A DNA stretch of 64,000 nucleotides from Selenomonas sp. (GTDB lineage: Bacteria > Bacillota > Negativicutes > Selenomonadales > Selenomonadaceae). The stretch lies in the NCBI GenBank assembly GCA_022773585.1, contig JALEZZ010000069.1, positions 1 to 64,000 on the forward strand, read 5' to 3'. Below, piece by piece: positions 1-64,000 of the stretch; within the stretch, counting starts at the first letter, position 1; every line of letters begins with the position of its first letter. The notes beneath the pieces are model-generated. The model saw nothing but the letters and a program-made list of their open reading frames with translations. It made no database searches and had not been told where the DNA came from. The translations under genes and the position numbers were made by a program.

Positions 1-83
1 AAGCTTTCAATCGTCTCGTTCGACTTGCATGTGTTAAGCACGCCGCCAGCGTTCGTCCTGAGCCAGGATCAAACTCTCCATAA
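1..83 (-). rRNA. rrs: 16S ribosomal RNA, 5' end (partial)
   Basis: The reverse complement carries the universal 16S start (AGAGTTTGATCCTGGCTCAG) followed by the GACGAACGCTGGCGGCGTGC block and reads off the left edge of the window. Only about the first 80 bases are present. The variable bases after GAACGAGACG look like Selenomonas-type 16S, which fits the rest of the gene content. Confidence 0.97.
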
Positions 84-86
84 AAG

Positions 87-144
87 AGCCGTTAGCGCTT
101 TAGCGCTTACGGATATTTTAGCCATTTGCCGTCAGGCAAATGGC
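87..144. repeat. Two-hairpin dispersed repeat, copy 1 (16S leader)
   Basis: Two palindromes in a row: 87-114 (AGCCGTTAGCGC / GCGCTTACGGAT with TTTA loop) and 121-144 (GCCATTTGCC / GGCAAATGGC). Nearly the same pair, in opposite orientation, lies at 52998-53055 between two small genes. Here it is transcribed immediately upstream of mature 16S. Confidence 0.75.
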
Positions 145-396
145 TTCCATTCTTTTTTGAAGAACCTTGATTGGCTCTAATTATCTTTGGTACGATTCTT
201 CATCGTAAAAGAATTGCCGATTGCTATGTACATATGTTCGTTCATACCAATCGATGTTTTTGTGTGATGCTTTCGCATCAGCTAACATCTGGCTTTATCA
301 TGTGTTGCATGATAATCTACATTGTTTAGTTTTCAAAGAACACCCGTGATTCTCTCTGGAAGCTTTTGAAAAGCTCTTTCGTGAATCAGCTTCTAT

Positions 397-425
397 ATGA
401 TACCTCAGCGCGTTTGCTTTGTCAA
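397..425 (-). promoter_or_regulatory. rRNA operon promoter P2
   Basis: On the minus strand: TTGACA (420-425), a 17-base spacer, TATCAT (397-402). It faces the 16S gene about 310 bases away. The -35 is a perfect consensus. Confidence 0.85.
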
Positions 426-524
426 GAAGAATTTTGAATTTCTTTTTTTCGAAGCAGCTTCGCTTCATTGGTTTCATCGTTGTCCGCGGTGCTGTGCTCT
501 CGCTGTCTGCCGCCGACTTGTAAT

Positions 525-553
525 ATGATACACGGTTCGTCCCTTCCTGTCAA
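525..553 (-). promoter_or_regulatory. rRNA operon promoter P1
   Basis: On the minus strand: TTGACA (548-553), 17-base spacer, TATCAT (525-530), the same hexamers and spacing as the promoter 128 bases downstream. Tandem promoters of this kind are usual for rRNA operons. The rest of 84-655 is an AT-rich leader with no gene. Confidence 0.85.
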
Positions 554-655
554 CACTTTTTTGAGATTTTTTTTGCTTTACTTTTTTTAGTACCTAGTAT
601 AAAATTTACTTGATTTGAGCAAACAGGGATTGAAAAGAAAGAAGGGGTCTCTATT

Positions 656-2152
656 ATGTTGGTACACGAGCTTGCCCGCCAGGGTGCACCGGATGATGTG
701 GCAATCATCGATCACGACCGCCGTTTCACGTATCGGGAATTTGACGAGGCTGTCACGAACTGCCGCGACCGCCTCCATGCTGCCGGCATCAAGATGGGCG
801 ACCGCGTGGGCATCTTTTCGCGCAACAGCGCGGAGTACGTCTTTGCGTATTTCGGCATCGCCTCGCTCGGCGCCATCGCGGTTCCGATCAACTTCCAGCT
901 GAGCAATCGCGAGATCGCTTTCATTATAAAGGATGCAGGCATCAAGTTCCTGATGACGAATGAGCCGCTGAACCTCGTCGATGCGATGGCACAGCTGCGC
1001 TGCGACATCAAGGTCCGCCAGATCGACATCCGCACGTGCGGCCGCAAGAAGGAAGGTCTGCCGCCCGCGCCGCCGCTGCCGGGTACCTTTGACGAACATC
1101 ATCCGTGCGTCATCATCTATACGTCGGGCACGACGGGCACGCCGAAGGGTGCTGTGCTTTCGCATCGCAATCTGACGTACAATACCTGGCAGATGGAGTG
1201 GATGGGCTGCAAGCCGGAGCACATCGTGCTCTGCGTGCTGCCGATGTATCACTGCTTCGGCTGGACGTGCTCGGTGCTCTATTCCTTCTATAAAGGTGCG
1301 ACGGTCGTCATTCTCGACCAGTTCACGCCGAAGGAGACGATTGCGACCATCCGCAACGAAAAGGTCACCGACCTCTATATCGTGCCGTCCATCTGCAGCC
1401 TGCTGACGAAGCTCGCGAGCCCGGAGGACATGCAGTCGGTGCGCCTCGTCGTCTCCGGCGGCACGACGCTGCCGATGAAGATCCAGACGGATTTCACGAA
1501 CAAGTTCGGCGTGTCGATCTGCGAGGGCTACGGCCTCTCGGAGTCGAGCCCCGTCGTGACGATGAATCCGCCGGGCAAGGCGAAGACGGGCTCCATCGGC
1601 CCGGTCGTGCCGGGTATCCGCTGGCGCATCGTCGACGGCAACGGCGATGATGTGCCACGCGGCGAGACGGGCGAGTTCGTCATCAAGGGCGACAATGTCA
1701 TGCTCGGCTACTGGAACCTGCCGGAGGCGACGCAGGAAGCGCTGCGCGGCGGCTGGCTGCACACGGGCGATGTCGCGCGCATCGATCCCGATGGCTACAT
1801 CTACATCGTCGACCGCCTCAAGGACATGATCATCAGCATGGGCGAGAACATCTACCCGCGCGAGGTCGAGGAGCTCGTCTACCAGTTCCCGGGCATCGCC
1901 GAGGCGGCCGTCATCGGCATCGAGGACAAGCTGCGCGGCCAGGCGGGCGCCTGCTTCTACAGCCTGCACGAGGGCGCGAGCATCAACATCCGCGAGCTCA
2001 AGAAGTTCCTGCAGGCAAATCTCGCGCTCTTCAAGATTCCGCGCGAGTTCCACGAGCTGCCGCATCTGCCGCGCACGGCGACGGGCAAGATTGCGAAGCG
2101 CGCAATCCTCAAGGAATTCATGGATCAGAAAGCGCTCGGAAAAGCAAAATAA
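656..2152 (+). CDS. AMP-binding acyl-CoA synthetase (ANL superfamily)
   Basis: Activates a carboxylic acid, probably a fatty acid, as the acyl-adenylate and then the CoA thioester. The 498 residues contain the P-loop-like motif YTSGTTGTPKGAVLSH (about 155-170), YGLSE (about 292), GWLHTGD (about 366), DRLKDMI (about 385) and the C-terminal catalytic lysine motif TATGKIAKR (about 475), so both ANL domains are complete. It stands alone, divergent from the rRNA operon, and ends in a strong hairpin terminator. The acid it uses cannot be told from sequence; medium/long-chain acyl or an aryl acid are both possible. Confidence 0.85.
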   Translation: MLVHELARQGAPDDVAIIDHDRRFTYREFDEAVTNCRDRLHAAGIKMGDRVGIFSRNSAEYVFAYFGIASLGAIAVPINFQLSNREIAFIIKDAGIKFLMTNEPLNLVDAMAQLRCDIKVRQIDIRTCGRKKEGLPPAPPLPGTFDEHHPCVIIYTSGTTGTPKGAVLSHRNLTYNTWQMEWMGCKPEHIVLCVLPMYHCFGWTCSVLYSFYKGATVVILDQFTPKETIATIRNEKVTDLYIVPSICSLLTKLASPEDMQSVRLVVSGGTTLPMKIQTDFTNKFGVSICEGYGLSESSPVVTMNPPGKAKTGSIGPVVPGIRWRIVDGNGDDVPRGETGEFVIKGDNVMLGYWNLPEATQEALRGGWLHTGDVARIDPDGYIYIVDRLKDMIISMGENIYPREVEELVYQFPGIAEAAVIGIEDKLRGQAGACFYSLHEGASINIRELKKFLQANLALFKIPREFHELPHLPRTATGKIAKRAILKEFMDQKALGKAK

Positions 2153-2159
2153 GGAAAAA

Positions 2160-2207
2160 GCAGCCCCCGGCTGTCCGATGGAATTCGGATGGCCGGGGGC
2201 TGTTCGA
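2160..2207 (+). terminator. Rho-independent terminator after the acyl-CoA synthetase
   Basis: CAGCCCCCGGC..GCCGGGGGCTG stem with a second inner stem (GTCCGAT/ATCGGAT-like), followed by TTCGATG..TTTTATTTT. It lies between convergent genes and probably serves both. Confidence 0.7.
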
Positions 2208-2219
2208 TGTCTTGCTCTT

Positions 2220-3155
2220 TTATTTTCCGAGAATTTCGCTGTAGATGTACCCTTCCCGCACGCCGGAGTCGCTGTACGTGATGGTCTTTGCGCCGAAGTG
2301 CTGGCAGACGACATGGGCGATGGTGAGGCCGGGGAGGATGGTGGGCAGGCGGTCGGGGACGGCGCGCATGAGGAGGACGACGTCTTCCTGCGCGAGCGCG
2401 CGGTCACTCGTGAAGCGGCGGATGAGTTCGGGGAGTTTCCTCGCGTCGATGGCGAGGTTGTCCGCTGGTTTCTGATAGACGGCATTGTAGAGGGCGAGGC
2501 CGCTCTTGAATGTGCCGCCGATGCCGGCGAGCTCGGCGACGCGCAGGTCAGAAAAGGCGTCTTTCGCGCCCTCGGTGACATAGCGTTCCGCGCCATCGAG
2601 GATGCGGCCAGCTTCTTCTTCCATGCGGCGGCATTCGGCGAGCGTCGGCAGGACGTCGCCTGTGAAGCGCGCATGGAAGTCCGTTGCGCCGAGCGGCAGG
2701 CTGACTTTCTGCTGGATCTTGCCGCTTTCAAATGCGACGAGCTCCGTGCTGCCGCCGCCGATGTCGACGAGCAAGCCGCTCTCGTGGCCGAAGGCATGCG
2801 TCGCGCCGATGAAGTCGAACGTGGCTTCTTCGTCGCCCGAGATGACGCGGATGGAAAGGCCCGTGCGGCGCTCGATCTCGGCGACGGCTTCGCGGCTGTT
2901 CTTCGCGTTGCGCAGCGCGGCCGTCGTGAAGGCGGCGACGTGCGTGATGTGGAAGCAGTGCAGGAAGGAGACGAATTCTCCAAGAATCTCGACGGCCTTG
3001 TCGATGCCCTGCTGCGTCATGACGCCGTCTTTGACATAGGCCGCGAGGCCGACGACGTGCTTCTTTTTGAGCAGCATGTCGATGTCGCCGCCATGGATGT
3101 CGTAGATGGCCATGCGGACCGTGCTCGAGCCGATGTCGATGATTCCATGAAGCAT
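2220..3155 (-). CDS. ppx: Exopolyphosphatase / pppGpp phosphohydrolase (Ppx/GppA family)
   Basis: ASKHA-fold phosphatase predicted to remove terminal phosphates from polyphosphate or to turn pppGpp into ppGpp in the cytosol. Visible motifs: DIGSSTVRMAIYD (7-19), ISGDEEA (105-111) and the phosphate loop DIGGGSTEL (131-139). At 311 residues it is the short form without the C-terminal HD domain of E. coli Ppx. The chosen ATG has GGAG seven bases upstream; an in-frame start further out lacks a ribosome site. Which substrate it prefers cannot be decided. Confidence 0.88.
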   Translation of the reverse strand: MLHGIIDIGSSTVRMAIYDIHGGDIDMLLKKKHVVGLAAYVKDGVMTQQGIDKAVEILGEFVSFLHCFHITHVAAFTTAALRNAKNSREAVAEIERRTGLSIRVISGDEEATFDFIGATHAFGHESGLLVDIGGGSTELVAFESGKIQQKVSLPLGATDFHARFTGDVLPTLAECRRMEEEAGRILDGAERYVTEGAKDAFSDLRVAELAGIGGTFKSGLALYNAVYQKPADNLAIDARKLPELIRRFTSDRALAQEDVVLLMRAVPDRLPTILPGLTIAHVVCQHFGAKTITYSDSGVREGYIYSEILGK

Positions 3156-3174
3156 AAGCTGTCTCCTTCCTTGT

Positions 3175-3269
3175 CGCACCCGCGGAAGATACGGCGTACC
3201 ATTTCATCTGTCGTGCAGGGGACTCCCTCAGTCAGCCATTCGGCTGACAGCTCCCTCTGAGAGGGAGCC
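3175..3269. repeat. MITE-like family, half element, core type B
   Basis: Starts with the type B inner motif CGCACCCGCGGAAG, passes GCAGGGGACTCCC and ends with the two terminal hairpins (GTCAGCC..GGCTGAC; CTCCCTCTGAGAGGGAG). A second half copy at 3333-3425 faces it. Confidence 0.85.
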
Positions 3270-3332
3270 AACGCACATCGAGTTCCTTAACTTAATGACA
3301 TTGCCTCTGAGCGGGGGGCTCCTTAAAGGAAA

Positions 3333-3425
3333 GCCTCCCTCTTTGAGGGAGGGGGACCGCGAAGCGGTGGTGGGAGTCCCCTGTACGTCGCTACCTATCG
3401 CACTTGCCCCGCTTCCGCGGGTGCG
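3333..3425. repeat. MITE-like family, half element, core type B (opposite orientation)
   Basis: Terminal hairpin GCCTCCCTC..GAGGGAGG, second hairpin ACCGCGAAGCGGT, then GGGAGTCCCCTGTACG and the core motif CTTCCGCGGGTGCG. Together with 3175-3269 it makes an outward-split pair with about 60 bases between, the reverse of the usual order. Confidence 0.85.
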
Positions 3426-3438
3426 AGCACGAATTTCT

Positions 3439-4455
3439 TCAGCGCTTGAATCCGCTGCCTGTGACTGGCACGACGACTTTGTAGTTGTCGGGCTTGCCGT
3501 GGGTGAAGAATTTCTTGGCCGCTGCGAGGCCGGCGGCGGCGGAGAGCTCGGCGTAGACGCCGCGGCGGCCGAGGTCGGCGCGGGCTTCTTCGAGCTCCTG
3601 CTGCGTGACGGTCATGACGTCGCCGCCGCTCGACTCGATGGCGAACAGCATTTCCTGCAGGCGCTTCGGGCGCTCGATGGAGAAGTTCGGGTCTTCGAAG
3701 ACGATGCCGTCTTCCTCTTCCTCGACGGGGATGCCGCGCTTTTCCATGAACGCGCGGTAGAGCGGCGCGCAGCCGTCGTTCTGCACGGCGACGATGCGCG
3801 GCAGGCGGCCGATTTCCATGAAGCCGAGATAGAGGCCGATGACGAGGCTGCCGTTGCCGGCCGGGATGAAGACGTACTCCGGCACCTTGCCGCCGAGCTG
3901 CTCGTAGAGTTCGTGCGCGAGCGATTTGACGCCTTCGGCAAACAGCGGGTTGTATGCAGGCGATGCATAGTACCAGCTGCTGCCGAGGTGCTTCTTGACC
4001 TCGGCGCAGGCGTCCATGCGCGTGCCTTTGACGATCTCGACCTCGGCGCCGTACGTCTGGAGCTGCTGGCGCGCGCCGTCCGGCACGCCCTCGGGCACGT
4101 AGACGCGGCAGTCCATGCCGGCCGCCGCCGCATAGGCCGCGACGGAGGCGCCCGCATAGCCTGCGGAGTCGAGCGCGATCTTCGTGATGCCGAGCGATTT
4201 GGCGACGCTGACGAGCGTGGCCGCGCCGCGATCCTTGTACGAGCCGGTCGGCTGGAGGTTCTCGAGCTTCAGCAGCACCTCGATGCCGCCCGCATTCATC
4301 GGCACGAGCGGAGTCACCATGTGGCCAATCGAGACGTCCTGCGGCACGACGTCCTCCGGGTCCTTGTGCAGGCGGAACAGGCCGCCGCAGCTGCAGCGGA
4401 TGGCATGGGTATTGAGCGGGTATTGTTTCTTGCATTTTTCGCAGTAGAAATACAT
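3439..4455 (-). CDS. Threonine-synthase-like PLP-dependent enzyme
   Basis: Fold-type II PLP enzyme of 338 residues. The N-terminus has a zinc-ribbon-like C5xxC8...C21-S-C23-GG, the PLP lysine is K74 in TGSYKDRG, and the phosphate-binding loop is PAGNGSLV. Threonine synthase (O-phosphohomoserine to threonine) is the closest guess, but SYKDR rather than SFKDR and the short length leave room for another beta-elimination or replacement reaction. No pathway gene is adjacent. Confidence 0.75.
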   Translation of the reverse strand: MYFYCEKCKKQYPLNTHAIRCSCGGLFRLHKDPEDVVPQDVSIGHMVTPLVPMNAGGIEVLLKLENLQPTGSYKDRGAATLVSVAKSLGITKIALDSAGYAGASVAAYAAAAGMDCRVYVPEGVPDGARQQLQTYGAEVEIVKGTRMDACAEVKKHLGSSWYYASPAYNPLFAEGVKSLAHELYEQLGGKVPEYVFIPAGNGSLVIGLYLGFMEIGRLPRIVAVQNDGCAPLYRAFMEKRGIPVEEEEDGIVFEDPNFSIERPKRLQEMLFAIESSGGDVMTVTQQELEEARADLGRRGVYAELSAAAGLAAAKKFFTHGKPDNYKVVVPVTGSGFKR

Positions 4456-4561
4456 GTCCTGACCTCCTCACGCGCCATGCGCGTTTCATCTTATTTGTAT
4501 AGGAAGAGATTCGCCACGGAGCCCCGAAAATCCTCCAAAAAAATAATTTCCTCTGCCCCCT

Positions 4562-4690
4562 TGCGCACGCCCACAAATTGTTGTATTATAAGCCTTGGGA
4601 GAACAACAACATCTTGTCCTCCAAGAGCGAGATGTTGTTGGAGGTAGAGGCATAGAGAAAAGGGAGCGTTCGGTAGCTCCCTTTTTTCGT
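4562..4690 (+). ncRNA. Candidate small RNA with promoter and terminator
   Basis: A TTGCGC-N17-TATTAT promoter (about 4560-4590) is followed by about 95 bases with a long hairpin (CAACAACATCT / AGATGTTGTTG, loop containing TCCTCC) and a clear terminator (GGGAGC..GCTCCC TTTTTT, to 4690). The CCUCC loop could pair with Shine-Dalgarno sequences. A seven-codon frame, ATG TTG TTG GAG.., lies in the 3' half of the stem. No Rfam family was recognised. This fills most of the 338-base gap 4456-4793. Confidence 0.45.
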
Positions 4691-4793
4691 GCACAAAATG
4701 CATTTTTATGATAGAATGTAGAAGAAAGCAAGAGTAAAGGATGAGAATTTCGTCGCGGATGAACCTCGAAAGAACGACAGGAGATATGTTGCC

Positions 4794-5372
4794 ATGGTCA
4801 ACAAGATTTACGCCTTGATCGGCCCGTTTGCCTCGGGCCGGCGAACGCTCGCGATGCAGCTTTCGCGCATCGGCGTTCACTATATTCCGACCTACACCAC
4901 GAAACCGACGGATGCGAAGGATACGCACCCCGGCATGTTCCGCACGCTGCCGCAGGAGGAGTTCGACAAGCAGGACTTCATGCTGCGCACGTCGTATCAG
5001 GGATACGCCTACGGCCTTACGAAAACCGACGTGCTCCAGGCGCTCAAGAATTACCACGCGAGCATCATCATCCTCGACATGGGCTCGATTGCGCCGCTCT
5101 CGCGCCTGCTGCGCGAAAACCTCGTCACGATCTACCTCATGGTCGATTACGTGACGCTTGTGGGCCGCATGCTGACGATGGGCTGCTCGAATGACGACAT
5201 CAAGTACCAGCTCGAATACGCTGAGAGCAACAAGCTCTTCGATGCATGGAAGGAGACGACGTATGTCATCAAGAACACGCATGACCTGCACGTCGCGCTC
5301 GAACAGATCCTCGCACTGATGGGGCTCATGCATCTGCTGCCGTCGGAAGAACTCAATACGAAGCTGCACTGA
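4794..5372 (+). CDS. Guanylate-kinase-like P-loop protein
   Basis: A 192-residue protein with a P-loop variant GPFASGRRT (10-18) and the GMP-kinase-style sequence IPTYTTKPTD following, then YAYGLTKTDV, as in the GMP-binding lobe of guanylate kinases. The canonical GxxGxGKT lysine is replaced (SGRRT), so catalysis is doubtful. A true gmk would read SGAGKGT, so this is likely a divergent paralogue of unknown role. The gene is single, with GGAGATATGTTGCC before the ATG, and a type A repeat follows directly. Confidence 0.65.
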   Translation: MVNKIYALIGPFASGRRTLAMQLSRIGVHYIPTYTTKPTDAKDTHPGMFRTLPQEEFDKQDFMLRTSYQGYAYGLTKTDVLQALKNYHASIIILDMGSIAPLSRLLRENLVTIYLMVDYVTLVGRMLTMGCSNDDIKYQLEYAESNKLFDAWKETTYVIKNTHDLHVALEQILALMGLMHLLPSEELNTKLH

Positions 5373-5384
5373 GTTCCTCCCCTG

Positions 5385-5574
5385 GCCCCCTCTCAGAGGG
5401 GGCTGTCGCTGAAAGCGACTGGGGGTGTGTCGGAGACAGGAACTTCCAAAGAAATTAACTGCGCCTGCGAAGGTGGAAATTCCTTCGCAGGCGCAGTTTC
5501 TTTATTTGGCAAGGCCGTACCTCCGACACTCCCCCTGCCGCTCACGCGGCCCTCCCCCCTCTGTGAGGGGGGCT
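5385..5574. repeat. MITE-like family, complete element, core type A
   Basis: Terminal hairpins (CCCCCTCTCAGAGGGGG and a GCT..AGC stem), GGGGGTGTGTCGGAGACAGG, central palindrome GCGCCTGCGAAGG..CCTTCGCAGGCGC, then GTACCTCCGACACTCCCCC and the opposite terminal hairpins. Confidence 0.9.
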
Positions 5575-5576
5575 TT

Positions 5577-6083
5577 TTATGCGATGGCCGGGAGGCCGCA
5601 GGCGCAGAAGACGGCGATGAGGTGGTCGCGGGAGGCGCAGCCATCCTGGAAGCGGCGGGCGGCGGATTCGTAGGTATTGCGGATGGAGAGGCGGCCGCCG
5701 CCCTTGAGCCGGATGGCGATGCCGCCGCTTTCCGGCACGAAGCTCTCGATGTGGATGAAGTTGACGTAGGCGAGCGTCGTATCACCGCGGACGCGCGGCG
5801 CGCGCCAGCGGAACGGCACGAGCACGAAGTACGGCGTGAAGGGCAGCGGCAGCTCCTGACGCGAACGGCCGAAGAGCCGCCGCTCGCAATCGCGCACGAG
5901 CGGCACGCTGTGGGCGAAGACGCGTGCGCAGCGTTCGAGCATCGAGCGCATGGCGCGCGGCTGGACTTCGCGGTGCCCGTCGTCATAGAGCACGACGACG
6001 CATTCCCCTGCGCCATCCACGTACTCCGGCAGCAAGGCCACGATATGGCCGTATTTTTCAAAATCCTGGCAAGTTCTCTTCAT
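5577..6083 (-). CDS. comK: ComK-family competence regulator
   Basis: A 168-residue protein whose order of motifs follows Bacillus ComK: an early GHIVALLPEYVDG (ComK: TIAVLPEEIDG), a middle basic region, then LPLPFTPYFVLVPFRW, AYVNFIHIESF (ComK: WISHVHVKEF) and NTYES. ComK is a transcription activator that binds A/T boxes in promoters of DNA-uptake genes. The chosen ATG has AGGAG eight bases upstream. A TTGTAT-N17-TAGAAT promoter (6148-6176) precedes it. It is divergent from a sigma-factor gene, which suggests a regulatory pair. The family call is from pattern resemblance only. Confidence 0.65.
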   Translation of the reverse strand: MKRTCQDFEKYGHIVALLPEYVDGAGECVVVLYDDGHREVQPRAMRSMLERCARVFAHSVPLVRDCERRLFGRSRQELPLPFTPYFVLVPFRWRAPRVRGDTTLAYVNFIHIESFVPESGGIAIRLKGGGRLSIRNTYESAARRFQDGCASRDHLIAVFCACGLPAIA

Positions 6084-6147
6084 CTGCAAAGCTCCTTTCT
6101 ATTTGTAAAACTTCTCTTTTTTCATTCTCTTGATGCTTTTGTGCTCT

Positions 6148-6176
6148 ATTCTAGCGCATTCCTTCTGAAAATACAA
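6148..6176 (-). promoter_or_regulatory. Promoter of the ComK-like gene
   Basis: TTGTAT, 17 bases, TAGAAT on the minus strand, about 60 bases upstream of the ATG. The 207-base divergent gap also contains several AAAA and TTTT tracts, of the kind ComK sites use. Confidence 0.55.
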
Positions 6177-6290
6177 GCATGCAGCCGTTTTTTGCAGACT
6201 TTCCGCAAAAGTTGGCAGTTGATGTGCAAAGCTTCCTTCTGCTACATTTGATAAAGAAATGAAAGGCTTTTTGTAACAGGAGGTTGGAGG

Positions 6291-6878
6291 ATGAACGAAG
6301 ACAAGAAAGAAGAACCATCGGCAGAGCGCACGCTGCTCGCGGCGGCACAGGCAGGCGACAGTGCGGCGATGATGCGGCTTTTGGAGCAGTACGAGCCGCT
6401 CTTGCGGCGCGCGGCAGGCCAGCCGCACCTTCGGACGTTGCGCGAGGACGCGCTCGCCGAAGGAACCGTGAGCTTCGTGCGGGCCGTGCACGACTATGAC
6501 CTCTCGCAGAGCGTGCCGTTCGCGGGCTTCGTGAAAGCGCGCGTCTATGGCGACCTGCGCACGCTGTTCCGCCGCACCGCAAAGATCTGGCAGCGCGAGG
6601 CGGCCGTCGACGAGCGGCGCGAGGAACCATTCTGGGAGCTCGTCGAAGACCCGGCGGCCGCCGATGCCATGACGCGCCTCGAACGGCAGGCCGCGCTCGT
6701 CCCCGCCCTGCGCGCGCTGACGCCGCGCGAACGCGAGGTCGTGCAGCTGCTTTACTGGGACGAGCGCACACAGAAGGAAGTCGCCGCCGCCCTCGGCATC
6801 ACGCAGCAGGCCGTCGCAGGGGCGAAACGGCGGGCGCTCGCGAAAATGCGGCAGGTGCTCGCAAGTATACATGAATGA
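6291..6878 (+). CDS. Sigma-70 family RNA polymerase sigma factor (SigH/ComX-like size)
   Basis: 195 residues with region 2 (LLEQYEPLLRRAAG.. RVYGDLRTLFRR, about 25-95) and region 4 with a helix-turn-helix (LTPREREVVQLLYWDERTQKEVAAALGITQQAVAGAKRRALAKMRQ, from about 142). No region 1 or 3, hence a small alternative factor. No anti-sigma gene is adjacent. Divergent pairing with a ComK-like gene suggests a competence or stationary-phase role, but the regulon cannot be seen. GGAGGTTGGAGG precedes the ATG. Confidence 0.75.
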   Translation: MNEDKKEEPSAERTLLAAAQAGDSAAMMRLLEQYEPLLRRAAGQPHLRTLREDALAEGTVSFVRAVHDYDLSQSVPFAGFVKARVYGDLRTLFRRTAKIWQREAAVDERREEPFWELVEDPAAADAMTRLERQAALVPALRALTPREREVVQLLYWDERTQKEVAAALGITQQAVAGAKRRALAKMRQVLASIHE

Positions 6879-6998
6879 AATTTGTTCCGCAAAAAGGATT
6901 CCTGTCCGCCTGCGTCGAACTATCTATTTGAACAAGTCCAAACAATACAGAGTCAACGCACAAACAATGGGGAACTATGGGGAAAGGATGGGATTTTT

Positions 6999-8688
6999 AT
7001 GCGAAGCAGCATCAAGATGGCATTCCTCGGCAGCGTGATCGTCCTCGCGGTCGTGCTGCTCGGGCTCCTGACGATCGTCAGCGTCACCATGCGCTCCAGC
7101 CAGATGGAGTCGGATGTCGCGGAGCTCCTCGAGGCGCGCGGCACGGGCATCGCGGAGCGTTTCCAGGAACAGCTCCTGCAGGTCGCAGGCAAGACGGACG
7201 CACTCGCAACGACGCTCTCGGCCATGAATGGCACGTACGACATCCCCCACGCCGAGCAGGTCATCCAAAGCATCGTCACGTCGAACGACATGATCATCGG
7301 CAGCGGCATCTGGTTCGCGCCGTATCAGTACCCTGGCGGCGAGAAATGGTTTGGTCCGTACTACGCGAAGGATGACGCGGGGAAAGTCAGCCTGACGATG
7401 GAGTACAGCAACGAAGAGTACAACTATCCGCAGTTCGGCTGGTACAAGGCGGCCATCCAGGGGCCGAAGGAAGTCTTCTGGGATGAACCGGCCTACGACC
7501 CGGTCAGCGATACGACGATGATGTCGAGCTCCGCGCCCATCCGCGCCGGCGGCCGCGTCGTCGGCGTCGTGACGGTCGACATCGGCATGAAGCAGCTGGA
7601 AGACTACATCCAGGGCCTCAAGATCGGCGAGCACGGCTACGCCTTCCTCGTCACGCAGTCCGGCCTTTACGCCGCCTCGCCCGACGCCGATGCCAACATG
7701 AAGCAGAAGATCACCGAGAGCCCCGACCCGAAGCGGCAGGAGCTCGGACAGAAAATCATGGGCCTCACGGAGCCGGAGCATTTCGTGACAGACGCCTTCG
7801 GCGAAGACGCCTATGTCGTCGCACTGCCGATCGGCACGACGGGCCTGCATCTCGTGCTCGTCGCGCCGACGGCCGACTACAGCGGCCCGATCCATTCGGC
7901 CATCGTGACGAACATCATCGCCGCCCTCGTCGTCATCCTGCTGCTGACGGGCGCCATCTACGTCATCTTCGAGCGCCGCATCGAAGGGCCGATCCAGCAT
8001 CTGCTCGCGAGCGAGGAGCTCTCGAGCACGGCCGAGCAGTCGCTCCAGAACATGAACAACGTCGCCGAATCCGTCAGCGAGATGGCGATGGGCGTCCAGC
8101 AGCAGAAAGGCCATATCGACGACGCCGCGACGTCTGTCGGCAGCATCGACGGCTCCATCGGCGGCGTCCACCGTCTCGTCGGCGAAACGCTGACAGAGAA
8201 TCAGGCCAGCATCGACGCGATGAACAACAACCGCGCCTCGCTCTCGGAAGCCGTCAGCCAGATGAACAGCATCCGCGACCGCATCGACGGCGCGCGCACG
8301 GCCATCGTCGAACTCGGCCACCACTCCGAGGACATCCAGCAGATTGTCGGCACCATCACGAGCATCGCCGAGCAGACGAACCTCCTCTCGCTCAACGCCG
8401 CCATCGAGGCCGCCCGCGCGGGTGAGCACGGCCGCGGTTTTGCCGTCGTCGCCGACGAAGTCCGCAAGCTCGCCGAGCGTCGACAGCATCGCCCGCGAGA
8501 ACAACGGCGTCCTCTCGGGCACGGAAAAGCTCCGCGAAATCGGCGACGCCACCGCCAGCGACGCCGCCGCCATCACGACCACCGTCCAGCATCAGCAGGA
8601 CGCCCAGAAAGACATCGCCTCGGCCAGCCAGTCGCTCGCCCAGATGGCGATGGAGCTGCAGCAGCTGATCGGACATTTCACGATCTGA
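6999..8688 (+). pseudogene. Methyl-accepting chemotaxis protein, internally deleted and frameshifted
   Basis: The N-terminus ([11 protein letters not shown] then a membrane helix), a dCache-like periplasmic sensor (about 35-310) and a second helix are intact. The HAMP domain is missing: [10 protein letters not shown] runs straight into [11 protein letters not shown], which normally lies about 60 residues later. Just after the signalling hairpin ([20 protein letters not shown], near 8478) more sequence is lost and the frame shifts; the true tail ([12 protein letters not shown] ... [10 protein letters not shown], stop at 8686-8688) continues in another frame. Two separate deletions point to decay. 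The other chemoreceptor at 26178-27899 is intact. Confidence 0.75.
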
Positions 8689-8701
8689 ACAAAAACAAGA
8701 C

Positions 8702-8729
8702 GGCGGGATTCTCCTTGAAAAATCCCGCC
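8702..8729 (+). terminator. Terminator after the broken chemoreceptor
   Basis: GGCGGGATT..AATCCCGCC stem. The -35 box of the next antisense RNA (TTGAAA, 8715-8720) lies in its loop. Confidence 0.55.
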
Positions 8730-8743
8730 ATCTATTGTAGAAT
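8715..8743 (+). promoter_or_regulatory. Promoter of antitoxin RNA 1
   Basis: TTGAAA (8715-8720), 17 bases, TAGAAT (8738-8743). Same hexamers and spacing as the promoter at 29593-29621 in the paralogous locus. Confidence 0.7.
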
Positions 8744-8749
8744 ACAAAG

Positions 8750-8855
8750 TAAGAAGCAGCCATGGTTGACGGTTGGCTTGCCTCGCCTAGAAGTTAATAG
8801 TTCTTACGAACAATAACCGCCTAAGTTTGGAAGACCTGGGGCGGTTATTGTTTTC
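8750..8855 (+). ncRNA. Candidate type I antitoxin RNA 1
   Basis: Runs from the promoter at 8715-8743 to a hairpin at 8812-8849 (AATAACCGCC / GGCGGTTATT) followed by GTTTTCT, about 105 nt. It overlaps the end of the toxin gene on the other strand. Its leader (AGCAGCC..GGTTGACGGTTGG..CCTCGCC) is nearly the same as the leader of the toxin mRNA, so the unit is bounded by inverted repeats. The motif CCTCGC is complementary to GCGAGG in the toxin ribosome site. Confidence 0.6.
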
Positions 8856-8910
8856 TCAGCACAACGATAATGCAGAGCATCAGGAAAAGAACGATGATCG
8901 TCTGTTCCAT
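8845..8910 (-). CDS. Small hydrophobic type I toxin candidate 1 (21 aa)
   Basis: The 21-codon frame begins MEQTIIVLFLM and ends VVLRKQ: one membrane helix with a basic tail, the usual look of type I toxins. GCGAGGTGG precedes the ATG. A paralogue at 29719-29784 differs at about five residues and keeps the whole surrounding layout. The mRNA would start near 8995 from TTGCGG-N18-TATACT (9002-9031) and meet the antitoxin RNA tail-to-tail. CCTCGC in its own leader could mask the ribosome site. Toxicity is inferred from architecture only. Confidence 0.6.
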   Translation of the reverse strand: MEQTIIVLFLMLCIIVVLRKQ

Positions 8911-9001
8911 CCGAACCACCTCGCTTTCCAGGTATTTCGACCTTTCTGCGAGGCGCAAAACAACCAACCGCCGACCGCTTGGTGGCTGCCTCATGTCATC
9001 T

Positions 9002-9031
9002 AGTATACAACAAGCCGCGTGCATCCCGCAA
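9002..9031 (-). promoter_or_regulatory. Promoter of toxin 1
   Basis: TTGCGG (9026-9031), 18 bases, TATACT (9002-9007). The -35 region sits inside an imperfect palindrome (AAGCCGCGTGC..GCACGCGGCTT, 9012-9047). In the paralogue this place holds a perfect 38-bp palindrome. Confidence 0.55.
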
Positions 9032-9104
9032 TAGGAGGCACGCGGCTTTTCCATACGAAATCTTGCAGAAGGGATGTTGTGTAGCTTTCTGCATATTCGT
9101 ATGA

Positions 9105-9152
9105 TATACTGAATGTGCCGTGTTACCTCTCTAGACAACGGAGGGAGGTGAG
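9105..9152 (+). promoter_or_regulatory. Promoter and leader of the Fst-like toxin
   Basis: Extended -10 TGATATACT (TATACT 9105-9110) with a poor -35. The leader folds ACCTCTC (9125-9131) against GGGAGGT (9143-9149), hiding the ribosome site, as is known for Fst-type toxin mRNAs. Confidence 0.5.
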
Positions 9153-9155
9153 GAC

Positions 9156-9257
9156 ATGGCAGACATCTTTTTCACATTGGTCGTAGGCATCGTGGCTGGC
9201 ATCATTGCCAACTTGCTGACCGACCGCATCCATCGCCGCTTCGGCAACGGCGAATAA
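9156..9257 (+). CDS. Fst/Ldr-like type I toxin candidate (33 aa)
   Basis: 33 residues: MADIFF, a glycine-rich hydrophobic helix (LVVGIVAGIIANLL) and a charged tail (TDRIHRRFGNGE). Length and layout match Fst-family toxins, which insert in the membrane. GGAGGTGAGG lies five bases before the ATG. Transcription ends at a two-way terminator (9304-9342). A convergent RNA starts near 9381 and carries a 15/16 complement of the toxin start region (repeat 9153-9168 against 9353-9368), the arrangement known from the par locus of pAD1. Homology to Fst is weak; the call rests on organisation. Confidence 0.6.
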   Translation: MADIFFTLVVGIVAGIIANLLTDRIHRRFGNGE

Positions 9258-9303
9258 CCCTCTGATGCGTACAATTGGCTAGGCTGGCCGACGATGGCGC
9301 ACA

Positions 9304-9342
9304 AAGAAGCCCCTCGCATAGGCTATTCGCGAGGGGCTTCTT
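9304..9342. terminator. Two-way terminator shared by toxin mRNA and antitoxin RNA
   Basis: GAAGCCCCTCGC / GCGAGGGGCTTC stem with T-rich ends on both strands (CTTCTTTCGG rightward, CTTCTTTGTG leftward). Confidence 0.75.
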
Positions 9343-9381
9343 TCGGTGTTCTGACATAGCAGACATCTAAATCTCTTTCAC
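9304..9381 (-). ncRNA. Candidate antitoxin RNA of the Fst-like locus
   Basis: Leftward promoter TTGAAA (9411-9416), 17 bases, TATACT (9388-9393), then about 78 nt to the shared terminator. There is no protein gene on this strand for the promoter to serve, since htrA ends at 9448 upstream of it. The RNA contains AGATGTCTGCTATGTC, complementary at 15 of 16 positions to the toxin mRNA across its ATG. Confidence 0.6.
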
Positions 9382-9447
9382 AACTTGAGTATACCACTGG
9401 ATGGCAATTTTTTCAATATCTCAGTTTTGTTCACGCATATACTTTCT

Positions 9448-10587
9448 TCAGTTGTCGTCCTGCGGGATTTCTTCGAGCGTAACGTCCGTGGTCTCTTCAT
9501 GGCCGTTGCGGTCGTAGGTGACTTTGACGGTGTCGCCGATGGCGTGGTCGCTGATCTTGGCGCGGAGGTCGCTGACGCTGTTGACTTCGTCGCCGTCAAT
9601 CTTCAGGATGATGTCGCCGCGCATGAGACCGGCCTTGCCTGCCGGGCCGTTCAGCGTGACTTTGAAGACGAAGACGCCCTTGTCGATGTTGAGCTGGTAG
9701 CCATAGCGGGCCGCGCTCTGCGGGTCAAAGACGCTGACGCCGAGGTACGGACGGGCGACGTAGCCTTTGTCCATGAGCTCGGAGACAACGGTGCGGACGG
9801 TGTTGATTGGGATGGAAAAGCCCATGCCCTCAACGCCCGAAGCCGCGACTTTCGCGCTGTTGATACCGATGACCTGCGCGTCGGCATTGACGAGCGCGCC
9901 GCCCGAGTTGCCCGGGCTGATAGCGGCGTCGGTCTGGAGGAGCTTGACACGGCGGTCGGAGATGTCAAGCGTACGGTTGAGCGCGCTGATGACGCCCGAC
10001 GTGACGCTGCCTTGGAACTCGAGGCCCATCGGGTTGCCGATGGCGATGGCGGGTTCGCCGACGACAATCTTGTCACTGTCGCCAAACGCCGCGACAGGAA
10101 GGTCGCTCGCGTTGACCTTCACGACGGCAAGGTCGGTGACGCTGTCCGCGCCGATGAGCTTGCCTTTGAGCGTGCGGCCGTCGGAGAGGCTGACGATGAT
10201 TTCCTTCGCGCCCTCGACGACGTGGTTGTTCGTGACGATGTAGCCGTCAGCGCGGAAAATGACGCCGGAGCCGACGCCCTCGGTCTCGACGGGGTTGTTG
10301 AACCAGTCACGGGCGACGGCCTTGTTCGTGATGCCGACGACAGCCGGGCCGATGGCTTTCGCAGCGCGAACGGCCGGCGTGTTGCGGGCGTCGGAGATGT
10401 CACCCGTATCCGCCGTACCCTGCGAGACGGCCATGATGCCAGAGGTCGGTGCACCGGAGGACGCAGAGCCCGAAGAAGCACTGTTATCTCCGATGTTTGC
10501 GGAGCAGCCGGAGAACGTCAGCGCGGCAAAAGAAAAAGCGATGGCCGCCGAAAGGGCGCGGTAGTTCTTGTGATGAAAAAAGGTCAT
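9448..10587 (-). CDS. htrA: HtrA/DegP-type serine protease with PDZ domain
   Basis: Envelope protease and chaperone for misfolded exported proteins. 379 residues: N-terminal hydrophobic segment ending LTFSGC28 (possible lipobox), a serine-rich linker, the trypsin-like domain with H122 (TNNHVVEG), D152 (SVTDLAVV) and S228 (ISPGNSGGAL), and one PDZ domain (about 270-370). The ATG chosen is preceded by AAAGGAC; a TTG three codons earlier is possible. walJ lies upstream on the same strand, the order seen in Bacillus walRKHIJ-htrA, although walRK are absent here. Confidence 0.93.
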   Translation of the reverse strand: MTFFHHKNYRALSAAIAFSFAALTFSGCSANIGDNSASSGSASSGAPTSGIMAVSQGTADTGDISDARNTPAVRAAKAIGPAVVGITNKAVARDWFNNPVETEGVGSGVIFRADGYIVTNNHVVEGAKEIIVSLSDGRTLKGKLIGADSVTDLAVVKVNASDLPVAAFGDSDKIVVGEPAIAIGNPMGLEFQGSVTSGVISALNRTLDISDRRVKLLQTDAAISPGNSGGALVNADAQVIGINSAKVAASGVEGMGFSIPINTVRTVVSELMDKGYVARPYLGVSVFDPQSAARYGYQLNIDKGVFVFKVTLNGPAGKAGLMRGDIILKIDGDEVNSVSDLRAKISDHAIGDTVKVTYDRNGHEETTDVTLEEIPQDDN

Positions 10588-10652
10588 GAATGTCAAGTCC
10601 TTTCAAAAGGTAGGAGAAATGGAGGGAGGACGCTCGCGAAGAAAGTGCGCAG

Positions 10653-10720
10653 TCGTGGCGACGGGGGGAGTCCCCTGCACGACACTACATAGCGCAGGAC
10701 GTTTCTTCCGCGGGTGCGAA
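10653..10720. repeat. MITE-like family, fragment, core type B
   Basis: GGGGGGAGTCCCCTGCACGACA followed by CTTCCGCGGGTGCG; the outer hairpins are worn away. Lies between walJ and htrA. Confidence 0.75.
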
Positions 10721-10729
10721 TAAGAACTC

Positions 10730-11500
10730 TCAGTTCAACCTTACCGCTTCATCCTGCCTAGCCACATGCAACGGCACGTCGATTCCTTGCTTCTTGAGAA
10801 TGCCGGAGACGGTCTCATACGCGAGGTCGGGCGTGTTATTTTCCTGCGAGAGATGGGCGAGGAAGACGTCTTTCGGGCGATGCTGCATGCGGGCGATGGC
10901 CCAGGCGGCGTCGGCGTTGGCGAGGTGGCCGCGGTTCGACAAAATGCGGCGCTTGAGCGGCCAAGGATAGCGGCCGCCCTGCAGGACGGCGGGGTCGTGG
11001 TTCGCTTCGAGGACGAGGACGTCGGTGCCGTCAATGGCGGCCTCGACGGTCTGTGTGACGAAGCCGAGATCCGTGCAGACAGCGACGGTGCGGCTGCCCG
11101 AGAGCCGCCAGCCGACGGGGTCGGCGGCGTCGTGCGAGGTGGAGAACGGCGTGATGCGGAGGCCAGCAAGGCGGAAAGCGCCGTCGACGGGGTGCAAGTC
11201 AGAGGGTACAACAGCCTGCTGGATGGAAATTGGCAAGCTTGCAAGCGTCCTCAGGCGGCTGTAGATCGGGAGATGGTACCATTTGGAGAGAACCGCGAGG
11301 CCGGCGACGTGGTCGCGATGCTCATGCGTCAGGAGGACGGCATCGAGGTCGGCGGCGTCGACGTTCTCAGCGGCGAGCGCCTTCTTGATGCGCGTGGCGC
11401 TGATACCGGCATCGACGAGGATTTTCGCGCCGTCGATGGCGACGAACGTCGCATTCCCCTTGCTGCCGCTCGCGAGGACGGAAACCTGCAAATGAAACAT
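10730..11500 (-). CDS. walJ: Metallo-beta-lactamase-fold hydrolase, WalJ/YycJ family
   Basis: 256 residues with the di-zinc motif THEHRDH (H59, H61, D63, H64) and the start VSVLASGSKGNATFV typical of YycJ/WalJ. Members are nucleases or hydrolases linked to cell division and DNA replication in Firmicutes. The annotated ATG touches its AGGAG; a TTG at codon 4 (giving a start just before QVSVLAS) is better spaced and may be the real start. Directly upstream of htrA with one repeat fragment between. Confidence 0.85.
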   Translation of the reverse strand: MFHLQVSVLASGSKGNATFVAIDGAKILVDAGISATRIKKALAAENVDAADLDAVLLTHEHRDHVAGLAVLSKWYHLPIYSRLRTLASLPISIQQAVVPSDLHPVDGAFRLAGLRITPFSTSHDAADPVGWRLSGSRTVAVCTDLGFVTQTVEAAIDGTDVLVLEANHDPAVLQGGRYPWPLKRRILSNRGHLANADAAWAIARMQHRPKDVFLAHLSQENNTPDLAYETVSGILKKQGIDVPLHVARQDEAVRLN

Positions 11501-11522
11501 CTCCTGTCGTTCTTGTTATATC

Positions 11523-12308
11523 TTAGTTCGATGGTATGGAAAAAAGGTGAAGAGCCCGCTTCACAACTTCGAGCAAGCTCCCTCCCTCATACTTGATACC
11601 CCTGACTCCTGCCCTTTCGGCGCACTCGACATCCCGATCGCCGTCGCCGATGAGGACGGAGCTTGCGGGGTCGATGTGGTGCTCCTGGATGGCCTGGAGG
11701 ACGAGGCCGGGCTTGGGCTTGCGGCAGGTGCAGTCTTTCGTGTATGCAGGCACGCTGCCGCATGGATGATGGGGGCAATAGTAGATGGCGTCGAGGTGGG
11801 CGCCGATTTTTGAGAGGTCTTCGTTCATCCAGTCGTAGACGCGGAGGACGTCGCTTTCGGGGAAGTAGCCGCGCGCGACACCGCTCTGGTTCGTGATGAC
11901 GATGGCGAGGAAGCCGTGGTCGTTGACGTATTTGATGGCCTCGCGGGCGCCGGGGATCCACTCGAAGTCTTCGGGGCGGTGCAAATAATGAACATCAACA
12001 TTCAATGTTCCGTCACGATCAAAGAAAACGGCTTTTCTTTGTCGCACCCGCAGAAGCTGCGCCGTACTACTTGATGCGTCATGCAGGGGACTCCCCCCAC
12101 CGCTCTCGCGGTCCCCCCCCCTCTGAGAGGGGGGCTTTCCATTATCAGCAGCCTTCACTTCTGGAAGAGGATGCCCCACGACATCGACAGCCTCCACCTC
12201 TGGGGGAGGTGCCGAGCAACGCGAGGCGGAAGGGGTGTCGAAGGTACGCCCCTGCAAATCATGCGATTGCTCCTGCGAAGGAATGACCTCTCGTTCCTTA
12301 TTTTCCAT
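11523..12308 (-). CDS. gmhB: D-glycero-D-manno-heptose bisphosphate phosphatase with repeat-encoded N-terminal extension
   Basis: HAD phosphatase of the ADP-heptose pathway, removing the 7-phosphate of heptose-1,7-bisphosphate. Core motifs: AVFFDRDGTLNVD (93-105), VITNQSGVARG, and the zinc-site cysteines in CPHHPCGS and CTCRKPKPG. Residues 1-87 are not part of the family. They are translated from a type A half repeat and a type B half repeat (12043-12283). The ATG at 12308 overlaps the end of rfaD by 11 bases, suggesting coupling. A GTG at 12047 inside the repeat end would give a normal-length protein, but I see no good ribosome site for it. Confidence 0.85.
   Translation of the reverse strand: MENKEREVIPSQEQSHDLQGRTFDTPSASRCSAPPPEVEAVDVVGHPLPEVKAADNGKPPSQRGGDRESGGGSPLHDASSSTAQLLRVRQRKAVFFDRDGTLNVDVHYLHRPEDFEWIPGAREAIKYVNDHGFLAIVITNQSGVARGYFPESDVLRVYDWMNEDLSKIGAHLDAIYYCPHHPCGSVPAYTKDCTCRKPKPGLVLQAIQEHHIDPASSVLIGDGDRDVECAERAGVRGIKYEGGSLLEVVKRALHLFSIPSN
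12043..12283. repeat. MITE-like family, type B half (12043-12136) and type A half (12191-12283), within gmhB
   Basis: First part: CGCACCCGCAGAAG, GCAGGGGACTCCCC, hairpins ACCGC..GCGGT and CCCCCTCTGAGAGGGGGG. Second part: CCACCTCTGGGGGAGGTG, GGGGTGTCGAAGGTACG, CCTGCGAAGG. Both are read through by the gmhB frame. Confidence 0.85.
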
Positions 12309-13293
12309 ATTCGAAGTAGCCGCCCGCGTTGAGGAAGTCGACGTATTCTTTCACGGCGTCGTCGAGGTTGTGGAAGCCGAGGTTGTAGCCGGCTTCTTCG
12401 AGGTGGGTGCGGTCGGCCTGGGTGTAGTTCTGGTATTTGCCGATGAGCGCGGTCGGGAAGTCGCGATAGGCGATTTCGCCTTTGCCCATGGCCTTGATGA
12501 CGGCCGTGGCGGCTTCGTTGTAGGTGTGGGAGACGCCGGTGCCGCAGTTGTAGATGCCGGACGGGCCGTTGTTCTCGAAGAACCAGAGGTTGACGTTCAC
12601 CACGTCTTTGACATAGACGAAGTCGCGGCGCTGCTCGCCGTCGCCGTAGCCGCCCTCGCCTTTGAAGAGGTGCGCTTTGCCTGTCTCGTTGATCTGGTTG
12701 TAGAGCTGATAGAAGATGGAGGCCATCTTGCCTTTGTGGTGCTCCTGTGGGCCGAAGACGTTGAAGTAGCGCAGGCCGACGATCTGGCTGCGGGCTTCGG
12801 GCATGACCTGGCGGACGTAACGGTCGAACGCGAGCTTGCTGAAGGCGTACGGGTTCAGCGCGTCTTCGCATTTGTCGCCCTCGGTGAAGCCATTCTTGCC
12901 GCTGCCGTAGGTGGAGGCGGAGGAGGCGTAGAAGAACGGGATGCGGTGCTGAAGGCAGAAATGCAGGAGCGCTTTGGAATACTCATAGTTCGTGCGCATC
13001 ATGTAGTTGACGTCGTACTCCATGGTGTCGGAGCAGGCGCCTTCGTGGAAGATGGCATCGACGTCGGCGCCGTCGAAGTCGTCGTCTTCGATGGTCTTGA
13101 GGAAGTCGTCTTTGTGCTGGTAGTCGATGAACTGGAGGCCGCGGAGGTTCTTGTAGTTCGCGACGTTGGCGGCTTCGGCCTCGCGGTCGCCGCCGAGGTC
13201 GTCGACGACGAGGATGTCGGTGCGGCCGCGGCGGTTGAGTTCTTTGACGATGTTGCTGCCGATAAAGCCGGCAGCGCCTGTGACGATGATCAT
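12298..13293 (-). CDS. rfaD: ADP-L-glycero-D-manno-heptose 6-epimerase
   Basis: NADP-dependent short-chain dehydrogenase-type epimerase giving ADP-L-glycero-beta-D-manno-heptose for the LPS core. 331 residues; nucleotide motif TGAAGFIG (5-12), catalytic Y149 and K153 in NPYAFSKLAFDRY, YASSASTYG (122-130), and the HldD-typical GDGEQRRDFVYVKDV. AAAGGAGGACG precedes the ATG. The next gene, gmhB, overlaps its stop. Confidence 0.95.
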   Translation of the reverse strand: MIIVTGAAGFIGSNIVKELNRRGRTDILVVDDLGGDREAEAANVANYKNLRGLQFIDYQHKDDFLKTIEDDDFDGADVDAIFHEGACSDTMEYDVNYMMRTNYEYSKALLHFCLQHRIPFFYASSASTYGSGKNGFTEGDKCEDALNPYAFSKLAFDRYVRQVMPEARSQIVGLRYFNVFGPQEHHKGKMASIFYQLYNQINETGKAHLFKGEGGYGDGEQRRDFVYVKDVVNVNLWFFENNGPSGIYNCGTGVSHTYNEAATAVIKAMGKGEIAYRDFPTALIGKYQNYTQADRTHLEEAGYNLGFHNLDDAVKEYVDFLNAGGYFEYGK

Positions 13294-13399
13294 TTTAGGG
13301 TTCGTCCTCCTTTGGAAAAGTCAGTACGGTGTTGAGTTCATTCTAGCATATCTTGGCGCGCGAAGAAAGTACGTACGCGGGGCGGATGGGCAGACACTT

Positions 13400-13579
13400 G
13401 CCGCTTTAGCGGCTTAGTGGTCGCCTATGCCGACCGTAGGTCGGTAGTAGTTGGATGCTGTGGCCAAACATTTTTGCAAATACTTCTAAAGACTTTAGCA
13501 ACATCTGCATTTCAGCCGGGCTCCAGCATCTCACTACTCCCCCAGTCAGCTTCGCTGACAGCCCCCTCTAGAGGGGGCC
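13400..13579. repeat. MITE-like family, complete but worn element, core type C
   Basis: Inner arms GTAGTTGGATGCTG and CAGCATCTCACTACTCCCCC around about 60 bases. The right terminal hairpins are good (GTCAGCTTCGCTGAC; CCCCCTCTAGAGGGGG), the left ones diverged (CCGCTTTAGCGG; CGACCGTAGGTCG). Fills most of the 339-base gap between rfaD and the glycosyltransferase. Confidence 0.75.
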
Positions 13580-13632
13580 TGGCCCTTAACTTAACGACAT
13601 TACCCTCAATGAGGGAGGCTGAAGTTGCAATC

Positions 13633-14829
13633 TTACAGCTCCACAATCCGGCACGCATGCTGTCCTTTTTCATCCGCATTCTCCCTTGGCAGCTCCCGCG
13701 CCGCTTTCCCTCCATACTTTCCGAGCAATTCGTGCACGTATTTCATAACTTCTTCAACGGGAATCTTTTTCATGCAAGCCATATGCTCGTCGCCTTGTTT
13801 CGGGCAGTCGTGGATGCCGCAGGGGTGGCAGGGCTCTGGGGTCTTCAAAAGGACGTCGCGGGCGTCGTAGGGGTAGAAGGTCGGGACGGGGCTGGCGCCG
13901 AACATGGTGACGAGGGGGAGGTTTTGGGAGACGCCGATGTGCATGGGGCCGGAGTCGGTCGTGAGCATGAGGGCGCAACGGCTGAGCAGGCCTGCGAGGA
14001 CGGCGAGGGTGACACGGCCTGTGAAAACATGGCAGTGCGGGCTGTTTTTTTCGCGCATTTGGGCGAGGCAGGCATCGACGATGGGGACGTCGGTCGGGCC
14101 GCCGAAGAAGGCGACGGCATAACCTTCTTCGATGAGCTGGTCGGCGCACTGGGCGAAATACGTATCAATCCAGCGCTTCGTGGCCCAGCTCGCACCGATG
14201 TTGAAAGCGATGACCGGGCGCGGGGTTGCGGCATCGCTTTGTTCGCTGCTCGATGTGCGAACAGCTGCTGCCGTTTCGTCCAGCATCTTCTGCCAAAGGC
14301 GGGCAGCTTCCCGCTCGGCGGCTTCGGGGATCGTCATTTCGAGGCCGCGGTCGTCGATTTTTTTCAAGCCGAGGGCTTTCTGGAGCATGTCCAGGTGGAC
14401 GGTGACCTGATGCTTCGTCGCGAGCTTTTTCGGCGTGTCGGCCATGGCGAGGTTCGGATAGCATTTCGTATAAAAATGGCCGAAGCCGGGCTGGGCGTAG
14501 CCGATGCGCTCTTTCGCGCCGCAGAAGGCGGTGATGGCAGAGCAGCGCTCGTTGCGGTGGAGGTTGATGACGAGGTCGAAATGGCGCGCACGGAGGCGGC
14601 GGATGAAGCGCAGGAGGGCGAAGAGGCCCTTGTCCGCGCCGTGCTTGTCAATCGTGAGGCATTCGTCAATGCAGGGGTTCTCGCGCACGAGGTCGGCGAG
14701 GGTCTTGTCCGTGAGGAGCGAAATGCGCGCTTGCGGATAGTTCGCGCGGAGCGTGCGGAGGGCCGGCGTGATGAGGAGGAGGTCGCCGATGTGCATCGTG
14801 TTGATGACGAGGATGGATTTATAAGGCAT
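13633..14829 (-). CDS. Glycosyltransferase family 9 (heptosyltransferase-like)
   Basis: GT-B glycosyltransferase of 398 residues that probably adds heptose to the LPS inner core at the cytosolic face. It opens KSILVINTMHIGDLLLITPALRTLR, the GT9 acceptor-side motif, and has the donor-side TTDSGPMHIGVSQNLPLVTMFGAS. A cysteine cluster near the end (CHPCGIHDCPKQGDEHMACM) is also seen in other WaaF/WaaQ-like proteins. The chosen ATG has AAAGGAC before it. Which heptose it adds is not decidable. Confidence 0.85.
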   Translation of the reverse strand: MPYKSILVINTMHIGDLLLITPALRTLRANYPQARISLLTDKTLADLVRENPCIDECLTIDKHGADKGLFALLRFIRRLRARHFDLVINLHRNERCSAITAFCGAKERIGYAQPGFGHFYTKCYPNLAMADTPKKLATKHQVTVHLDMLQKALGLKKIDDRGLEMTIPEAAEREAARLWQKMLDETAAAVRTSSSEQSDAATPRPVIAFNIGASWATKRWIDTYFAQCADQLIEEGYAVAFFGGPTDVPIVDACLAQMREKNSPHCHVFTGRVTLAVLAGLLSRCALMLTTDSGPMHIGVSQNLPLVTMFGASPVPTFYPYDARDVLLKTPEPCHPCGIHDCPKQGDEHMACMKKIPVEEVMKYVHELLGKYGGKAARELPRENADEKGQHACRIVEL

Positions 14830-14854
14830 GAAGTAGTCCTTTCGTGGTCGCGAA

Positions 14855-14921
14855 GGTGGGTTCGTGCTCGCTGGCGGGGCGGGGGCGGCCAACGGAAACA
14901 ACGCTGCTGCGAACTTGATTG
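14855..14921. repeat. Dispersed repeat, pair member 1
   Basis: GGTCGCGAAGGTGGG ... GGGCGGGGGCGGCCAACGG, AAACAACGCTGCTGCGAACTTG. A similar stretch is at 19438-19508, likewise just upstream of a start codon. Confidence 0.5.
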
Positions 14922-15003
14922 TTCGATGATAGCAGGTTCTTTCTGACAGGTTGCTTGTAAGTACAACGTCCTTTGCTATTGCCGAACGTCACTTTTAAAG
15001 CAG

Positions 15004-15024
15004 CCTCCCTCTAAGAGGGAGCCT
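15004..15024 (-). terminator. Hairpin (MITE-family end fragment) after the sulfatase-like gene
   Basis: GCCTCCCTCTAAGAGGGAGCC, a lone terminal hairpin of the repeat family, five bases beyond the stop codon at 15029. It may serve as a terminator. Confidence 0.5.
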
Positions 15025-15028
15025 GCTC

Positions 15029-17044
15029 TTACTCCGCCAGCTTCGTCCCTTTCACCGCCATCCACCACGAGATGGTCCGTGCGAGCGGCAACCAGTCGTT
15101 GGCTTTCTGGTGCTCGGTGGCGGGGTCGTACGGTGCGTTGACGTCGGGCCGCGGTTCGGTGTTGTCGTTTCTGGTGCTGCCGACGGCTTTGTCTGTGATC
15201 CAGATGTTCGTGTTGAAGCTGGCGGTCTGCTGCCCTTCCGTCATACTCGGCAGGATGCTGTAATATGTAAAGCCCTCAGGCGCGATGAGTTCCATAAGGG
15301 TCGGGAGGATGCTCGTGCAGCCGCCGATGGCGTTTTGCGGCAGGATGTCTTTTGTGACGCCTGCGCCGTAGAGGACGAAGGGGACGCTGTCGTGTTCGTA
15401 CATCGTCGGGTGGTTGCTCGGATTCGTGCGGACGGCGTGGTCGCCGGTGATGATGAAGAGGCTGTCCGGATACTGCGCCTCGGTTTTCTTGACGAAATCG
15501 GTGACGACACGATCCATGTACCAGATGTGGCCGACTTCGAGGGCAAGCTGGTCGGGGTTATCGACGTCGGGCATTTCGTGCGTGATGCGTTTTGCCTGCT
15601 CGAGGTCATAGCCCATCGAGGCGACGTCGATCGTGTAGGGCGGGTGGTTCGAGACGGTCATGACGACGTGGACAGTCGGGTCTTCGCCAGCGAGATGATC
15701 GTAGATCGCGGCGAAAAGGTGCTCGTCGTCGGTGCCCCAGGTCGTCTGCTTTGGCGCGTGGTAGTCGGGGTAGCCATAGAAATGGTCGAAGCCCTGCGCG
15801 AGCGCGAGGCGGTTCATGCCGTCCCAGCTCGGCACGCCGCCATACCAGAAATCAACGCCATAGCCGAGGCGCCTCATCTGCGGCGCGAGCGCGGTCGGAT
15901 AGACTTCTTTGAGGCTCCTCGGCTGGTAGTTGACGCGGACGCCCATTTCGGAAAGGCCCGTGATGATGCCGTTGAGCGCGACGGAGGTGAAATCGCCATT
16001 CGGCGCGAAAGCCGCGCTCTCGTAGCCGTTCGGCGCGGCGGCGAGGGATTTGAGGCCGTCCATCGCGTGGAGGCCCTCATATTTCGGGAGTTCCGGCCAG
16101 CGCGCCCAGCTCTCGCCGAGGATGATGAAGATATGGCGCGGCTTTTCGATATGCGGGCCCTTCGCCGTGCGCTGGAGATAGGGCGCGAGGTCGTCGGCCG
16201 CGAGGCCTTCGTGCCCCGCCGCGCGCTGTGCGAATTCGCGGATGCGCTCTTTTTCGACACCTTCGATGCTGCCGCGCTTCATGCGCTCGTCCATTTCATG
16301 CACGCGGTACATGGCCTGACCGTCGTCAAGAATGCATTCGTTGAGAAAATCGTCGCTCGTGACGCCCGCGCTCTCCCAGTTCACGCCGCCGCCATAGGTG
16401 AACGCGCCGCCGAAGCGGACGAATAAAAAGAAAATCGCGAAGACGGGCAAAAATGCGGCGCCAAAAATCAATGGTCGGCCGTCAAAAAATCGCGGCAATG
16501 GCAGCGTGCGGATTTCCAGAATTTTTTTGAGCGCCAGCGTCAAAAGGGCCGTCAAAAAAATCGCAACGGCCAGCCGCCAGACGAGGCCGTATTCCTGCAC
16601 CATCATCCAGAAAACGGAAGTTAAATCGTCATTCGCGCCGGCCATGACCTGCGAATTGTACGTGCAGTGGAATTCGCGGTAAAACGGGAAGCGCGCGAGA
16701 AAAAGCACGGAAAAAATCAGCGTTTCGATGCTGCCGATCACGAGCCGCACGCGGCGGAAAAAAAATCCGCGACGCGGGAAAAAAATCACGGGCAGCGACG
16801 CAAATAAAAATGCAAATGCCGCACACCATCCCGCCGTTTTTAATGACAGGCGCAGGCCGATAAAATTCGCCAAAAAAATTTCAGATGTCGGCGTCGCTTC
16901 GCTGATAAAATTCGAAAGACAAACCATAAAAATCGCGCGGTAAATGCAGACGAGCGCGAGCATGAAAAAAAACAGGCGCAGGTCGCGCTGGAGGCTTGCG
17001 AAAAATGATGCGGTGCGGGTGGGATGGGGGGTGAAAATATTCAT
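15029..17044 (-). CDS. Membrane phosphoglycerol/phosphoethanolamine transferase-like sulfatase-fold protein
   Basis: 671 residues. The first about 250 hold five hydrophobic segments (for example FFFMLALVCIYRAIFMVCL and PLIFGAAFLPVFAIFFLFVRF). The rest is an alkaline-phosphatase/sulfatase domain facing the periplasm with IILGESWARWPELPKYEG, FWYGGVPSWDGMN, TVSNHPPY and IITGDHAV, as in LtaS/MdoB-type enzymes that transfer phosphoglycerol from phosphatidylglycerol. Setting within the LPS cluster suggests decoration of LPS or a periplasmic glycan. Substrate unknown. The AT-rich, poly-A stretch over the membrane part (16400-17000) differs from neighbours in base use. Confidence 0.8.
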   Translation of the reverse strand: MNIFTPHPTRTASFFASLQRDLRLFFFMLALVCIYRAIFMVCLSNFISEATPTSEIFLANFIGLRLSLKTAGWCAAFAFLFASLPVIFFPRRGFFFRRVRLVIGSIETLIFSVLFLARFPFYREFHCTYNSQVMAGANDDLTSVFWMMVQEYGLVWRLAVAIFLTALLTLALKKILEIRTLPLPRFFDGRPLIFGAAFLPVFAIFFLFVRFGGAFTYGGGVNWESAGVTSDDFLNECILDDGQAMYRVHEMDERMKRGSIEGVEKERIREFAQRAAGHEGLAADDLAPYLQRTAKGPHIEKPRHIFIILGESWARWPELPKYEGLHAMDGLKSLAAAPNGYESAAFAPNGDFTSVALNGIITGLSEMGVRVNYQPRSLKEVYPTALAPQMRRLGYGVDFWYGGVPSWDGMNRLALAQGFDHFYGYPDYHAPKQTTWGTDDEHLFAAIYDHLAGEDPTVHVVMTVSNHPPYTIDVASMGYDLEQAKRITHEMPDVDNPDQLALEVGHIWYMDRVVTDFVKKTEAQYPDSLFIITGDHAVRTNPSNHPTMYEHDSVPFVLYGAGVTKDILPQNAIGGCTSILPTLMELIAPEGFTYYSILPSMTEGQQTASFNTNIWITDKAVGSTRNDNTEPRPDVNAPYDPATEHQKANDWLPLARTISWWMAVKGTKLAE

Positions 17045-17180
17045 GGATGACTCTTTTCTGTGAAAAGTTTTTTCTGAGTCGCGAAGCGAGACTCGTGCTC
17101 GAGGCGGAATAGCGCACGCGAAGATACATTGTACGCGATAACACAACGTATCCCTTTATTGCCGAACGCCCCCCTACTGA

Positions 17181-17274
17181 AGCCTCCCTCCAAGAGGGAG
17201 GGGGACCGCAAAGCGGTGGTGGGAGTCCCTTGTACGGCCATTCAAGAACGCATGACAAAACTTCCGCGGGTGCG
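17181..17274. repeat. MITE-like family, half element, core type B
   Basis: GCCTCCCTCCAAGAGGGAGG, ACCGCAAAGCGGT, GGGAGTCCCTTGTACGG, then CTTCCGCGGGTGCG. Confidence 0.85.
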
Positions 17275-17286
17275 ACGAAACGCATC

Positions 17287-18336
17287 TCACCGCAAGATTT
17301 TCTCCGTCTCTTCCCACGCCTGCTCGGCCGAAATGTCGGCGAGGCAGTCTTTCCCTTTGGGGCAGGTTCGCAGGAAGCAGCGCACGCAGGCGTGGCTGGC
17401 CATGAGCAGGTGGCCGGTGGGGCCGTAGGGGCCGGTGCGTTCGGGGATGGTGGGGCCCATGAGCATGAGGGTGGGCGTGCCGAGGGCGATGGAGAGGTGG
17501 CAGATGCCGGTGTCGGGGCCGACGGTGGCGGCGGCGTGCTGGAAGGCGGCCGCGAGTTCGGGGAAGGTGAGCCCCCCCACGAGGTCGACGGGCGGGATGT
17601 CCATCTTTCCCGTGATGCGTGCGGCGCGGGCCTCATCCACGGGGCCGCCGCCGACGAGGACGGGGATGATTTCGTGGTCGTAGAGCAGATTCGCAAACGC
17701 CGCGATATTTTCTTCGGGCCAGCATTTCGTCGGCCAGTTCGTGCCGACGGGGAGGGCGATGTAAGGGTTCTTCATGTCGGCGCCGGCCTGTCGGAAACGC
17801 GCGGCGGCGGAGGCGACGGCTTCGGTCGGGACGTCGATGGGGAAATGAACGGCGCTGCCGTCCGGCGCGCAGGGCACGTTGCAGCCGATGGAGCGAACGA
17901 CGTCGAGATAGCGCTCGATGACGTGATTGGCCGCGTGCGGGCCGCGGACGGGGCGCGAGACGCGGTCGCTGCCTTCGCGCATGTCGACGGGGCCGAGCTT
18001 GCGGCCTTTCGGCGCCTTGGCGAGATACGCGATGGCGGCGGATTTGAAGAGGCCCTGGAGATCGAGGACGAGGTCGTAGCGGCGGCTCTGGATAGTGCGC
18101 TTGAGCGGGCCGAAATGCTGGAGGAAGCCGCCGAGCGAGCGGAACGCCTGCTTTTCAAAGACGATGATGTCGTCGACGCAGGGATCCATTTCGACGATGC
18201 CGCGTGAAACGGGCTCGACGACCCAGGTGATGCGGCAGTCCGGCCATTTGCGCTTGAGCTCGTAGCTGACGGGCAGGGCGTGGACGACGTCGCCGATGGA
18301 GCTGAGCTTGATGATGAGGATGTTCTTGAGGTTCAT
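17287..18336 (-). CDS. Glycosyltransferase family 9 (heptosyltransferase I-like)
   Basis: 349 residues: ILIIKLSSIGDVVHALPVSYELKRKWP at the start (the WaaC/RfaC-type motif), DLVLDLQGLFKSA, and the donor site GPDTGICHLSIALGTPTLMLMGPT. A small cysteine set (CVRCFLRTCPKGKDC) closes it. It probably transfers the first heptose to Kdo, as the start motif favours WaaC. The start overlaps the rfaE2 stop by four bases, so the two are translationally coupled. Confidence 0.87.
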   Translation of the reverse strand: MNLKNILIIKLSSIGDVVHALPVSYELKRKWPDCRITWVVEPVSRGIVEMDPCVDDIIVFEKQAFRSLGGFLQHFGPLKRTIQSRRYDLVLDLQGLFKSAAIAYLAKAPKGRKLGPVDMREGSDRVSRPVRGPHAANHVIERYLDVVRSIGCNVPCAPDGSAVHFPIDVPTEAVASAAARFRQAGADMKNPYIALPVGTNWPTKCWPEENIAAFANLLYDHEIIPVLVGGGPVDEARAARITGKMDIPPVDLVGGLTFPELAAAFQHAAATVGPDTGICHLSIALGTPTLMLMGPTIPERTGPYGPTGHLLMASHACVRCFLRTCPKGKDCLADISAEQAWEETEKILR

Positions 18337-18815
18337 CCGCGCTGTCCTTTCATTTCCTCTCGGATTTTTTCGATGACGTTCGTCGTGGAGCGTCCGGCGA
18401 CAAGATCGACGAATTCGACGCGGCCGCCGTAGGACTGGACGATTTTCGCTTCCGGCAGCGTATCGAGCGTGTAGTCGCCGCCCTTGACGTAGACGTCGGG
18501 GCGGACTTTGGCGATGATGGATTCGGCGGTTTTCTCGCCAAAGAGAACGACGTAGTCAACGGATTTCAGCGCGCCGACGACTTCGGCGCGGTCGAGCTCG
18601 CTGTTGATGGGGCGCGTCGGGCCCTTGTTCTCGCGCACGGAGGCGTCGGTGTTGAGGCCGAGGACGAGGACGTCGCCGAACGATTTCGCTTTCGCAAGGT
18701 AGCGGACGTGGCCGGCATGGAGGATGTCGAAGCAGCCGTTCGTGAAGACGATGCGGGCGCCGCCTGCGCGGAGGATGCGGCAGAGGTCGGTGATGTCATT
18801 TTGAGAAATCAGCAT
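18333..18815 (-). CDS. rfaE2: D-glycero-beta-D-manno-heptose 1-phosphate adenylyltransferase
   Basis: 160-residue nucleotidyltransferase with FTNGCFDILHAGHVRYL (HxGH motif, residues about 24-40) and VKGGDYTLDTLPE. It joins AMP to heptose-1-phosphate to give ADP-heptose. In E. coli this is the C-terminal half of HldE; here kinase (rfaE1) and transferase are separate genes about 1.5 kb apart. AGGATTTTATCT precedes the ATG. Confidence 0.93.
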   Translation of the reverse strand: MLISQNDITDLCRILRAGGARIVFTNGCFDILHAGHVRYLAKAKSFGDVLVLGLNTDASVRENKGPTRPINSELDRAEVVGALKSVDYVVLFGEKTAESIIAKVRPDVYVKGGDYTLDTLPEAKIVQSYGGRVEFVDLVAGRSTTNVIEKIREEMKGQRG

Positions 18816-18842
18816 AGATAAAATCCTTTCGTATCTCGAACC

Positions 18843-19421
18843 TCATACGTATTTGTCGATTCCTTTGAAAATATCTGCCACTTGAACGTGGAAGTCGTCG
18901 GAAAGGGAGACGGGGATTTCTGTGCGCACGCTGTGTCGTTCTTCTTCTTCCATGCGCTCGAGATCCCAAGCATCATACTCAGTATAGACTTCGTCCAGAC
19001 GAAACTGGCCGTCATGCCCCAGATAGACCTCGACGTTTTTCCCGAGGGGCGTGACGAGCCAGTATTCTTTCACGCCAGCCGCTGCATAGTGCTGCATTTT
19101 TGCGCCGCGATCGTTCCGCATGGTGGATGGCGAAAGGACTTCGACGACGAGGTCCGGAGCGCCATGGACGCCGTCGCGATGGATTTTGGAGGCATCGCAG
19201 ACAATCATGGCATCGGGCACGTAGTGATTTTCTTCGTCGAGGAAAAGATCCATGCCGTCCATGATGGCCGTGCAGGATTTTCCGTCCAGATAGTTCGCAA
19301 AAATGCGATAGATGTTGGCCGCTACAAAATTGTGCCCGGCGCGCGGGCGCGGCGACATGGAATAGATTTTCCCGTCGATGAGCTCCGTCACGGGCAGGTC
19401 GGTGCGTGCAAGGTTGTCCAT
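18843..19421 (-). CDS. Uma2-family (DUF820) putative restriction endonuclease-fold protein
   Basis: 192 residues with the PD-(D/E)XK pattern of Uma2 proteins: VPDAMIVCDASK (PD), PDLVVEVLSPSTMRNDRGAKMQHYAAAGVKEYWLV (ExL..K). Biological role unknown; the family expands in cyanobacteria and some Firmicutes. It separates rfaE1 from rfaE2 together with a DUF559 gene and repeats, so it looks like inserted cargo. AAAGGAG precedes the ATG; a GTG three codons earlier is too close to it. Confidence 0.8.
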   Translation of the reverse strand: MDNLARTDLPVTELIDGKIYSMSPRPRAGHNFVAANIYRIFANYLDGKSCTAIMDGMDLFLDEENHYVPDAMIVCDASKIHRDGVHGAPDLVVEVLSPSTMRNDRGAKMQHYAAAGVKEYWLVTPLGKNVEVYLGHDGQFRLDEVYTEYDAWDLERMEEEERHSVRTEIPVSLSDDFHVQVADIFKGIDKYV

Positions 19422-19437
19422 GAAAATCACTCTCCTT

Positions 19438-19508
19438 TCGTGGGCGCGAAGATGGGCTAGCGGTCGCGGCTACGGGGCGAGGGCAACGAAAACAACGCTG
19501 CTGCGGAC
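19438..19508. repeat. Dispersed repeat, pair member 2
   Basis: GGGCGCGAAGATGGG ... GGGCGAGGGC, AACGAAAACAACGCTGCTGCGGACTTG; aligns with 14855-14921. Confidence 0.5.
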
Positions 19509-19655
19509 TTGCCCGGTAGATGAAAAAAGGACTCTTCTCACTACTTGTTTGGTCGATAAATAAAAACCAGTCGTACCATCCGCACAGCTAAAAGTTTTCT
19601 TATGCCCTCGCCCCTTCGCCCGAAGTTGGGGAAGATGTCGCGAAGCGGGGAGCAG

Positions 19656-20051
19656 CTACATCGCATCGCTGCCGATACGGCCGTGGATATGCGGGCTCGC
19701 GATTGCTTGTTCGATGATGGTGCAGACATCTTGGAAGTGGTTCTGGATGTCGCGATTCGTCAGGCGCAGGACGCGGAAGCCTTGTTTTCTGAGGTAGCTG
19801 TCGCGGCGTTCGTCGTGGTTATAGGCGTCATCGTCAGCATGAGATTCGCCGTCGAGTTCGAGGATGAGGCGATGTTCGTAGCAGATGAAATCAACGATGT
19901 AAGGGCCAATGGGCTTCTGCCGTTGGAATTTCCAAGGAGATGTTCGTAGATAATCGTACCAGAGATGGCGTTCTGGAGGCGTCATGCTGTGGCGGAGGGA
20001 TTTGGCACGACGAGCCGCGAAGGATGTGTAGCGGTATTCGTGTTTTTTCAA
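19656..20051 (-). CDS. DUF559 endonuclease-like protein, copy 1
   Basis: 131 residues of the DUF559 family (Vsr-like PD-(D/E)XK fold): AKSLRHSMTPPERHLWYDYLR, FQRQKPIGPYIVDFICYEHRLILELDGESH (D..ELDG), YLRKQGFRVLRLTNRDI. Close paralogue of 46039-46428. The start is TTG, chosen because AGGAGGGG lies six bases before it. The family is often found near repeats and mobile DNA. Here a repeat-family element begins 57 bases upstream of the start. Function not established. Confidence 0.8.
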   Translation of the reverse strand: MKKHEYRYTSFAARRAKSLRHSMTPPERHLWYDYLRTSPWKFQRQKPIGPYIVDFICYEHRLILELDGESHADDDAYNHDERRDSYLRKQGFRVLRLTNRDIQNHFQDVCTIIEQAIASPHIHGRIGSDAM

Positions 20052-20107
20052 GGAGAACCCCTCCTATGTTCTTCTTTCACAGAAGACAATCGAGCAGATA
20101 GACAGGG

Positions 20108-20226
20108 CCTACCTCCGACACCCTTTCCGCCCCTTCGGGGCACCTTCCCCTGAGGGGAAGGCTCGGGGAGGCTCTCCCTCAGGGAGAGCTGTCACCGTAG
20201 GTGACTGAGAGGGTGTCGGAGGTAGG
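20108..20226. repeat. MITE-like family, two type A ends joined directly
   Basis: CCTACCTCCGACACC, CCGCCCCTTCGGGG, CCTTCCCCTGAGGGGAAGG, then CTCTCCCTCAGGGAGAG, GTCACCGTAGGTGAC, GAGGGTGTCGGAGGTAGG. The two ends are outward-in, making a 119-bp near palindrome with no core. Confidence 0.85.
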
Positions 20227-20350
20227 ACGTAAAAGCCACGTCGAATGTTTTCTGCGAAGACGTTCCTGGGCGGGTGGCGCAAAGAAAGAAACCTGCGGCG
20301 CAAGCCGATTGGGGGCTGGTGGTGGGGCGCACATCCGCGCTGGCGGGCGT

Positions 20351-21355
20351 TTATGCTTCGCCGACGGCTTTCTTGAGTTCTTCTGCGCTGACGGTGGCGG
20401 TGCCGAGCTTGCGGACGGCGATGCCGCTGGCGTAGTTGCTGAGCCTTGCGGCGTCGCTTGGCGCGATGCCGGCGGCGAGGGCGAGGATGACGGCGCTGAC
20501 GCAGGTGTCGCCGGCGCCGGAGACGTCGTAGACTTCGCTCTTGTCGGTGACGGGGATGTCGCTCACGCTGCCGTCTTTTTCGACGAGGACCATGCCGAGT
20601 TCGCCGCGCGTGACGAGGACGCCGTCGGCGCCGAGTTCTTCGAGGAGTTCGCGGCCGGCGGCATAGATGGCGGGGGCATCAGGGAGCTCGCGGCCGACGG
20701 CGGCGGCGAGTTCGGCGTCGTTCTGCTTGACGTAGCCGATGCCGGGGAAGCGGTGGATGCCGTAGCGCGAGTCGACGATGCTCGGGATGTCGTGCTCTCT
20801 TGCGTAGCCGATGAGTTTGCCTTTGACGGCCTCGGTGATGGTGCCTGCGCCGTAGTCGGAGAGGACGATGCCGTCGGTCTCGGGGAGGACGCCATCGAGG
20901 TAGCGGAGCATGGCGGCTTCGGTGGCGCGGCTCATGGGCGCGTGGCTCTCGCGGTCGAGGCGGACGATCTGCTGGCTGACGGTCGCACGGCCGCCCGCGA
21001 TGATGCGGGTTTTCGAGATGGTCGGACGCTCGGCGTCGCGCAGGAGGCCGGTGGTATCGACGCCGGCGTTCTCGAGCACGGAAGAGATGCCGTCGGCCTG
21101 CCGGTCGTCGCCGACGAGGCCGACAGCGGTGACTTTGCCGCCGAGGGTCGCGCAGTTGTGGACGACGTTCGCCGCGCCGCCCGCGATGATTTTTTCGCCT
21201 GCCTGCTCGAGCACGAGCACGGGGGCTTCGCGCGAGATGCGCGAGATGCGGCCGTCGATGTAGACGTCAGCGACCATGTCGCCGATAACGAGGATGCGGC
21301 GGCCTTGAAATTTCGCAATGAGCGGCGCGAGAACGGCCTTCTGCTCTTTTTGCAT
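20351..21355 (-). CDS. rfaE1: D-glycero-beta-D-manno-heptose-7-phosphate kinase
   Basis: 334-residue PfkB-family sugar kinase, the N-terminal half of E. coli HldE. It makes heptose-1,7-bisphosphate, the substrate of GmhB. Motifs: ILVIGDMVADVYIDGRISRISREAPVLV, IAGGAANVVHNCATLG (GG motif), and the C-terminal GAGDT anion hole with catalytic aspartate (DVSGAGDTCVSAVI, about 285). AAAGGAC precedes the ATG. First heptose gene of the cluster in the direction of transcription. Confidence 0.94.
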   Translation of the reverse strand: MQKEQKAVLAPLIAKFQGRRILVIGDMVADVYIDGRISRISREAPVLVLEQAGEKIIAGGAANVVHNCATLGGKVTAVGLVGDDRQADGISSVLENAGVDTTGLLRDAERPTISKTRIIAGGRATVSQQIVRLDRESHAPMSRATEAAMLRYLDGVLPETDGIVLSDYGAGTITEAVKGKLIGYAREHDIPSIVDSRYGIHRFPGIGYVKQNDAELAAAVGRELPDAPAIYAAGRELLEELGADGVLVTRGELGMVLVEKDGSVSDIPVTDKSEVYDVSGAGDTCVSAVILALAAGIAPSDAARLSNYASGIAVRKLGTATVSAEELKKAVGEA

Positions 21356-21393
21356 GAAAATGAAGTCCTTTCGTTAGAAAAACGATGTGCATT

Positions 21394-21579
21394 GGCTCCC
21401 TCCCAGAGGGAGCTGTCAGCGAAGCTGACTGAGGGAGTGTCGAAGGTAGTGCAAAACAGGTCGATGGATTGCAATCTGCGAAGACGTACCTTCGCAAATA
21501 CAATCGAATGAATTGTCAGTTCCTACCTTCGACACTCCCTCCGACCCCTTCGGGGCCACCTCCCTCTGAGAGGGAGGCT
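21394..21579. repeat. MITE-like family, complete element, core type A
   Basis: GGCTCCCTCCCAGAGGGAGC, GTCAGCGAAGCTGAC, GTGTCGAAGGTAG, inner palindrome (TGCGAAGACGTACCTTCGCA), CTACCTTCGACACTCCC, CCGACCCCTTCGGGG, CTCCCTCTGAGAGGGAG. Confidence 0.92.
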
Positions 21580-21588
21580 AAAAAACAA

Positions 21589-23169
21589 TTACCACGGCGT
21601 GAACTGCCACGAGACTTTCCAGGTGCTCTGCTTCGAGCGGTAGCGCAGGATGAGCTGGGAGCAGTGGAGGTCGTGGAACCAGTAGTAGTCGACGTCGTGC
21701 ATCTCGCCTTCCTGCGCGTCCCACTCCATCGCGACCATGAAGCGGTCGAGGTCGGTCATCTGGTAGCTGACGCCGGCCTGGATTTTCTGCGTGTAGTCGT
21801 CGAGGTCGTAGTCGAAGAGCGAGTTCTGCGTGTTGTTCTTGCGATAGCCATAAGCCGTGTAGGCGTACCAGCGGTCGTCGAATTTGTGCAGCAGCGCCGT
21901 GTCGGCCCAGAGGCCTTTCGTCGTCGAGTCGTCGTAGCTTTCTTTCGTGATTTCGTAGCCGCCGCCGAGCGTCATGACCCAGGTCTTGTGGAACCAGATC
22001 GGGTTGCGCCAGAGGCTGAAGACATAGTGCTGATGCGTACTTTCGATGCCGGTCTTCTGGCTCTGCCAGCGGCCGATGGAGTATTCGAGGCCATAGTTGA
22101 GCGGCGTTCCCGTGATGGGGTGCGAGTACTGCCAGTCAAATTCCGGCTTGCGCTTGATCCAGTTCTGGTCGCCGTCTTCGTAGTAGCCGTAGCGCAGGCG
22201 GTAGGCACCGGCGCCGACGGACGACCAGCAGAGCTCGGCATGGCCGCGGCCGCCGCGCTTCTGCATGAGTTTTCCGACATACGAGGCATCGATCCGGTTC
22301 GCGACAGGGCGGTGGAGCTCTTCGCGCAGCCAGATGCCGTCATCCTGGTCGTAGCCGATGCGCGGGATCCAGTCGCGATCCGGATTTTCTTCGCCGGCCT
22401 TCGTGACGTGGCGGCGCTTGCGGGCGATGACGTTGCCCTTCAAAAGGAATTTCGCATGCTCGTAGATGGTCTCCTTGTTCGGCCAGTACTCGATGCGCTT
22501 GGCGTAGATGGCGTAGTCAGGATGCAGCGCGCCGCACTTCGTCGAGGTGCCGTCATGGATGACGATGTGGTCGGGGTAGAATTCGAACTTCTTGCCCGTG
22601 ACGTACTGGTGGTCGATCTTGCCCTTCGCCTCGTCCATCGAGCCCGTCTTCGCGCCATAGCGGTAAAAGGCCTTGTAGCCGTTGAGCTCGACGCGCGACT
22701 GGCCCGGCGTGACCTGGATCATGTGCGCGTGGCCCGGCAGCTCGACCTGCTCTTTTACGAGGTTGCCCGTCATGGAGTCCGGCGTCTCGAAGAGATGGCC
22801 GTCCGCCTGCAGGACGTGGACTTTGCCGACGGCAGAAAATTCGCCCGTCGTCTGGTCATACGTGAGCTCGTCGCCTTCGAATGTCGTCGGCGCGGCTTTC
22901 GTCTTGTCCGCCATGTCGTAGGGATAGCGCAGGTGCTGCTGCATGTCGGCCGCGTCCTTTGCCACCTGGATCTGCGCGTCCGACCAGCGGTTCTCGCGCT
23001 CGTTGCGGCGCAAGTTCTCGATGAAGTCGAGCCGGTCCGCGCCCGCATCGCTCGTGTTGCGGAACTCCGCCGAAGCGACACCGGGATTCCCGAGCAGGGC
23101 GCACGGCAGCGCCGCCGCAGCGATCAGGCTGAGGCAGAGCGGGATGCGATATGGGAAAAGAAGTTTCAT
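21589..23169 (-). CDS. lptD: LptD/OstA-family LPS assembly outer-membrane protein
   Basis: 526 residues: a signal peptide (MKLLFPYRIPLCLSLIAAAALPCALLGNPGVASA), an OstA/LptA-like beta-jellyroll segment (about 85-240; TFEGDELTYDQTTGEFSAVGKVHVLQADG), and a beta-barrel-like tail rich in Y/W alternation that ends in a terminal tryptophan (SWQFTPW), the outer-membrane signature. It is short for LptD (E. coli 784 aa) but typical for Negativicutes. AGGAG lies 11 bases from the ATG. Its presence supports an outer membrane. Confidence 0.75.
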   Translation of the reverse strand: MKLLFPYRIPLCLSLIAAAALPCALLGNPGVASAEFRNTSDAGADRLDFIENLRRNERENRWSDAQIQVAKDAADMQQHLRYPYDMADKTKAAPTTFEGDELTYDQTTGEFSAVGKVHVLQADGHLFETPDSMTGNLVKEQVELPGHAHMIQVTPGQSRVELNGYKAFYRYGAKTGSMDEAKGKIDHQYVTGKKFEFYPDHIVIHDGTSTKCGALHPDYAIYAKRIEYWPNKETIYEHAKFLLKGNVIARKRRHVTKAGEENPDRDWIPRIGYDQDDGIWLREELHRPVANRIDASYVGKLMQKRGGRGHAELCWSSVGAGAYRLRYGYYEDGDQNWIKRKPEFDWQYSHPITGTPLNYGLEYSIGRWQSQKTGIESTHQHYVFSLWRNPIWFHKTWVMTLGGGYEITKESYDDSTTKGLWADTALLHKFDDRWYAYTAYGYRKNNTQNSLFDYDLDDYTQKIQAGVSYQMTDLDRFMVAMEWDAQEGEMHDVDYYWFHDLHCSQLILRYRSKQSTWKVSWQFTPW

Positions 23170-23243
23170 TTGTTGGTTTGCTCCTGTCTCCATCAAAATA
23201 TTACTTTCATTTTATAACATCGAGGGTGCTGATGCAATAAGAA

Positions 23244-23276
23244 ACGGCCGCGCATGCCGCGCAGCCGTCTGCTGTA
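23244..23276 (-). terminator. Hairpin between the periplasmic protein gene and lptD
   Basis: Leftward: CGGCTGCGC..GCGCGGCCG followed by TTTCTTATT. Probably ends or attenuates transcription from the upstream gene. Confidence 0.5.
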
Positions 23277-23289
23277 AAATCCGATGCGT

Positions 23290-24222
23290 TTACTTTGCGA
23301 GCGTCGTCGTGACGCCGTAGAGCATGGTGTCGCCCGTCGTCTCGATGTACATCTCCGTGCCGGCCGGCAGGTCGATGTCCTTGCCCTTGACGAAGGCGCC
23401 GCCGATGATGCCGATGGGGCCGAGGATGACGATGCCTGCGAGGCTTGCGCCTGCCGCCATCGCGTACTGCTTCATTTCCTCTTTCGCCTCTTCACCGACG
23501 TAGGCGTCGACGATGGTGCCGTCCATCGACTTCACCTTGTAGTCCGTGAGCTCGAGCTTCGCGTTGCGGCCGAAGTTGCGCGCCTGCTGGACTTTCTCGA
23601 CGACGGCCGTGCCCGGCTCGCCCTTCGCGAAGATCAGGCGGCCATCGACGATGACGTCATCCGCGACCGTGAAATGCACCGTGTCGCCCTTCTTCACGTT
23701 CTTGCTCGTGACTTCCTCGGCAAGCGCGACTTTGACGAGCGTGTTCGCCGCGACGGACGTCTGCTCGATCGGCAGCTGGTTCTCGCCAAAGGCGAAGTCC
23801 GCGAGCGCGCGGATGCGCTTCGTGTACGTGCCCTCGCTCGTCTTGCCCGAGAGCTCCGTCTCCATGTCCGTCACGCGCTGCTGCACCGGCGTCGCGCTGA
23901 CTTCGTGACGAATCGTCCACTCGATGCCGTTGAGCTCGGCGAGAATCGACGGCGTTGCGCCATTGACATACATGCTGTTGTAAATGGCGTTCGTGCGCGC
24001 CATCATCGAGCCCGTACGGTGCTTGCCGTCATAGTCTTTCTCAAGCTTGTTGATGCGCTCCATGATCGCGCCCGTCTGCGGCTGGCCGTACGTGTCTTCC
24101 TCGCACTGCTCGAGCTTCGCCTGCACCGTTTCCGGCGTGGCCGCGACGGCCGGGCTCATCGTCGAGACGAGGAACGTCAAAGACACGAACGCGCTCATCG
24201 CCTTCTTCCAAAAGGTTGTCAT
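23290..24222 (-). CDS. Exported hypothetical protein
   Basis: 310 residues with a signal peptide (MTTFWKKAMSAFVSLTFLVSTMSPAVAA), three repeats of a short motif in the first half (YGQPQTGAIMERINKLEKDYDGKHRTGSMMARTNAIYNSMY; LSGKTSEGTYTKRIRALADF), then a C-terminal domain with a glycine-rich hydrophobic stretch (AAGASLAGIVILGPIGIIGGAF) before KGKDIDLPAGTEMYIET. This resembles exported proteins common in Selenomonas but I cannot name a family. It precedes lptD on the same strand, so an envelope role is likely. GAGGAGG precedes the ATG. Confidence 0.6.
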   Translation of the reverse strand: MTTFWKKAMSAFVSLTFLVSTMSPAVAATPETVQAKLEQCEEDTYGQPQTGAIMERINKLEKDYDGKHRTGSMMARTNAIYNSMYVNGATPSILAELNGIEWTIRHEVSATPVQQRVTDMETELSGKTSEGTYTKRIRALADFAFGENQLPIEQTSVAANTLVKVALAEEVTSKNVKKGDTVHFTVADDVIVDGRLIFAKGEPGTAVVEKVQQARNFGRNAKLELTDYKVKSMDGTIVDAYVGEEAKEEMKQYAMAAGASLAGIVILGPIGIIGGAFVKGKDIDLPAGTEMYIETTGDTMLYGVTTTLAK

Positions 24223-24295
24223 GGGAAGGTACCTCCTCTGAAAAAATTGTTCTCTGGCCGTTACATTCGAGGGAAAATGGAAAAATCCTGCTTTT

Positions 24296-24387
24296 CGCAC
24301 CCGCGGAAGAAACGTTCTGCTACTTGTTTTGACTTGCAGGGGACTCCCCCCGCCCTTCGGGCCCTTCCCCCCTCAATGAGGGGGGCT
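24296..24387. repeat. MITE-like family, half element, core type B, overlapping the end of the CDF gene
   Basis: CGCACCCGCGGAAG, TTGCAGGGGACTCCCC, CCGCCCTTCGGGC, CCCCCCTCAATGAGGGGGGCT. The CDF transporter frame runs into it and uses a stop inside it. Confidence 0.88.
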
Positions 24388-25309
24388 GAAGAGTGGCAGT
24401 ATGCGCCTCCTGATATACGCTCTGCTTCGTCTCCTCCGCATGCCCCATGTCGGGTTCGGGGTGGATGAGGACGTCGAACGTGCCGAATTCGGCGCGGATT
24501 TTCTGCTCGATCTCGTCGCAGACGGCGTGGACTCTCGCAAGGTGCATGTTGCCGTCGAAGAGGATGTGGACGTCTAAAAGCTTGTACGAGCCGGATTTCC
24601 GCGTGCGCAGGCAGTGCCAGCCGCGCACTTCGGGGATTTCGTCGAAGATGGCGCCGATGCGCGCCTCGTCTTCCGCGGGCAGGCTTTCATCTGTGAGCTC
24701 GCGCGTCGATTCGACGACCATGCGCCACCCGGCGCGGAAGATGATGCCCGCGACGAAGATGGCGATGACGGGGTCGAGCCACGCCCAGCCCGTCAGCTGC
24801 ATCAAGAGCAGGCCGATGAGGACGCCGACTGACGTCCAGATGTCGGCCGTCAGGTGCAGGCCGTCCGCTTCGAGCGCCTGCGAGCCCGTGATTTTCGCAA
24901 CATGCAGCAGCCGCCGCGAGACGGCGAAGTTCACGATGATCGCGACAATCATGATGGCGATGCCGTAGCTGAGCGTCTCGGGCACCTCGCCCGACGCGAA
25001 TTTGCCCACCGCCTCGTAGACGATGCCGATGGCCGCGCCGACAATGAGCAGCGCCTCGACGGCCGCCGAAAGGTTTTCATATTTCCCATGACCGTAGTCG
25101 TGCTCGAGGTCGGGCGGCGCGTCGGATTTGCGCACGGCCCAGAACGCGATGAGTGCCGCGATGAGGTCCGTGCCCGAATGGAGCGCCTCCGAGATGAGGC
25201 TGACGGCGCCGACGTAGAGCCCGACGATGAGCTTCAATATGACGAGCGTCGTATTTGAAAAAATGGACAGCCATGCTGTCCGGTGTTTGAGTGCTGCTGT
25301 TTCCGACAT
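24320..25309 (-). CDS. Cation diffusion facilitator (CDF) metal transporter
   Basis: 329 residues; six membrane helices (about 12-215) with metal-site motifs SEALHSGTD (HxxxD, TM2) and ADGLHLTADIWTS (HxxxD, TM5), and a cytosolic ferredoxin-like tail. Exports Zn, Fe, Mn or similar ions in exchange for protons. The last about 25 residues (TLQPPSLRGEGPEGRGESPASQNK) come from a MITE-like repeat and are not family sequence. GGGAGGCGC precedes the ATG. Specificity is unknown. Confidence 0.88.
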   Translation of the reverse strand: MSETAALKHRTAWLSIFSNTTLVILKLIVGLYVGAVSLISEALHSGTDLIAALIAFWAVRKSDAPPDLEHDYGHGKYENLSAAVEALLIVGAAIGIVYEAVGKFASGEVPETLSYGIAIMIVAIIVNFAVSRRLLHVAKITGSQALEADGLHLTADIWTSVGVLIGLLLMQLTGWAWLDPVIAIFVAGIIFRAGWRMVVESTRELTDESLPAEDEARIGAIFDEIPEVRGWHCLRTRKSGSYKLLDVHILFDGNMHLARVHAVCDEIEQKIRAEFGTFDVLIHPEPDMGHAEETKQSVYQEAHTATLQPPSLRGEGPEGRGESPASQNK

Positions 25310-25384
25310 AAAAAGCGCCTCCCATCGCGCATTTCGAGTCGCGGTAAAATTCTTGTAAAACCTGAAAACACTCTGAAAATCTGC

Positions 25385-25510
25385 TGGACAATTCGCCCCG
25401 CAGGTGCTATGATGAAGCTAGTCGGGAAACCGACCTACTCAAAAGCACTTATTTTATTTGTTCTTGCTTTTCTTTGGGGACGCTGCAGATTCTGCAGCGT
25501 CTTTTTTTCA
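25385..25510 (+). ncRNA. Candidate small RNA or very small gene
   Basis: TGGACA-N17-TATGAT promoter (about 25387-25415), then GTCGGGAAACCGAC hairpin, an AT-rich middle, and a strong terminator GACGCTGCAG/CTGCAGCGTC TTTTTTT (about 25479-25509). It also has a short frame (ATGAAGCTAGTC..) coding a hydrophobic peptide, but that frame would run into the terminator. Divergent from the CDF gene. No known class recognised. Confidence 0.4.
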
Positions 25511-25571
25511 GCAGACGCTTAGCGGTCGCTGATGCAGAATGGGACGGCGAAGCCAGCACATTCTGCAATCC

Positions 25572-26039
25572 TTAATTCCCGTCCCCTGCATCGTCGTCAG
25601 CGCCGTCGTCATCGACAGGCGCTGGTGCCGGCTTCGGCGCTGGCGCCGGCAGGGCACCGTGCGGCAGGTCGTCGTAGATGAAATCCACGATGCGCCGCAT
25701 CGGCGAGGAAACGGCGTAAGGATGGAGCACGCCGTCCGCGCCGCTCTTTGACAGCACGGTCTTCGTGTCATAGGCGAGGACTTCCGAAGACAGAATCCGG
25801 TAGGTGGCGTTTCCGCGGTCGAAATGCATCGTATAGCGGAACATGCGGTTGCGGTCCGCCTTGATGACCGCGATGACCGCGTTGCATGCGGCCGTCGACT
25901 CGTAGTTCACCGAGCCCGCATCGACGTAGTAGCCCGTGTAGTCGTTCGCATCCACGAAGCGCATGTCCTCGGCCGAGCACACCTCGGCAGAGAGCAGGAG
26001 CAGCGCCCCGAGCACGAGCCCCACCATCTGTCTGAGCAT
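25572..26039 (-). CDS. Exported hypothetical protein with acidic proline-rich tail
   Basis: 155 residues: signal peptide (MLRQMVGLVLGALLLLSAEVCSA), a compact domain with VDANDYTGYYVDAGSVNYES and RNRMFRYTMHFDRGNATYRILSSEVLAYD, and a low-complexity end (PAPAPKPAPAPVDDDGADDDAGDGN). The domain resembles short Negativicutes exported proteins without named function. The ATG has GGTGAAAGG directly before it. Single gene. Confidence 0.6.
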   Translation of the reverse strand: MLRQMVGLVLGALLLLSAEVCSAEDMRFVDANDYTGYYVDAGSVNYESTAACNAVIAVIKADRNRMFRYTMHFDRGNATYRILSSEVLAYDTKTVLSKSGADGVLHPYAVSSPMRRIVDFIYDDLPHGALPAPAPKPAPAPVDDDGADDDAGDGN

Positions 26040-26139
26040 CCTTTCACCTTCCACTTTCCTGACAACTTGCAAAATCATATACATTCCATTGTATGGCAGG
26101 GGATTTTGATTGTCAACCGTGGAAGGGGAATCCGGATAA

Positions 26140-26166
26140 AAAAGGCTCCCTCTGCGAGGGAGCCTG
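26140..26166 (-). terminator. Terminator after the chemoreceptor gene
   Basis: Leftward AGGCTCCCTCGCAGAGGGAGCC followed by TTTTTT. Confidence 0.8.
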
Positions 26167-26177
26167 ACAAAATCTGC

Positions 26178-27899
26178 TCAATACTGGAACTTCTGCAGCG
26201 ACTCGGAGAGCTTCTGCGCGAGCTGGGCGAGCGATTCGCTCGCGGTCGCGATTTCGCCTGCGGACGCGCTCTGCTGCTCGGACGCCGCCGAGACGCTTTC
26301 CATCTCGTTGACGACCTTGCCGCCGTTGCCGGCAATCTGCTGCGTCTTTTCCTGCACGACGCCGGTCTGCGTGCCGACCTGCTGGAGCTCGGCGACCATG
26401 TCGTTCGCGCTCTTTGCGACGTTCTGGACGGCCGTCTCGATTTCGGCGAACGCGTCTTTCAGCTGGGCGACAGCCGCCGTGCCGCTCTGGACGGCCTCGC
26501 TGCCGGACTGCATGGAGGCGACGGCCGCGTCGGTGTCCTTCTGGATGCCCGTGATGAGGTCCGTGATCTGCTGGGCCGCCGTCTGGCTGGCCTCGGCGAG
26601 CTTGCGGACCTCGTCAGCGACGACGGCGAAGCCGCGACCGTGCTCGCCTGCGCGGGCCGCCTCAATGGCGGCGTTCAGCGCGAGGAGGTTCGTCTGCTCC
26701 GCGATGCCCGAGATGGTCTCGACAATCGAGCCGATTTGCTGCGAGCTCTTGCCGAGCTGGTCGACCGTCTGCGCGCTGCTCTTGACAATGGCCTCGACGC
26801 TCTCGATGTCATGGACGGCATCCATGACGCTCCTGCCGCCCTCGACGGCACGGCTGTGCGCCGTCTTTGCATCGCCCTCGACCGCATCGGCCGTCGCATG
26901 CAGGCGGTCGACGGACGTGACGGTCTTGCCGACGCTTTCCTCGGAATCCTCGATGTACTGCTGCTGCTCGGCCGACGCCTGCGCCGCGCTCGTGACGCTG
27001 TTCGCGACCTGCTCCGACGCCTGCGCGCTCTGGTGCGCGCTCGCCGTGAGCTCCTCGGACGCCGCCGCGAGATGCTGCGCCGTCTCGTTCGTCGTCTTCA
27101 TAAGGCCGGAGACCGTGCGGCACATATCAGCGAAATCATGCAGCATCTCGCCAAACTCGTCGCCGCGCTCCGTCTGATAACCCGTCTCGCGGAAATCACC
27201 ATCGCGCATCTTGCGGCAGGCGCTGACGATGGCCGTGAGCGGCTCCATAATCTTCTTCGCAATCGTGATGCAGGCCGCGAGCAGGATGACGAGGATGATG
27301 ACGACCATGATGATGATGTTACGGATCGTCGCGGACGTGTCCGCATCTGTCTTCGCCTTGAGGTCGATGGCTTTCTGATGCTCCATCTGCCCGAGCTTCG
27401 CGAAGTTCGTGCCGAGCACGCCGCCCTGCTTCGTGCCAGTCGCTGAATACGTCGCGAGCGCTTCGTCATACTGGCCGGCCAGCGACTGCTGCACCGACTT
27501 GTCGAGCGTCGCATGGAAATCCTTCCAGTTGCCCTTGATCGTCTCCATCAGGGCGTCCGTTTCCGGGTCCTTGATGGGGATTGCATCGTATCCCGCGATG
27601 CTGTCCTCGACCATCTTGACGCCCGTCTCATACTTTCCCTTGAGATCCTGCAGGCGCGCGTTGTCATTGCGGCACGTCGTCATGACGACCGCCATGCCCT
27701 GCGCGTAGCGCGCGCCCGTCATTGCCGTGCCGACGTAATCGTGGCTCTGCACGCTCGACTCGTACATCGTGTTGATGTCTTCCTGCGCCGACCTGAGGCC
27801 CATGTATCCCGCGATGCTCGTGCCCAGGAGGCCCACGACGGCAATCATGCCGAGCAGGAACAGCTTGTAGGCGACCTTCATGTCATCCAACCATCTCAT
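26178..27899 (-). CDS. Methyl-accepting chemotaxis protein with four-helix-bundle sensor
   Basis: 573 residues. TM1 (about 12-32), a 4HB_MCP-type periplasmic sensor with a variable four-helix pattern, TM2 (about 190-215), HAMP (about 216-270, [24 protein letters not shown]), and a signalling domain whose hairpin tip reads [38 protein letters not shown]. It would control the CheA kinase. No CheA, CheW or flagellar gene is in the window. AAAGGGATGG precedes the ATG. Ligand unknown. Confidence 0.9.
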
Positions 27900-28117
27900 G
27901 CTACCATCCCTTTCTCAAAAAATCTTCCCAAACAACGCATTCCCATAACGAAATCTCTACAAAATCCATGCTGGTTCCTCATGGATTGGAATTCCCGTCT
28001 GTATGAATAGAAATTCGCGACAACAAGCCGCTTTCCTGCTTGCTGCCGCGAAAATAAAGCAAAGTTAATGAATCCCGACGTTTGCCCCAGCACGCTGGAC
28101 AGACATCCGTACACGCA

Positions 28118-29563
28118 TCACCACTGCCGCCGCGTCCGCCAGAACTCCGGCCGCAGCATGACGAGGAGCGTCAGGATCTCGAGGCGGCCTAAGAGCATCT
28201 CAAAGCAGAGCACCGCTTTCATCACGTCGGGAAAGCCCGCGAATGTCTGCGTCGCGCCCGCCACGCCGAACGCCGGCCCCACGTTGCCGAGCGTCGTGAC
28301 GCTGATGCCGATCGCATCAAAGAGCGGCACGTCCATGAGCGTGTAAAAGAGCGCGAACACCGTGATTGTCATGAGATATAAGAAGAAAAAATAGCCCACG
28401 CGGTGCAGTTCCGACACGCCGACCTTGTGCCCGTTCATCCGCACGACTGCGAGCGCGCGCGGATGGAGCTTCTCGCGCAGGATGTTCGCCGCGTTCTTGA
28501 CGAGGAGCACGGCCCGCGTCACCTTGAACCCGCCCGCCGTCGAGCCCGCGCAGCCGCCGATGAAAAGGAGGAGCAGCAGCACGCACTTCGAAAGCGGCGG
28601 CCACGTATCGAAATCCGCTGACACGAAGCCCGTCGTCGAAAGCGACGTCACCTGGAACACCGCAAAGCGCAGCGCCCCGCCCGCCGTCAGGCCCTGCGCC
28701 ATCACGAGATTCGCAGCCACCAAGAGCGTCGCGACCACGATGATGCCAAGGTACGCGCGGAACTCCGTATTGCGCACGAGCGCATGCGGCCCCTTTTTCC
28801 AGACCTTGTAATACAGCGCGAAATTGCCGCCCGCAAGGAACATAAAGAGAGACATCCAGCCCTCAATCCAGACATTGTCGATCGCCATCGCATTCGCGTC
28901 GTACGTCGAAAAGCCGCCCGCGCCGAGCGTCGCAAGCGCATGATTGACCGCCGTCACCGCATCCATGCCGCAGAGCCAGAGAATCACGGCGCAGAGCACC
29001 GTCAACGCCGTGTAGATGCGAAAGAGCGCACCCGTCATCTCCCGCAGCCGCGGCATCACGCGCTCGTGGCCCGACGACTCCGCATTGTACATGTGGACCG
29101 TGCTCTGCCCCGCCTGCGGCAGGAGCGCGATGAAGATGACGATGATGCCGAGCCCGCCGAACCACTGCGTCAGGCTCCGCCAGAACAGGATGCTCTGTGG
29201 CAGCGTCTCGATGGACGGCAGCACCGTCTCGCCCGTCGTCGTGAAGCCCGAAATGCTCTCGAAGAACGCATCGAGGAAGCCGAGATGCCCGCCGAACACA
29301 TACGGCATCATGCCGAGCACCGTCGCCACGCCCCAGCCGAGCCCCGTGATCGCGATGCCCTCGCGCATCGTGATGGCCTCCACCTTTGCCCGCGCATGCG
29401 AAACCAAGAGCGCCCAGACCGCGAGCGACAGTCCGATGGAAAGCGCAAACGCCCGCGCACTCTCCTCGCCCCAAAGGAGCGCCAGGAAAAGCGGCACGCA
29501 AAGCACCGCCATCGACGCCAGCACGAGCCTTGCCAGCACATAATTCACCACGCGCAAGTCCAT
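28118..29563 (-). CDS. trkH: TrkH-family potassium channel subunit, copy 1
   Basis: 481 residues, membrane protein built of four M1-P-M2 repeats. Filter-like segments include SISGFTTTGET, ATLGAGGFSTYD, TSLSTTGFVSADFDTWP and ISVTTLGNVGPAFG. It conducts K+ inward and is gated by TrkA-type RCK proteins. A trkA lies 30 kb away (58367-59713) next to the second trkH. GGGAGGTCCCTCC, itself a small hairpin, precedes the ATG. Confidence 0.92.
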   Translation of the reverse strand: MDLRVVNYVLARLVLASMAVLCVPLFLALLWGEESARAFALSIGLSLAVWALLVSHARAKVEAITMREGIAITGLGWGVATVLGMMPYVFGGHLGFLDAFFESISGFTTTGETVLPSIETLPQSILFWRSLTQWFGGLGIIVIFIALLPQAGQSTVHMYNAESSGHERVMPRLREMTGALFRIYTALTVLCAVILWLCGMDAVTAVNHALATLGAGGFSTYDANAMAIDNVWIEGWMSLFMFLAGGNFALYYKVWKKGPHALVRNTEFRAYLGIIVVATLLVAANLVMAQGLTAGGALRFAVFQVTSLSTTGFVSADFDTWPPLSKCVLLLLLFIGGCAGSTAGGFKVTRAVLLVKNAANILREKLHPRALAVVRMNGHKVGVSELHRVGYFFFLYLMTITVFALFYTLMDVPLFDAIGISVTTLGNVGPAFGVAGATQTFAGFPDVMKAVLCFEMLLGRLEILTLLVMLRPEFWRTRRQW

Positions 29564-29592
29564 GGAGGGACCTCCCTTCCTGCCGATTTCTC

Positions 29593-29621
29593 TTGAAAAT
29601 TCCAGGCGTCTGATGTAAAAT
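29593..29621 (+). promoter_or_regulatory. Promoter of antitoxin RNA 2
   Basis: TTGAAA (29593-29598), 17 bases, TAAAAT (29616-29621). Confidence 0.7.
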
Positions 29622-29627
29622 ACGTAG

Positions 29628-29730
29628 TAAGAGAAGCAACCACCGGTTGACGGTTGGTCGCCTCGCGCAGTTGGTTATCTCATAGACATAACCGCCTTAG
29701 GTTGGTTCCCGGGGGCGGTTATTGTTTTCT
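29628..29730 (+). ncRNA. Candidate type I antitoxin RNA 2
   Basis: Runs to a hairpin at 29688-29722 (ATAACCGCC / GGCGGTTAT) followed by TGTTTTCT. Leader GAAGCAACCACCGGTTGACGG, TTGG, GCCTCGCGCAG closely matches the leader of the facing toxin mRNA (GAAGCAGCTACC..GGTCGGCGGTTGG..GCGCCTCGCAG). CCTCGC can pair with the toxin ribosome site GCGAGG. Confidence 0.6.
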
Positions 29731-29784
29731 CAACACAAATAAAATGCAGAGCATCAGGAAAAGGACGACAATCGTCTCTCCCAT
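29719..29784 (-). CDS. Small hydrophobic type I toxin candidate 2 (21 aa)
   Basis: Starts MGETIVVLFLM and ends LFVLRKQ; paralogue of the peptide at 8845-8910 with the same length and the same ending. GCGAGGTGA precedes the ATG. Its promoter is TTGCAA-N18-TATACT (29877-29906). The whole unit, about 250 bp, is a duplicate of 8750-9010. Conservation across both peptide and RNA parts argues for a functional locus, not chance. Confidence 0.62.
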   Translation of the reverse strand: MGETIVVLFLMLCILFVLRKQ

Positions 29785-29876
29785 CCGAATCACCTCGCTC
29801 TCAAGGTATTCCGACCTTTCTGCGAGGCGCAAAACTCCAACCGCCGACCGCTTGGTAGCTGCTTCTCATACAGATT

Positions 29877-29922
29877 AGTATACAACACCCCGCATACATC
29901 TTGCAAGATGTATGCGGGGTGT
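29877..29922 (-). promoter_or_regulatory. Promoter of toxin 2 with 38-bp palindrome
   Basis: TATACT (29877-29882), 18 bases, TTGCAA (29901-29906). A perfect 38-bp palindrome (29885-29922, halves ACACCCCGCATACATCTTG and its complement) covers the spacer and -35, so it could be an operator or a transcript-ending hairpin. Confidence 0.6.
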
Positions 29923-29975
29923 GCTGTTTGATAACAAACATACTCGACAACTGTTGATGCTTGCGCGTTACAAGC

Positions 29976-30614
29976 TCACTGAAAGCCTGAAACTATAGCT
30001 TCTACCGCTCCTTCATCCGGCGTCATGCGGAGCTGCTGCATATCTATGAACTCCCAATTCATATCAACTTCTCCATACCATCGCCGCTCTGGCCGTGCAC
30101 GAAGCGTAACGAGGTACTCGCGCACAATATGTTGCGGTTGTATGCCAGGATGAATAGACGATGAAAGCTCAATCTGAACGACCGTCTGCGTCTGATAAAC
30201 GCCATTGCCTTTATAGATGACGCGATCCTCCACTTTTTTCTTCTTCGACGCAATGCTGAGATCATATTTTTTCTCAAAACTCTTCTCTTGGAACCCAAGC
30301 TGCTGCCAAACCACAGCCTCACGCTCTTTCAGAAACTTGTCCGCCTGCTTTTCTGCCGCCTCAAGATAATCATCGGTTGCAAACGCCGCATCATCTGGCA
30401 TTGAAAACTGCATGTGAATATCTGTCACAGCCTGGCTGAGCGCTGCTGTAGTAGCGAAAACACAAGCAGAAAGATGTACATCGACCGCCATACCGGCTCC
30501 AGCGACTGGCGCTACCTTGATCCGAACGGTTGCTGGGCCGAGACCGGCATCAGTATGCCCGCTGGCGAAAAAGCCTTCGAACTTGCCTATGGGATGGAGT
30601 TCTACCATCTGCAC
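29976..30614 (-). CDS. Hypothetical protein, possibly with a damaged 5' end
   Basis: The open frame has up to 212 residues. The part from about residue 45 on looks like a real exported protein: LSACVFATTAALSQA (signal-peptide-like), then KQADKFLKEREAVVWQQLGFQEKSFEKKYDLSIASKKKKVEDRVIYKGNGVYQTQTVVQIEL. The first about 40 residues have no ribosome site and lie opposite a plausible reading frame on the other strand (30474-30617). A rearrangement around 30475-30490 may have cut off both genes. No family recognised. Confidence 0.5.
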   Translation of the reverse strand: MQMVELHPIGKFEGFFASGHTDAGLGPATVRIKVAPVAGAGMAVDVHLSACVFATTAALSQAVTDIHMQFSMPDDAAFATDDYLEAAEKQADKFLKEREAVVWQQLGFQEKSFEKKYDLSIASKKKKVEDRVIYKGNGVYQTQTVVQIELSSSIHPGIQPQHIVREYLVTLRARPERRWYGEVDMNWEFIDMQQLRMTPDEGAVEAIVSGFQ

Positions 30615-30617
30615 TGA
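30474..30617 (+). pseudogene. 3' fragment of an unrecognised gene
   Basis: 47 codons reading MYIDRHTGSSDWRYLDPNG..ETGISMPAGEKAFELAYGMEF and a stop. The composition looks more protein-like than the opposite-strand frame over the same bases. There is no start region upstream. Probably the surviving C-terminus of a lost gene. Confidence 0.35.
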
Positions 30618-30688
30618 TCTGGCAGTTCTGGGGCGTCGGCTATTCCGAGCTCTGATTCCTCATCGCAACAAAATATCTGCAAAGGAAA

Positions 30689-30730
30689 GCTGCCGTATCG
30701 AAGACGTATTTCCATCTTCGATACGGCAGC
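30689..30730 (-). terminator. Hairpin downstream of nagZ
   Basis: Perfect 16-bp stem GCTGCCGTATCGAAGA / TCTTCGATACGGCAGC. The T-run is weak on both sides. Confidence 0.6.
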
Positions 30731-30763
30731 TTGCTATTTCCCGGTTCACATAAAATGAATCCG

Positions 30764-31978
30764 TCACAGTTCGTGCGCAATTTTCGCCTTGACGATACGC
30801 TTCACGGACGCATCAATCTGCGCCTCGCTGATCTCGCCATTCTGCGCGGCTTCGAGAATGCCCATGTAGATGTCATTTTCGTGCTCGTATTCATGGCAGA
30901 CCATGACGATGTCGACGCCCGCCTTCACAGCATTGACACCGAGCTGGCGGTAGGGCGCATGGTTCGCCACCGCACCCATTTCCATATCATCCGTGATAAT
31001 GATACCCTGATATCCCATCTTCTCGCGCAGGAGGTCCGTGACGACGGCACGGGACTGGCTCGCGCTGTGCTCGGTGTCGATGGCGGGGTAGATGAGGTGC
31101 GAGACGAGGATGAACATGCTCTCCGGCTTGCGCGTCTCGATCATTTTCCGGAATGGCGCGAGGTCTTCAGCTTCGAGCGTCTGCATCGAGGCATCGACCG
31201 TCGAGACCTCCTTATGCGAGTCCACGCGCCCTTTGCCGATGCCGGGGAAATGCTTGAGCGCATAAAGGACGCCCGCAGTTTCATAGCCATCGGCCGCGCG
31301 GCCGACGAAGGATGTCACCTTCGTCGCGTCCTTTGAAAATGAGCGGCGGTCCGGCGAACCGACGTCAGCGACCGGCGCAAAGTTCACATTGATGCCGAGG
31401 GCTTTGAGCGCCTTGCCCGTTTTTTCTGCACTGCGTCCTGCCTCGGTCGGGTCACCCGTCTGGCCGATTTCGAGCTGCGACGGCGGCGGCGCGATGAAAG
31501 ACTTGCCGCGCACGACGTCGCCGCCTTCTTCGTCGATGCCGATGAAGAGCGGCACTTTCTGATGCGCTTCCTCGCCCTGCGCGTAGTCCTGCATGTGCGA
31601 GATAAAGGCTTTCGTCTGCTCCGCGCTTTCGAGGTTGCGGTCAAAGAGCAGCACGCCGCCGATATGGAACTGGCGCAGCATGAACTTGCTGTCGTCCGTG
31701 AGGTCTGTGCCCTGCACGCCGATCATCACCATCTGGCCGACCTTCTCCGTCAGCGACATCTCGCGGACGATAGCATCCGCCTGTTCGTCGAGCGTCTGCG
31801 GTGCCTTCGCCACGCCAGACGACGCCGCCTGCTGCGAGCCGCGCACCTCTCTGTCCGTGAGCGCACGGCTCGCATAGAGCGCACCGCAGAGGACGGCGAG
31901 GAGGACGATGAAAGCGGCAGCAAGCATGAGATATTTCCTGCTCGAAGATTTTTTTCTTGAGGGTCTGGAGGCTTTCAC
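30764..31978 (-). CDS. nagZ: Beta-N-acetylhexosaminidase, glycoside hydrolase family 3
   Basis: 404 residues with an N-terminal membrane anchor (YLMLAAAFIVLLAVLCGALYAS) and a GH3 TIM barrel: IGIDEEGGDVVRG, INVNFAPVADVGS, LKHFPGIGKGRVDSHKEV (the NagZ catalytic His/Asp loop) and ITDDMEMGAV (nucleophile D). It removes GlcNAc from muropeptides in cell-wall recycling; the anchor places it outside the cytosol, as in Gram-positive NagZ. The start codon is GTG with GAAGGAG before it. Confidence 0.88.
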   Translation of the reverse strand: MKASRPSRKKSSSRKYLMLAAAFIVLLAVLCGALYASRALTDREVRGSQQAASSGVAKAPQTLDEQADAIVREMSLTEKVGQMVMIGVQGTDLTDDSKFMLRQFHIGGVLLFDRNLESAEQTKAFISHMQDYAQGEEAHQKVPLFIGIDEEGGDVVRGKSFIAPPPSQLEIGQTGDPTEAGRSAEKTGKALKALGINVNFAPVADVGSPDRRSFSKDATKVTSFVGRAADGYETAGVLYALKHFPGIGKGRVDSHKEVSTVDASMQTLEAEDLAPFRKMIETRKPESMFILVSHLIYPAIDTEHSASQSRAVVTDLLREKMGYQGIIITDDMEMGAVANHAPYRQLGVNAVKAGVDIVMVCHEYEHENDIYMGILEAAQNGEISEAQIDASVKRIVKAKIAHEL

Positions 31979-32033
31979 GCAATCAAAACTCCTTCAATGC
32001 TTCATTTTCCTTCTTCTACACCCATCACTGCAA

Positions 32034-32660
32034 TCAGTCGTGCAGGCTTTCAAAATCCTTTCCCGATGGCAGCGTGCCTCGAAGTGCTTCCGGCAGTTCC
32101 TGCGTCAGCTGATAGGCGCTCACACCCATGGGCTTTGTCATGTCGCGCAGGGAATATTCTGCGATGACATCGTTCTTGCCTTTGCAGAGGATGAGGCCGA
32201 TGGTCGGCGCGTCGCCTTCGCCACGCATCTGGCTGTCGACAGCGGACAGATAGAAATTCAGCTTGCCCGCATACTCCGGCTGGAACTCGCCTGTCTTGAG
32301 CTCGATGACGAAATAACAATGCAGCTTCACATTGTAGAACAAGAGGTCGATATAGAAATCTTCTCCGCCGACGACGATGTGGTACTGATGGCCGAGGAAG
32401 GCAAAGCCCTGGCCGAGCTCGAGGAGCATTTTCGTGACGTTGTGAACGAGCAGGTCTTCAAACTCGCGTTCTAGCATGTCCTTCTGAAATCCGATAAAAT
32501 CAAAAACATAGGGATCCTTCATCTTGGATATCTTCTTGTGCATACCAGATTCTCTCTTGCTTTGATTTTACTTTGTCGAGAAGCGAGATATTATGCCCCC
32601 ATGGCAATTTTGCAAAGACCTTTTGCAAAATCTCCTCATCCGTGATTTCAGACGCGAACT
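32034..32660 (-). pseudogene. DUF1016 (YhcG/PDDEXK) nuclease, truncated and frameshifted
   Basis: The C-terminal nuclease domain is readable (MKDPYVFDFIGFQKDML..EFEDLLVHNVTKMLLELGQGFAFLGHQYHIVVGGEDFYIDLLFYNVKLHCYFVIELKTGEFQPEYAGKLNFYL). An earlier piece (LPWGHNISLLDKVKSKQERIWYAQ) lies in another frame (about 32500-32600) and the region normally linking them is missing. The N-terminal domain is cut at about 32660 where mnmG ends. Such proteins are often linked to mobile DNA or restriction loci. Confidence 0.75.
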
Positions 32661-34621
32661 TCCTGCTTCTTTCCCGCAGACTCCCGCAACCGTCTCTGCT
32701 GCTCCAGCCACACCATGAGCACGGAGACGTCGGCGGGGGAGACGCCGCTGATGCGGCTGGCCTGGCCGAGGCTTTCGGGGCGGATGCTTGCGAGCTTTTC
32801 ACGCGCTTCGTCGCGGAGGCTCGGGACGGTGTTGTAGTCGATGGTATCTGGCAGGCGCTTGGCCTCGAGTTTTTCCATGTGCGCGACCTGCTCCATCTGC
32901 TTCTTGATGTAGCCTTCGTAACGGCTCTGGATCTCGACCTGGTCGCGGACTTCTTTCGCGAGGGCGGGCAGGTCGGGGAGCGCGGTGCGGAGGCTGTCGT
33001 AGGTGACTTCCGTGCGCTTCAGGAGGTCGTAGGCCGTCGTGGCGCTATGGATGGGGGCGATGCCGGCTTCTTCGAGCGCGGCATTCTGCGCGGTGCTCGG
33101 CGTCAGCAGCGTGTCGTGGAGCAGTTTCAGCGCGTCGTCGATGGCGGCTTTTTTCGTCAAAAAACGGTCCCAGCGTTCGTCCGTGACGAGGCCGATGCGG
33201 CGGCCGATCGGCGTGAGGCGCATGTCGGCGTTGTCCTGCCGCAGCAGCAGGCGATATTCGGCGCGGCTCGTCATCATGCGGTACGGCTCGTGCGTGCCTT
33301 TCGTGACGAGGTCGTCGATGAGGACGCCGATGTAGGCGTCGGAGCGGCGCAGGACGACAGGGTCTTCGCCCTTGAGGAAGAGCGCGGCATTGATGCCCGC
33401 GATGAGCCCCTGTGCAGCCGCTTCCTCGTAGCCGGACGTGCCATTCGCCTGACCCGCGGAGAAGAAGCCGCGGATGGCCTTGAATTCGAGGCTCGGTTTC
33501 AGCTGCGTCGGGTCGATGCAGTCGTACTCGATGGCGTAGCCCGCGCGCATGACGTGGCAGTGCTCGAGGCCGGGGATGGTATGGAGGAACGCGAGCTGGA
33601 CGTCCATCGGCATGGACGTGCTCATGCCCTGCACGTAGACCTCGTTCGTGTGCAGGCCCTCGGGTTCGAGGAAGAGCTGGTGGCGGTCCTTGTCGGGGAA
33701 ACGCAGGATCTTCGTCTCGATCGACGGGCAGTAGCGCGGGCCGACGCCCTCGATGATGCCGTTCGCCATCGGGGCACGGTCCATGTTGTCGCGCAGGATC
33801 TTGTGCGTCGCCTCGTTCGTGTACGTGAGGTAGCACGGCACTTGCTCGCGCGTCGTGACGTCAGACAGAAAGGAGAAATTGCGCGCCTCGTCATCGCCGG
33901 GCTGTAACTGCATCTTGTCATAATCGAGCGTGCGGGCGTCGACGCGGGCAGGCGTGCCGGTCTTGAAGCGCATGAGACGGACGCCAGCCGCCGCGAGGGA
34001 GTCGGAGAAATGCATCGCCGGGCGCTGGCCGTTCGGCCCGCCGCTATAGGTGTGCTCGCCAATGATGATGCGGCCTTTGAGATACGTGCCCGTCGCCATG
34101 ACGATGGCGGGCGCGAGATAGACTTCGCCCGTCTCGACGACGACGCCCTTGACGCGCTTGTTCGGCCCGCAGGCGACAGAAGTGTGTGAGGTTGCATCTG
34201 CAACCTCTTTCTGTGTCGGCACATCCTCGAGCAAGAGATCGGTGATGAGGATCTGCTTGACGTCGAGGTTCTCCGTGTTCTCGCACGTCTCCTTCATCGT
34301 GAACTGGTAAAGCTTCTTGTCAGCCTGCGCGCGCAGCGCGTGGACGGCCGGGCCCTTGCCCGTGTTGAGCATGCGGAACTGGATGCACGTCTTGTCCGCA
34401 TTGATGCCCATCTCGCCGCCAAGCGCATCAACTTCTCGCACGAGATGCCCTTTCGCCGGCCCGCCGACGGACGGGTTGCACGGCATCAGCGCGATGTTGT
34501 CCATCGAAAGCGTCGCAAGGAGCGTCCGCTGCCCCATGCGCGCCGCCGCCAGCGCCGCCTCGACGCCGGCATGCCCCGCACCGATCACGATGACGTCATA
34601 GTTTCCTGCAATGAATTGCAT
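32648..34621 (-). CDS. mnmG: tRNA uridine-5-carboxymethylaminomethyl modification enzyme MnmG
   Basis: 657 residues; FAD-binding [18 protein letters not shown] (13-30), [23 protein letters not shown] (48-70), FKTGTPAR, and the C-terminal GidA-associated helical domain. With MnmE it modifies the wobble U34 of tRNAs. Residues about 136-150, between LLLEDVPT and CGPNKRVKG, are encoded by a 45-base palindrome (34172-34216) and look like an in-frame insertion. mnmE is upstream on the same strand but separated by two unrelated loci. AGGAGGACG precedes the ATG. Confidence 0.96.
34172..34216. repeat. Palindrome inserted in frame in mnmG
   Basis: CGACAGAAG, GAGGTTGCA / TGCAACCTC, TTTCTGTGTCG. Length 45 bases (15 codons), so the frame is kept. 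Confidence 0.6.
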
Positions 34622-34641
34622 GTTCGTCCTCCTAGCAAAAA

Positions 34642-34663
34642 AGCCCGCTCTCCCGAGCGGGCT
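34642..34663 (-). terminator. Leftward terminator before mnmG
   Basis: AGCCCGCTC/GAGCGGGCT stem followed leftward by TTTTTT. It can end the antisense RNA that crosses the small toxin gene. Confidence 0.75.
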
Positions 34664-34691
34664 TGAAAGTTCATTGGCTCCATGGTATCAT
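34663..34691 (+). promoter_or_regulatory. Promoter of small toxin 3
   Basis: TTGAAA (34663-34668), 17 bases, TATCAT (34686-34691). The leader has CTTCCTTCGAACGGAAGGAG, a hairpin that folds over the ribosome site. Confidence 0.7.
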
Positions 34692-34742
34692 GAAGACGCC
34701 GACGGAGCCGGTTTCTTCCTTCGAACGGAAGGAGGGATCCGC

Positions 34743-34814
34743 ATGAGCCCATACGAAAAGCTGGCATTACTGCTAGCCATTCTGAAACTCTTGCACGATT
34801 ACCTCAATAAGTAA
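34743..34814 (+). CDS. Small hydrophobic type I toxin candidate 3 (23 aa)
   Basis: 23 residues, MSPYEKLALLLAILKLLHDYLNK, that is an amphipathic leucine-rich helix. GGAAGGAGG is eight bases before the ATG. The mRNA would end at a hairpin with T-run near 34900 (AGCTGACG / CGTCGGCT TTTT). The strand-opposite RNA and the direct repeat 34755-34778 / 34911-34934 match the layout of type I systems. An in-frame look-alike (EKLSLLIALL) on the same strand over the second repeat suggests that the repeat arose by copying the toxin start. Confidence 0.6.
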   Translation: MSPYEKLALLLAILKLLHDYLNK

Positions 34815-34997
34815 GAATAGAAATTGGTTTTAAAGGGTCTCGCTTTCTTACGACTCAAAATCGAAACGAGGAAGCTGACGACACCACACCGTCGGCTTTT
34901 TGCGTCGCAAGAAAAGCTGTCCTTGTTGATAGCCTTATTATACCAAAGGCCGCCTGATGTTTCAAGCGGCCTTTTTTCTTTCGTCTGCGTATTTTTC

Positions 34998-35047
34998 TTG
35001 ACATATGCCAGTAAAAGAGTTATATTTGATTCATGACATATGTCGGT
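34998..35047 (+). promoter_or_regulatory. Promoter and possible operator of the DUF134-NifX gene
   Basis: TTGACA (34998-35003), 17 bases, TATATT (35021-35026). GACATATG occurs twice, over the -35 and again after the start point (35036-35045, GACATATGTC, a palindrome), a candidate operator. Confidence 0.6.
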
Positions 35048-35073
35048 ATCTTATTCCCGAAAGGAGGCATTCC

Positions 35074-35853
35074 ATGGCCAGACCAGCCAAGCCGCGCCGC
35101 ATCTGCATGCTGCCGCCGTGCCGTTTGTTTGTGCCGGATTCTTCGGATCCAGCCGAGGCGGCCACGGCGGCGGGCGCTGCGAAAAGCAAGGCGACGCCCG
35201 CCCCTGTCGTGCTGACGCTCGACGAGTATGAGTGCCTGCGCCTGCTCGACTACGAGGGTGGCGATCAGGCGCTCTGCGCGGCGGCGATGGATGTCGCGCG
35301 CACGACGGTGCAGGCGATGTACGTCCGTGCGCGGCAAAAGCTCGCGCAGGCGCTCGTCGAGGGGCGTCCGCTCGAAATCGCGGGCGGCAGCTATGATGTC
35401 TGCGACACGCCGCACGCTGGCTGCTGCTGCGCGGAGCGGCTGCGCCATGGATGCCCGCGCATTTCCGCAAAGAAAAGGAGCGAACACACGATGAAACTCG
35501 CCGTCACGTACAGCCCCGATGGGCAGATTTTCCAGCATTTTGGCAAGACACAGGCGTTCAAGGTCTACGACATCGAAAAAGGTGCCATCCAAGCCTCAGA
35601 GGTCAAGGACACGGAGGGACAGGGCCATGGCGCTCTCGCCGGCCTGCTGCGCGGATGGGGCGTCGATACGCTAATCTGCGGCGGCATGGGCATGGGCGCG
35701 AAGAATGCGCTCGCCGATGCCGGCATCGAGATCTATGCGGGCTGCACGGGCGCTGCCGATGACGCTGTCGCCGCCCTGCTCGCCGGCACGCTCGCAAAGA
35801 GCGATGCCGCGACGTGCGACCACCACCATGGCGAACATACGTGCCACGCATGA
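35074..35853 (+). CDS. DUF134 DNA-binding domain fused to NifX/NifB-type metal-cluster-binding domain
   Basis: 259 residues. The first about 135 match the DUF134/UPF0251 family (MARPAKPRRICMLPPCRLFVP, then a sigma-like helix-turn-helix LTLDEYECLRLLDYEGGDQALCAAAMDVARTTVQAMYVRARQKLAQAL). After a cysteine-rich bridge (CDTPHAGCCCAERLRHGC) a dinitrogenase iron-molybdenum cofactor domain begins at MKLAVTYSPDGQIFQHFGKTQAFKVYDIE and ends in a His/Cys-rich tail (CDHHHGEHTCHA). Possibly a metal- or cluster-sensing autoregulator. AAGGAGG precedes the ATG. No nif genes are near. Confidence 0.82.
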   Translation: MARPAKPRRICMLPPCRLFVPDSSDPAEAATAAGAAKSKATPAPVVLTLDEYECLRLLDYEGGDQALCAAAMDVARTTVQAMYVRARQKLAQALVEGRPLEIAGGSYDVCDTPHAGCCCAERLRHGCPRISAKKRSEHTMKLAVTYSPDGQIFQHFGKTQAFKVYDIEKGAIQASEVKDTEGQGHGALAGLLRGWGVDTLICGGMGMGAKNALADAGIEIYAGCTGAADDAVAALLAGTLAKSDAATCDHHHGEHTCHA

Positions 35854-35877
35854 CAAAAAATCATTTTTGAATAAAAG

Positions 35878-35911
35878 AAGCCTGCTCGCATGGGAGCAGG
35901 CTTCTTTTTTG
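35878..35911. terminator. Two-way terminator
   Basis: GAAGCCTGCTC/GAGCAGGCTTC stem with TTTTTT rightward, between the DUF134-NifX gene and the convergent end of mnmE. Confidence 0.8.
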
Positions 35912-35916
35912 ATGAT

Positions 35917-37287
35917 TCATTTGCCGATGCAGAACTTCGAGAAGATCTCGTCAATGAGGTCTTCCGAGGCCTTCTCTCCCGTGATCTCGCCAAGCGTCTC
36001 CCACGCAGAGCGCAGGTCGATGGAGACAAAGTCGGCGGAGAGGCCGTTTGCGATGGTCGCGAGCGCGGCGCGGAAGTGGTCGTCGGCTTTGCGCAGCAGG
36101 GCGGCATCGCGTTCGCCGGAGACGTAGCTTTCCTCGGGCGTCTCGGTGATGCCGGCGATGCGGGCGATCTCGGCCGTCAGCGCGTCGAAGCCGCGCTCGT
36201 CCTTCGTGGAGATGGAGAGGACGGGAGCATCGACAGACAGGTCTTTCGCCGTCGTGACGGCGGGGAGGTCGGCCTTGTTCAGGAGGACGATGGCCTGCTT
36301 GTCTTGGATGAGCTCGAGGATGGCGCGGTCTTCGTCCGTGAGCGACTGGCTGCCGTCGAAGAGGGCGAGGACGAGGGCGGCGCGGCTGGCGTATTCGCGC
36401 GCTTTCTCGACACCGATGCGCTCGACGGCGTCCGTGGCCTCGCGGATGCCGGCCGTGTCGATGATGCGCAGCGGCACGCCGCCGATGTCGGCCGTTTCCT
36501 CGATGCTGTCGCGCGTCGTACCGGGGATGTCGGTGACGATGGCGCGTTCCTCGCGCAGCAGGGTATTGAGGAGGCTCGACTTGCCGACGTTTGGTTTGCC
36601 GACGATGGCTGTGAGCAGGCCGTCGCGCAGGATGCGGCCGGTGTGCGCCGTCGCGAGCAGGGCGCGGAGCTCGCTGCGGATGCGTGTGACTTCGCGCTCG
36701 ACCTCGTCGATGGCGACGTCGTCGATGTCATCCTCGGGGAAGTCGATGGTGGCTTCGAGATGGGCGATCATGGCGAGGCATTTCTCGCGCATGGTGCGGA
36801 TGCGGCCGGAGAAATGGCCGGCGAGGTGGCTCTCGGCGACGGAGAGGGCGCGGTCGGTGCGGGCGCTGATGACGTCCATGACGGCCTGCGCCTGCGAGAG
36901 ATCGAGGCGGCCGGAGAGGAACGCGCGCTTCGTGAATTCGCCGCGCTCGGCGAGGCGGGCGCCATGGGCGAGCACGAGGCCGAGCACGCGGCGCAGCACG
37001 ACGCTGCCGCCATGACACTGGAGCTCGACAACGTCTTCGCGCGTGTAGGAGTGCGGCGCGCGCATGACGAGGGCGATGGCCTCGTCGACGGTCTCAGCCG
37101 TGTCGCTGACGATGTGGCCATAGACGGCGCGGCCGGCCGGCGTCTTTGCGAGCGGCGTGCCGGATGCGGCGGCAAAGACGCGGTCAGAGATGGCGAGCGC
37201 GTCTTTGCCGCTGACGCGGATGATGCCGATGCCAGCAGCGCCGGGCGCCGTCGCGATGGCGGCGATGGTGTCTTGATATGATGGCAT
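35917..37287 (-). CDS. mnmE: tRNA modification GTPase MnmE
   Basis: 456 residues. N-terminal folate-binding domain (TIAAIATAPGAAGIGIIRVSG), helical domain, inserted Ras-like G domain with GKPNVGKSSLLN (P-loop), DIPGTTRD (G2), DTAGIR (G3), NKAD (G4), and the C-terminal CIGK that closes all MnmE proteins. Works with MnmG on U34 of tRNAs. AAGGAG lies eight bases before the ATG; a start seven codons earlier is less likely. Confidence 0.97.
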   Translation of the reverse strand: MPSYQDTIAAIATAPGAAGIGIIRVSGKDALAISDRVFAAASGTPLAKTPAGRAVYGHIVSDTAETVDEAIALVMRAPHSYTREDVVELQCHGGSVVLRRVLGLVLAHGARLAERGEFTKRAFLSGRLDLSQAQAVMDVISARTDRALSVAESHLAGHFSGRIRTMREKCLAMIAHLEATIDFPEDDIDDVAIDEVEREVTRIRSELRALLATAHTGRILRDGLLTAIVGKPNVGKSSLLNTLLREERAIVTDIPGTTRDSIEETADIGGVPLRIIDTAGIREATDAVERIGVEKAREYASRAALVLALFDGSQSLTDEDRAILELIQDKQAIVLLNKADLPAVTTAKDLSVDAPVLSISTKDERGFDALTAEIARIAGITETPEESYVSGERDAALLRKADDHFRAALATIANGLSADFVSIDLRSAWETLGEITGEKASEDLIDEIFSKFCIGK

Positions 37288-37343
37288 GAAAACTGCTCCT
37301 TCTATCAATGATTCTTTTTATGCCGAATGTTCCGTATCATCCA

Positions 37344-37528
37344 GGCCCCCTCTCAGAGGGGGCTGTCACCGCAGGTGACTGGGGGAGTGTCGAAGGTAGT
37401 ACGTGGGATATAGCTGGATTGCCTCCTGCGAAGACATACCTTCGCAGATACTATCGAATGAATTGCCAAGCCCTACCTTCGACACTCCCACCACCGCTTC
37501 GCGGTCCCCCTCCCTCTGAGAGGGAGGC
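37344..37528. repeat. MITE-like family, complete element, core type A
   Basis: CCCCCTCTCAGAGGGGG, GTCACCGCAGGTGAC, GTGTCGAAGGTAG, TGCGAAGACATACCTTCGCA, CTACCTTCGACACTCCC, CCACCGCTTCGCGG, CTCCCTCTGAGAGGGAG. Fills the gap between mnmE and jag. Confidence 0.93.
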
Positions 37529-37596
37529 TTTTATTCTTTCTACGAAAAAAAGGACGGCCGCACATGCTTTCGTGCAACCATCCCTTCTTGCTTTTC

Positions 37597-38787
37597 TTAT
37601 TCTTCTTCCACGCGCTCGGCGCTTTCCGCGTTCCGTTCCCTTCTGGGACGGTAGCGGCGCTTCTTCTTCGGAGCGATGACGACGCAGCGATAGGGCTCGT
37701 CACCATCGCTGTACGTCGAGACGCGGCCATTCTCCTGGAGCGCCATGTGGATGATCTTGCGCTCGTGGCGGTTCATGGGCTCGAGGCGGACTTCAGCGTG
37801 GATGCGGCAGGCTTTTTCCGCGAGGTGGCCGGCGAGGCGGCGGAGCGTCTCCTCGCGGCGGCTGCGGTAGTCCATGGCGTCGAGGACGACGTGGATGCGC
37901 CCGTCTTCGCGGCCCTTGTTCGCTGCGAGATTCGTGAGATACTGCAGCGCGTCGAGCGTCTGGCCGTGTTTGCCGATCAGGATGCCGAGGCCGTCGCCCT
38001 GCAGGTTGTAGACGGAGCCTTCGTCCGTCTCCTGGAGCGTCATTTGGACGTCGAGCCCCATGCAGCGGAAGACTTCGCAGAGGAACTTCTCTGCGCACTG
38101 GCGCGGCGTGAGGTCTTCCTCGGCAACGCCTTCATAGTCAGGCGTGACGGGGACGGGCGGCGTCGCGGGCTTTTTCGGCGCGGCGGACACGTCTGCGGAA
38201 AAGTCGCGGTGTTCGTCGCTGGAGCGGCGGCTCTGGCGGGGACGGCGGCCATGACGGTCGTCGCGTCCTCCGCGTTCCTCGCGGTAGCTGCGGGAGCGTT
38301 CTCTGCGGCCTTCGCCAAAGGGCTTTGCCTCGGGCGGCGTCGTGGCTGTGACGCCATAGGAGCGCTGCTCGCTGTACGGCGTGTCGATGGCACCGCTCTC
38401 GTCGGGCGGCATCCACGGGCGGTCGGAGGGGCCGGCACTTTCCGTGCTTTCAGCGGCTGCCTTTTGATGCAGTTCCGCAGGTTTCGCCTCCGGAGCCTTT
38501 TCGACGCGCTCCGTGCGCGCCTGCTGTTTCGGCGCTGGCGGCGTCTTCACGGCCTGCACCGGTTCCGCCGGCTTCATGGAGGCAGGCTCCGCCTTGCGCT
38601 CTTTCTGTGGCGCTTCTTTCTTCGTCACGCGCACTTTTGCCGGATGCGCGCCGAAGATGCCGAAGAAGCCTTTCGACGGGGCTTCGAGGACTTCGACCGT
38701 GGCTTCGTCACGCGTGCAGCCGAGGAGGTCGAGGGCTTTTCTGGCTGCTTCTTCGACGGTCTTTCCCGTCGCTTCCTGCACTGCCAT
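37597..38787 (-). CDS. jag: Jag/KhpB RNA-binding protein
   Basis: 396 residues: Jag_N domain (1-50, ATGKTVEEAARKALDLLGCTRDEATVEVLEAPSKGFFG), a long low-complexity linker (about 55-235, charged, with a RERSRSYREERGGRDDRHGRR stretch), KH domain (DGLGILIGKHGQTLDALQYLTNLA), and R3H domain (RRLAGHLAEKACRIHAEVRLEPMNRHERKIIHMAL). Binds RNA and influences envelope growth in Firmicutes. The linker is unusually long. Its ATG follows the yidC stop with no gap. Confidence 0.93.
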   Translation of the reverse strand: MAVQEATGKTVEEAARKALDLLGCTRDEATVEVLEAPSKGFFGIFGAHPAKVRVTKKEAPQKERKAEPASMKPAEPVQAVKTPPAPKQQARTERVEKAPEAKPAELHQKAAAESTESAGPSDRPWMPPDESGAIDTPYSEQRSYGVTATTPPEAKPFGEGRRERSRSYREERGGRDDRHGRRPRQSRRSSDEHRDFSADVSAAPKKPATPPVPVTPDYEGVAEEDLTPRQCAEKFLCEVFRCMGLDVQMTLQETDEGSVYNLQGDGLGILIGKHGQTLDALQYLTNLAANKGREDGRIHVVLDAMDYRSRREETLRRLAGHLAEKACRIHAEVRLEPMNRHERKIIHMALQENGRVSTYSDGDEPYRCVVIAPKKKRRYRPRRERNAESAERVEEE

Positions 38788-39483
38788 TCAGTCCTCCTCC
38801 CCTTTCGCGTCGGCTTTCTTGGCGTTCGGCTTTTCCTTGCCGCGGTACATCCACCACTGCTGCACGATCTGGCAGCAGTTCATGGCGACCCAGTAGAGGA
38901 CGAGGCCCGAGGCGAAGCTCCAGCTGATGAAGCCGATGAAGAGCGGCATCATGTAGGCCATCATCTTCATCTGCGTGTTGCTCATGTCGGACGTCTGGCG
39001 CGTCTGGAGATACGTCGTGACGGCCGCGAGAATCGGCAGGATGTGCAGGGGGTCGGCCTCTGACATCGACGGCAGCCAGAGGAACTCAGCCGCTTCCGGC
39101 GTCGGATACTGGAAGTTGAACAGGGCGTAGTACATGCCCATGAGAATCGGCATCTGGATGAGCAGCGGCAGGCAGCCCGCGAGCGGGTTGACGCCGGCCT
39201 CGCTGTAGAGCTGGCCGATCTTCTGCTGCATGACCTGCGGGTTGTCCTTGTACTTCTCCTGGATTTTCTTCATCTTCGGAGAGAGTTCCTGCATCGCCTT
39301 CATGGACTTGATCTGCTTCACCGTCAGCGGGTAGAGGCACATCTTGACGAGGATGGTGAGGAGGATGATGGCCGCACCGTAGCTGCCGAAGCCTGCGACG
39401 TCCGTCAGATCATAGAGGAGCTGCAGGATGAAGCCGAGGATTGCTTCGATGGGAGCGAACACGGAGGAAAAGAATTCTTGCAA
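38788..39483 (-). CDS. yidC: Membrane protein insertase YidC
   Basis: 231 residues, the short Gram-positive form without the E. coli periplasmic domain. Five membrane segments, TILVKMCLYPLTVKQIKSMKAMQELSPKMKKIQEKYK (with the groove arginine replaced by lysine/other residues), NPLAGCLPLLIQMPILMGMYYALF, and MAYMMPLFIGFISWSFASGLVLYWVAMN. No lipobox. The start codon is TTG, with GGACGTGA upstream. Part of the conserved rpmH-rnpA-yidD-yidC-jag run. Confidence 0.95.
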   Translation of the reverse strand: MQEFFSSVFAPIEAILGFILQLLYDLTDVAGFGSYGAAIILLTILVKMCLYPLTVKQIKSMKAMQELSPKMKKIQEKYKDNPQVMQQKIGQLYSEAGVNPLAGCLPLLIQMPILMGMYYALFNFQYPTPEAAEFLWLPSMSEADPLHILPILAAVTTYLQTRQTSDMSNTQMKMMAYMMPLFIGFISWSFASGLVLYWVAMNCCQIVQQWWMYRGKEKPNAKKADAKGEED

Positions 39484-39536
39484 TTCATCACGTCCATTTC
39501 AAAAAATCATTTTCGAGCTTACGGAGTCTTTATTCA

Positions 39537-39600
39537 GGCCCCCTCTAGAGGGGGCTGTCAGCGAAGCTGACTGGGGGAGTAGTTGGGAGCACTTGCCAAA
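39537..39600. repeat. MITE-like family, half element, core type C
   Basis: GGCCCCCTCTAGAGGGGGC, GTCAGCGAAGCTGAC, TGGGGGAGTAGTTGGGAGC; the other half is missing. Lies between yidC and yidD. Confidence 0.8.
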
Positions 39601-39606
39601 CGAGTT

Positions 39607-39816
39607 TCATGGCACTGGGTCATAACCGCCTTTGTGAAAGGGATGGCACCGCAAGATTCTCTTGACTGCCATCCACCCGCCTCTCCATGCCCCATATTTC
39701 CCGATGGCCTCCATCGCGTATGCGGAGCACGTCGGCACGTAGCGGCACGACGGCAGGAAGAGCGGCGAGATGGCCGCCCGGTAAAAGCGGATGAGGAAGA
39801 GGAGCAGCGCTTTCAT
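39607..39816 (-). CDS. yidD: Membrane protein insertion efficiency factor YidD
   Basis: 69 residues with the family pattern [63 protein letters not shown]. Three conserved cysteines. The ATG at 39816 overlaps the rnpA stop by four bases, so translation is coupled. Confidence 0.96.
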
Positions 39817-40214
39817 GGCTGCGTCCTCCGGAGGATGCCGGCGCGGCGGCAGAGCGAGAGGTAGCACCGCTCGACTTCCTGCCTTTTTGCATCGACGGCC
39901 GCCCGACGCCCCACGAGGACGAGGGCGAGATGCTCCGCGAGCTCCGCCTGATGCAGGCGGTAGCACTCCCGCAGGAGCCTCTTGACGCGCACGCGGCGGA
40001 CGGCGCAGCCGAGCTTCTTGCCGGCCGCGAAGCCGACCTCGCCCTTGAGCTTCTTCTCGCCCGCGCGCACGCGGAATACATAGAGCACGAGATGGCGTCC
40101 GGCATAGGATTTCCCGAGGCGGTAGACCCGCTGGAAAGAAGCCGCGCGCTTCAGCATGCGCCGGCGCGCAAGCGTCTTTTTCGGCGCTTCCAGTTCCTTT
40201 TCCAAACGGCCCAT
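39813..40214 (-). CDS. rnpA: Ribonuclease P protein component
   Basis: Protein subunit that assists the RNase P ribozyme in 5' maturation of tRNA. From the ATG at 40214 it has 133 residues; core motifs are [31 protein letters not shown] and [18 protein letters not shown] (the RNR motif, here VRVKRLLRE). The start is uncertain: this ATG touches its AGGAG, while a later ATG (40157) has no ribosome site and would cut into the conserved N-terminus. A perfect hairpin (CCCGGGAAGCTCCCGGG, about 40236-40253) sits just upstream. Confidence 0.9.
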
Positions 40215-40314
40215 CTCCTGCTCACTGATCTTCGTAGTCCCGGGAGCTTCCCGGGAGGTTTCTGGAATGTCTGCAAAAATGGAAAAAGGCCACCGCAAGG
40301 TGACCTGGTCCATC

Positions 40315-40449
40315 TTATGCGGAAATCTTCTTCCGGCCACGCTGGCGTCTTCTCTTCAGGACGAGACGGCCGCCTTTCGTCTTCATGCGCTCGCGGAAGC
40401 CGTGCGTCATCTTGCGCCAATGGTTGTTCGGCTGATACGTCTGCTTCAA
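40315..40449 (-). CDS. rpmH: 50S ribosomal protein L34
   Basis: 44 residues, [41 protein letters not shown], an intact L34. Starts with TTG; GGGAGGTGA lies four bases before it, which fixes the start. Divergent from dnaA across the origin. Confidence 0.97.
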
Positions 40450-40554
40450 ATCGTTCACCTCCCTGCAAGTGGTGTTCTGCAAGCGGCGGTTTTGCCCGCA
40501 CGCATTGTTAGCTATTCCAGATTATAAAGCAAGAAAGCGCGCGATGTCAAGCCG

Positions 40555-40860
40555 TTTTCCACGGAAATCGGTGGATAACGGCGGCCGTTCTGTGGACAAA
40601 CGTTGTGGAAAAGGCGCGGCGGCCGCGAAAACCTGTTGATAACTCCCGCTGCATCTGCTAAAATATTCCTTGATTCTACGACACGGATTTCCAGATTTCC
40701 ACAGGTTATCCACCGGATGCAGTGCATCGTTTCTCCCACAGATGACGGAGCCGGAGGCGACTTTTCCGCCTCGTGTGCGCTCGTTTTTTTTTGCAATGCC
40801 GGTGAAGTTATCCACAGACTGTGGATGAAATTGTGGATAAATGATACCCTGTGGACAGAA
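40555..40860. other. oriC: oriC, upstream part (DnaA-box cluster before dnaA)
   Basis: Perfect DnaA boxes at 40808-40816 (TTATCCACA) and 40832-40840 (TGTGGATAA). One-mismatch boxes at 40570-40578, 40591-40599, 40604-40612, 40634-40642, 40706-40714 and 40820-40828. An AT-rich stretch near 40655-40672 (CTAAAATATTCCTTGATTC). The cluster fills the rpmH-dnaA gap and also holds the dnaA promoter region. Confidence 0.9.
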
Positions 40861-40908
40861 AAAAATTGCATTCCTACCATTATATGCATCCAGAAAGGAA
40901 CATCCTCT

Positions 40909-42453
40909 ATGCCCAATCCCCCAGAAGAACTCCAGACGACCTGGCTCCGCATCCTCGAGAAGGTGCAGGAGTCGCTCTCGAAGGTCGCCTGCGAGAAATG
41001 GCTCGCGCCCGTGCGGCCGCTGCGCCTCGATGAAGCAGAGCTCGAGCTCGCCGCGCCGAATGATTTCGCGAAAGACTGGATCCTCAACCGCTACGTGCCG
41101 ATCCTCGAGGACGCCGTCAGCGACGTGCTCGGCAGCCCGCGCAAGATCACGATCATCTCGCTCGACCTGCCGCAGGCGACGGACGAGGATGCGCCCGAAG
41201 CGGAGCGCGCTGTCTCGCGCAAGGTGCAGAAAGCCGAGCGGGCCGCGAAAAGCTCGCGCCGCAGCACCGCAGGCGTCAGCGACGACGCCGTCCACGAGGA
41301 CGCGCCCGTACAGACGACGCTGCTTGGCGACGATGACGAAGCTGCAGAACCATCGGGCAGCGGACAGGGAAAAGGCGCGCGCGGCAAGGGCGCGGCCGAC
41401 CTGCCGTCGCCGATCGCGCCGGGCGACGCCTCGACGCTCAACCCGAAGTACACGTTCGAAACCTTTGTCACGGGCAAGAGCAACCAGCTCGCGCACGCCG
41501 CCTCGGTCTCGGTCGCCGAGAACCCGGGCCGCGGCTACAATCCGCTGTTCCTCTACGGCGGCGTCGGCCTCGGCAAGACGCATCTCATGCACGCCATCGG
41601 CCACCGCATCCTGGGCACCCATCCCGAGATGCGCGTCCTCTACGTTTCGAGCGAGAAATTCACGAACGAGCTCATCAACTCCATCCGCGACGGCCATCCC
41701 GAGCGCTTCCGCGACAAGTACCGCACGATCGACGTGCTCATGGTCGATGACATCCAGTTCATCTCCGGCAAGACGAGCACGCAGGAAGAATTCTTCCACA
41801 CGTTCAACGCGCTCCATGACGCGGGCAAGCAGATCATCCTTTCGTCCGACCGCCCGCCGAAAGAAGTCGAGAAGCTCGAAGAACGCCTGCGCTCGCGCTT
41901 CGAGTGGGGCCTCATCACCGACATCCAGGCGCCGGATCTCGAGACGCGCATCGCCATCCTGCGCAAGAAAGCAATGGTCGACCAGATCGACGTGCCGAAC
42001 GACGTCATGTTCTCCATCGCGAACCGCATCGACACGAACATCCGTGAGCTCGAAGGCGCGCTGACGCGCGTCGTCGCCTACGCCTCGCTGACGAAGCAGC
42101 CCGTCACGACGGAGCTCGTGGCCGAGGCCCTCAAGGATCTCTTCCCCGCTGGCGGCGAGCGCGAGGTCACGCTCGAGATCATCCAGGAAATCGTCGCGTC
42201 GTACTTCCAGATTCCGGTCGACGACCTCCATTCGAAGAAGCGCAGCCGCAGCATCGCGTTCCCGCGGCAGATTGCCATGTACCTCTGCCGCGAGCTGACG
42301 GAGAGCAGCCTGCCGTCCATCGGCCAGTTCTTCGGCGGCCGCGACCACACGACGGTGCTGCACGCCTACGACAAGATCAAGACGGAGAAAGAGACGGACG
42401 ACAAGCTCGCGAAGATTCTCACGGAGCTCGTCGCACGCATCCAGAAGATGTAG
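40909..42453 (+). CDS. dnaA: Chromosomal replication initiator DnaA
   Basis: 514 residues, longer than the usual about 450 because of an extended linker (domain II, about 85-175, with [20 protein letters not shown]). AAA+ domain with [10 protein letters not shown] (Walker A, about 215-225), LMVDDIQFI (Walker B, about 277), and the C-terminal helix-turn-helix with [21 protein letters not shown] (DnaA-box signature, about 470). AGAAAGGAAC precedes the ATG. DnaA boxes lie on both sides, so autoregulation is expected. Confidence 0.98.
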
Positions 42454-42471
42454 AAGATGGAACCAGAGGCC

Positions 42472-42713
42472 TGTGGATAACGTTGTGCGCAGGCCTTTTG
42501 ATATCCTGTCGATGAAATGTGGATAACCCGTCCCTGTGCGTTTCTCTGTGGACAGTGTGGATAACCGCACAAAATTCCGACCGCGTTTCCCACAGGTCTT
42601 TCCACAGCCTTCCAGTGGATTTCATCGAGGCTTCCGGCACTTATCCACTTTTTCACAGGCCCTACGACTACGACAACTATTTTTTATAAGATTTTACGCC
42701 CTATTAAAAACAA
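42472..42713. other. oriC: oriC, downstream part (dnaA-dnaN gap)
   Basis: Perfect DnaA boxes at 42472-42480, 42518-42526 and 42556-42564 (all TGTGGATAA) and near matches at 42547-42555 and 42641-42649. They are followed by an AT-rich tract (about 42679-42713) that is a good candidate for the unwinding element. The split around dnaA resembles the bipartite origin of B. subtilis. Confidence 0.88.
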
Positions 42714-42730
42714 AGAGAGCGAGGCACGAA

Positions 42731-43843
42731 ATGAAATTCACCTGTCCGAAGCCAGAATTCCTGTCCGCCATCGGAGCGGTCAGCAAGGCCATCGCATCGA
42801 AACCCCAGACGCCCATCCTTTCCGGCATCTATCTAAGAGCAGAAGGCAGCCAGCTCGAACTCCAGGCCACCGACTATGAAATCGGCATCATCTACCAGCT
42901 CGAAGCCGACATCGAAGAACCGGGACAGCTCGTGCTCTCCGGGCGCTATCTGCAGGAAGTCGTGCGGCGTCTCCCGAGCGATACCGTCCGCATCGATTAC
43001 GACAGCCAGGAAAAAATCACGCACATCCAGGGCGGCAATGCCAACTACACGCTGCGCTCCATGAACGCCAGCGAATACCCCGGCGTCCACCGTCTCGAAG
43101 GCGATCTTCACTTCACGCTCAAGGACAACCTCCTGCGCTCCCTGTTTAAGAAAACGGTCTTCGCCTGCTCGAACGACGAAAGCCGTCCCGTCTTCACGGG
43201 CGTCAACATGGACATCAACGACACATCCATCACACTCGCTGGCACGAATACGCACCGGCTCGCTGTAAAAAAGACCGTCCTCGAAACGCCGGTCGGCACG
43301 ATGAAGCTCATCATCCCGGCGAAAACACTTCAGGAGCTCCTGCACATCCTGACGTCCGAAGTCCCGAGCGATGTCGAAATCACCTGCTCATTCAACCAGA
43401 TCAGCTTCCAGTACGAAAACATCTACCTCACGGGACGCCTCATCGAAGGCGCATTCCCATCGTTCGCGAACGTCATCCCGAAGAATGCAGCCACCCGCGT
43501 CACCATGGACACGGCAGAACTCATCGCCGCGATGGATCGCGTCTACCTCATCAGCCGCACGGGCGACTACAACGTCGTCAAGCTCAGCTTCGCCGATGGC
43601 AACCTCCACATCTCCTCGAGCAACCCCGACATCGGCATGGCGGAAGAGAACATCCCCGCAGACATCGAAGGCCCGGGCATCGACATCGCCTTCAACGCGG
43701 CCTACCTCGTCGATGCCCTCAAAGTTCTCGAGAGCAAGCGCTGCACATTCGCCCTCACGAAACCCCTCGCGCCCGTCCTCGTCACCGAGCCCGATGACCC
43801 CGATTTCATCTACGTCGTCACGCCGATGAGAACTGCGCATTGA
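42731..43843 (+). CDS. dnaN: DNA polymerase III beta sliding clamp
   Basis: 370 residues, three clamp domains: MKFTCPKPEFLSAIGAVSKAIASKPQTPILSGI at the start, SGRYLQEVVRRLP, FTGVNMD, LAGTNTHRLAVKK, and the C-terminal VYVVTPMR-like end (DFIYVVTPMRTAH). Ring clamp for polymerase III and repair proteins. Second gene of the dnaA run. Confidence 0.97.
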   Translation: MKFTCPKPEFLSAIGAVSKAIASKPQTPILSGIYLRAEGSQLELQATDYEIGIIYQLEADIEEPGQLVLSGRYLQEVVRRLPSDTVRIDYDSQEKITHIQGGNANYTLRSMNASEYPGVHRLEGDLHFTLKDNLLRSLFKKTVFACSNDESRPVFTGVNMDINDTSITLAGTNTHRLAVKKTVLETPVGTMKLIIPAKTLQELLHILTSEVPSDVEITCSFNQISFQYENIYLTGRLIEGAFPSFANVIPKNAATRVTMDTAELIAAMDRVYLISRTGDYNVVKLSFADGNLHISSSNPDIGMAEENIPADIEGPGIDIAFNAAYLVDALKVLESKRCTFALTKPLAPVLVTEPDDPDFIYVVTPMRTAH

Positions 43844-43925
43844 TGCGGGTTTATTGTAGCAGAAAATACATATTGAAATAATAAAATAACACCACTATTG
43901 ATTTTTCGAAACAGAGGAGCACATC

Positions 43926-44150
43926 ATGGAACCAGAGAAAATCGCCATTGATACCGACACCATCCAGCTCGACCAGTTCCTCAAATGGGCCGGCGTCACC
44001 ACCACGGGCGGAGACATCCGCATCCTGCTCGAAAACCGCCAGATCAAGCGCAACGGCGAGACCGAAAGCGCCAAGCGCCGCAAGCTCGTTCCAGGGGACG
44101 TCATTGAAGTCGAAGGCGTGGGCAGTTATGAAGTCGTAAAAGATCAATAA
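43926..44150 (+). CDS. yaaA: S4-domain RNA-binding protein YaaA
   Basis: 74 residues: IQLDQFLKWAGVTTTGGDIRILLENRQIKRNGE and RKLVPGDVIEVEG, the S4 fold seen in the small protein between dnaN and recF of Firmicutes. Likely binds ribosomal RNA. GAGGAGCAC precedes the ATG. Confidence 0.93.
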   Translation: MEPEKIAIDTDTIQLDQFLKWAGVTTTGGDIRILLENRQIKRNGETESAKRRKLVPGDVIEVEGVGSYEVVKDQ

Positions 44151-44160
44151 CGTATCTTTG

Positions 44161-44329
44161 GGAGGCTGCGAGGGATGGCAGCGCACGGAGGGAGGAGCCT
44201 ATTTGGAGGTTCACCGAAAGAGGCATGAACCCAATGGCTGAATCGGGTGCTTGTCGTAGGTATCCCATCGAAAGACGTCATGCCGACGAGAGCGACGACC
44301 GGAGCCAGCAGCCATCCCTCGCAGCCTCC
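44161..44329. repeat. 19-bp perfect inverted repeat around about 130 bases, upstream of recF
   Basis: GGAGGCTGCGAGGGATGGC (44161-44179) and its exact complement (44311-44329). The enclosed DNA has further short complementary pieces (GGCATG..CATGCC). It lies in the yaaA-recF leader. Confidence 0.6.
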
Positions 44330-44351
44330 CCTACCACGAAAGGAACTCCTC

Positions 44352-45587
44352 ATGCAAGTCACCGCCCTCCACCTCAAAAACTTCCGCAACTATGCCGACC
44401 TGACGCTCGCACTCTCGTCCGGCATCAACATCTTCCTCGGCGCGAACGCGCAGGGCAAGACCAACATCCTCGAGGCCATCTGCTACGCCTCGCTTGGCCG
44501 CTCCCACCGCACGCACCAGGACAGCGACCTCATCCGCTTTTCTGAGCCGGCTGGAATCCTCCAGCTGGCCTTTTCGCGTCGTGACGTCCCGAGCCGCATC
44601 GACATCCAGCTCCCGCGCAAAGGCCGCCGGAAGCTCGTCCTCAACGGCCAGTCCATCCGTCCGAAAGACCTCGTCGGCAGCCTCAACACCGTCCTCTTCT
44701 CCCCGGAAGATCTCTTCCTCATCAAAGGCGCTCCCGCTGGCCGCCGCCACTTCCTCGACAGCGAAATCTCGCAGGCGAGCCCCGCCTACTATCATGAGCT
44801 CCTGACCTACAATCGCCTGCTCCAGCAGCGCAACACGCTCCTCAAGCGCATCCGCGAGCATCACGCCTCGCCCGCGCTCCTCGCCCCTTGGGATCCCCAG
44901 CTTGCCAGGAGCGCGGCCAAAATCACAAAGAAGCGCCAGGAAGCCGTCAAAAAACTCCACATGCTTGCGAATCTCATGCAGCGAAAGATTTCTGGCAGCA
45001 AGGAGAATCTCAGCCTGACATACGAGATTCACGGGCTCGAAAGGAACGACAGTATCTTCGAGCGGCAGCGGGAAACCATAAGGAATCCGTTAAGCAGGAG
45101 CGTGGATTCCGTTGGTTCCCCGCTGCCGACGGACACGAAAAAAACATCCACAATCGAACAACCTCCCACCTCGAACCAAGTGACATCTCCCCTAGAATCA
45201 TGGTATAATAAGAGACTGGAAGAGCGTCACGAACTCGACATTCTGCGCGGCGTCACGAGCGTCGGCCCGCACCGCGACGACCTCGCCATGGCCGTCAACG
45301 GCATCGACCTCCGCGCCTACGGATCGCAGGGCCAGCAGCGCACCGGCGCCCTCGCCCTCAAGCTCGCCGAGCTCGAATTCCTCCGCTCCGAGACGGGAGA
45401 ATACCCGATCCTGCTCCTCGACGACGTCATGAGCGAACTCGACGCCAGCCGCCGCGAAGCCCTGCTCGCCTTTCTCCAAAGAGAGCACATCCAGACCATC
45501 GTCACCGCGACCGACGCCGCGTACTTCCCGCGGGACGATTTCGGAACGGTGTACCATGTCGAGAACGGGAACGTGACGAAGGCGTAG
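44352..45587 (+). CDS. recF: DNA replication and repair protein RecF with in-frame palindromic insertion
   Basis: SMC-like ATPase that helps RecA loading at gaps. 411 residues from the ATG at 44352, about 40 longer than usual. Motifs: LHLKNFRNYADLTL (2-20), GANAQGKTNILEAICYASLGRSHRT (Walker A), YGSQGQQRTGALALKLAELEF (signature), ILLLDDVMSELDASRREALL (Walker B). Residues about 238-259 come from a palindromic repeat (45063-45128), placed in the coil region before LEERHELDILRGVTSVGPHRDD, away from the catalytic motifs. Confidence 0.95.
   Translation: MQVTALHLKNFRNYADLTLALSSGINIFLGANAQGKTNILEAICYASLGRSHRTHQDSDLIRFSEPAGILQLAFSRRDVPSRIDIQLPRKGRRKLVLNGQSIRPKDLVGSLNTVLFSPEDLFLIKGAPAGRRHFLDSEISQASPAYYHELLTYNRLLQQRNTLLKRIREHHASPALLAPWDPQLARSAAKITKKRQEAVKKLHMLANLMQRKISGSKENLSLTYEIHGLERNDSIFERQRETIRNPLSRSVDSVGSPLPTDTKKTSTIEQPPTSNQVTSPLESWYNKRLEERHELDILRGVTSVGPHRDDLAMAVNGIDLRAYGSQGQQRTGALALKLAELEFLRSETGEYPILLLDDVMSELDASRREALLAFLQREHIQTIVTATDAAYFPRDDFGTVYHVENGNVTKA
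45063..45128. repeat. GGAATCC-core palindrome, copy in recF
   Basis: Arms CGGCAGCGGGAAACC / GGTTCCCCGCTGCCG around the core ATAAGGAATCCGTTAAG..CGTGGATTCCGTT. 66 bases, 22 codons. Confidence 0.8.
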
Positions 45588-45761
45588 CAGTGCGCGGGAC
45601 GGCTGGCGCCCCACCGCCAGCCCCCGAGACGCTGGTGGCACGACAGAGACGATAGCAGCGGCCGCCCGCCCAGGGCGGAGCTTGGAAGAATAGGGATGCA
45701 AAGAAGCGAAAAAACTGATATGCAGCCCCCTCAAGAGGCAGTGTCATAAAGTTCAGAGTCA

Positions 45762-45952
45762 GGCCCCCTCTAGAGGGGGCTGTCAGCGAAGCTGACTGGG
45801 GGAGTGGCGAAGGTAGGTGTAATCTCATCTGATGATTGTTGTCTGCGAAGATATGATTTTTTCTTCGCAGATGATAATCGTACAAATTGTTTGTTCCTAC
45901 CTCCGCCACTCCCACCACCGCTTCGCGGTCCCCCTCCCTCTAGAGGGAGGCT
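45762..45952. repeat. MITE-like family, complete element, core type A
   Basis: CCCCCTCTAGAGGGGG, GTCAGCGAAGCTGAC, GTGGCGAAGGTAG, TGCGAAGATATGATTTTTTC, TTCGCAGATGATAATCG, CTACCTCCGCCACTCCC, CCACCGCTTCGCGG, CTCCCTCTAGAGGGAG. Before it (45588-45761) lies GC-rich DNA with no gene that I can support. Confidence 0.92.
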
Positions 45953-46038
45953 GAAGTTTGAGAGCTCTTCGGCTTTTATGACATCGCCTTTTGAGGGGAT
46001 TTTTTGATAAAATGATTTTGAGGAATGAGGGATCATTT

Positions 46039-46428
46039 ATGAGTTTGCGCGAATATCGTTACAGCACCTTTGCCCAGTCTCGCGCCAAATCCCTCCGCCG
46101 CAACATGACCCCTTCCGAGCGCCATCTCTGGTATGACTTCCTCAAAACCTATCCCGTCCGCTTCTGGAAGCAGCGGCCCATCGGGCCGTACATCGTCGAC
46201 TTCCTCTGCTACGACGCCGCGCTCATCGTCGAGCTCGACGGCAGCTCGCATGATATGGAGGGGCAGTACGACCACGACGAGCGGCGGACGCATTATCTAA
46301 AGAACCACGGCTTCCGCGTCCTGCGGCTCGGCAACTACGACGTTCAGAAGCGTTTCGAGGAAGTCCGTGCGTTTATCGACAGAGCCGTGAAAGACAAAAG
46401 CATCGAGGGACGTTTTTCGAGTCGGTAG
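46039..46428 (+). CDS. DUF559 endonuclease-like protein, copy 2
   Basis: 129 residues, a close paralogue of 19656-20051: EYRYSTFAQSRAKSLRRNMTPSERHLWYDFLK, RPIGPYIVDFLCYDAALIVELDGSSHD, YLKNHGFRVLRLGNYDV. It breaks the usual recF-remB-gyrB order together with repeats, so it is probably an insertion. GAGG precedes the ATG by about nine bases. A complete type A element ends 87 bases upstream. Confidence 0.8.
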   Translation: MSLREYRYSTFAQSRAKSLRRNMTPSERHLWYDFLKTYPVRFWKQRPIGPYIVDFLCYDAALIVELDGSSHDMEGQYDHDERRTHYLKNHGFRVLRLGNYDVQKRFEEVRAFIDRAVKDKSIEGRFSSR

Positions 46429-46560
46429 ATCATCTTTTCCTCTCTCAAGCTTCCTTTTTTCCACGAAAGCGAGCCCATCTTCGGGCTGGCAGGGAAAATC
46501 ATAAGGAATCCTCCAAGTAAAGCCGAACGTTTGCGCCCGTCTGAGCGAAGTCATTTCTTC

Positions 46561-46634
46561 GGGCGTGGGAGGGAGACCATAAGGAATCCGTTAAGGAATC
46601 GTCCGTGGATTCCGTTGGTCTCCCTCCTACGCCC
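46561..46634. repeat. GGAATCC-core palindrome, intergenic copy
   Basis: Arms GGGCGTGGGAGGGAGACC / GGTCTCCCTCCTACGCCC around CATAAGGAATCCGTTAAGG, AATCGTCCGTGGATTCCG. A lone half core (CATAAGGAATCC) lies at about 46499-46510. Confidence 0.8.
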
Positions 46635-46678
46635 GCGACCGCGAACCTATCTTAGAAGCGAAAAGGAGGCCCCCTTTC

Positions 46679-47632
46679 ATGCATGACATCCGCACGCCTG
46701 GCATCGAGGCGGCCTCCCGCATCCTGCCGAAGTCCATCCATGCCCTCGGCCCGGCCGTCGAACGGCTCTATTACTGCCACAGCGTCCTCTTCCACTGGCC
46801 GCAGATCGTGGGGCAGGCCATCGCGGCCAATGTCGAGGCCGTGCGCATCGTGAAAAAGACGCTCTGGCTCTATTCGTACGATGCGACGTGGCGCAACCAG
46901 ATCCAGATGATGCAGCTCGATGTCCTGCAGAAGGTCAATAATTTTGCGGGCGAGGCGCTCGTCAGCGAGCTCCGCTTCGCGCGGTCGGGACGCGAAAAGA
47001 TGCAGCTGCGGGACGAGCCGATGGAGGCGCTCGACTACCGCACGCTGCTGCCGAAAGTGAATCTCACGGACGAAGAAATCGCAGCTGTCCGCGCAGAGGT
47101 CGCGGCCGTCGAGGACGACACGCTGCGCGACCATCTTTTCCGCGTCTCGCTGAAGCAGGCAAAGCTCCAGCATCTTCTCAAGAGCCTCGGCTACCATCCA
47201 TGCGAAGACTGCGGCAGTCTCACAGAGCCCGAGCGCACGCGCTGCGAGCTCTGCGAGCGGAAGCATGAGGAGGCCGTGCGCTCGGCTGTCCGGCGCTATC
47301 TCGAAGACATCCCGTGGGCGCGCTTTGGCGAAGTGCTGGCAGACATCCCCGAGGCGACGCCAGAGATGCTGGCCTCCGTCCGCGCGTCGTACGTGCAGCA
47401 GCTCGCCTCGACCGTGCTCCTCGCCGAGCCAAATACGATGCAGGCGAAGACGCTGACGATGGCGTTCCAGTGCGTGCCGCCCGAGCAGCTCACGGAAGAC
47501 CTCGTGCGGCGGACGCTCTACCGGCTGAGGTATGATTTGGCAAAACCGAAGGAGTGGAAACCGGTACGAAGATACGAATATATTTCGTGGGGGAGAAAAA
47601 AAGTCGCACCGGCGCAAGAAACATCGAGCTGA
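46679..47632 (+). CDS. DUF721 (DciA-like) protein with zinc-ribbon region
   Basis: 317 residues. The first about 100 carry the DUF721 pattern (LFHWPQIVGQAIAANVEAVRIVKKTLWLYSYDATWRNQIQMMQLDVLQKVNNFAGEALVSELRF), a fold shared with DciA, the helicase loader of many bacteria. The rest adds a CxxC..CxxC element (CEDCGSLTEPERTRCELC, about 180) and helical sequence not typical for the family. Position between recF and gyrB is usual for DUF721 in Firmicutes. AAAGGAGG precedes the ATG. Confidence 0.85.
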   Translation: MHDIRTPGIEAASRILPKSIHALGPAVERLYYCHSVLFHWPQIVGQAIAANVEAVRIVKKTLWLYSYDATWRNQIQMMQLDVLQKVNNFAGEALVSELRFARSGREKMQLRDEPMEALDYRTLLPKVNLTDEEIAAVRAEVAAVEDDTLRDHLFRVSLKQAKLQHLLKSLGYHPCEDCGSLTEPERTRCELCERKHEEAVRSAVRRYLEDIPWARFGEVLADIPEATPEMLASVRASYVQQLASTVLLAEPNTMQAKTLTMAFQCVPPEQLTEDLVRRTLYRLRYDLAKPKEWKPVRRYEYISWGRKKVAPAQETSS

Positions 47633-47650
47633 TTGTCAAGACGTACAAGC

Positions 47651-47696
47651 GACTCCCCCCGCCCTTCGGGCCCGTCCCCCCTCTAGAAGGGGGCAG
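47651..47696. repeat. MITE-like family, terminal fragment
   Basis: GACTCCCCCCGCCCTTCGGGC, CCCCCCTCTAGAAGGGGGC; one end only. Confidence 0.75.
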
Positions 47697-47753
47697 GGAA
47701 TTCGTGAGGCTCCGTTCCTTTGGTGAATACGACGAAAAAAGCAGGTGGCATTT

Positions 47754-48035
47754 ATGTTTTTACACTTGGGCAACAACCTCTCCGTGCGGGCGGCGGATGT
47801 CGTGTCGATTCACGACATGAAGCTCTTTTTGCCCGGCGGGCCGTCGCGATCGTTCTTTGAGAGCGCGCAGGCGGCGGGGCGCGTGCGGAGCCTGACGGGC
47901 GGCCGCCCGCCGAAGTCCCTCGTCATCACGCGGGACGCCATCTACCTTTCCGCGATATCTCCCGCGACGCTTCTCAGGCGTGCGCGTTCATCCTATACAT
48001 TTGTCGAAAACAGCAAGAAATCATCGAAATCATAA
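47754..48035 (+). CDS. remB: Extracellular matrix regulator RemB (DUF370)
   Basis: 93 residues beginning MFLHLGNNLSVRAADVVSIHDM with SLVITRDAIYLSAISPATLLRR, the RemB pattern; in B. subtilis the gene is also between recF and gyrB. DNA-binding helper of biofilm gene control there. AGGTGG is five bases before the ATG. Its end is 28 bases from gyrB. Confidence 0.87.
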   Translation: MFLHLGNNLSVRAADVVSIHDMKLFLPGGPSRSFFESAQAAGRVRSLTGGRPPKSLVITRDAIYLSAISPATLLRRARSSYTFVENSKKSSKS

Positions 48036-48051
48036 GATCGAAAGAAGATAG

Positions 48052-50121
<2,070 letters not shown>

Positions 50122-50246
50122 TTTGGGGAGCTCCCTCCCGCGCCCTGCGTCCACCACCGCCCCCCATAGGCTATCGTCGCTGTCGGGCGGGCGTGCAGGC
50201 CGCCGCCGGGAATGCCTTCGCCGTTCAAATCGTACGATGCGTCAGT

Positions 50247-50304
50247 TCCTACCTCCGACACACCTCCAGTCGCCTACGGAGACAGCCCCCTCTGAGAGGG
50301 GGCC
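50247..50304. repeat. MITE-like family, half element, core type A
   Basis: CCTACCTCCGACACACC, AGTCGCCTACGGAGAC, CCCCCTCTGAGAGGGGG. Lies after gyrB; bases 50122-50246 hold no gene. Confidence 0.82.
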
Positions 50305-50363
50305 AGGCATAGTAGCAATGTTTGGCATCCATTCGGAAGAAACGGAGATGTGTTTATATCCTT

Positions 50364-50579
50364 GCCTCCCTCTCAGAGGGAGGGGGACCGCGAAGCGGTG
50401 GTGGGAGTCCCTTGCAGGACAAGACAAAAAATAAGACGTGACTTCCGCGGGTGCGATGAAATAGGCAGTACCTTTTCGATTTCGCACCCGCGGGATTCAC
50501 GTCTTTCTGTTTCATGATTTTCCGCAGGGGACTCCCCCCGCCGCTCACGCGGCCCGTCCCCCCTCAATGAGGGGGGCTG
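50364..50579. repeat. MITE-like family, complete element, core type B
   Basis: CTCCCTCTCAGAGGGAG, ACCGCGAAGCGGT, GGGAGTCCCTTGCAGGACA, CTTCCGCGGGTGCG .. CGCACCCGCGGGATTCACG, GCAGGGGACTCCCC, CCGCTCACGCGG, CCCCCCTCAATGAGGGGGG. A model copy of type B. Confidence 0.93.
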
Positions 50580-50694
50580 CAGGATGAGATCAGTTCGGCA
50601 ATCGAAAGGTTCTTCCTCATTTTTTCAGAAAAGACCTCTATACTAGAAAAAGACAAAAGGTAAAGATTCAGTTTTCCCAAAGGGGGCATCCCTC

Positions 50695-51546
50695 ATGAAT
50701 ACGATGAAGACACTTCTTTTGATGGCACTCCTCACCGGCATCATGGTTGCGGTCGGCGGGGCGGTCGGCGGGTCGTCGGGGGCTTCGCTGATGCTCGTGA
50801 TCTCGCTTGCGATGAATTTCGGCACGTACTGGTTCAGCGCGCCGATGGTGCTGCGTTCGTATGGCGCGCAGGAAATCGCGCGCGAGGACGCGCCGGAGCT
50901 CTACGGGCTCATCGAAAATCTCGCGCAGCGGGCAAATCTCCCGATGCCGACGGTCGCCGTCATCGAGAGCGACGTGCCGAATGCGTTCGCGACGGGGCGC
51001 AATCCCGAGCATGCGGCTGTCGCCGTGACGACGGGCATCCTGCGCGTGCTGAACTACGAGGAACTCTCGGGCGTGCTCGCGCACGAGCTGACGCATGTGA
51101 AGAACCGCGACATCCTGACGTCGAGCATCGCGGCGGCCATCGCTGGCGTCATTTCTTGGACGGCGCAGATGGCGTTCTTCTTCGGCGGGCGCAGCGACGA
51201 TGACGACGGCGGCGGGCTCGGCGGCCTCGTCACGATTCTCCTCGCGCCGATCGCGGCCGGCCTGATCCAGATGGCGATTTCGCGCAGCCGCGAATACGCG
51301 GCCGACGAAGGCGGCGGCGACCTCTGCGGCAACCCGCGCTACCTTGCGAAAGCGCTTGAAAAGCTCGACTACTACGCGAAGCACGGCGACGTCATGCAGG
51401 ATGCGACGCCTGCGACGGCGCATATGTTCATCATCAACCCGTTCGAGGGCGTCGGCTCGAAAATCGCGAACCTCTACTCCACCCATCCCGCGACGGAAGA
51501 CCGCATCGCGCGGCTCAATGAGCAGGCGCGGCGGATCGGACGGTGA
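50695..51546 (+). CDS. htpX: Zinc metalloprotease HtpX
   Basis: 283 residues; two N-terminal membrane helices (TLLLMALLTGIMVAVGGAVGG; LMLVISLAMNFGTYWFSAP), the zinc site HELTH (about 129-133, SGVLAHELTHVKNRDIL), two more hydrophobic segments, and the third ligand in SREYAADEGG. Membrane quality-control protease. Single gene with a full repeat on each side. AAAGGGGGC precedes the ATG. Confidence 0.95.
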   Translation: MNTMKTLLLMALLTGIMVAVGGAVGGSSGASLMLVISLAMNFGTYWFSAPMVLRSYGAQEIAREDAPELYGLIENLAQRANLPMPTVAVIESDVPNAFATGRNPEHAAVAVTTGILRVLNYEELSGVLAHELTHVKNRDILTSSIAAAIAGVISWTAQMAFFFGGRSDDDDGGGLGGLVTILLAPIAAGLIQMAISRSREYAADEGGGDLCGNPRYLAKALEKLDYYAKHGDVMQDATPATAHMFIINPFEGVGSKIANLYSTHPATEDRIARLNEQARRIGR

Positions 51547-51548
51547 AA

Positions 51549-51754
51549 GGCCCCCTCTAGAGGGGGCTGCCGAGCGAATGCGAGGCTGGGGGAGTAGTAG
51601 GGAGAACAAGCCGAACGAGCATATGAAAATGCTGCTAAAGCATCATGTTGTAATCATGACGTGGTGCCTTAGCAGCATTTCTTTATCTTGATAGTTTTCA
51701 GCATCCAACTACTCCCCCCGCCCTTCGGGCCCGTCCCCCCTCTGGAGGGGGGCT
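51549..51754. repeat. MITE-like family, complete element, core type C
   Basis: CCCCCTCTAGAGGGGG, GAGCGAATGCGAGGC, TGGGGGAGTAGTAGGGAG, inner hairpin (AAATGCTGCTAAAGCA .. TGCCTTAGCAGCATTT), TTTTCAGCATCCAACTACTCC, CCGCCCTTCGGGC, CCCCCCTCTGGAGGGGGG. Confidence 0.9.
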
Positions 51755-51765
51755 GAAGGAATGAG

Positions 51766-52431
51766 TTACACCATCGTCAGCACGATGGCCGCAAGGGGGA
51801 AGCAGGGGGTATAGTTGGAAAGGTCTTTCTGGTTGCGGCCCATCGCGAGCAGCACGAGGGCGGCGAGGCCGCCGAGGAGGAGGCCTGCGATGGCGACGGC
51901 GAGGAGCTGGTCCGTGCCGAGCCAGAGGCCGAGGACGGCGATGAGCTTGATGTCGCCGCCGCCGATGGCGCCGTGCGTGAGGAAGGCCAGCGCGAGGAAG
52001 ACGGCGAAGCCGAGGACGGCCGCGAGCAGGTGGTCGCTCACGACGCGTCCGAGGAGCGGCAGGCTCAAGAGCCCGAGCACGGCGAATGGCACGAGCATGC
52101 GGTCGAAGATGACCCGCTGCTCGAAGTCCGTGACGGTGCAGAGGACGAGGAAGAATTGGAACGCGAGCACGAAGAGGAGCGTGAGGATGGCAAAGCCCAG
52201 GCTGTCGGCACCGCTTGCGACGCCGCTCGTGAGCATCGACCAGGTGAAGATCAGGCCGTAGACGCCCGCGAGGATCATCGGCCGCCGCTTTGTCTGTGCG
52301 GCGAGCCTCTGTGGGAAGCTCAGGACGCTGCGCTCGGCTGCATAGCGCAGCTCGGCCCATCGCGCCCCGAAGATGCCGCCAGAGACGGCTAGAGCGATGG
52401 CGCAGAGAATCAGGAAGATTTTGAGAAGCAT
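51766..52431 (-). CDS. A24 prepilin peptidase
   Basis: 221 residues, an all-membrane aspartyl protease that trims type IV pilin or pseudopilin leaders. The two catalytic aspartates are in VTDFEQRVIFDRML and GAIGGGDIKLIAVLGLWLG (GxGD). About 60 residues precede the peptidase core, too few for the N-methylation domain of PilD. Pilus genes are absent here, though a ComK-like gene in the window fits a DNA-uptake role. GGCGGTGA lies eight bases before the ATG; a GTG four codons earlier is an alternative. Confidence 0.85.
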   Translation of the reverse strand: MLLKIFLILCAIALAVSGGIFGARWAELRYAAERSVLSFPQRLAAQTKRRPMILAGVYGLIFTWSMLTSGVASGADSLGFAILTLLFVLAFQFFLVLCTVTDFEQRVIFDRMLVPFAVLGLLSLPLLGRVVSDHLLAAVLGFAVFLALAFLTHGAIGGGDIKLIAVLGLWLGTDQLLAVAIAGLLLGGLAALVLLAMGRNQKDLSNYTPCFPLAAIVLTMV

Positions 52432-52502
52432 GATGATATTCACCGCCTTTTGCCACTATTCTAGAATATTTGAGATAGGGATGCAAGCCATCTCGTATCT
52501 TA

Positions 52503-52704
52503 GGCCCCTTCTCAGAGGGGGCTGTCAGCCGGATGGCTGACTGGGGGAGTCCCTTGGATGGCGTATCAAGAGAATAAAATAAAACTTCCGCGGGTGCGAT
52601 ATCGAAAATCGCACCCGCGGAAGTCATATTGTACGATTTCAAATGTCGTACAGGGGACTCCCCCCGCCGCTCACGCGGCCCGTCCCCCCTCTGGAGGGGG
52701 GCTT
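52503..52704. repeat. MITE-like family, complete element, core type B
   Basis: CCCCTTCTCAGAGGGG, GTCAGCCGGATGGCTGAC, GGGGGAGTCCCTTGGATGGC, CTTCCGCGGGTGCGATATCG / AAAATCGCACCCGCGGAAG, GTACAGGGGACTCCCC, CCGCTCACGCGG, CCCCCCTCTGGAGGGGGG. Confidence 0.94.
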
Positions 52705-52714
52705 CAGATGAAGT

Positions 52715-52927
52715 TTATGCGAGCTCGACGCGGTCGCTGGACTGGATGTAGAACTCCTTCACGCCCGTGGCGGCGAAGCCGTTCGCGCGGATGAAGTCCT
52801 TGGCGATCATGTCATCGGCTGCCGTCTGGACTTCGGCCTTCGTGAGGCCGTCCTTCGGGTCGGCGATGGAGATCGTGGACGTCTTCTGATCCTTGAGATT
52901 GAAGACGATCTTCAGGGTCTTAGACAT
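52715..52927 (-). CDS. DUF2922 family small protein
   Basis: 70 residues, MSKTLKIVFNLKDQKTSTISIADPK, LTKAEVQTAADDMIAKDFI, and the end VKEFYIQSSDRVELA. Typical DUF2922, which occurs next to DUF1659 in Firmicutes. Function unknown. GGAGGTGTGATTCCAT precedes the ATG. Confidence 0.85.
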   Translation of the reverse strand: MSKTLKIVFNLKDQKTSTISIADPKDGLTKAEVQTAADDMIAKDFIRANGFAATGVKEFYIQSSDRVELA

Positions 52928-52997
52928 ATGGAATCACACCTCCTTCTTTCTGTACCGAGCCCATCCCCCTCCAGGGAAGATGCGCCCTTTATTGGAT

Positions 52998-53055
52998 GCT
53001 ATTTGCCTTGCGGCAAATGGCAAAGATATCCGTAAGCGCTGAAGCGCTAACGGCT
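52998..53055. repeat. Two-hairpin dispersed repeat, copy 2
   Basis: GCTATTTGCC / GGCAAATGGC and ATCCGTAAGCGC / GCGCTAACGGCT. Reverse orientation of the copy in the 16S leader (87-144). Lies in the transcript between DUF1659 and DUF2922. Confidence 0.75.
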
Positions 53056-53059
53056 ATCT

Positions 53060-53287
53060 TTAAGCCTCTTCGACGAGCGAGGCGCTGTCGACGCGGCTGA
53101 CCACCGCGACGTCGTGCGCCTGGAGGGCGCCGAGCTTGCTGCCGATGGCGAGCAGGTCGTCGTCCGAGATGGCCGGGTTGACGTTCGCGAAGGAACGCTG
53201 CGCCGTGAGGGCTTTGCCGTCCGTGTTCGTGCCGGTGACGACTTTGAGCACGAGCTTCGTGCTCTGCGTGTCTTTCTTGGCTGCCAT
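53060..53287 (-). CDS. DUF1659 family small protein
   Basis: 75 residues: KLVLKVVTGTNTDGKALTAQRSFANVNPAISDDDLLAIGSKLGALQAHDVAVVSRVDSASLVEEA. Pairs with DUF2922 downstream, about 130 bases apart, as in other Firmicutes; probably one transcript. Function unknown. AAAGGAGGTGATACCTC precedes the ATG. Confidence 0.85.
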   Translation of the reverse strand: MAAKKDTQSTKLVLKVVTGTNTDGKALTAQRSFANVNPAISDDDLLAIGSKLGALQAHDVAVVSRVDSASLVEEA

Positions 53288-53362
53288 GAGGTATCACCTC
53301 CTTTCACTCTGATACTTGCAGGATGAGGGAGGGGATACAACGGGGGAGAAAAATTTTTCGCA

Positions 53363-53389
53363 AAAAAAAGAAGCCGGATGGCTTCTTTT
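53363..53389 (-). terminator. Terminator after the exported protein gene
   Basis: Leftward AAGAAGCCATCCGGCTTCTT followed by TTTTTT. Confidence 0.8.
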
Positions 53390-53391
53390 CA

Positions 53392-54084
53392 TCAAATGGC
53401 GATGCGCAGGTATTCTTCTACGAAGTCGCGGAGCTTGCGGGGGCCGGTGTAGTGGCTGCCGAAAATCTTCGTCCACTTGTCGCCGTGCTTCTTGATGCTG
53501 GCGAGCGTGCCGCGATAGACTTCATCCTCGATGGAGCCCGGGGTCAGGTCTTCCCAGTTGCGCGGCATGTAGCCACGTCCTTTGACGGTGTTATCGGGGC
53601 GTTCGCCGGAGACTTCGAGCTCGGAGAGGAACTGGATCTGCTGCGTCTTTGGACGGACGTAGTAGTGGGCGAGGTAATATTTCTGCGGATAGGAGTAGTT
53701 GCCGCTCTCAGGATCGTCCGTGCTGTCTGTCGGCACGATCTTGAGCCACGTATCGACGATGTATTCGTCATCGCGGTACGGCAGCGGGATCCAGTGCGTC
53801 GCACGACCGTCGAGGAAGTAGTCATAGCCGCTGTCCGTCAGGAGATAGGCGTAGCGCTCCTGCTCTTTTTTCTTGCGCTCGTCCGTCTTTTCCATTGTTT
53901 CGCTCTGGATGGCGGCTGTCTCCTTGTCCGAGGCGAACCAGTCATCGGCGGATGTCGTGTCGCCGCTGATTTCTTCCGGCTGGGCGTTATCTGATTCGGA
54001 GTCAGACGCAGCGGAGGCAAGCGGCGCAGCAAGGGTGAGGGAGAGCATGGCGATGAGGGCCGTGCGGCAGAGTTTCGTTTGCAT
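53392..54084 (-). CDS. Exported hypothetical protein
   Basis: 230 residues with a signal peptide (MQTKLCRTALIAMLSLTLAAPLASAASD), an acidic linker (SESDNAQPEEISGDTTSADDWFAS) and a domain with YAYLLTDSGYDYFLDGRATHWIPLPYRDDEYIVDTWLKI and PQKYYLAHYYVRPKTQQIQFLSELEVSG. Similar surface-layer-associated exported proteins occur in Selenomonadales but I know no function. It follows another exported protein gene by 32 bases, so the two are probably one operon. Confidence 0.6.
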   Translation of the reverse strand: MQTKLCRTALIAMLSLTLAAPLASAASDSESDNAQPEEISGDTTSADDWFASDKETAAIQSETMEKTDERKKKEQERYAYLLTDSGYDYFLDGRATHWIPLPYRDDEYIVDTWLKIVPTDSTDDPESGNYSYPQKYYLAHYYVRPKTQQIQFLSELEVSGERPDNTVKGRGYMPRNWEDLTPGSIEDEVYRGTLASIKKHGDKWTKIFGSHYTGPRKLRDFVEEYLRIAI

Positions 54085-54116
54085 GAGGTTCACCTCGGTT
54101 TCAGAAAAAGGGAACA

Positions 54117-54995
54117 TCAGTCTTCGCTGATGGCGATGTCATTCATAGCCTCTTTCATTGCGTTGTGGACGGCATCCTGGAATGCACGGCCATTGGGAAA
54201 GCCGTTGTGCGACTTGCCCTTGGCGGCGATGTCGTTGCGATAGAGATAGTCGCCGCTCCCACAGTCGACGAAGCGCACGCGGAGCCAGACGCTCGGCTTT
54301 GTCGTGCTCGAGCCAATCGGAGGCAGCGGCCAGACCATGTGATGGTAGAATTCCGAATTGCCTTCGGTCAGCGTGACCATGAGGACGTACTGATAGTCAA
54401 AGGCTTTGCCTGCCGAGACGAGGTCTTTGCGGACGAGGTCGGCAGTGCCGCGCGGCTGGACTTTGACGGGGACGCCGTCGGCATCGAGTGCGTCCTCTTT
54501 CTGGATGGAGTCTTTTGAAATGGCGCCGCTCACGAGACCGACGTCGCCAGACGTGCCAGCGCCATCTTTCGTGACGGTCGCCGTGCCATGCTGGCCGGCA
54601 TAGCGGTCTTCCGCCATCTGCAGGAGGCGCGTATTGACGTCCGTGCCTTTCATGACGGCAAAGCTTTCGCGCGGGAATTTCTGGCGGATCTGCGCGTAAA
54701 TATCATTTTTCACGCGATCCTCTGAGACGAGGGCTTCGTCACCATTGACGATGACGGCGATCCGCGTGCGGCCGCCCGGGCCGACCGGCCCTTTGCTGCC
54801 ATAGATGATGTGATGTGCGCGGGCATAGACATCCGAAGACTGGTAGTCCTTGTCCTTTTTGAGTTCTCGCTGTGCGACGCTGACGCTCGGCTGGCTGACA
54901 GCTGCCTCAGCCGTCGCGGCGTCCTCTGCGGGCGCAAAGGACGGCAGCAGGAGTGCTGCGAGGAGCAGCAGGCATCCTTGGATGATTCGTTTCAT
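54117..54995 (-). CDS. Exported hypothetical protein
   Basis: 292 residues: signal peptide (MKRIIQGCLLLLAALLLPSFAPAEDA), then GPGGRTRIAVIVNGDEALVSEDRVKNDIYAQIRQKFPRESFAVMKGTDVNTRLLQMAED and FDYQYVLMVTLTEGNSEFYHHMVWPLPP, VWLRVRFVDCGSGDYLYRNDI. The middle has the look of a secreted lipid- or peptide-binding beta domain (as in CsgG/TolB-type pre-domains), which is a guess. GGAGGGAACC precedes the ATG. Confidence 0.6.
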   Translation of the reverse strand: MKRIIQGCLLLLAALLLPSFAPAEDAATAEAAVSQPSVSVAQRELKKDKDYQSSDVYARAHHIIYGSKGPVGPGGRTRIAVIVNGDEALVSEDRVKNDIYAQIRQKFPRESFAVMKGTDVNTRLLQMAEDRYAGQHGTATVTKDGAGTSGDVGLVSGAISKDSIQKEDALDADGVPVKVQPRGTADLVRKDLVSAGKAFDYQYVLMVTLTEGNSEFYHHMVWPLPPIGSSTTKPSVWLRVRFVDCGSGDYLYRNDIAAKGKSHNGFPNGRAFQDAVHNAMKEAMNDIAISED

Positions 54996-55133
54996 GCTTG
55001 GTTCCCTCCAATGCAGATGTGGTCGATACAAGATAGTTCTTTTTAAATTTTAACACGGTTTCGTTCTTGGGACAAGGGGATTTCAAATGCCCGCGTAAAT
55101 CGCAATCATGCATCTCATACGCCTAGCTTGTGA

Positions 55134-55182
55134 GACTCCCTCAGTCAGCCATTCGGCTGACAGCCCCCTCTGAGAGGGGGCC
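55134..55182. repeat. MITE-like family, terminal fragment
   Basis: GACTCCCTCAGTCAGCC..GGCTGAC, CCCCCTCTGAGAGGGGG, directly after the rsmG stop. Confidence 0.78.
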
Positions 55183-55187
55183 TGATG

Positions 55188-55907
55188 TTACAGCGGCTTT
55201 TTTGCGGGGGTGCCGGCCTTTCTGGGGTATGCTTTTGGCGTCGGGGCGATTTTCGTGATCGTCAGGACGGCGCGCTTGTCGGAAAGGCCCGGGAGCGTGA
55301 CGGGACGGATCGTTTCGAGGCGGCCGCCGAGGAGCTTCAGGGCGCGCTTGGCGTCTGTCGCTTCTTCTTCGGCTGTGCGGCCTTTGAGTGCGATGAGGTG
55401 GCCCCCCTTCTTGACGAAGGGCAGCGTGTACTCGAGGAGCACGGGCAGGCGGGCGACGGCGCGGCTGACGGCGATGTCGTAGCGTTCGCGGTGCTGCTGC
55501 TCGCGGGCGGCATCCTCGGCGCGCGCATGGACGCAGGTGACGCCCGTGAGGCCGAGGTCTTCAACGACGGCTTCAAGGAATGCCAGCCGCTTCGCGAGGC
55601 TGTCCATGAGCGTCAGGCGGATGGACGGATCGAAAATTTTGAGCGGCACTCCCGGAAAGCCTGCGCCCGTGCCGACGTCGATGACGGTCGGAGCCCCATC
55701 GAAGAGCTTTTTGTCGTAGGCCGTGAGCGAGTCGATCATGTGCTTGACCGCGACGTCCCGCGGCTCGGTGATGGCCGTGAGGTTCATGCGCTCGTTCCAG
55801 TCGACGAGCAGCGCGTCATAGCGCGTGAATTTCAGAATCTGGTCTTCGGAGAGAGAAAGGGAAGCCGCCTCTGCGGCGGCACGGAGTTCGGTCGTGAAAT
55901 CGGTCAT
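55188..55907 (-). CDS. rsmG: 16S rRNA (guanine-527-N7)-methyltransferase RsmG
   Basis: 239 residues; SAM-binding VIDVGTGAGFPGVPLKIFDPSIRLTLMDSLAKRLAFL (about 75-112), NERMNLTAI, YDIAVSRAVA. Usually sits in the mnmE-mnmG-rsmG run; here it has moved to the other side of the origin. AAAAAAGGAACTG precedes the ATG. Confidence 0.95.
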   Translation of the reverse strand: MTDFTTELRAAAEAASLSLSEDQILKFTRYDALLVDWNERMNLTAITEPRDVAVKHMIDSLTAYDKKLFDGAPTVIDVGTGAGFPGVPLKIFDPSIRLTLMDSLAKRLAFLEAVVEDLGLTGVTCVHARAEDAAREQQHRERYDIAVSRAVARLPVLLEYTLPFVKKGGHLIALKGRTAEEEATDAKRALKLLGGRLETIRPVTLPGLSDKRAVLTITKIAPTPKAYPRKAGTPAKKPL

Positions 55908-55979
55908 AGACAGTTCCTTTTTTGTAGAGTTCTTCTAGAAAGTATTTTCGCCGCCAAGCGCAGGATTTCCTGCCACAGC

Positions 55980-57530
55980 TCACCATTTCTTCTGCGCGCT
56001 CTCGCCGCCGATGGCGCCGAGCATCAGCAGGGAGAAGATGCCGGCGCGGCCTGCGAGCATCAGGAGGATGGCGACGATTTTCGTCGCGGGAGCGAGGGCG
56101 GCGAGGCCTTCGAGGCCGAGGAGCAGCGCGACCTGGCCCGTGCTCGTGAGGCAGCCCGCCGAGAGGCCCATGGCCGGGAGGATGGCGACGCCCGACGCCG
56201 CGATGGCGATCGTGCCGAGAAAGAAGAACGCATTCGTCAGGAAGAAGAATGCGAGGATGCGGCCGACGACCTTGTCCGGCACGGCGAGGCCGTCGAGGCG
56301 CACGCTGACGACCATGTGCGGGTGGAGCGTGCGGCGGAGCTCCTCGACCGTCAATTTTGCGAGGACAAGCAGGCGCACCACCTTCAGACCGCCTGCCGGA
56401 CTGCCGATGCAGCCGCCGACGAACGCGAGCAAAAACAGCACGTAGCGGTCGAAATCCGGCCATGCGGAGACAGCGACCGACGAGAAGCCCGCCGTCGTGA
56501 AAAATGAAATGACATGGAAAGCGCCGTGGCGCAGCGCCGTCAGGATGGGATACGTGCCCGTGAAAGCGAGGTGGAGCGCCACGAGAAGCGAGCAGGCCGC
56601 AGCGACCGCGAGCGTCGCGCGGAGCTCGGCGTCCGCCCAGAGGAGGCGCGGACTGCGGCGCGCGATGCATTTCCAGTACAAGAGAAAATTGCCGCCCGTC
56701 ACGAGCATCATGCAGCAGCCCGCCGCCTCGAGTGCGGAATCGCGGCCGAGCGAGCCCATCGAGAACGCCGAAGCCGCGCCGCTGCCCGCCGTCGAAATCG
56801 TCGTGAGCGAGAGCAGCAGCGCCCGCAGCGGCGTCAGCCCGAGCGCGAGGAACACGCCGAGGAAGATGACCGTCAGCCCGCCATACACCGCGAGCCCCTG
56901 CCAGATCGACTGGTGCATCTTTCGCCAGACCGGGCTGAAATAGACGCTCTGCCGCGCCGTCAAAGTGATGCCGAAGCAGCCGCTGACCTGCGGCAAGACC
57001 GTCACGAGCATCACGACGAACGCGAGCCCGCCGAGCCAGTTCATGAGCCCGTGCCAGAGCACGAGCGATGGCGGCAGCGCCCCCGCCACATAATCAAAAT
57101 TCGACAACCCCGTCGCCGTGAACGACGACATGCTCTCGAAGAACGCATCGAGCGGCGAAAGCTGCCCCGACAGCACGAACGGCATCGCCCCGACGAACGC
57201 GAGATACGGCCATGCCATCACCGCGAAAAGCGCCCCCTCCGCGAGCGTCAGCGGCCGCTTGTGCTCCCGCCCGAGATGGCGGAAAAGCGCGCCCGTCGCG
57301 ACCGCCACGAGCAGCGGCACGCCATACGTCGAGAGCCCCGCCGACGCACCGGCGCCAGCGACCGCCATCGCCTTCCCCGTCATCCACGTCCCCGAAGCCC
57401 CCGTCACCCGCGCGACCGCGCCCGTCACCACATCCTGCTGCGAAAGCGCGAGCGGCAGCAAGAGGAGCGCCGAAAGGGCCACCGACAGCCGCGAGAGCAG
57501 ATACCAGAAAATCGCATGGGCATGGCGCAT
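55980..57530 (-). CDS. trkH: TrkH-family potassium channel subunit, copy 2
   Basis: 516 residues with the four filter repeats: SMSSFTATGLSNFD, LTTISTAGSGAASAF, SFFTTAGFSSVAVSAWPD and LTSTGQVALLLG. The last repeat lacks the usual GNVGP. An N-terminal extra helix is present. trkA is next but one upstream on the same strand, so this copy is the likely partner. AAAGGAGGCC precedes the ATG. Confidence 0.9.
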   Translation of the reverse strand: MRHAHAIFWYLLSRLSVALSALLLLPLALSQQDVVTGAVARVTGASGTWMTGKAMAVAGAGASAGLSTYGVPLLVAVATGALFRHLGREHKRPLTLAEGALFAVMAWPYLAFVGAMPFVLSGQLSPLDAFFESMSSFTATGLSNFDYVAGALPPSLVLWHGLMNWLGGLAFVVMLVTVLPQVSGCFGITLTARQSVYFSPVWRKMHQSIWQGLAVYGGLTVIFLGVFLALGLTPLRALLLSLTTISTAGSGAASAFSMGSLGRDSALEAAGCCMMLVTGGNFLLYWKCIARRSPRLLWADAELRATLAVAAACSLLVALHLAFTGTYPILTALRHGAFHVISFFTTAGFSSVAVSAWPDFDRYVLFLLAFVGGCIGSPAGGLKVVRLLVLAKLTVEELRRTLHPHMVVSVRLDGLAVPDKVVGRILAFFFLTNAFFFLGTIAIAASGVAILPAMGLSAGCLTSTGQVALLLGLEGLAALAPATKIVAILLMLAGRAGIFSLLMLGAIGGESAQKKW

Positions 57531-57631
57531 GAGGGAGGCCTCCTTTCAGGAAAATTCAAGAGAAAGACAGCAAATGTATATGCAATTACCATACAACATG
57601 GTATAATGCAGATAGAAGGGAGCGATGCAGA

Positions 57632-57907
57632 ATGGCTGCAACAAAATCACTCAGCATCCGCGTGGACGCGAACCTCAAGCGGGAATCGGAAGACGTCTTG
57701 GAAAAGCTCGGTGTTTCGACATCGACAGTGGTCTCGATGCTTTTGAAAACCATCGTCCGCAATCAGGCCATTCCTCCAGAACTGTTCACCATCACATCAA
57801 AAGAGGAACGCAACCGCGCGTATCTTGCAAAACTGGAGAAGAGCTTTGCAGAGTACGAAGCGGGCATGGGAGAGGCACATCCTTTGATGGAGGGCGCAGA
57901 TGCATAA
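57632..57907 (+). CDS. RelB/DinJ-family antitoxin
   Basis: 91 residues with a ribbon-helix-helix start: KSLSIRVDANLKRESEDVLEKLGVSTSTVVSMLLKTIVRNQAIPPEL, then a toxin-binding tail. Its stop overlaps a toxin start by seven bases, but that toxin is cut after 13 codons (next entry), so the antitoxin is an orphan. AGAAGGGAGCGATGCAGA precedes the ATG. A short palindrome (ATACAACATGGTAT, about 57591-57604) upstream could be its operator. Confidence 0.85.
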   Translation: MAATKSLSIRVDANLKRESEDVLEKLGVSTSTVVSMLLKTIVRNQAIPPELFTITSKEERNRAYLAKLEKSFAEYEAGMGEAHPLMEGADA

Positions 57908-57945
57908 CATCATCTGGACGCCGACGGCGTGGGAGGATGGACGTC
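57900..57945 (+). pseudogene. YoeB/Txe-like toxin, 5' remnant
   Basis: MHNIIWTPTAWED matches the start of YoeB/Txe mRNA interferases, then the frame runs into foreign sequence and stops within a few codons. Breakpoint near 57937. Confidence 0.6.
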
Positions 57946-57973
57946 ATACTATATCGTAGTACAATATAGTACA
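57945..57973 (+). promoter_or_regulatory. Operator-like palindrome before the second antitoxin
   Basis: TACTATAT and ATATAGTA (about 57950-57974) around CGTAGTACA. Probably bound by the antitoxin that follows. GGGAGGAGA is the ribosome site. Confidence 0.5.
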
Positions 57974-57990
57974 GAAGGGAGGAGATCACC

Positions 57991-58212
57991 ATGGGGTTTT
58001 CCATTCGGATGAATGAAGAGGAACGGGCACTCGCGGACAGCTATGCGAAGCTGCATGCGATGTCGCTTGGTGAGGCGTTCAAGCGCGCCTTGTTTGAGAA
58101 AATCGAGGATGAGTACGACATCCGCGTAGCGGAAGAAGCACACGAAGCGTATGTCAAGAGTGGCAAGAAGCGCCGTCCCATCGAAGAACTCTGGAAGGAG
58201 ACGGGGCTATGA
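57991..58212 (+). CDS. Ribbon-helix-helix antitoxin (RelB-like)
   Basis: 73 residues: MGFSIRMNEEERALADSYAKLHAMSLGEAFKRALFEKIEDEYDIRVAEEAHEAYVKSGKKRRPIEELWKETGL, the antitoxin type that partners RelE-family toxins. Its last codons overlap the next gene by four bases (ATGA). The toxin is truncated. Confidence 0.85.
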   Translation: MGFSIRMNEEERALADSYAKLHAMSLGEAFKRALFEKIEDEYDIRVAEEAHEAYVKSGKKRRPIEELWKETGL

Positions 58213-58380
58213 GCTGCCGCGTGGACACGACGGAACGCTTCGATCAGGAGTTCCGAAAACTCGACCACTATACGCAGCGGATGCTGAAGGCATGGATTGA
58301 AAAGCATCTCGTGGGTTGCGAAGACCCGCGTGCGAAGGGCAAGGGGCTGACAGCGAACCTGGCGGGCTATTCTTTTCCCT
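58209..58380 (+). pseudogene. RelE-family toxin, 3'-truncated
   Basis: MSCRVDTTERFDQEFRKLDHYTQRMLKAWIEKHLVGCEDPRAKGKGLTANLAGY is the RelE N-terminal two thirds. The family's catalytic end (WRYRIGDYRVL..HR) is missing. At about 58370 the sequence becomes the 3' end of trkA on the other strand. The open frame continues to 58496 only by chance. Confidence 0.8.
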
Positions 58381-59713
58381 TGAAATACTTCATGACCTTC
58401 TGTGCGAACTGGGTCTGGATGAAGAGGATGATGCGGTCGCCGGGGAGGAGGACGGTGGTGCCGTTCGGGATTTCGGCTTCGCCGGCGCGGACGTAGGCGC
58501 AGACGAGGCATTCTTTCGGGAGCTTGGCGTCCATGAGGCGCTTGCCGGCGGCGGGGGCGCCTTCCTGCATGATGACTTCGACGGCTTCGGCTTTCGCGCC
58601 TTCGAGGAGGGAGACGGAGACGACGCCGCCGCGGCGGGCGAAGGCGAGGACTTCGCTGGCGGAGAGCAGGCGCGCGGAGAGGACGACGTCGACGCCGACT
58701 TTTTCCATGAGGTCGACGTATTCGTTGCGGGCGACGCGGACGACGGTCTTGTCGGCGCCGAGGTGCTTCGCGAGCAGCGCGAGCATGAGGTTGAGCTTGT
58801 CGTCTTCTGTGAGACAGACGACGACGTCAGCTTCGGCGACGCCCTCTTCGAGCAGGAGGTCGATGTCGGTGCCGTCGCCGCAGATGGCGATGCCGTGCTC
58901 GAGTTTTTCGGCCATGAGCTGGCAGCGCTCGTGGTCTTTTTCGACGACTTTGACTTCGACGTCCTGCTTGTCGAGGAGGCTCGCAAGGGCGCGGCCGGTG
59001 CGCCCGGCGCCGATGACCATGACGCGGTGGATGCGGCGGGCGTCGCGCTGGACGAAGTTCTGGCTGAACTGCTCGATGGCGGACGGGATGCCGATGAAGT
59101 AGGCGTTGTCGTGCGGCAGGAGCGAGTCGCCGCCATGCGGGATGATCATGCGGTGGTCGCGGAAGATCATGCCGGCGAGGACGCCGCGCGGGAGCTCGAT
59201 GTCTTTGAGCTGCTTGCGGGCAAAGGGCGACGAGCGGCGCACGCGGGTCTCGAAGAGGCGGACTTTGCCGTGGGCGAAGTCTTCGACGTTGAGGGCGGCG
59301 GGGGTCATGAGGATGCGGTTGATTTCGTTCGCGGTGATGAGCTCGGGGTTGAGCATGAGGTCGATGTCGAAATTTTCCTTCAGGTATTCTTTGGCTTCGC
59401 CCATGAACTGCATGTCGCGGATGCGGGCGATGGTGTGGGCGATGCCGTGCTTTTTGGCGAGGATGCAGCAGACCATGTTGACTTCGTCGCTGGCGGTGAC
59501 GGCGATGAGGATGTCGGCGCCGCGGATGTCGGGCTCGTTCATGGTGATGGGGCTCGCGCCGTTGGCGTGGATGGTGAGGACGTCGAGGGTGTTCTTCGGC
59601 CCTTCGAGCTGGGCGGCGTCATGGTCGACGATGACGACGTCGAAGGATTCTTTTGACAGGAGCTCGGCGATGCTGTACCCGAGCTTGCCCGCGCCGATGA
59701 CGATGACGCGCAT
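58367..59713 (-). CDS. trkA: Trk potassium-uptake regulator TrkA
   Basis: 448 residues, two RCK units: Rossmann motifs VIVIGAGKLGYSIAELLSKE (3-22) and VMVIGAGRTGRALASLLDKQ (about 232), each followed by an RCK_C segment (for example FETRVRRSSPFARKQLKDIELP and VSLLEGAKAEAVEVIMQEG). Binds NAD(H)/ATP and gates TrkH. AAGGAGGCCC precedes the ATG. Confidence 0.95.
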   Translation of the reverse strand: MRVIVIGAGKLGYSIAELLSKESFDVVIVDHDAAQLEGPKNTLDVLTIHANGASPITMNEPDIRGADILIAVTASDEVNMVCCILAKKHGIAHTIARIRDMQFMGEAKEYLKENFDIDLMLNPELITANEINRILMTPAALNVEDFAHGKVRLFETRVRRSSPFARKQLKDIELPRGVLAGMIFRDHRMIIPHGGDSLLPHDNAYFIGIPSAIEQFSQNFVQRDARRIHRVMVIGAGRTGRALASLLDKQDVEVKVVEKDHERCQLMAEKLEHGIAICGDGTDIDLLLEEGVAEADVVVCLTEDDKLNLMLALLAKHLGADKTVVRVARNEYVDLMEKVGVDVVLSARLLSASEVLAFARRGGVVSVSLLEGAKAEAVEVIMQEGAPAAGKRLMDAKLPKECLVCAYVRAGEAEIPNGTTVLLPGDRIILFIQTQFAQKVMKYFKGKE

Positions 59714-59793
59714 GGGTAGGGCCTCCTTTTCTTTCGTTCTGATTTTATTTCAAGTATACGTTTCGCAAAGGGCTCCGTCAACCGCGATTTTCC

Positions 59794-59822
59794 TTGACAC
59801 TCTGCCGCGCGTTTGCTAGATT
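59794..59822 (+). promoter_or_regulatory. Promoter of the ZTP-riboswitch transcript
   Basis: TTGACA (59794-59799), 17 bases, TAGATT (59817-59822). Confidence 0.75.
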
Positions 59823-59831
59823 ATTAGTAGG

Positions 59832-59946
59832 AATCTTGCACGACTGACGGAAGTGGAGTTCACCACGGGGAGTGCAAGTGGCAGCGTTGCTGCAGGAGAG
59901 CCGACCGTCTGGGCAAGAGCCTTGGACTTTGTCGGCTCTTTTTTCG
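59832..59946 (+). promoter_or_regulatory. ZTP (pfl) riboswitch with terminator
   Basis: TTGCACGACTGACGG, AAGTGGAGTTCACCACGGGG, AGTGCAAGTG (stem with the first arm), and CCGACCGTCTGGGCAAG, matching the pfl consensus end CCGCCTGGGC. GAGCCGAC (59898-59905) can pair either within the aptamer pseudoknot or with GTCGGCTC (59931-59938) before a T-run, giving a typical on-switch: ZTP or ZMP binding prevents termination. Fits the AICAR-transformylase-like gene downstream. Confidence 0.85.
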
Positions 59947-59972
59947 TGCGATTTTGCAAAGGAGACAGCGAA

Positions 59973-61148
59973 ATGAAAGAACTCGAACTGAAGTATGGCT
60001 GCAACCCGAACCAGAAGCCGGCGAAGGTGTATATGGAGGAGGGCGAGCTGCCATTCACGGTGCTGAACGGGCGTCCGGGATACATCAATCTGCTCGACGC
60101 GATGAACAGCTGGCAGCTCGTGCGGGAGCTCAAAAAGGCGACGGGGCTGCCGGCGGCGGCTTCGTTCAAGCATGTGAGCCCGGCGGGTGCGGCCGTGGCG
60201 GTGCCGCTGTCGAATGTGCTGCAGAAAGTGTATTTCGTCGAGGGCGTGGAGCTTTCGCCGGTCGCGACGGCGTACATCCGCGCGCGCGGCGCCGACCGCA
60301 TGAGTTCGTATGGCGATTTCGTGGCGCTGTCGGATGAGTGCGATGCGCAGACGGCGTCGTTCCTGAAGCGCGAGGTGTCGGACGGCATCATCGCGCCGTC
60401 GTACAGTGCGGAGGCGCTCGAGATCCTGAAGACGAAGCGCAAGGGCAGCTATCTCGTGATCCAGATGGATCCTGCCTATGAGCCGCCCGCGGTCGAGACG
60501 AAGCAGGTCTTCGGCGTGACGTTCTCGCAGAAGCGCAACGATGTGGCCATCACGGAGGACTGCCTGAAGGACATTGCGACGAAGGCGAAGGATCTGCCGA
60601 GCGCGGCGAAGCGCGATCTCCTGATCGCGCTCATCACGCTGAAATACACGCAGTCGAACTCGGTCTGCTACACGTATGACGGGCAGGCCATCGGCATCGG
60701 CGCAGGCCAGCAGAGCCGCGTCCACTGCACGCGCCTCGCGGGCGGCAAGGCCGACCGCTGGTTCCTGCGCCAGAGCCCGCAGGTGCTGAATCTGCCGTTC
60801 AAGGAAGAGGTGCGCCGCCCGGATCGCGACAACGCGATTGACGTCTACATCGGCGACGAGTGGGAAGATTTGCTCGAAACGGACGACTGGAAGCGCGTCT
60901 TCAAGGAGAAGCCGCCGGTCTTTACGGCGGAGGAGAAGAAGGCGTGGCTCGCGAAGGCGGCGCATGGCGTCTGCCTCGGCTCGGATGCGTTCTTCCCGTT
61001 CGGCGACAACATCGAGCGCGCGCATAAATCCGGCGTGCAGTACGTGGCGCAGACGGGCGGCTCGATCCGCGACGACAATGTCATCGAGACGGCTGACAAG
61101 TACGGCATGACGATGGCGATGACGCATATTCGGCTGTTCCATCACTAA
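59973..61148 (+). CDS. AICAR transformylase-type protein (PurH C-terminal domain only)
   Basis: 391 residues corresponding to the AICAR transformylase half of PurH: SFKHVSPAGAAVAVPLS, RGADRMSSYGDFVALSDECD, LKYTQSNSVCYTYDGQAIGIGAGQQSRVHCTRLAGGKADRW, and LGSDAFFPFGDNIERAHKSGVQYVAQTGGSIRDDNVIETADKYGMTMAMTHIRLFHH. It formylates AICAR with 10-formyl-THF. The IMP cyclohydrolase half is absent. GGAGACAGCG precedes the ATG. The riboswitch supports its place in purine or folate stress. Confidence 0.93.
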   Translation: MKELELKYGCNPNQKPAKVYMEEGELPFTVLNGRPGYINLLDAMNSWQLVRELKKATGLPAAASFKHVSPAGAAVAVPLSNVLQKVYFVEGVELSPVATAYIRARGADRMSSYGDFVALSDECDAQTASFLKREVSDGIIAPSYSAEALEILKTKRKGSYLVIQMDPAYEPPAVETKQVFGVTFSQKRNDVAITEDCLKDIATKAKDLPSAAKRDLLIALITLKYTQSNSVCYTYDGQAIGIGAGQQSRVHCTRLAGGKADRWFLRQSPQVLNLPFKEEVRRPDRDNAIDVYIGDEWEDLLETDDWKRVFKEKPPVFTAEEKKAWLAKAAHGVCLGSDAFFPFGDNIERAHKSGVQYVAQTGGSIRDDNVIETADKYGMTMAMTHIRLFHH

Positions 61149-61189
61149 AGAAGAAAGAACGCGGTCGCGAAGAGAGGATTTCGCACGCA

Positions 61190-61261
61190 GGCGGGGACGG
61201 GGATGCACCGGAATCCACGGACGATTCCTTAACGGATTCCTTTTGCATCCCCGTCCCCGCC
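61190..61261. repeat. GGAATCC-core palindrome, intergenic copy after the AICAR gene
   Basis: Perfect 18-bp arms GGCGGGGACGGGGATGCA (61190-61207) and complement (61244-61261) around CCGGAATCCACGGACGATTCC, reverse of the cores at 45063 and 46561. Flanked by a direct repeat GCGGTCGCGAAG (61161-61172 and 61275-61286). Confidence 0.8.
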
Positions 61262-61323
61262 CGAAGGAAAGGTTGCGGTCGCGAAGAAAATATTCATTTG
61301 TTGATGAGCGTGGCTCATACAGA

Positions 61324-61516
61324 AGGCCCCTTCCCAGAGGGGGCTGTCGGCGCAGCCGACTGGGGGAGTGTCGGAGGTAGGGAGCAACTTATCTATCGAT
61401 TGCTGTCTGCGAAGGTAGGAATTTCCTTCGCAGGTGACAATCGCATGAGTTGCTTGTCCCTACCTTCGACACTCCCCCTGCCACTTTGTGGCCCTCCCCC
61501 CTCTGAGAGGGGGGCT
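61324..61516. repeat. MITE-like family, complete element, core type A
   Basis: GGCCCCTTCCCAGAGGGGGC, GTCGGCGCAGCCGAC, GTGTCGGAGGTAG, TGCGAAGGTAGGAATTTCC, TTCGCAGGTGACAATCG, CTACCTTCGACACTCCC, CCACTTTGTGG, CCCCCCTCTGAGAGGGGGG. Confidence 0.93.
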
Positions 61517-61622
61517 GAATATATAAGAATGGCTCCGTTCCTTGCGATGATTTTCTGTCGTAAGGAACGGAGCCGTTTTCGTACATAAAAGCAAGCCCTG
61601 CGGAGGACGATACTGCAGGTTT

Positions 61623-63782
61623 TCAGAACCCTTTCGTCGACCTTCCGCGGTCGAGGTTGTCGATTCTTCGCATGCAGGATAGGGCGTAGTGCTTGCCTTC
61701 GAGGCGGAAGGGGATGAGGGTGAACATCTGGGGCTCGGCGCGGCCCCCGAGTTCGTCGTAGACGTTGAAGATGGCAGTGACGTGTTCATTGTGGGCTGCG
61801 CGGGCGCGGTCTTCGACGGTTGTCATGTCGTAGAAGGAGAGGAAGTTTTCGCGGTCTTCTTCGGCGATGTACATGGAGGCGTAGCATTCGAGCCCTTCTT
61901 TCGTGAAGGGGACGATGTCGAGGACGCGCTGCTGCGAGGCGTCGACGATGAGGTTTTCCGCGTTGCCGTCTTCGGAGTAGAGATCGACGCGCGTGTAGAT
62001 CTGGAGCATGTGGCGCATGGCGATGTCCATGAAGCGCTGCTGGTGCTGGATGCCCCAGTCGGAGAGGTCGATGATCTGGTAGGCGACGGCGGAGACGCCG
62101 CGCGGTTCGTCGCGGGCGATGCGCACCATGCGGACGCTGTAGGCGCGGCCGTTGATGAAGTTTTCCATCGATTCCGGCTTGCCGCTCTGGAGTGCGCGCT
62201 CGACGAGATTCCAGAAGCGCCGCTCGGGCTGCATGAGGTCGTCCCTGTGGCGGCGATCCCGGATGGCTTCCTCCAGATTGTGGAAGCCGACGAAGCGCGC
62301 TATTTCCCGGACGCGGTCGTTGGCGTAGAGGTAGCGGCAGCTGCCGTCGTCGCGGCACTCGAGGATGGCGATGGCGAGGTCCCAGCTGTCTTTGGAAAAG
62401 CGCAGGGGGGCGGCGTCGAGCACGTTGAACGAGCCGATGGTGCGGAAGTAGTCTTCCGCTTCGGTGCCTTCGATGACGAGCAGGTTCTCTTTCGAGCCGG
62501 AGACTTCGCCGGTGTGCTCGTCGGAGTAGGGCACGGGCGGGGAGAAGAGGTAGCCTTGCAGGATTTCGCAGCCGATGTCTTTCAGGAATTTGTACTGCTC
62601 TTCGGTTTCGACGCCTTCGCAGAGCGTGTGGATGCCGAGTTTTTTCGCCATGTCGACGATGGCTTCGAGGATGACGCGGGCTTGCGGCTTCGTGTCGAAG
62701 TCGCGCAGGAATCCCATGTCAATCTTGAGGAGGTCGAACTGGAAGTCCTTGAGGTTGTTCAGCGAGGAGTAGCCACTGCCGAAGTCGTCCATCCAGAGCT
62801 CGAACCCGGCATCGTGGAAGCGCTGGATTTCGTGGCGCAGGAATTCGTCGTTGTCATTGAGGGCGCTCTCGGTGATCTCGATGTGGAGGTAGCCTTCCGG
62901 GACATCGTAGGCGCGGCAGATGGACTGGATTTCTTCGAGCATGTTGCTGAGCTGGAAATCGACGCGCGAGAGGTTGACGGAGATGTGTGAGGATTTCCAG
63001 CTCGGGCGCTCCTTGCCTTTCTGCTGGTCGCTGCAGACGCGCTGGATGACATAGAGGTCGAGCCGGTTGATGAGGTGCGCGCGCTCGAGGACGGGGATGA
63101 AGTCTCTAGGCGAGATGATGCCGCGTTCGGGGTCGCGCCAGCGCGCGAGGGCTTCAAAGCCGCAGACTTCGCGCGTGGCGGCGCGGATTTCGGGCTGGTA
63201 CCAGACTTCAATCCAGCCTTCTTCGAGGGCGCGGTAGAAGTTCGTGACGATGTAGGTGCGCAGGCTCCGCTGCGTTTCGAGGCCTTTCGTGAAGTGGGCA
63301 CAGCGCTTGTCGTAGATGCCTTTGATGCTGTCGCAGGCGAGCTTGGCGCGGTCCATGATGAGCGCGACGTCCGTGACGTCGGGCGGCGGGTCGTAGATGC
63401 CGACTTTGACGGCGAGCGACATGCGCGCCTCGATCTGGTCGACGGTTTCGACGACGGCCTGGATGTGCTCTTCGAGGCCCGTCGAGCGCGTCATAACGAT
63501 GAAGCGGTCGTCGTTGAGGCGGGCCATCGGCACGGGGCCGAACGTCTCGAGGAGCGCTTCAGCGATGCGCACGAGCAGCTGGTTGCCAGCCTGGAAGCCA
63601 TATTCCTGGTTCATGAGGCGGAAGTTTTCGACGTTGAAATAGAGGAACGTCGCAGGGCCGCGCGTGATCTCGCGGTCGGCCCGCTCCATGAAGTCCATCA
63701 TGGAGAGCAGTCCTGTGAGGTCGTCACGCCGTTCGCGGCGCAGGACGCCTGCGAGGTCTGAATTTTTCGGCTGCCAGTCCAT
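61623..63782 (-). CDS. GGDEF-EAL protein, probable cyclic di-GMP phosphodiesterase
   Basis: 719 residues. Degenerate GGDEF domain (about 20-170; MARLNDDRFIV stands where GGDEF should be), intact EAL domain (about 180-440) with FEALARW, SVNLSRVDF, HIEITESAL, DDFGSGYSS, LLKIDMGFL and EGVETEEQ, then a long C-terminal part with PAS-like sequence (WDLAIAILECRDDGSCRYLYANDRVREIARFVG). The EAL half should hydrolyse c-di-GMP; the GGDEF half is likely regulatory. GGGAGGGAAAGCT precedes the ATG; a longer frame upstream has no ribosome site. Confidence 0.9.
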   Translation of the reverse strand: MDWQPKNSDLAGVLRRERRDDLTGLLSMMDFMERADREITRGPATFLYFNVENFRLMNQEYGFQAGNQLLVRIAEALLETFGPVPMARLNDDRFIVMTRSTGLEEHIQAVVETVDQIEARMSLAVKVGIYDPPPDVTDVALIMDRAKLACDSIKGIYDKRCAHFTKGLETQRSLRTYIVTNFYRALEEGWIEVWYQPEIRAATREVCGFEALARWRDPERGIISPRDFIPVLERAHLINRLDLYVIQRVCSDQQKGKERPSWKSSHISVNLSRVDFQLSNMLEEIQSICRAYDVPEGYLHIEITESALNDNDEFLRHEIQRFHDAGFELWMDDFGSGYSSLNNLKDFQFDLLKIDMGFLRDFDTKPQARVILEAIVDMAKKLGIHTLCEGVETEEQYKFLKDIGCEILQGYLFSPPVPYSDEHTGEVSGSKENLLVIEGTEAEDYFRTIGSFNVLDAAPLRFSKDSWDLAIAILECRDDGSCRYLYANDRVREIARFVGFHNLEEAIRDRRHRDDLMQPERRFWNLVERALQSGKPESMENFINGRAYSVRMVRIARDEPRGVSAVAYQIIDLSDWGIQHQQRFMDIAMRHMLQIYTRVDLYSEDGNAENLIVDASQQRVLDIVPFTKEGLECYASMYIAEEDRENFLSFYDMTTVEDRARAAHNEHVTAIFNVYDELGGRAEPQMFTLIPFRLEGKHYALSCMRRIDNLDRGRSTKGF

Positions 63783-63875
63783 AGCTTTCCCTCCCTCAGT
63801 TCCGTCCTGCACCGTTCCCACGGGCGCAGGGCGCGTCCCATCCTTTACTCTCTTGTTTGATGAAGGTTCCAAAAC

Positions 63876-64000
63876 TCAGTAGTTGTCGCCATCCCCGAAC
63901 GTGAACCGCGTGTTCTTCTTCATGCGGCGGTAGTACGGCAGCAGTTCTTCGAGGGATTTCGTGTCCACCTGGCCGTTCATGTTTGCCATGACGACTTCGG
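63876..64000 (-). CDS. 3' end of an unrecognised gene (partial)
   Basis: Open frame running in from the right edge: ..EVVMANMNGQVDTKSLEELLPYYRRMKKNTRFTFGDGDNY and a TGA at 63876-63878. Same strand as and 93 bases before the GGDEF-EAL gene, so possibly its operon partner. Forty-one codons are too few to name it. Confidence 0.55.
   Translation of the reverse strand, partial: EVVMANMNGQVDTKSLEELLPYYRRMKKNTRFTFGDGDNY

What the first reader, a model, noticed from the sequence alone, without database searches (positions are those of the whole stretch)
8715..9047. Duplicated toxin unit whose toxin mRNA and antisense RNA share the same leader
Seen: 8715-9031 and 29593-29922 are copies of one unit of about 250-330 bp. 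Each has a 21-residue peptide, convergent promoters of the same spacing, and a shared hairpin. The two RNAs of a unit start with near-identical leaders because the unit ends are inverted repeats. Both leaders hold CCTCGC, the complement of GCGAGG in the toxin ribosome site. Inference: the toxin leader masks its own ribosome site, and the antisense RNA is a stand-alone copy of that leader acting in trans. This differs from par-type loci, which use direct repeats.
Basis: partly seen in the sequence, partly recalled or inferred. Interest (0 to 1): 0.85.

Follow-up and report, generated by a model that had tools for sequence, protein, structure and literature searches.

The report
Toxin and antitoxin RNAs sharing leaders
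Two copies of a tiny gene switch in this bacterium each appear to make a 21-residue membrane peptide and an opposing small RNA that begins with a copy of the peptide message's own self-blocking leader, a design also seen at related toxin-like genes in other anaerobic bacteria.

Summary
Window units 8715-9031 and 29593-29906 are 79% identical copies; a third lies elsewhere in the genome. Each has a 21-codon ORF on the minus strand, convergent promoters, a shared terminator, partly inverted-repeat leaders, CCTCGC in both leaders and GCGAGG at the ribosome site.

Homologues carry it further. A leader model matches 28 of 189 family genomes; a pattern finds units in Clostridia. Across 84 units the antisense RNA resembles its own toxin leader more than other leaders (0/5000 permutations), the ribosome site is predicted masked, and the antisense promoter is conserved (79 of 86). 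Loci found by the toxin family Hol_Tox alone often show the same leader inverted repeat (15 of 24 in a class sample).

The contrast with par is wrong: antisense CCTCGC and the complement of the ribosome site are a DNA direct repeat, as in par. Pairing in trans at the ribosome site is well supported only where the match is exact (20 of 32 Selenomonadaceae units); the permutation test fails within that family (334/5000) and for Hol_Tox (985/5000). No function was tested.

The parts
8715..8743 (+). Copy 1: promoter of the antisense RNA, TTGAAA-17-TAGAAT
   Evidence: antisense promoter scoring at least 9 of 12 in 79 of 86 units, shuffled fraction 0.10
8750..8858 (+). Copy 1: antisense RNA (start and end inferred): 5' hairpin, CCTCGC, linker, terminator
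   Evidence: sequence; fold; family alignment
8781..8786 (+). Copy 1: CCTCGC of the antisense leader, complement of the toxin ribosome site
8809..8852 (.). Copy 1: shared bidirectional terminator hairpin (13-bp perfect arms)
   Evidence: I6; family comparison
8845..8910 (-). Copy 1: ORF, 21 codons plus stop, MEQTIIVLFLMLCIIVVLRKQ
   Evidence: pN/pS 0.42; no Pfam or NCBIfam match
8919..8924 (-). Copy 1: ribosome site GCGAGG
   Evidence: predicted paired
8911..8996 (-). Copy 1: toxin mRNA leader (5' end inferred) with 5' hairpin and SD-masking stem-loop
   Evidence: pair counts
8948..8953 (-). Copy 1: CCTCGC of the toxin leader that pairs with the ribosome site in cis
8968..8972 (-). Copy 1: GGCGG of the toxin leader, candidate partner of CCGCC after the stop codon
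   Evidence: inference
9002..9031 (-). Copy 1: promoter of the toxin mRNA, TTGCGG-18-TATACT; -35 lies in the loop region of inverted repeat 9012-9048
   Evidence: sequence and (I4); not reported (3 of 6 in the -35 hexamer); family toxin promoters at least 9 of 12 in 70 of 85
29593..29621 (+). Copy 2: promoter of the antisense RNA, TTGAAA-17-TAAAAT
29628..29728 (+). Copy 2: antisense RNA (ends inferred); CCTCGC at 29661-29666
29688..29722 (.). Copy 2: shared bidirectional terminator hairpin
29719..29784 (-). Copy 2: ORF, 21 codons plus stop, MGETIVVLFLMLCILFVLRKQ
   Evidence: no Pfam match
29793..29798 (-). Copy 2: ribosome site GCGAGG
   Evidence: predicted paired
29822..29827 (-). Copy 2: CCTCGC of the toxin leader
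   Evidence: pairs with the SD in the full-length fold but not in the minimum fold of the leader alone
29877..29906 (-). Copy 2: promoter of the toxin mRNA, TTGCAA-18-TATACT; -35 in the centre of perfect inverted repeat 29885-29922
   Evidence: I2

Best explanation
Each unit is most likely a type I toxin-antitoxin locus with par-like layout. The toxin mRNA (minus strand) encodes a 21-residue membrane peptide and folds its leader back on its own ribosome site (CCTCGC on GCGAGG), so free mRNA is hardly translated. The antisense RNA (plus strand) starts with a shortened copy of that leader: a 5' hairpin, then the anti-SD stretch, then a linker, and ends in the terminator it shares with the toxin gene. 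It probably makes first contact through the fully complementary terminator loops and then uses its copy of the anti-SD stretch to hold the ribosome site, taking over from, or backing up, the toxin's own leader. Shown by sequence comparison: the layout, its conservation, the leader copy, the predicted masking of the SD, selection on the peptide. Inferred: transcription, toxicity, the order of contacts, the pairing in trans.
For: Leader model matches in 28 of 189 family genomes and 11 of 30 genera (at least one of them, L062, carries a different peptide), in other families of the class, and pattern hits in Clostridia. Antisense leader is a copy of the cognate toxin leader: T5, 84 units, 6.39 against 4.74 permuted, 0/5000. 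Cis anti-SD against SD: -13.71 against -11.35 kcal/mol, 0/5000; antisense against SD: -11.61 against -10.29, 0/5000. Exact trans complementarity of at least 6 nt in the SD region in 20 of 32 Selenomonadaceae units. Co-changes: G183:C22 has GTGAGG with antisense CCTCAC; both G181 units have GCGGG with antisense CCCGC; in other genera CCCC/GGGG (for example L061) or CCTCA/TGAGG (L058) stand at all three places; two Hol_Tox-like loci of one genome, L204 and L208, carry GCTCCCC and GCTTCCC respectively in both their leaders (read by eye). SD unpaired probability 0.07 against an mRNA mean of 0.37; below 0.2 in 70 of 84. Promoters at least 9 of 12: antisense 79 of 86, toxin 70 of 85, shuffled 8-10%. 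pN/pS 0.42.
Against: No expression or toxicity data. The cognate-versus-permuted test for antisense against SD fails inside Selenomonadaceae (334/5000; 738/5000 by run length) and in the Hol_Tox set (985/5000), so part of the all-unit signal may be shared ancestry. In the 52 other units a Watson-Crick run of 6 or more occurs in 7 only, and run length is barely above shuffled letters (6.10 against 5.81). G153:C1:342569, G150 and G152 keep GCGAGG but have a mismatched antisense stretch. The antisense stretch is not specially open (unpaired 0.45 against 0.40; above 0.5 in 30 of 84). For copy 2 the leader folded alone does not form the CCTCGC-GCGAGG stem, and the four window folds are only modestly better than shuffles (z -1.5 to -2.1). 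Column-wise covariation of the antisense hairpin is not above shuffles (53 of the 86 units).
Confidence: 0.58

Rival explanations
1. RatA-type control: the antisense RNA acts only through the 3' overlap (terminator and downstream), giving an RNase III target. The shared leader is a common 5' stability hairpin or a binding site for one protein, and the anti-SD match is a by-product of copying the leader.
For: The terminator overlap is complete by construction. RatA and SR5 are reported to act by 3' pairing and degradation (PMC6562991, passages and section 2.3 read; PMC3531473, passages seen). Pairing at the SD is not above permutation inside Selenomonadaceae or in the Hol_Tox set. The 5' hairpin folds better with its own than with swapped flanks over all units (0/5000, T3), though not inside Selenomonadaceae (1840/5000).
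Against: Co-changes of the antisense stretch with the SD inside one family. All-unit T1 0/5000. Exact matches of 6-9 nt in 20 of 32 Selenomonadaceae units.
Confidence: 0.27
2. The peptide is not a toxin but a small membrane protein whose translation is tuned by an antisense RNA of the same layout.
For: Toxicity untested; no match of the window peptides to a Pfam or NCBIfam family. Copy 2 sits at the same chromosomal place in G004 and G006.
Against: The same RNA frame carries a Hol_Tox (PF16935) peptide elsewhere, a family that also matches a 38-residue ORF of phage SPBc2, BsrG by recall. Absence at orthologous places in relatives fits a dispensable module.
Confidence: 0.15
3. The inverted ends are the terminal repeats of a small non-autonomous mobile element, and the RNA features are secondary.
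For: Several copies per genome; copy 1 absent at the same place in three relatives, copy 2 in one.
Against: The inverted repeat covers about the first 45 nt of both predicted transcripts rather than the outer ends, and shares its variable letters with the cognate leader. No target-site duplication was apparent by eye; the empty sites keep a hairpin that overlaps the toxin promoter, so loss is as likely as gain.
Confidence: 0.06

Closest known systems
par_pAD1 / Fst family (RNA I, RNA II)
   Same: Convergent transcripts, shared bidirectional terminator, direct repeats that let the antisense RNA cover the toxin translation start, stem-loop masking the SD in cis (PMC7472228, text sections 1, 2, 4 read; PMC8167048 and PMC4147584, passages seen).
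   Different: The peptide lacks the Fst/Ldr signature (Trp between the membrane helix and a charged tail, PxxxG); direct repeat reduced to about 6 nt; the antisense leader copies the toxin leader as an inverted repeat, which the sections and passages I saw do not describe for par.
TxpA/RatA and BsrG/SR4 of Bacillus subtilis (Pfam Hol_Tox, PF16935)
   Same: Small membrane peptides, convergent RNAs overlapping at 3' ends, ribosome site closed by four or five G-C pairs (PMC6562991, passages and section 2.3). PF16935 loci often have the leader inverted repeat (21 of 33 tested, 15 of the 24 from a class sample). The PF16935 locus of phage SPBc2 (BsrG by recall) shows a trace of it (score reached by 1 of 500 or 8 of 500 shuffles, depending on the stretch).
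   Different: The window peptides are 21 aa and do not match PF16935. For RatA and SR5 the review puts the action at the 3' overlap; a leader copy is not mentioned in the passages seen.
hok/sok
   Same: Toxin mRNA that masks its own start; possible 5'-3' pairing here between leader GGCGG and CCGCC after the stop codon (inference).
   Different: Antisense is convergent at the 3' end; no evidence of mRNA processing; a mok-like upstream frame was not looked for.

Membership tests
par / Fst type I toxin-antitoxin | convergent promoters | tested here: met
   predicted: (first window toxin promoter below the scan threshold)
par / Fst type I toxin-antitoxin | shared bidirectional intrinsic terminator | tested here: met
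   sequence level only:
par / Fst type I toxin-antitoxin | direct repeats giving antisense complementarity to the toxin translation start | tested here: met
   short form (CCTCGC 8781-8786 and 8919-8924); weak outside Selenomonadaceae
par / Fst type I toxin-antitoxin | 5' stem-loop sequestering the SD | tested here: met
   predicted only; copy 2 leader alone folds otherwise
par / Fst type I toxin-antitoxin | Fst/Ldr peptide signature (W between helix and charged C-terminus, PxxxG) | tested here: not met
   window peptides; no Pfam match. It works like par but is not filed as Fst.
par / Fst type I toxin-antitoxin | U-turn motif in a loop for the first contact | not tested
   not examined
Hol_Tox / TxpA-BsrG (PF16935) | peptide scores over the PF16935 cut-off | tested here: not met
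   window peptides 0 families. Relatives with the same RNA frame: L082 24.1 against 23.3 bits, L110 13.5 bits, most others tried none; 4 loci over the cut-off
Hol_Tox / TxpA-BsrG (PF16935) | convergent antisense RNA overlapping the toxin 3' end | tested here: met
   (predicted transcripts)
Hol_Tox / TxpA-BsrG (PF16935) | RNase III-dependent degradation of the duplex | not testable with these tools
   needs mutants
type I toxin-antitoxin system | peptide toxic when overexpressed and neutralised by the antisense RNA | not testable with these tools
   no experiment possible
known Rfam RNA family | match over the gathering score | tested here: not met
   no match at the units (window; 14 loci; window 8690-9370, E up to 1) gave two matches, both far below gathering

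The most novel reading that the evidence does not exclude
The antitoxin is a leader mimic: an RNA that evolved as a detached copy of the toxin mRNA's own self-inhibiting leader and represses by taking that leader's place on the ribosome site. This would be the ancestral design of the Hol_Tox/TxpA-BsrG superfamily in Negativicutes and Clostridia, reduced to 21-residue toxins in Selenomonadaceae and left as a trace in bsrG/SR4. The leader GGCGG with the strongly kept CCGCC behind the stop codon would form a second, 5'-3' lock.
Probability: 0.35. Interest if true: 0.82.

Novelty: new variant of a known kind. Interest (0 to 1): 0.66.

Why it matters
If true, a toxin gene family that recurs in gut and oral anaerobes gains a defined RNA architecture that can be found by sequence, and a common annotation ('putative holin-like toxin') gains a testable mode of control. 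It would also show a simple evolutionary route to a type I antitoxin: duplicate the toxin's inhibitory leader in inverted orientation. The three-way constraint (leader, ribosome site, antisense) makes cognate specificity between the several copies of one genome directly testable.

Tried and rejected
Plasmid and phage collections by DNA and by Hol_Tox peptides: no match; short hydrophobic queries may be lost to the low-complexity filter, so this says little. Column-wise covariation of the antisense hairpin (53 of the 86 units): not above shuffles, I think because the lower stem shifts between units; a swap test (T3) is positive over all units and in the others but not in Selenomonadaceae (1840/5000). 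Inverted repeats around the promoters as a general feature: present in Selenomonadaceae (toxin side 10 of 33 with arms of 8 or more against 2 of 32 control stretches) but not in the others (3 of 52 against 3 of 51). R2 hits L067 and L068 show no unit and L062 carries a different peptide; not used. Loci L069-L073 and the nine viral stretches were fetched but not examined. The mobile-element reading was checked through empty sites and set low.

14 matches were dropped by ORF length outside 20-46 codons. Of the 39 places, two identical copies of the second window unit (G004, G006) were left out, giving 37. Of 115 units collected (70 pattern, 37 from model R1, 8 weaker), 97 had an antisense hairpin found by a regular expression; 5 of these were set aside by hand (L075, L097, L122, L141, L149; L075 may be genuine), leaving 92, of which 86 were distinct. 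Two more (G157, G180:C62) lack the leader expression and were dropped, leaving 84. Several of the 18 misses show the hairpin by eye (for example L061, L063), so the misses are partly a fault of the expression. In one search, 28 of the 33 Hol_Tox loci were used: L222, L224, L225 and L226 were left out beforehand and L208 for want of a start codon. In one search the best alignment of one counted locus (L204) lies outside the antisense leader. Damaged units exist: L060 has an early stop, and behind the L064 ORF the antisense side is not recognisable. In one search the first window peptide was read one codon off; one search repeats it correctly.

Full report
OBSERVATION. The two stretches are copies of one unit (79% over query bases 1-317; alignment) and a third copy lies on another contig of the same genome. 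In each window copy a 21-codon ORF runs on the minus strand, behind GCGAGG, from a promoter 18-spaced to TATACT; the plus strand has its own promoter (TTGAAA, 17, TAGAAT or TAAAAT), and both end in one hairpin. The leaders of the two RNAs resemble each other because the DNA ends are partly inverted repeats: 34 nt at 71% in copy 2, weaker in copy 1. CCTCGC occurs in both leaders and complements the ribosome site. So the sight is real, with 'near-identical' as an overstatement.

WHERE ELSE. In the genus, 5 of 7 genomes have a copy by DNA. A covariance model of the toxin leader matches in 23 of 189 genomes of the family; rebuilt from 36 hits, it matches in 28 of 189 genomes and 11 of 30 genera and in 25 of 300 genomes of the class, the weakest hits in other families. 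Of the weak hits I looked at, L062, L067 and L068 are not such units. Contig lengths identify two of the hit genomes as Selenomonas sp. F0473 and Mitsuokella sp. oral taxon 131, from which I take the family to be Selenomonadaceae. The same pattern finds 9 stretches in the viral contigs. The peptides are 20-22 aa in Selenomonadaceae (one of 27 aa in Mitsuokella) and mostly 21-34 aa elsewhere, with a hydrophobic stretch and often a lysine-rich tail.

ANATOMY ACROSS UNITS. Toxin leader: a 5' hairpin (GCCACC or GCTACC ... CGGTAGGC), then GGCGGT, an anti-SD stretch, and the SD. Antisense RNA: a hairpin (GCTACCGATAGACGGT), an anti-SD stretch, a linker, the shared terminator. In Selenomonadaceae the stretch is mostly CCTCGC with GCGAGG; elsewhere CCCC with GGGG, CCTCA with TGAGG, CTCCC with GGGAG occur in leader, SD and antisense of the same unit. 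On 34 distinct leaders the structure with the SD-masking stem pairs in 86.6% of cells against 83.0% shuffled, with 22 cells changed on both sides against 7.4 shuffled (the alignment was fitted to this structure, and the SD stem itself varies little). Predicted SD unpaired probability is 0.07 against a whole-mRNA mean of 0.37. Against this, the leader of copy 2 folded alone pairs its SD with a nearer ACCU instead; the full-length fold forms the CCTCGC stem.

TESTS OF THE LEADER COPY. Each antisense segment was compared with its own toxin leader and with those of other units, 5000 permutations (84 units). Longest shared word: 6.39 own, 4.74 permuted, 0/5000; within Selenomonadaceae (32 units) 1/5000; within the 52 others 0/5000. 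Antisense against SD: -11.61 own, -10.29 permuted, 0/5000; others 28/5000; Selenomonadaceae 334/5000. Leader against SD in cis: 0/5000 overall and in others, 9/5000 in Selenomonadaceae. Antisense hairpin with own against swapped flank: 0/5000 overall and in others, 1840/5000 in Selenomonadaceae. Related units inflate such counts; the within-group results are the safer ones, and there the copy of the leader is clear while pairing with the SD is borderline. By exact match, 20 of 32 Selenomonadaceae units have at least 6 contiguous Watson-Crick pairs between antisense and SD region (two of them beside the SD core), 26 of 32 at least 5; in the other 52 units 7 and 18.

A SECOND SET. One peptide of the wider set, from L082, belongs to Pfam Hol_Tox (24.1 bits against 23.3). 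Hol_Tox loci were then collected by protein: 9 loci in 4 of 10 genomes, all ten chosen because they carry a pattern hit, and 24 further loci from a sample of 196 genomes of the class of one of them (17 genomes with a match). Of the 33 loci tested for an inverted repeat between the region before the toxin start and the region behind the stop, 21 reach a score matched by at most 5 of 500 shuffles (15 of the 24, 6 of the 9; two of the latter, L209 and L210, are the L082 pattern units again, and for L204 the best alignment lies elsewhere), and own pairs exceed permuted pairs (27.5 against 18.7, 0/5000). Many of the 24 have quite different leader letters (AAGGTAATCGG...GGTTGCCAC) yet the same arrangement. 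Pairing of the antisense leader part with the SD is not above permutation in this set (985/5000), though better than letter-shuffled (-9.03 against -7.84; 28 loci). A PF16935 ORF of phage SPBc2 (BsrG by recall) has a weak leader repeat (1/500 or 8/500).

OTHER CONSTRAINTS. The 5' arm of the terminator on the toxin side holds CCGCC in 78 of 86 units, but the matching 3' arm GGCGG is present in only 31 of those 78. A hairpin alone would not spare one arm. The GGCGG of the toxin leader is the obvious partner, as in a 5'-3' closure; this is inference, the leader core was part of the pattern that selected most non-Selenomonadaceae units, and the four full-length folds made predict the plain terminator instead. 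Antisense promoters score at least 9 of 12 in 79 of 86 units and toxin promoters in 70 of 85, against 8-10% in shuffles and 5 of 81 and 5 of 83 in stretches 300 nt away, which makes both RNAs likely. The peptide frame is under purifying selection.

MECHANISM. A par-like type I locus fits best: the leader masks the SD in cis; the antisense RNA, joined to the mRNA by the shared terminator, can hold the SD with its own copy of the anti-SD stretch. What par is not described as having, in the sections and passages I saw, is an antisense leader that repeats the toxin leader. Control through the 3' overlap alone, as reported for RatA and SR5 (PMC6562991, passages and section 2.3 read; PMC3531473, passages seen), remains the main rival.

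LITERATURE. The listings (titles and starts of abstracts) of searches of the open full-text library show no description of this family or of an antitoxin that copies the toxin leader. The Clostridia review of 2019 (PMC6563280, abstract and text sections 2 and 3 read) says experimentally validated type I systems in Clostridia are restricted to C. difficile, with 34-59 aa toxins, and mentions predicted TxpA-like and Fst-like sequences in other species. Subscription papers are largely missing from the library, and the bsrG/SR4 paper I asked for is not held.

VERDICT. Real, widespread, and best seen as a new variant of the convergent type I toxin-antitoxin locus, joined to the Hol_Tox/TxpA-BsrG toxins by the layout rather than by the sequence of the window peptides. 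Function is untested.

Noticed in passing
window 9105-9416: A second type I-like locus directly beside copy 1: + strand ORF 9156-9257 (MADIFFTLVVGIVAGIIANLLTDRIHRRFGNGE), hairpin 9303-9343, convergent minus-strand promoter TTGAAA-17-TATACT (9416-9388), and a 16-nt direct repeat (15 of 16) over the start codon, 9153-9168 and 9353-9368. This is the classical par arrangement; no Pfam or NCBIfam match over a cut-off.
   Followed up: partly
window 8694-9004 and 29593-29906: Empty sites: copy 1 is absent at the same place in G004, G005 and G006, copy 2 in G005; the neighbouring hairpin stays behind. The par-like neighbour is matched in G006 but not in G004 and G005.
   Followed up: partly
window 9012-9048, 29885-29922, 8698-8733: In Selenomonadaceae the -35 box of the toxin promoter (and in copy 1 also of the antisense promoter) tends to lie within a terminator-like inverted repeat: toxin side arms of 8 or more in 10 of 33 units against 2 of 32 control stretches; not so in the other units.
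   Followed up: partly
L008 (two copies 344 nt apart), L025 (two copies), L082 (two copies): Tandemly duplicated units in single genomes, with slightly to clearly different peptides.
   Followed up: no
L060 and L064: Damaged units: L060 has an early stop in the peptide frame; behind the L064 ORF the antisense side is not recognisable.
   Followed up: no
window 59830-59921: ZMP/ZTP riboswitch over the gathering score.
   Followed up: no
Hol_Tox loci L203, L205: A variant leader pair GGATTACCG...GGCGGTT in both transcripts, without the CGGTAGGCGGT core, seen by eye; the score test does not single it out (23/500 and 70/500).
   Followed up: no
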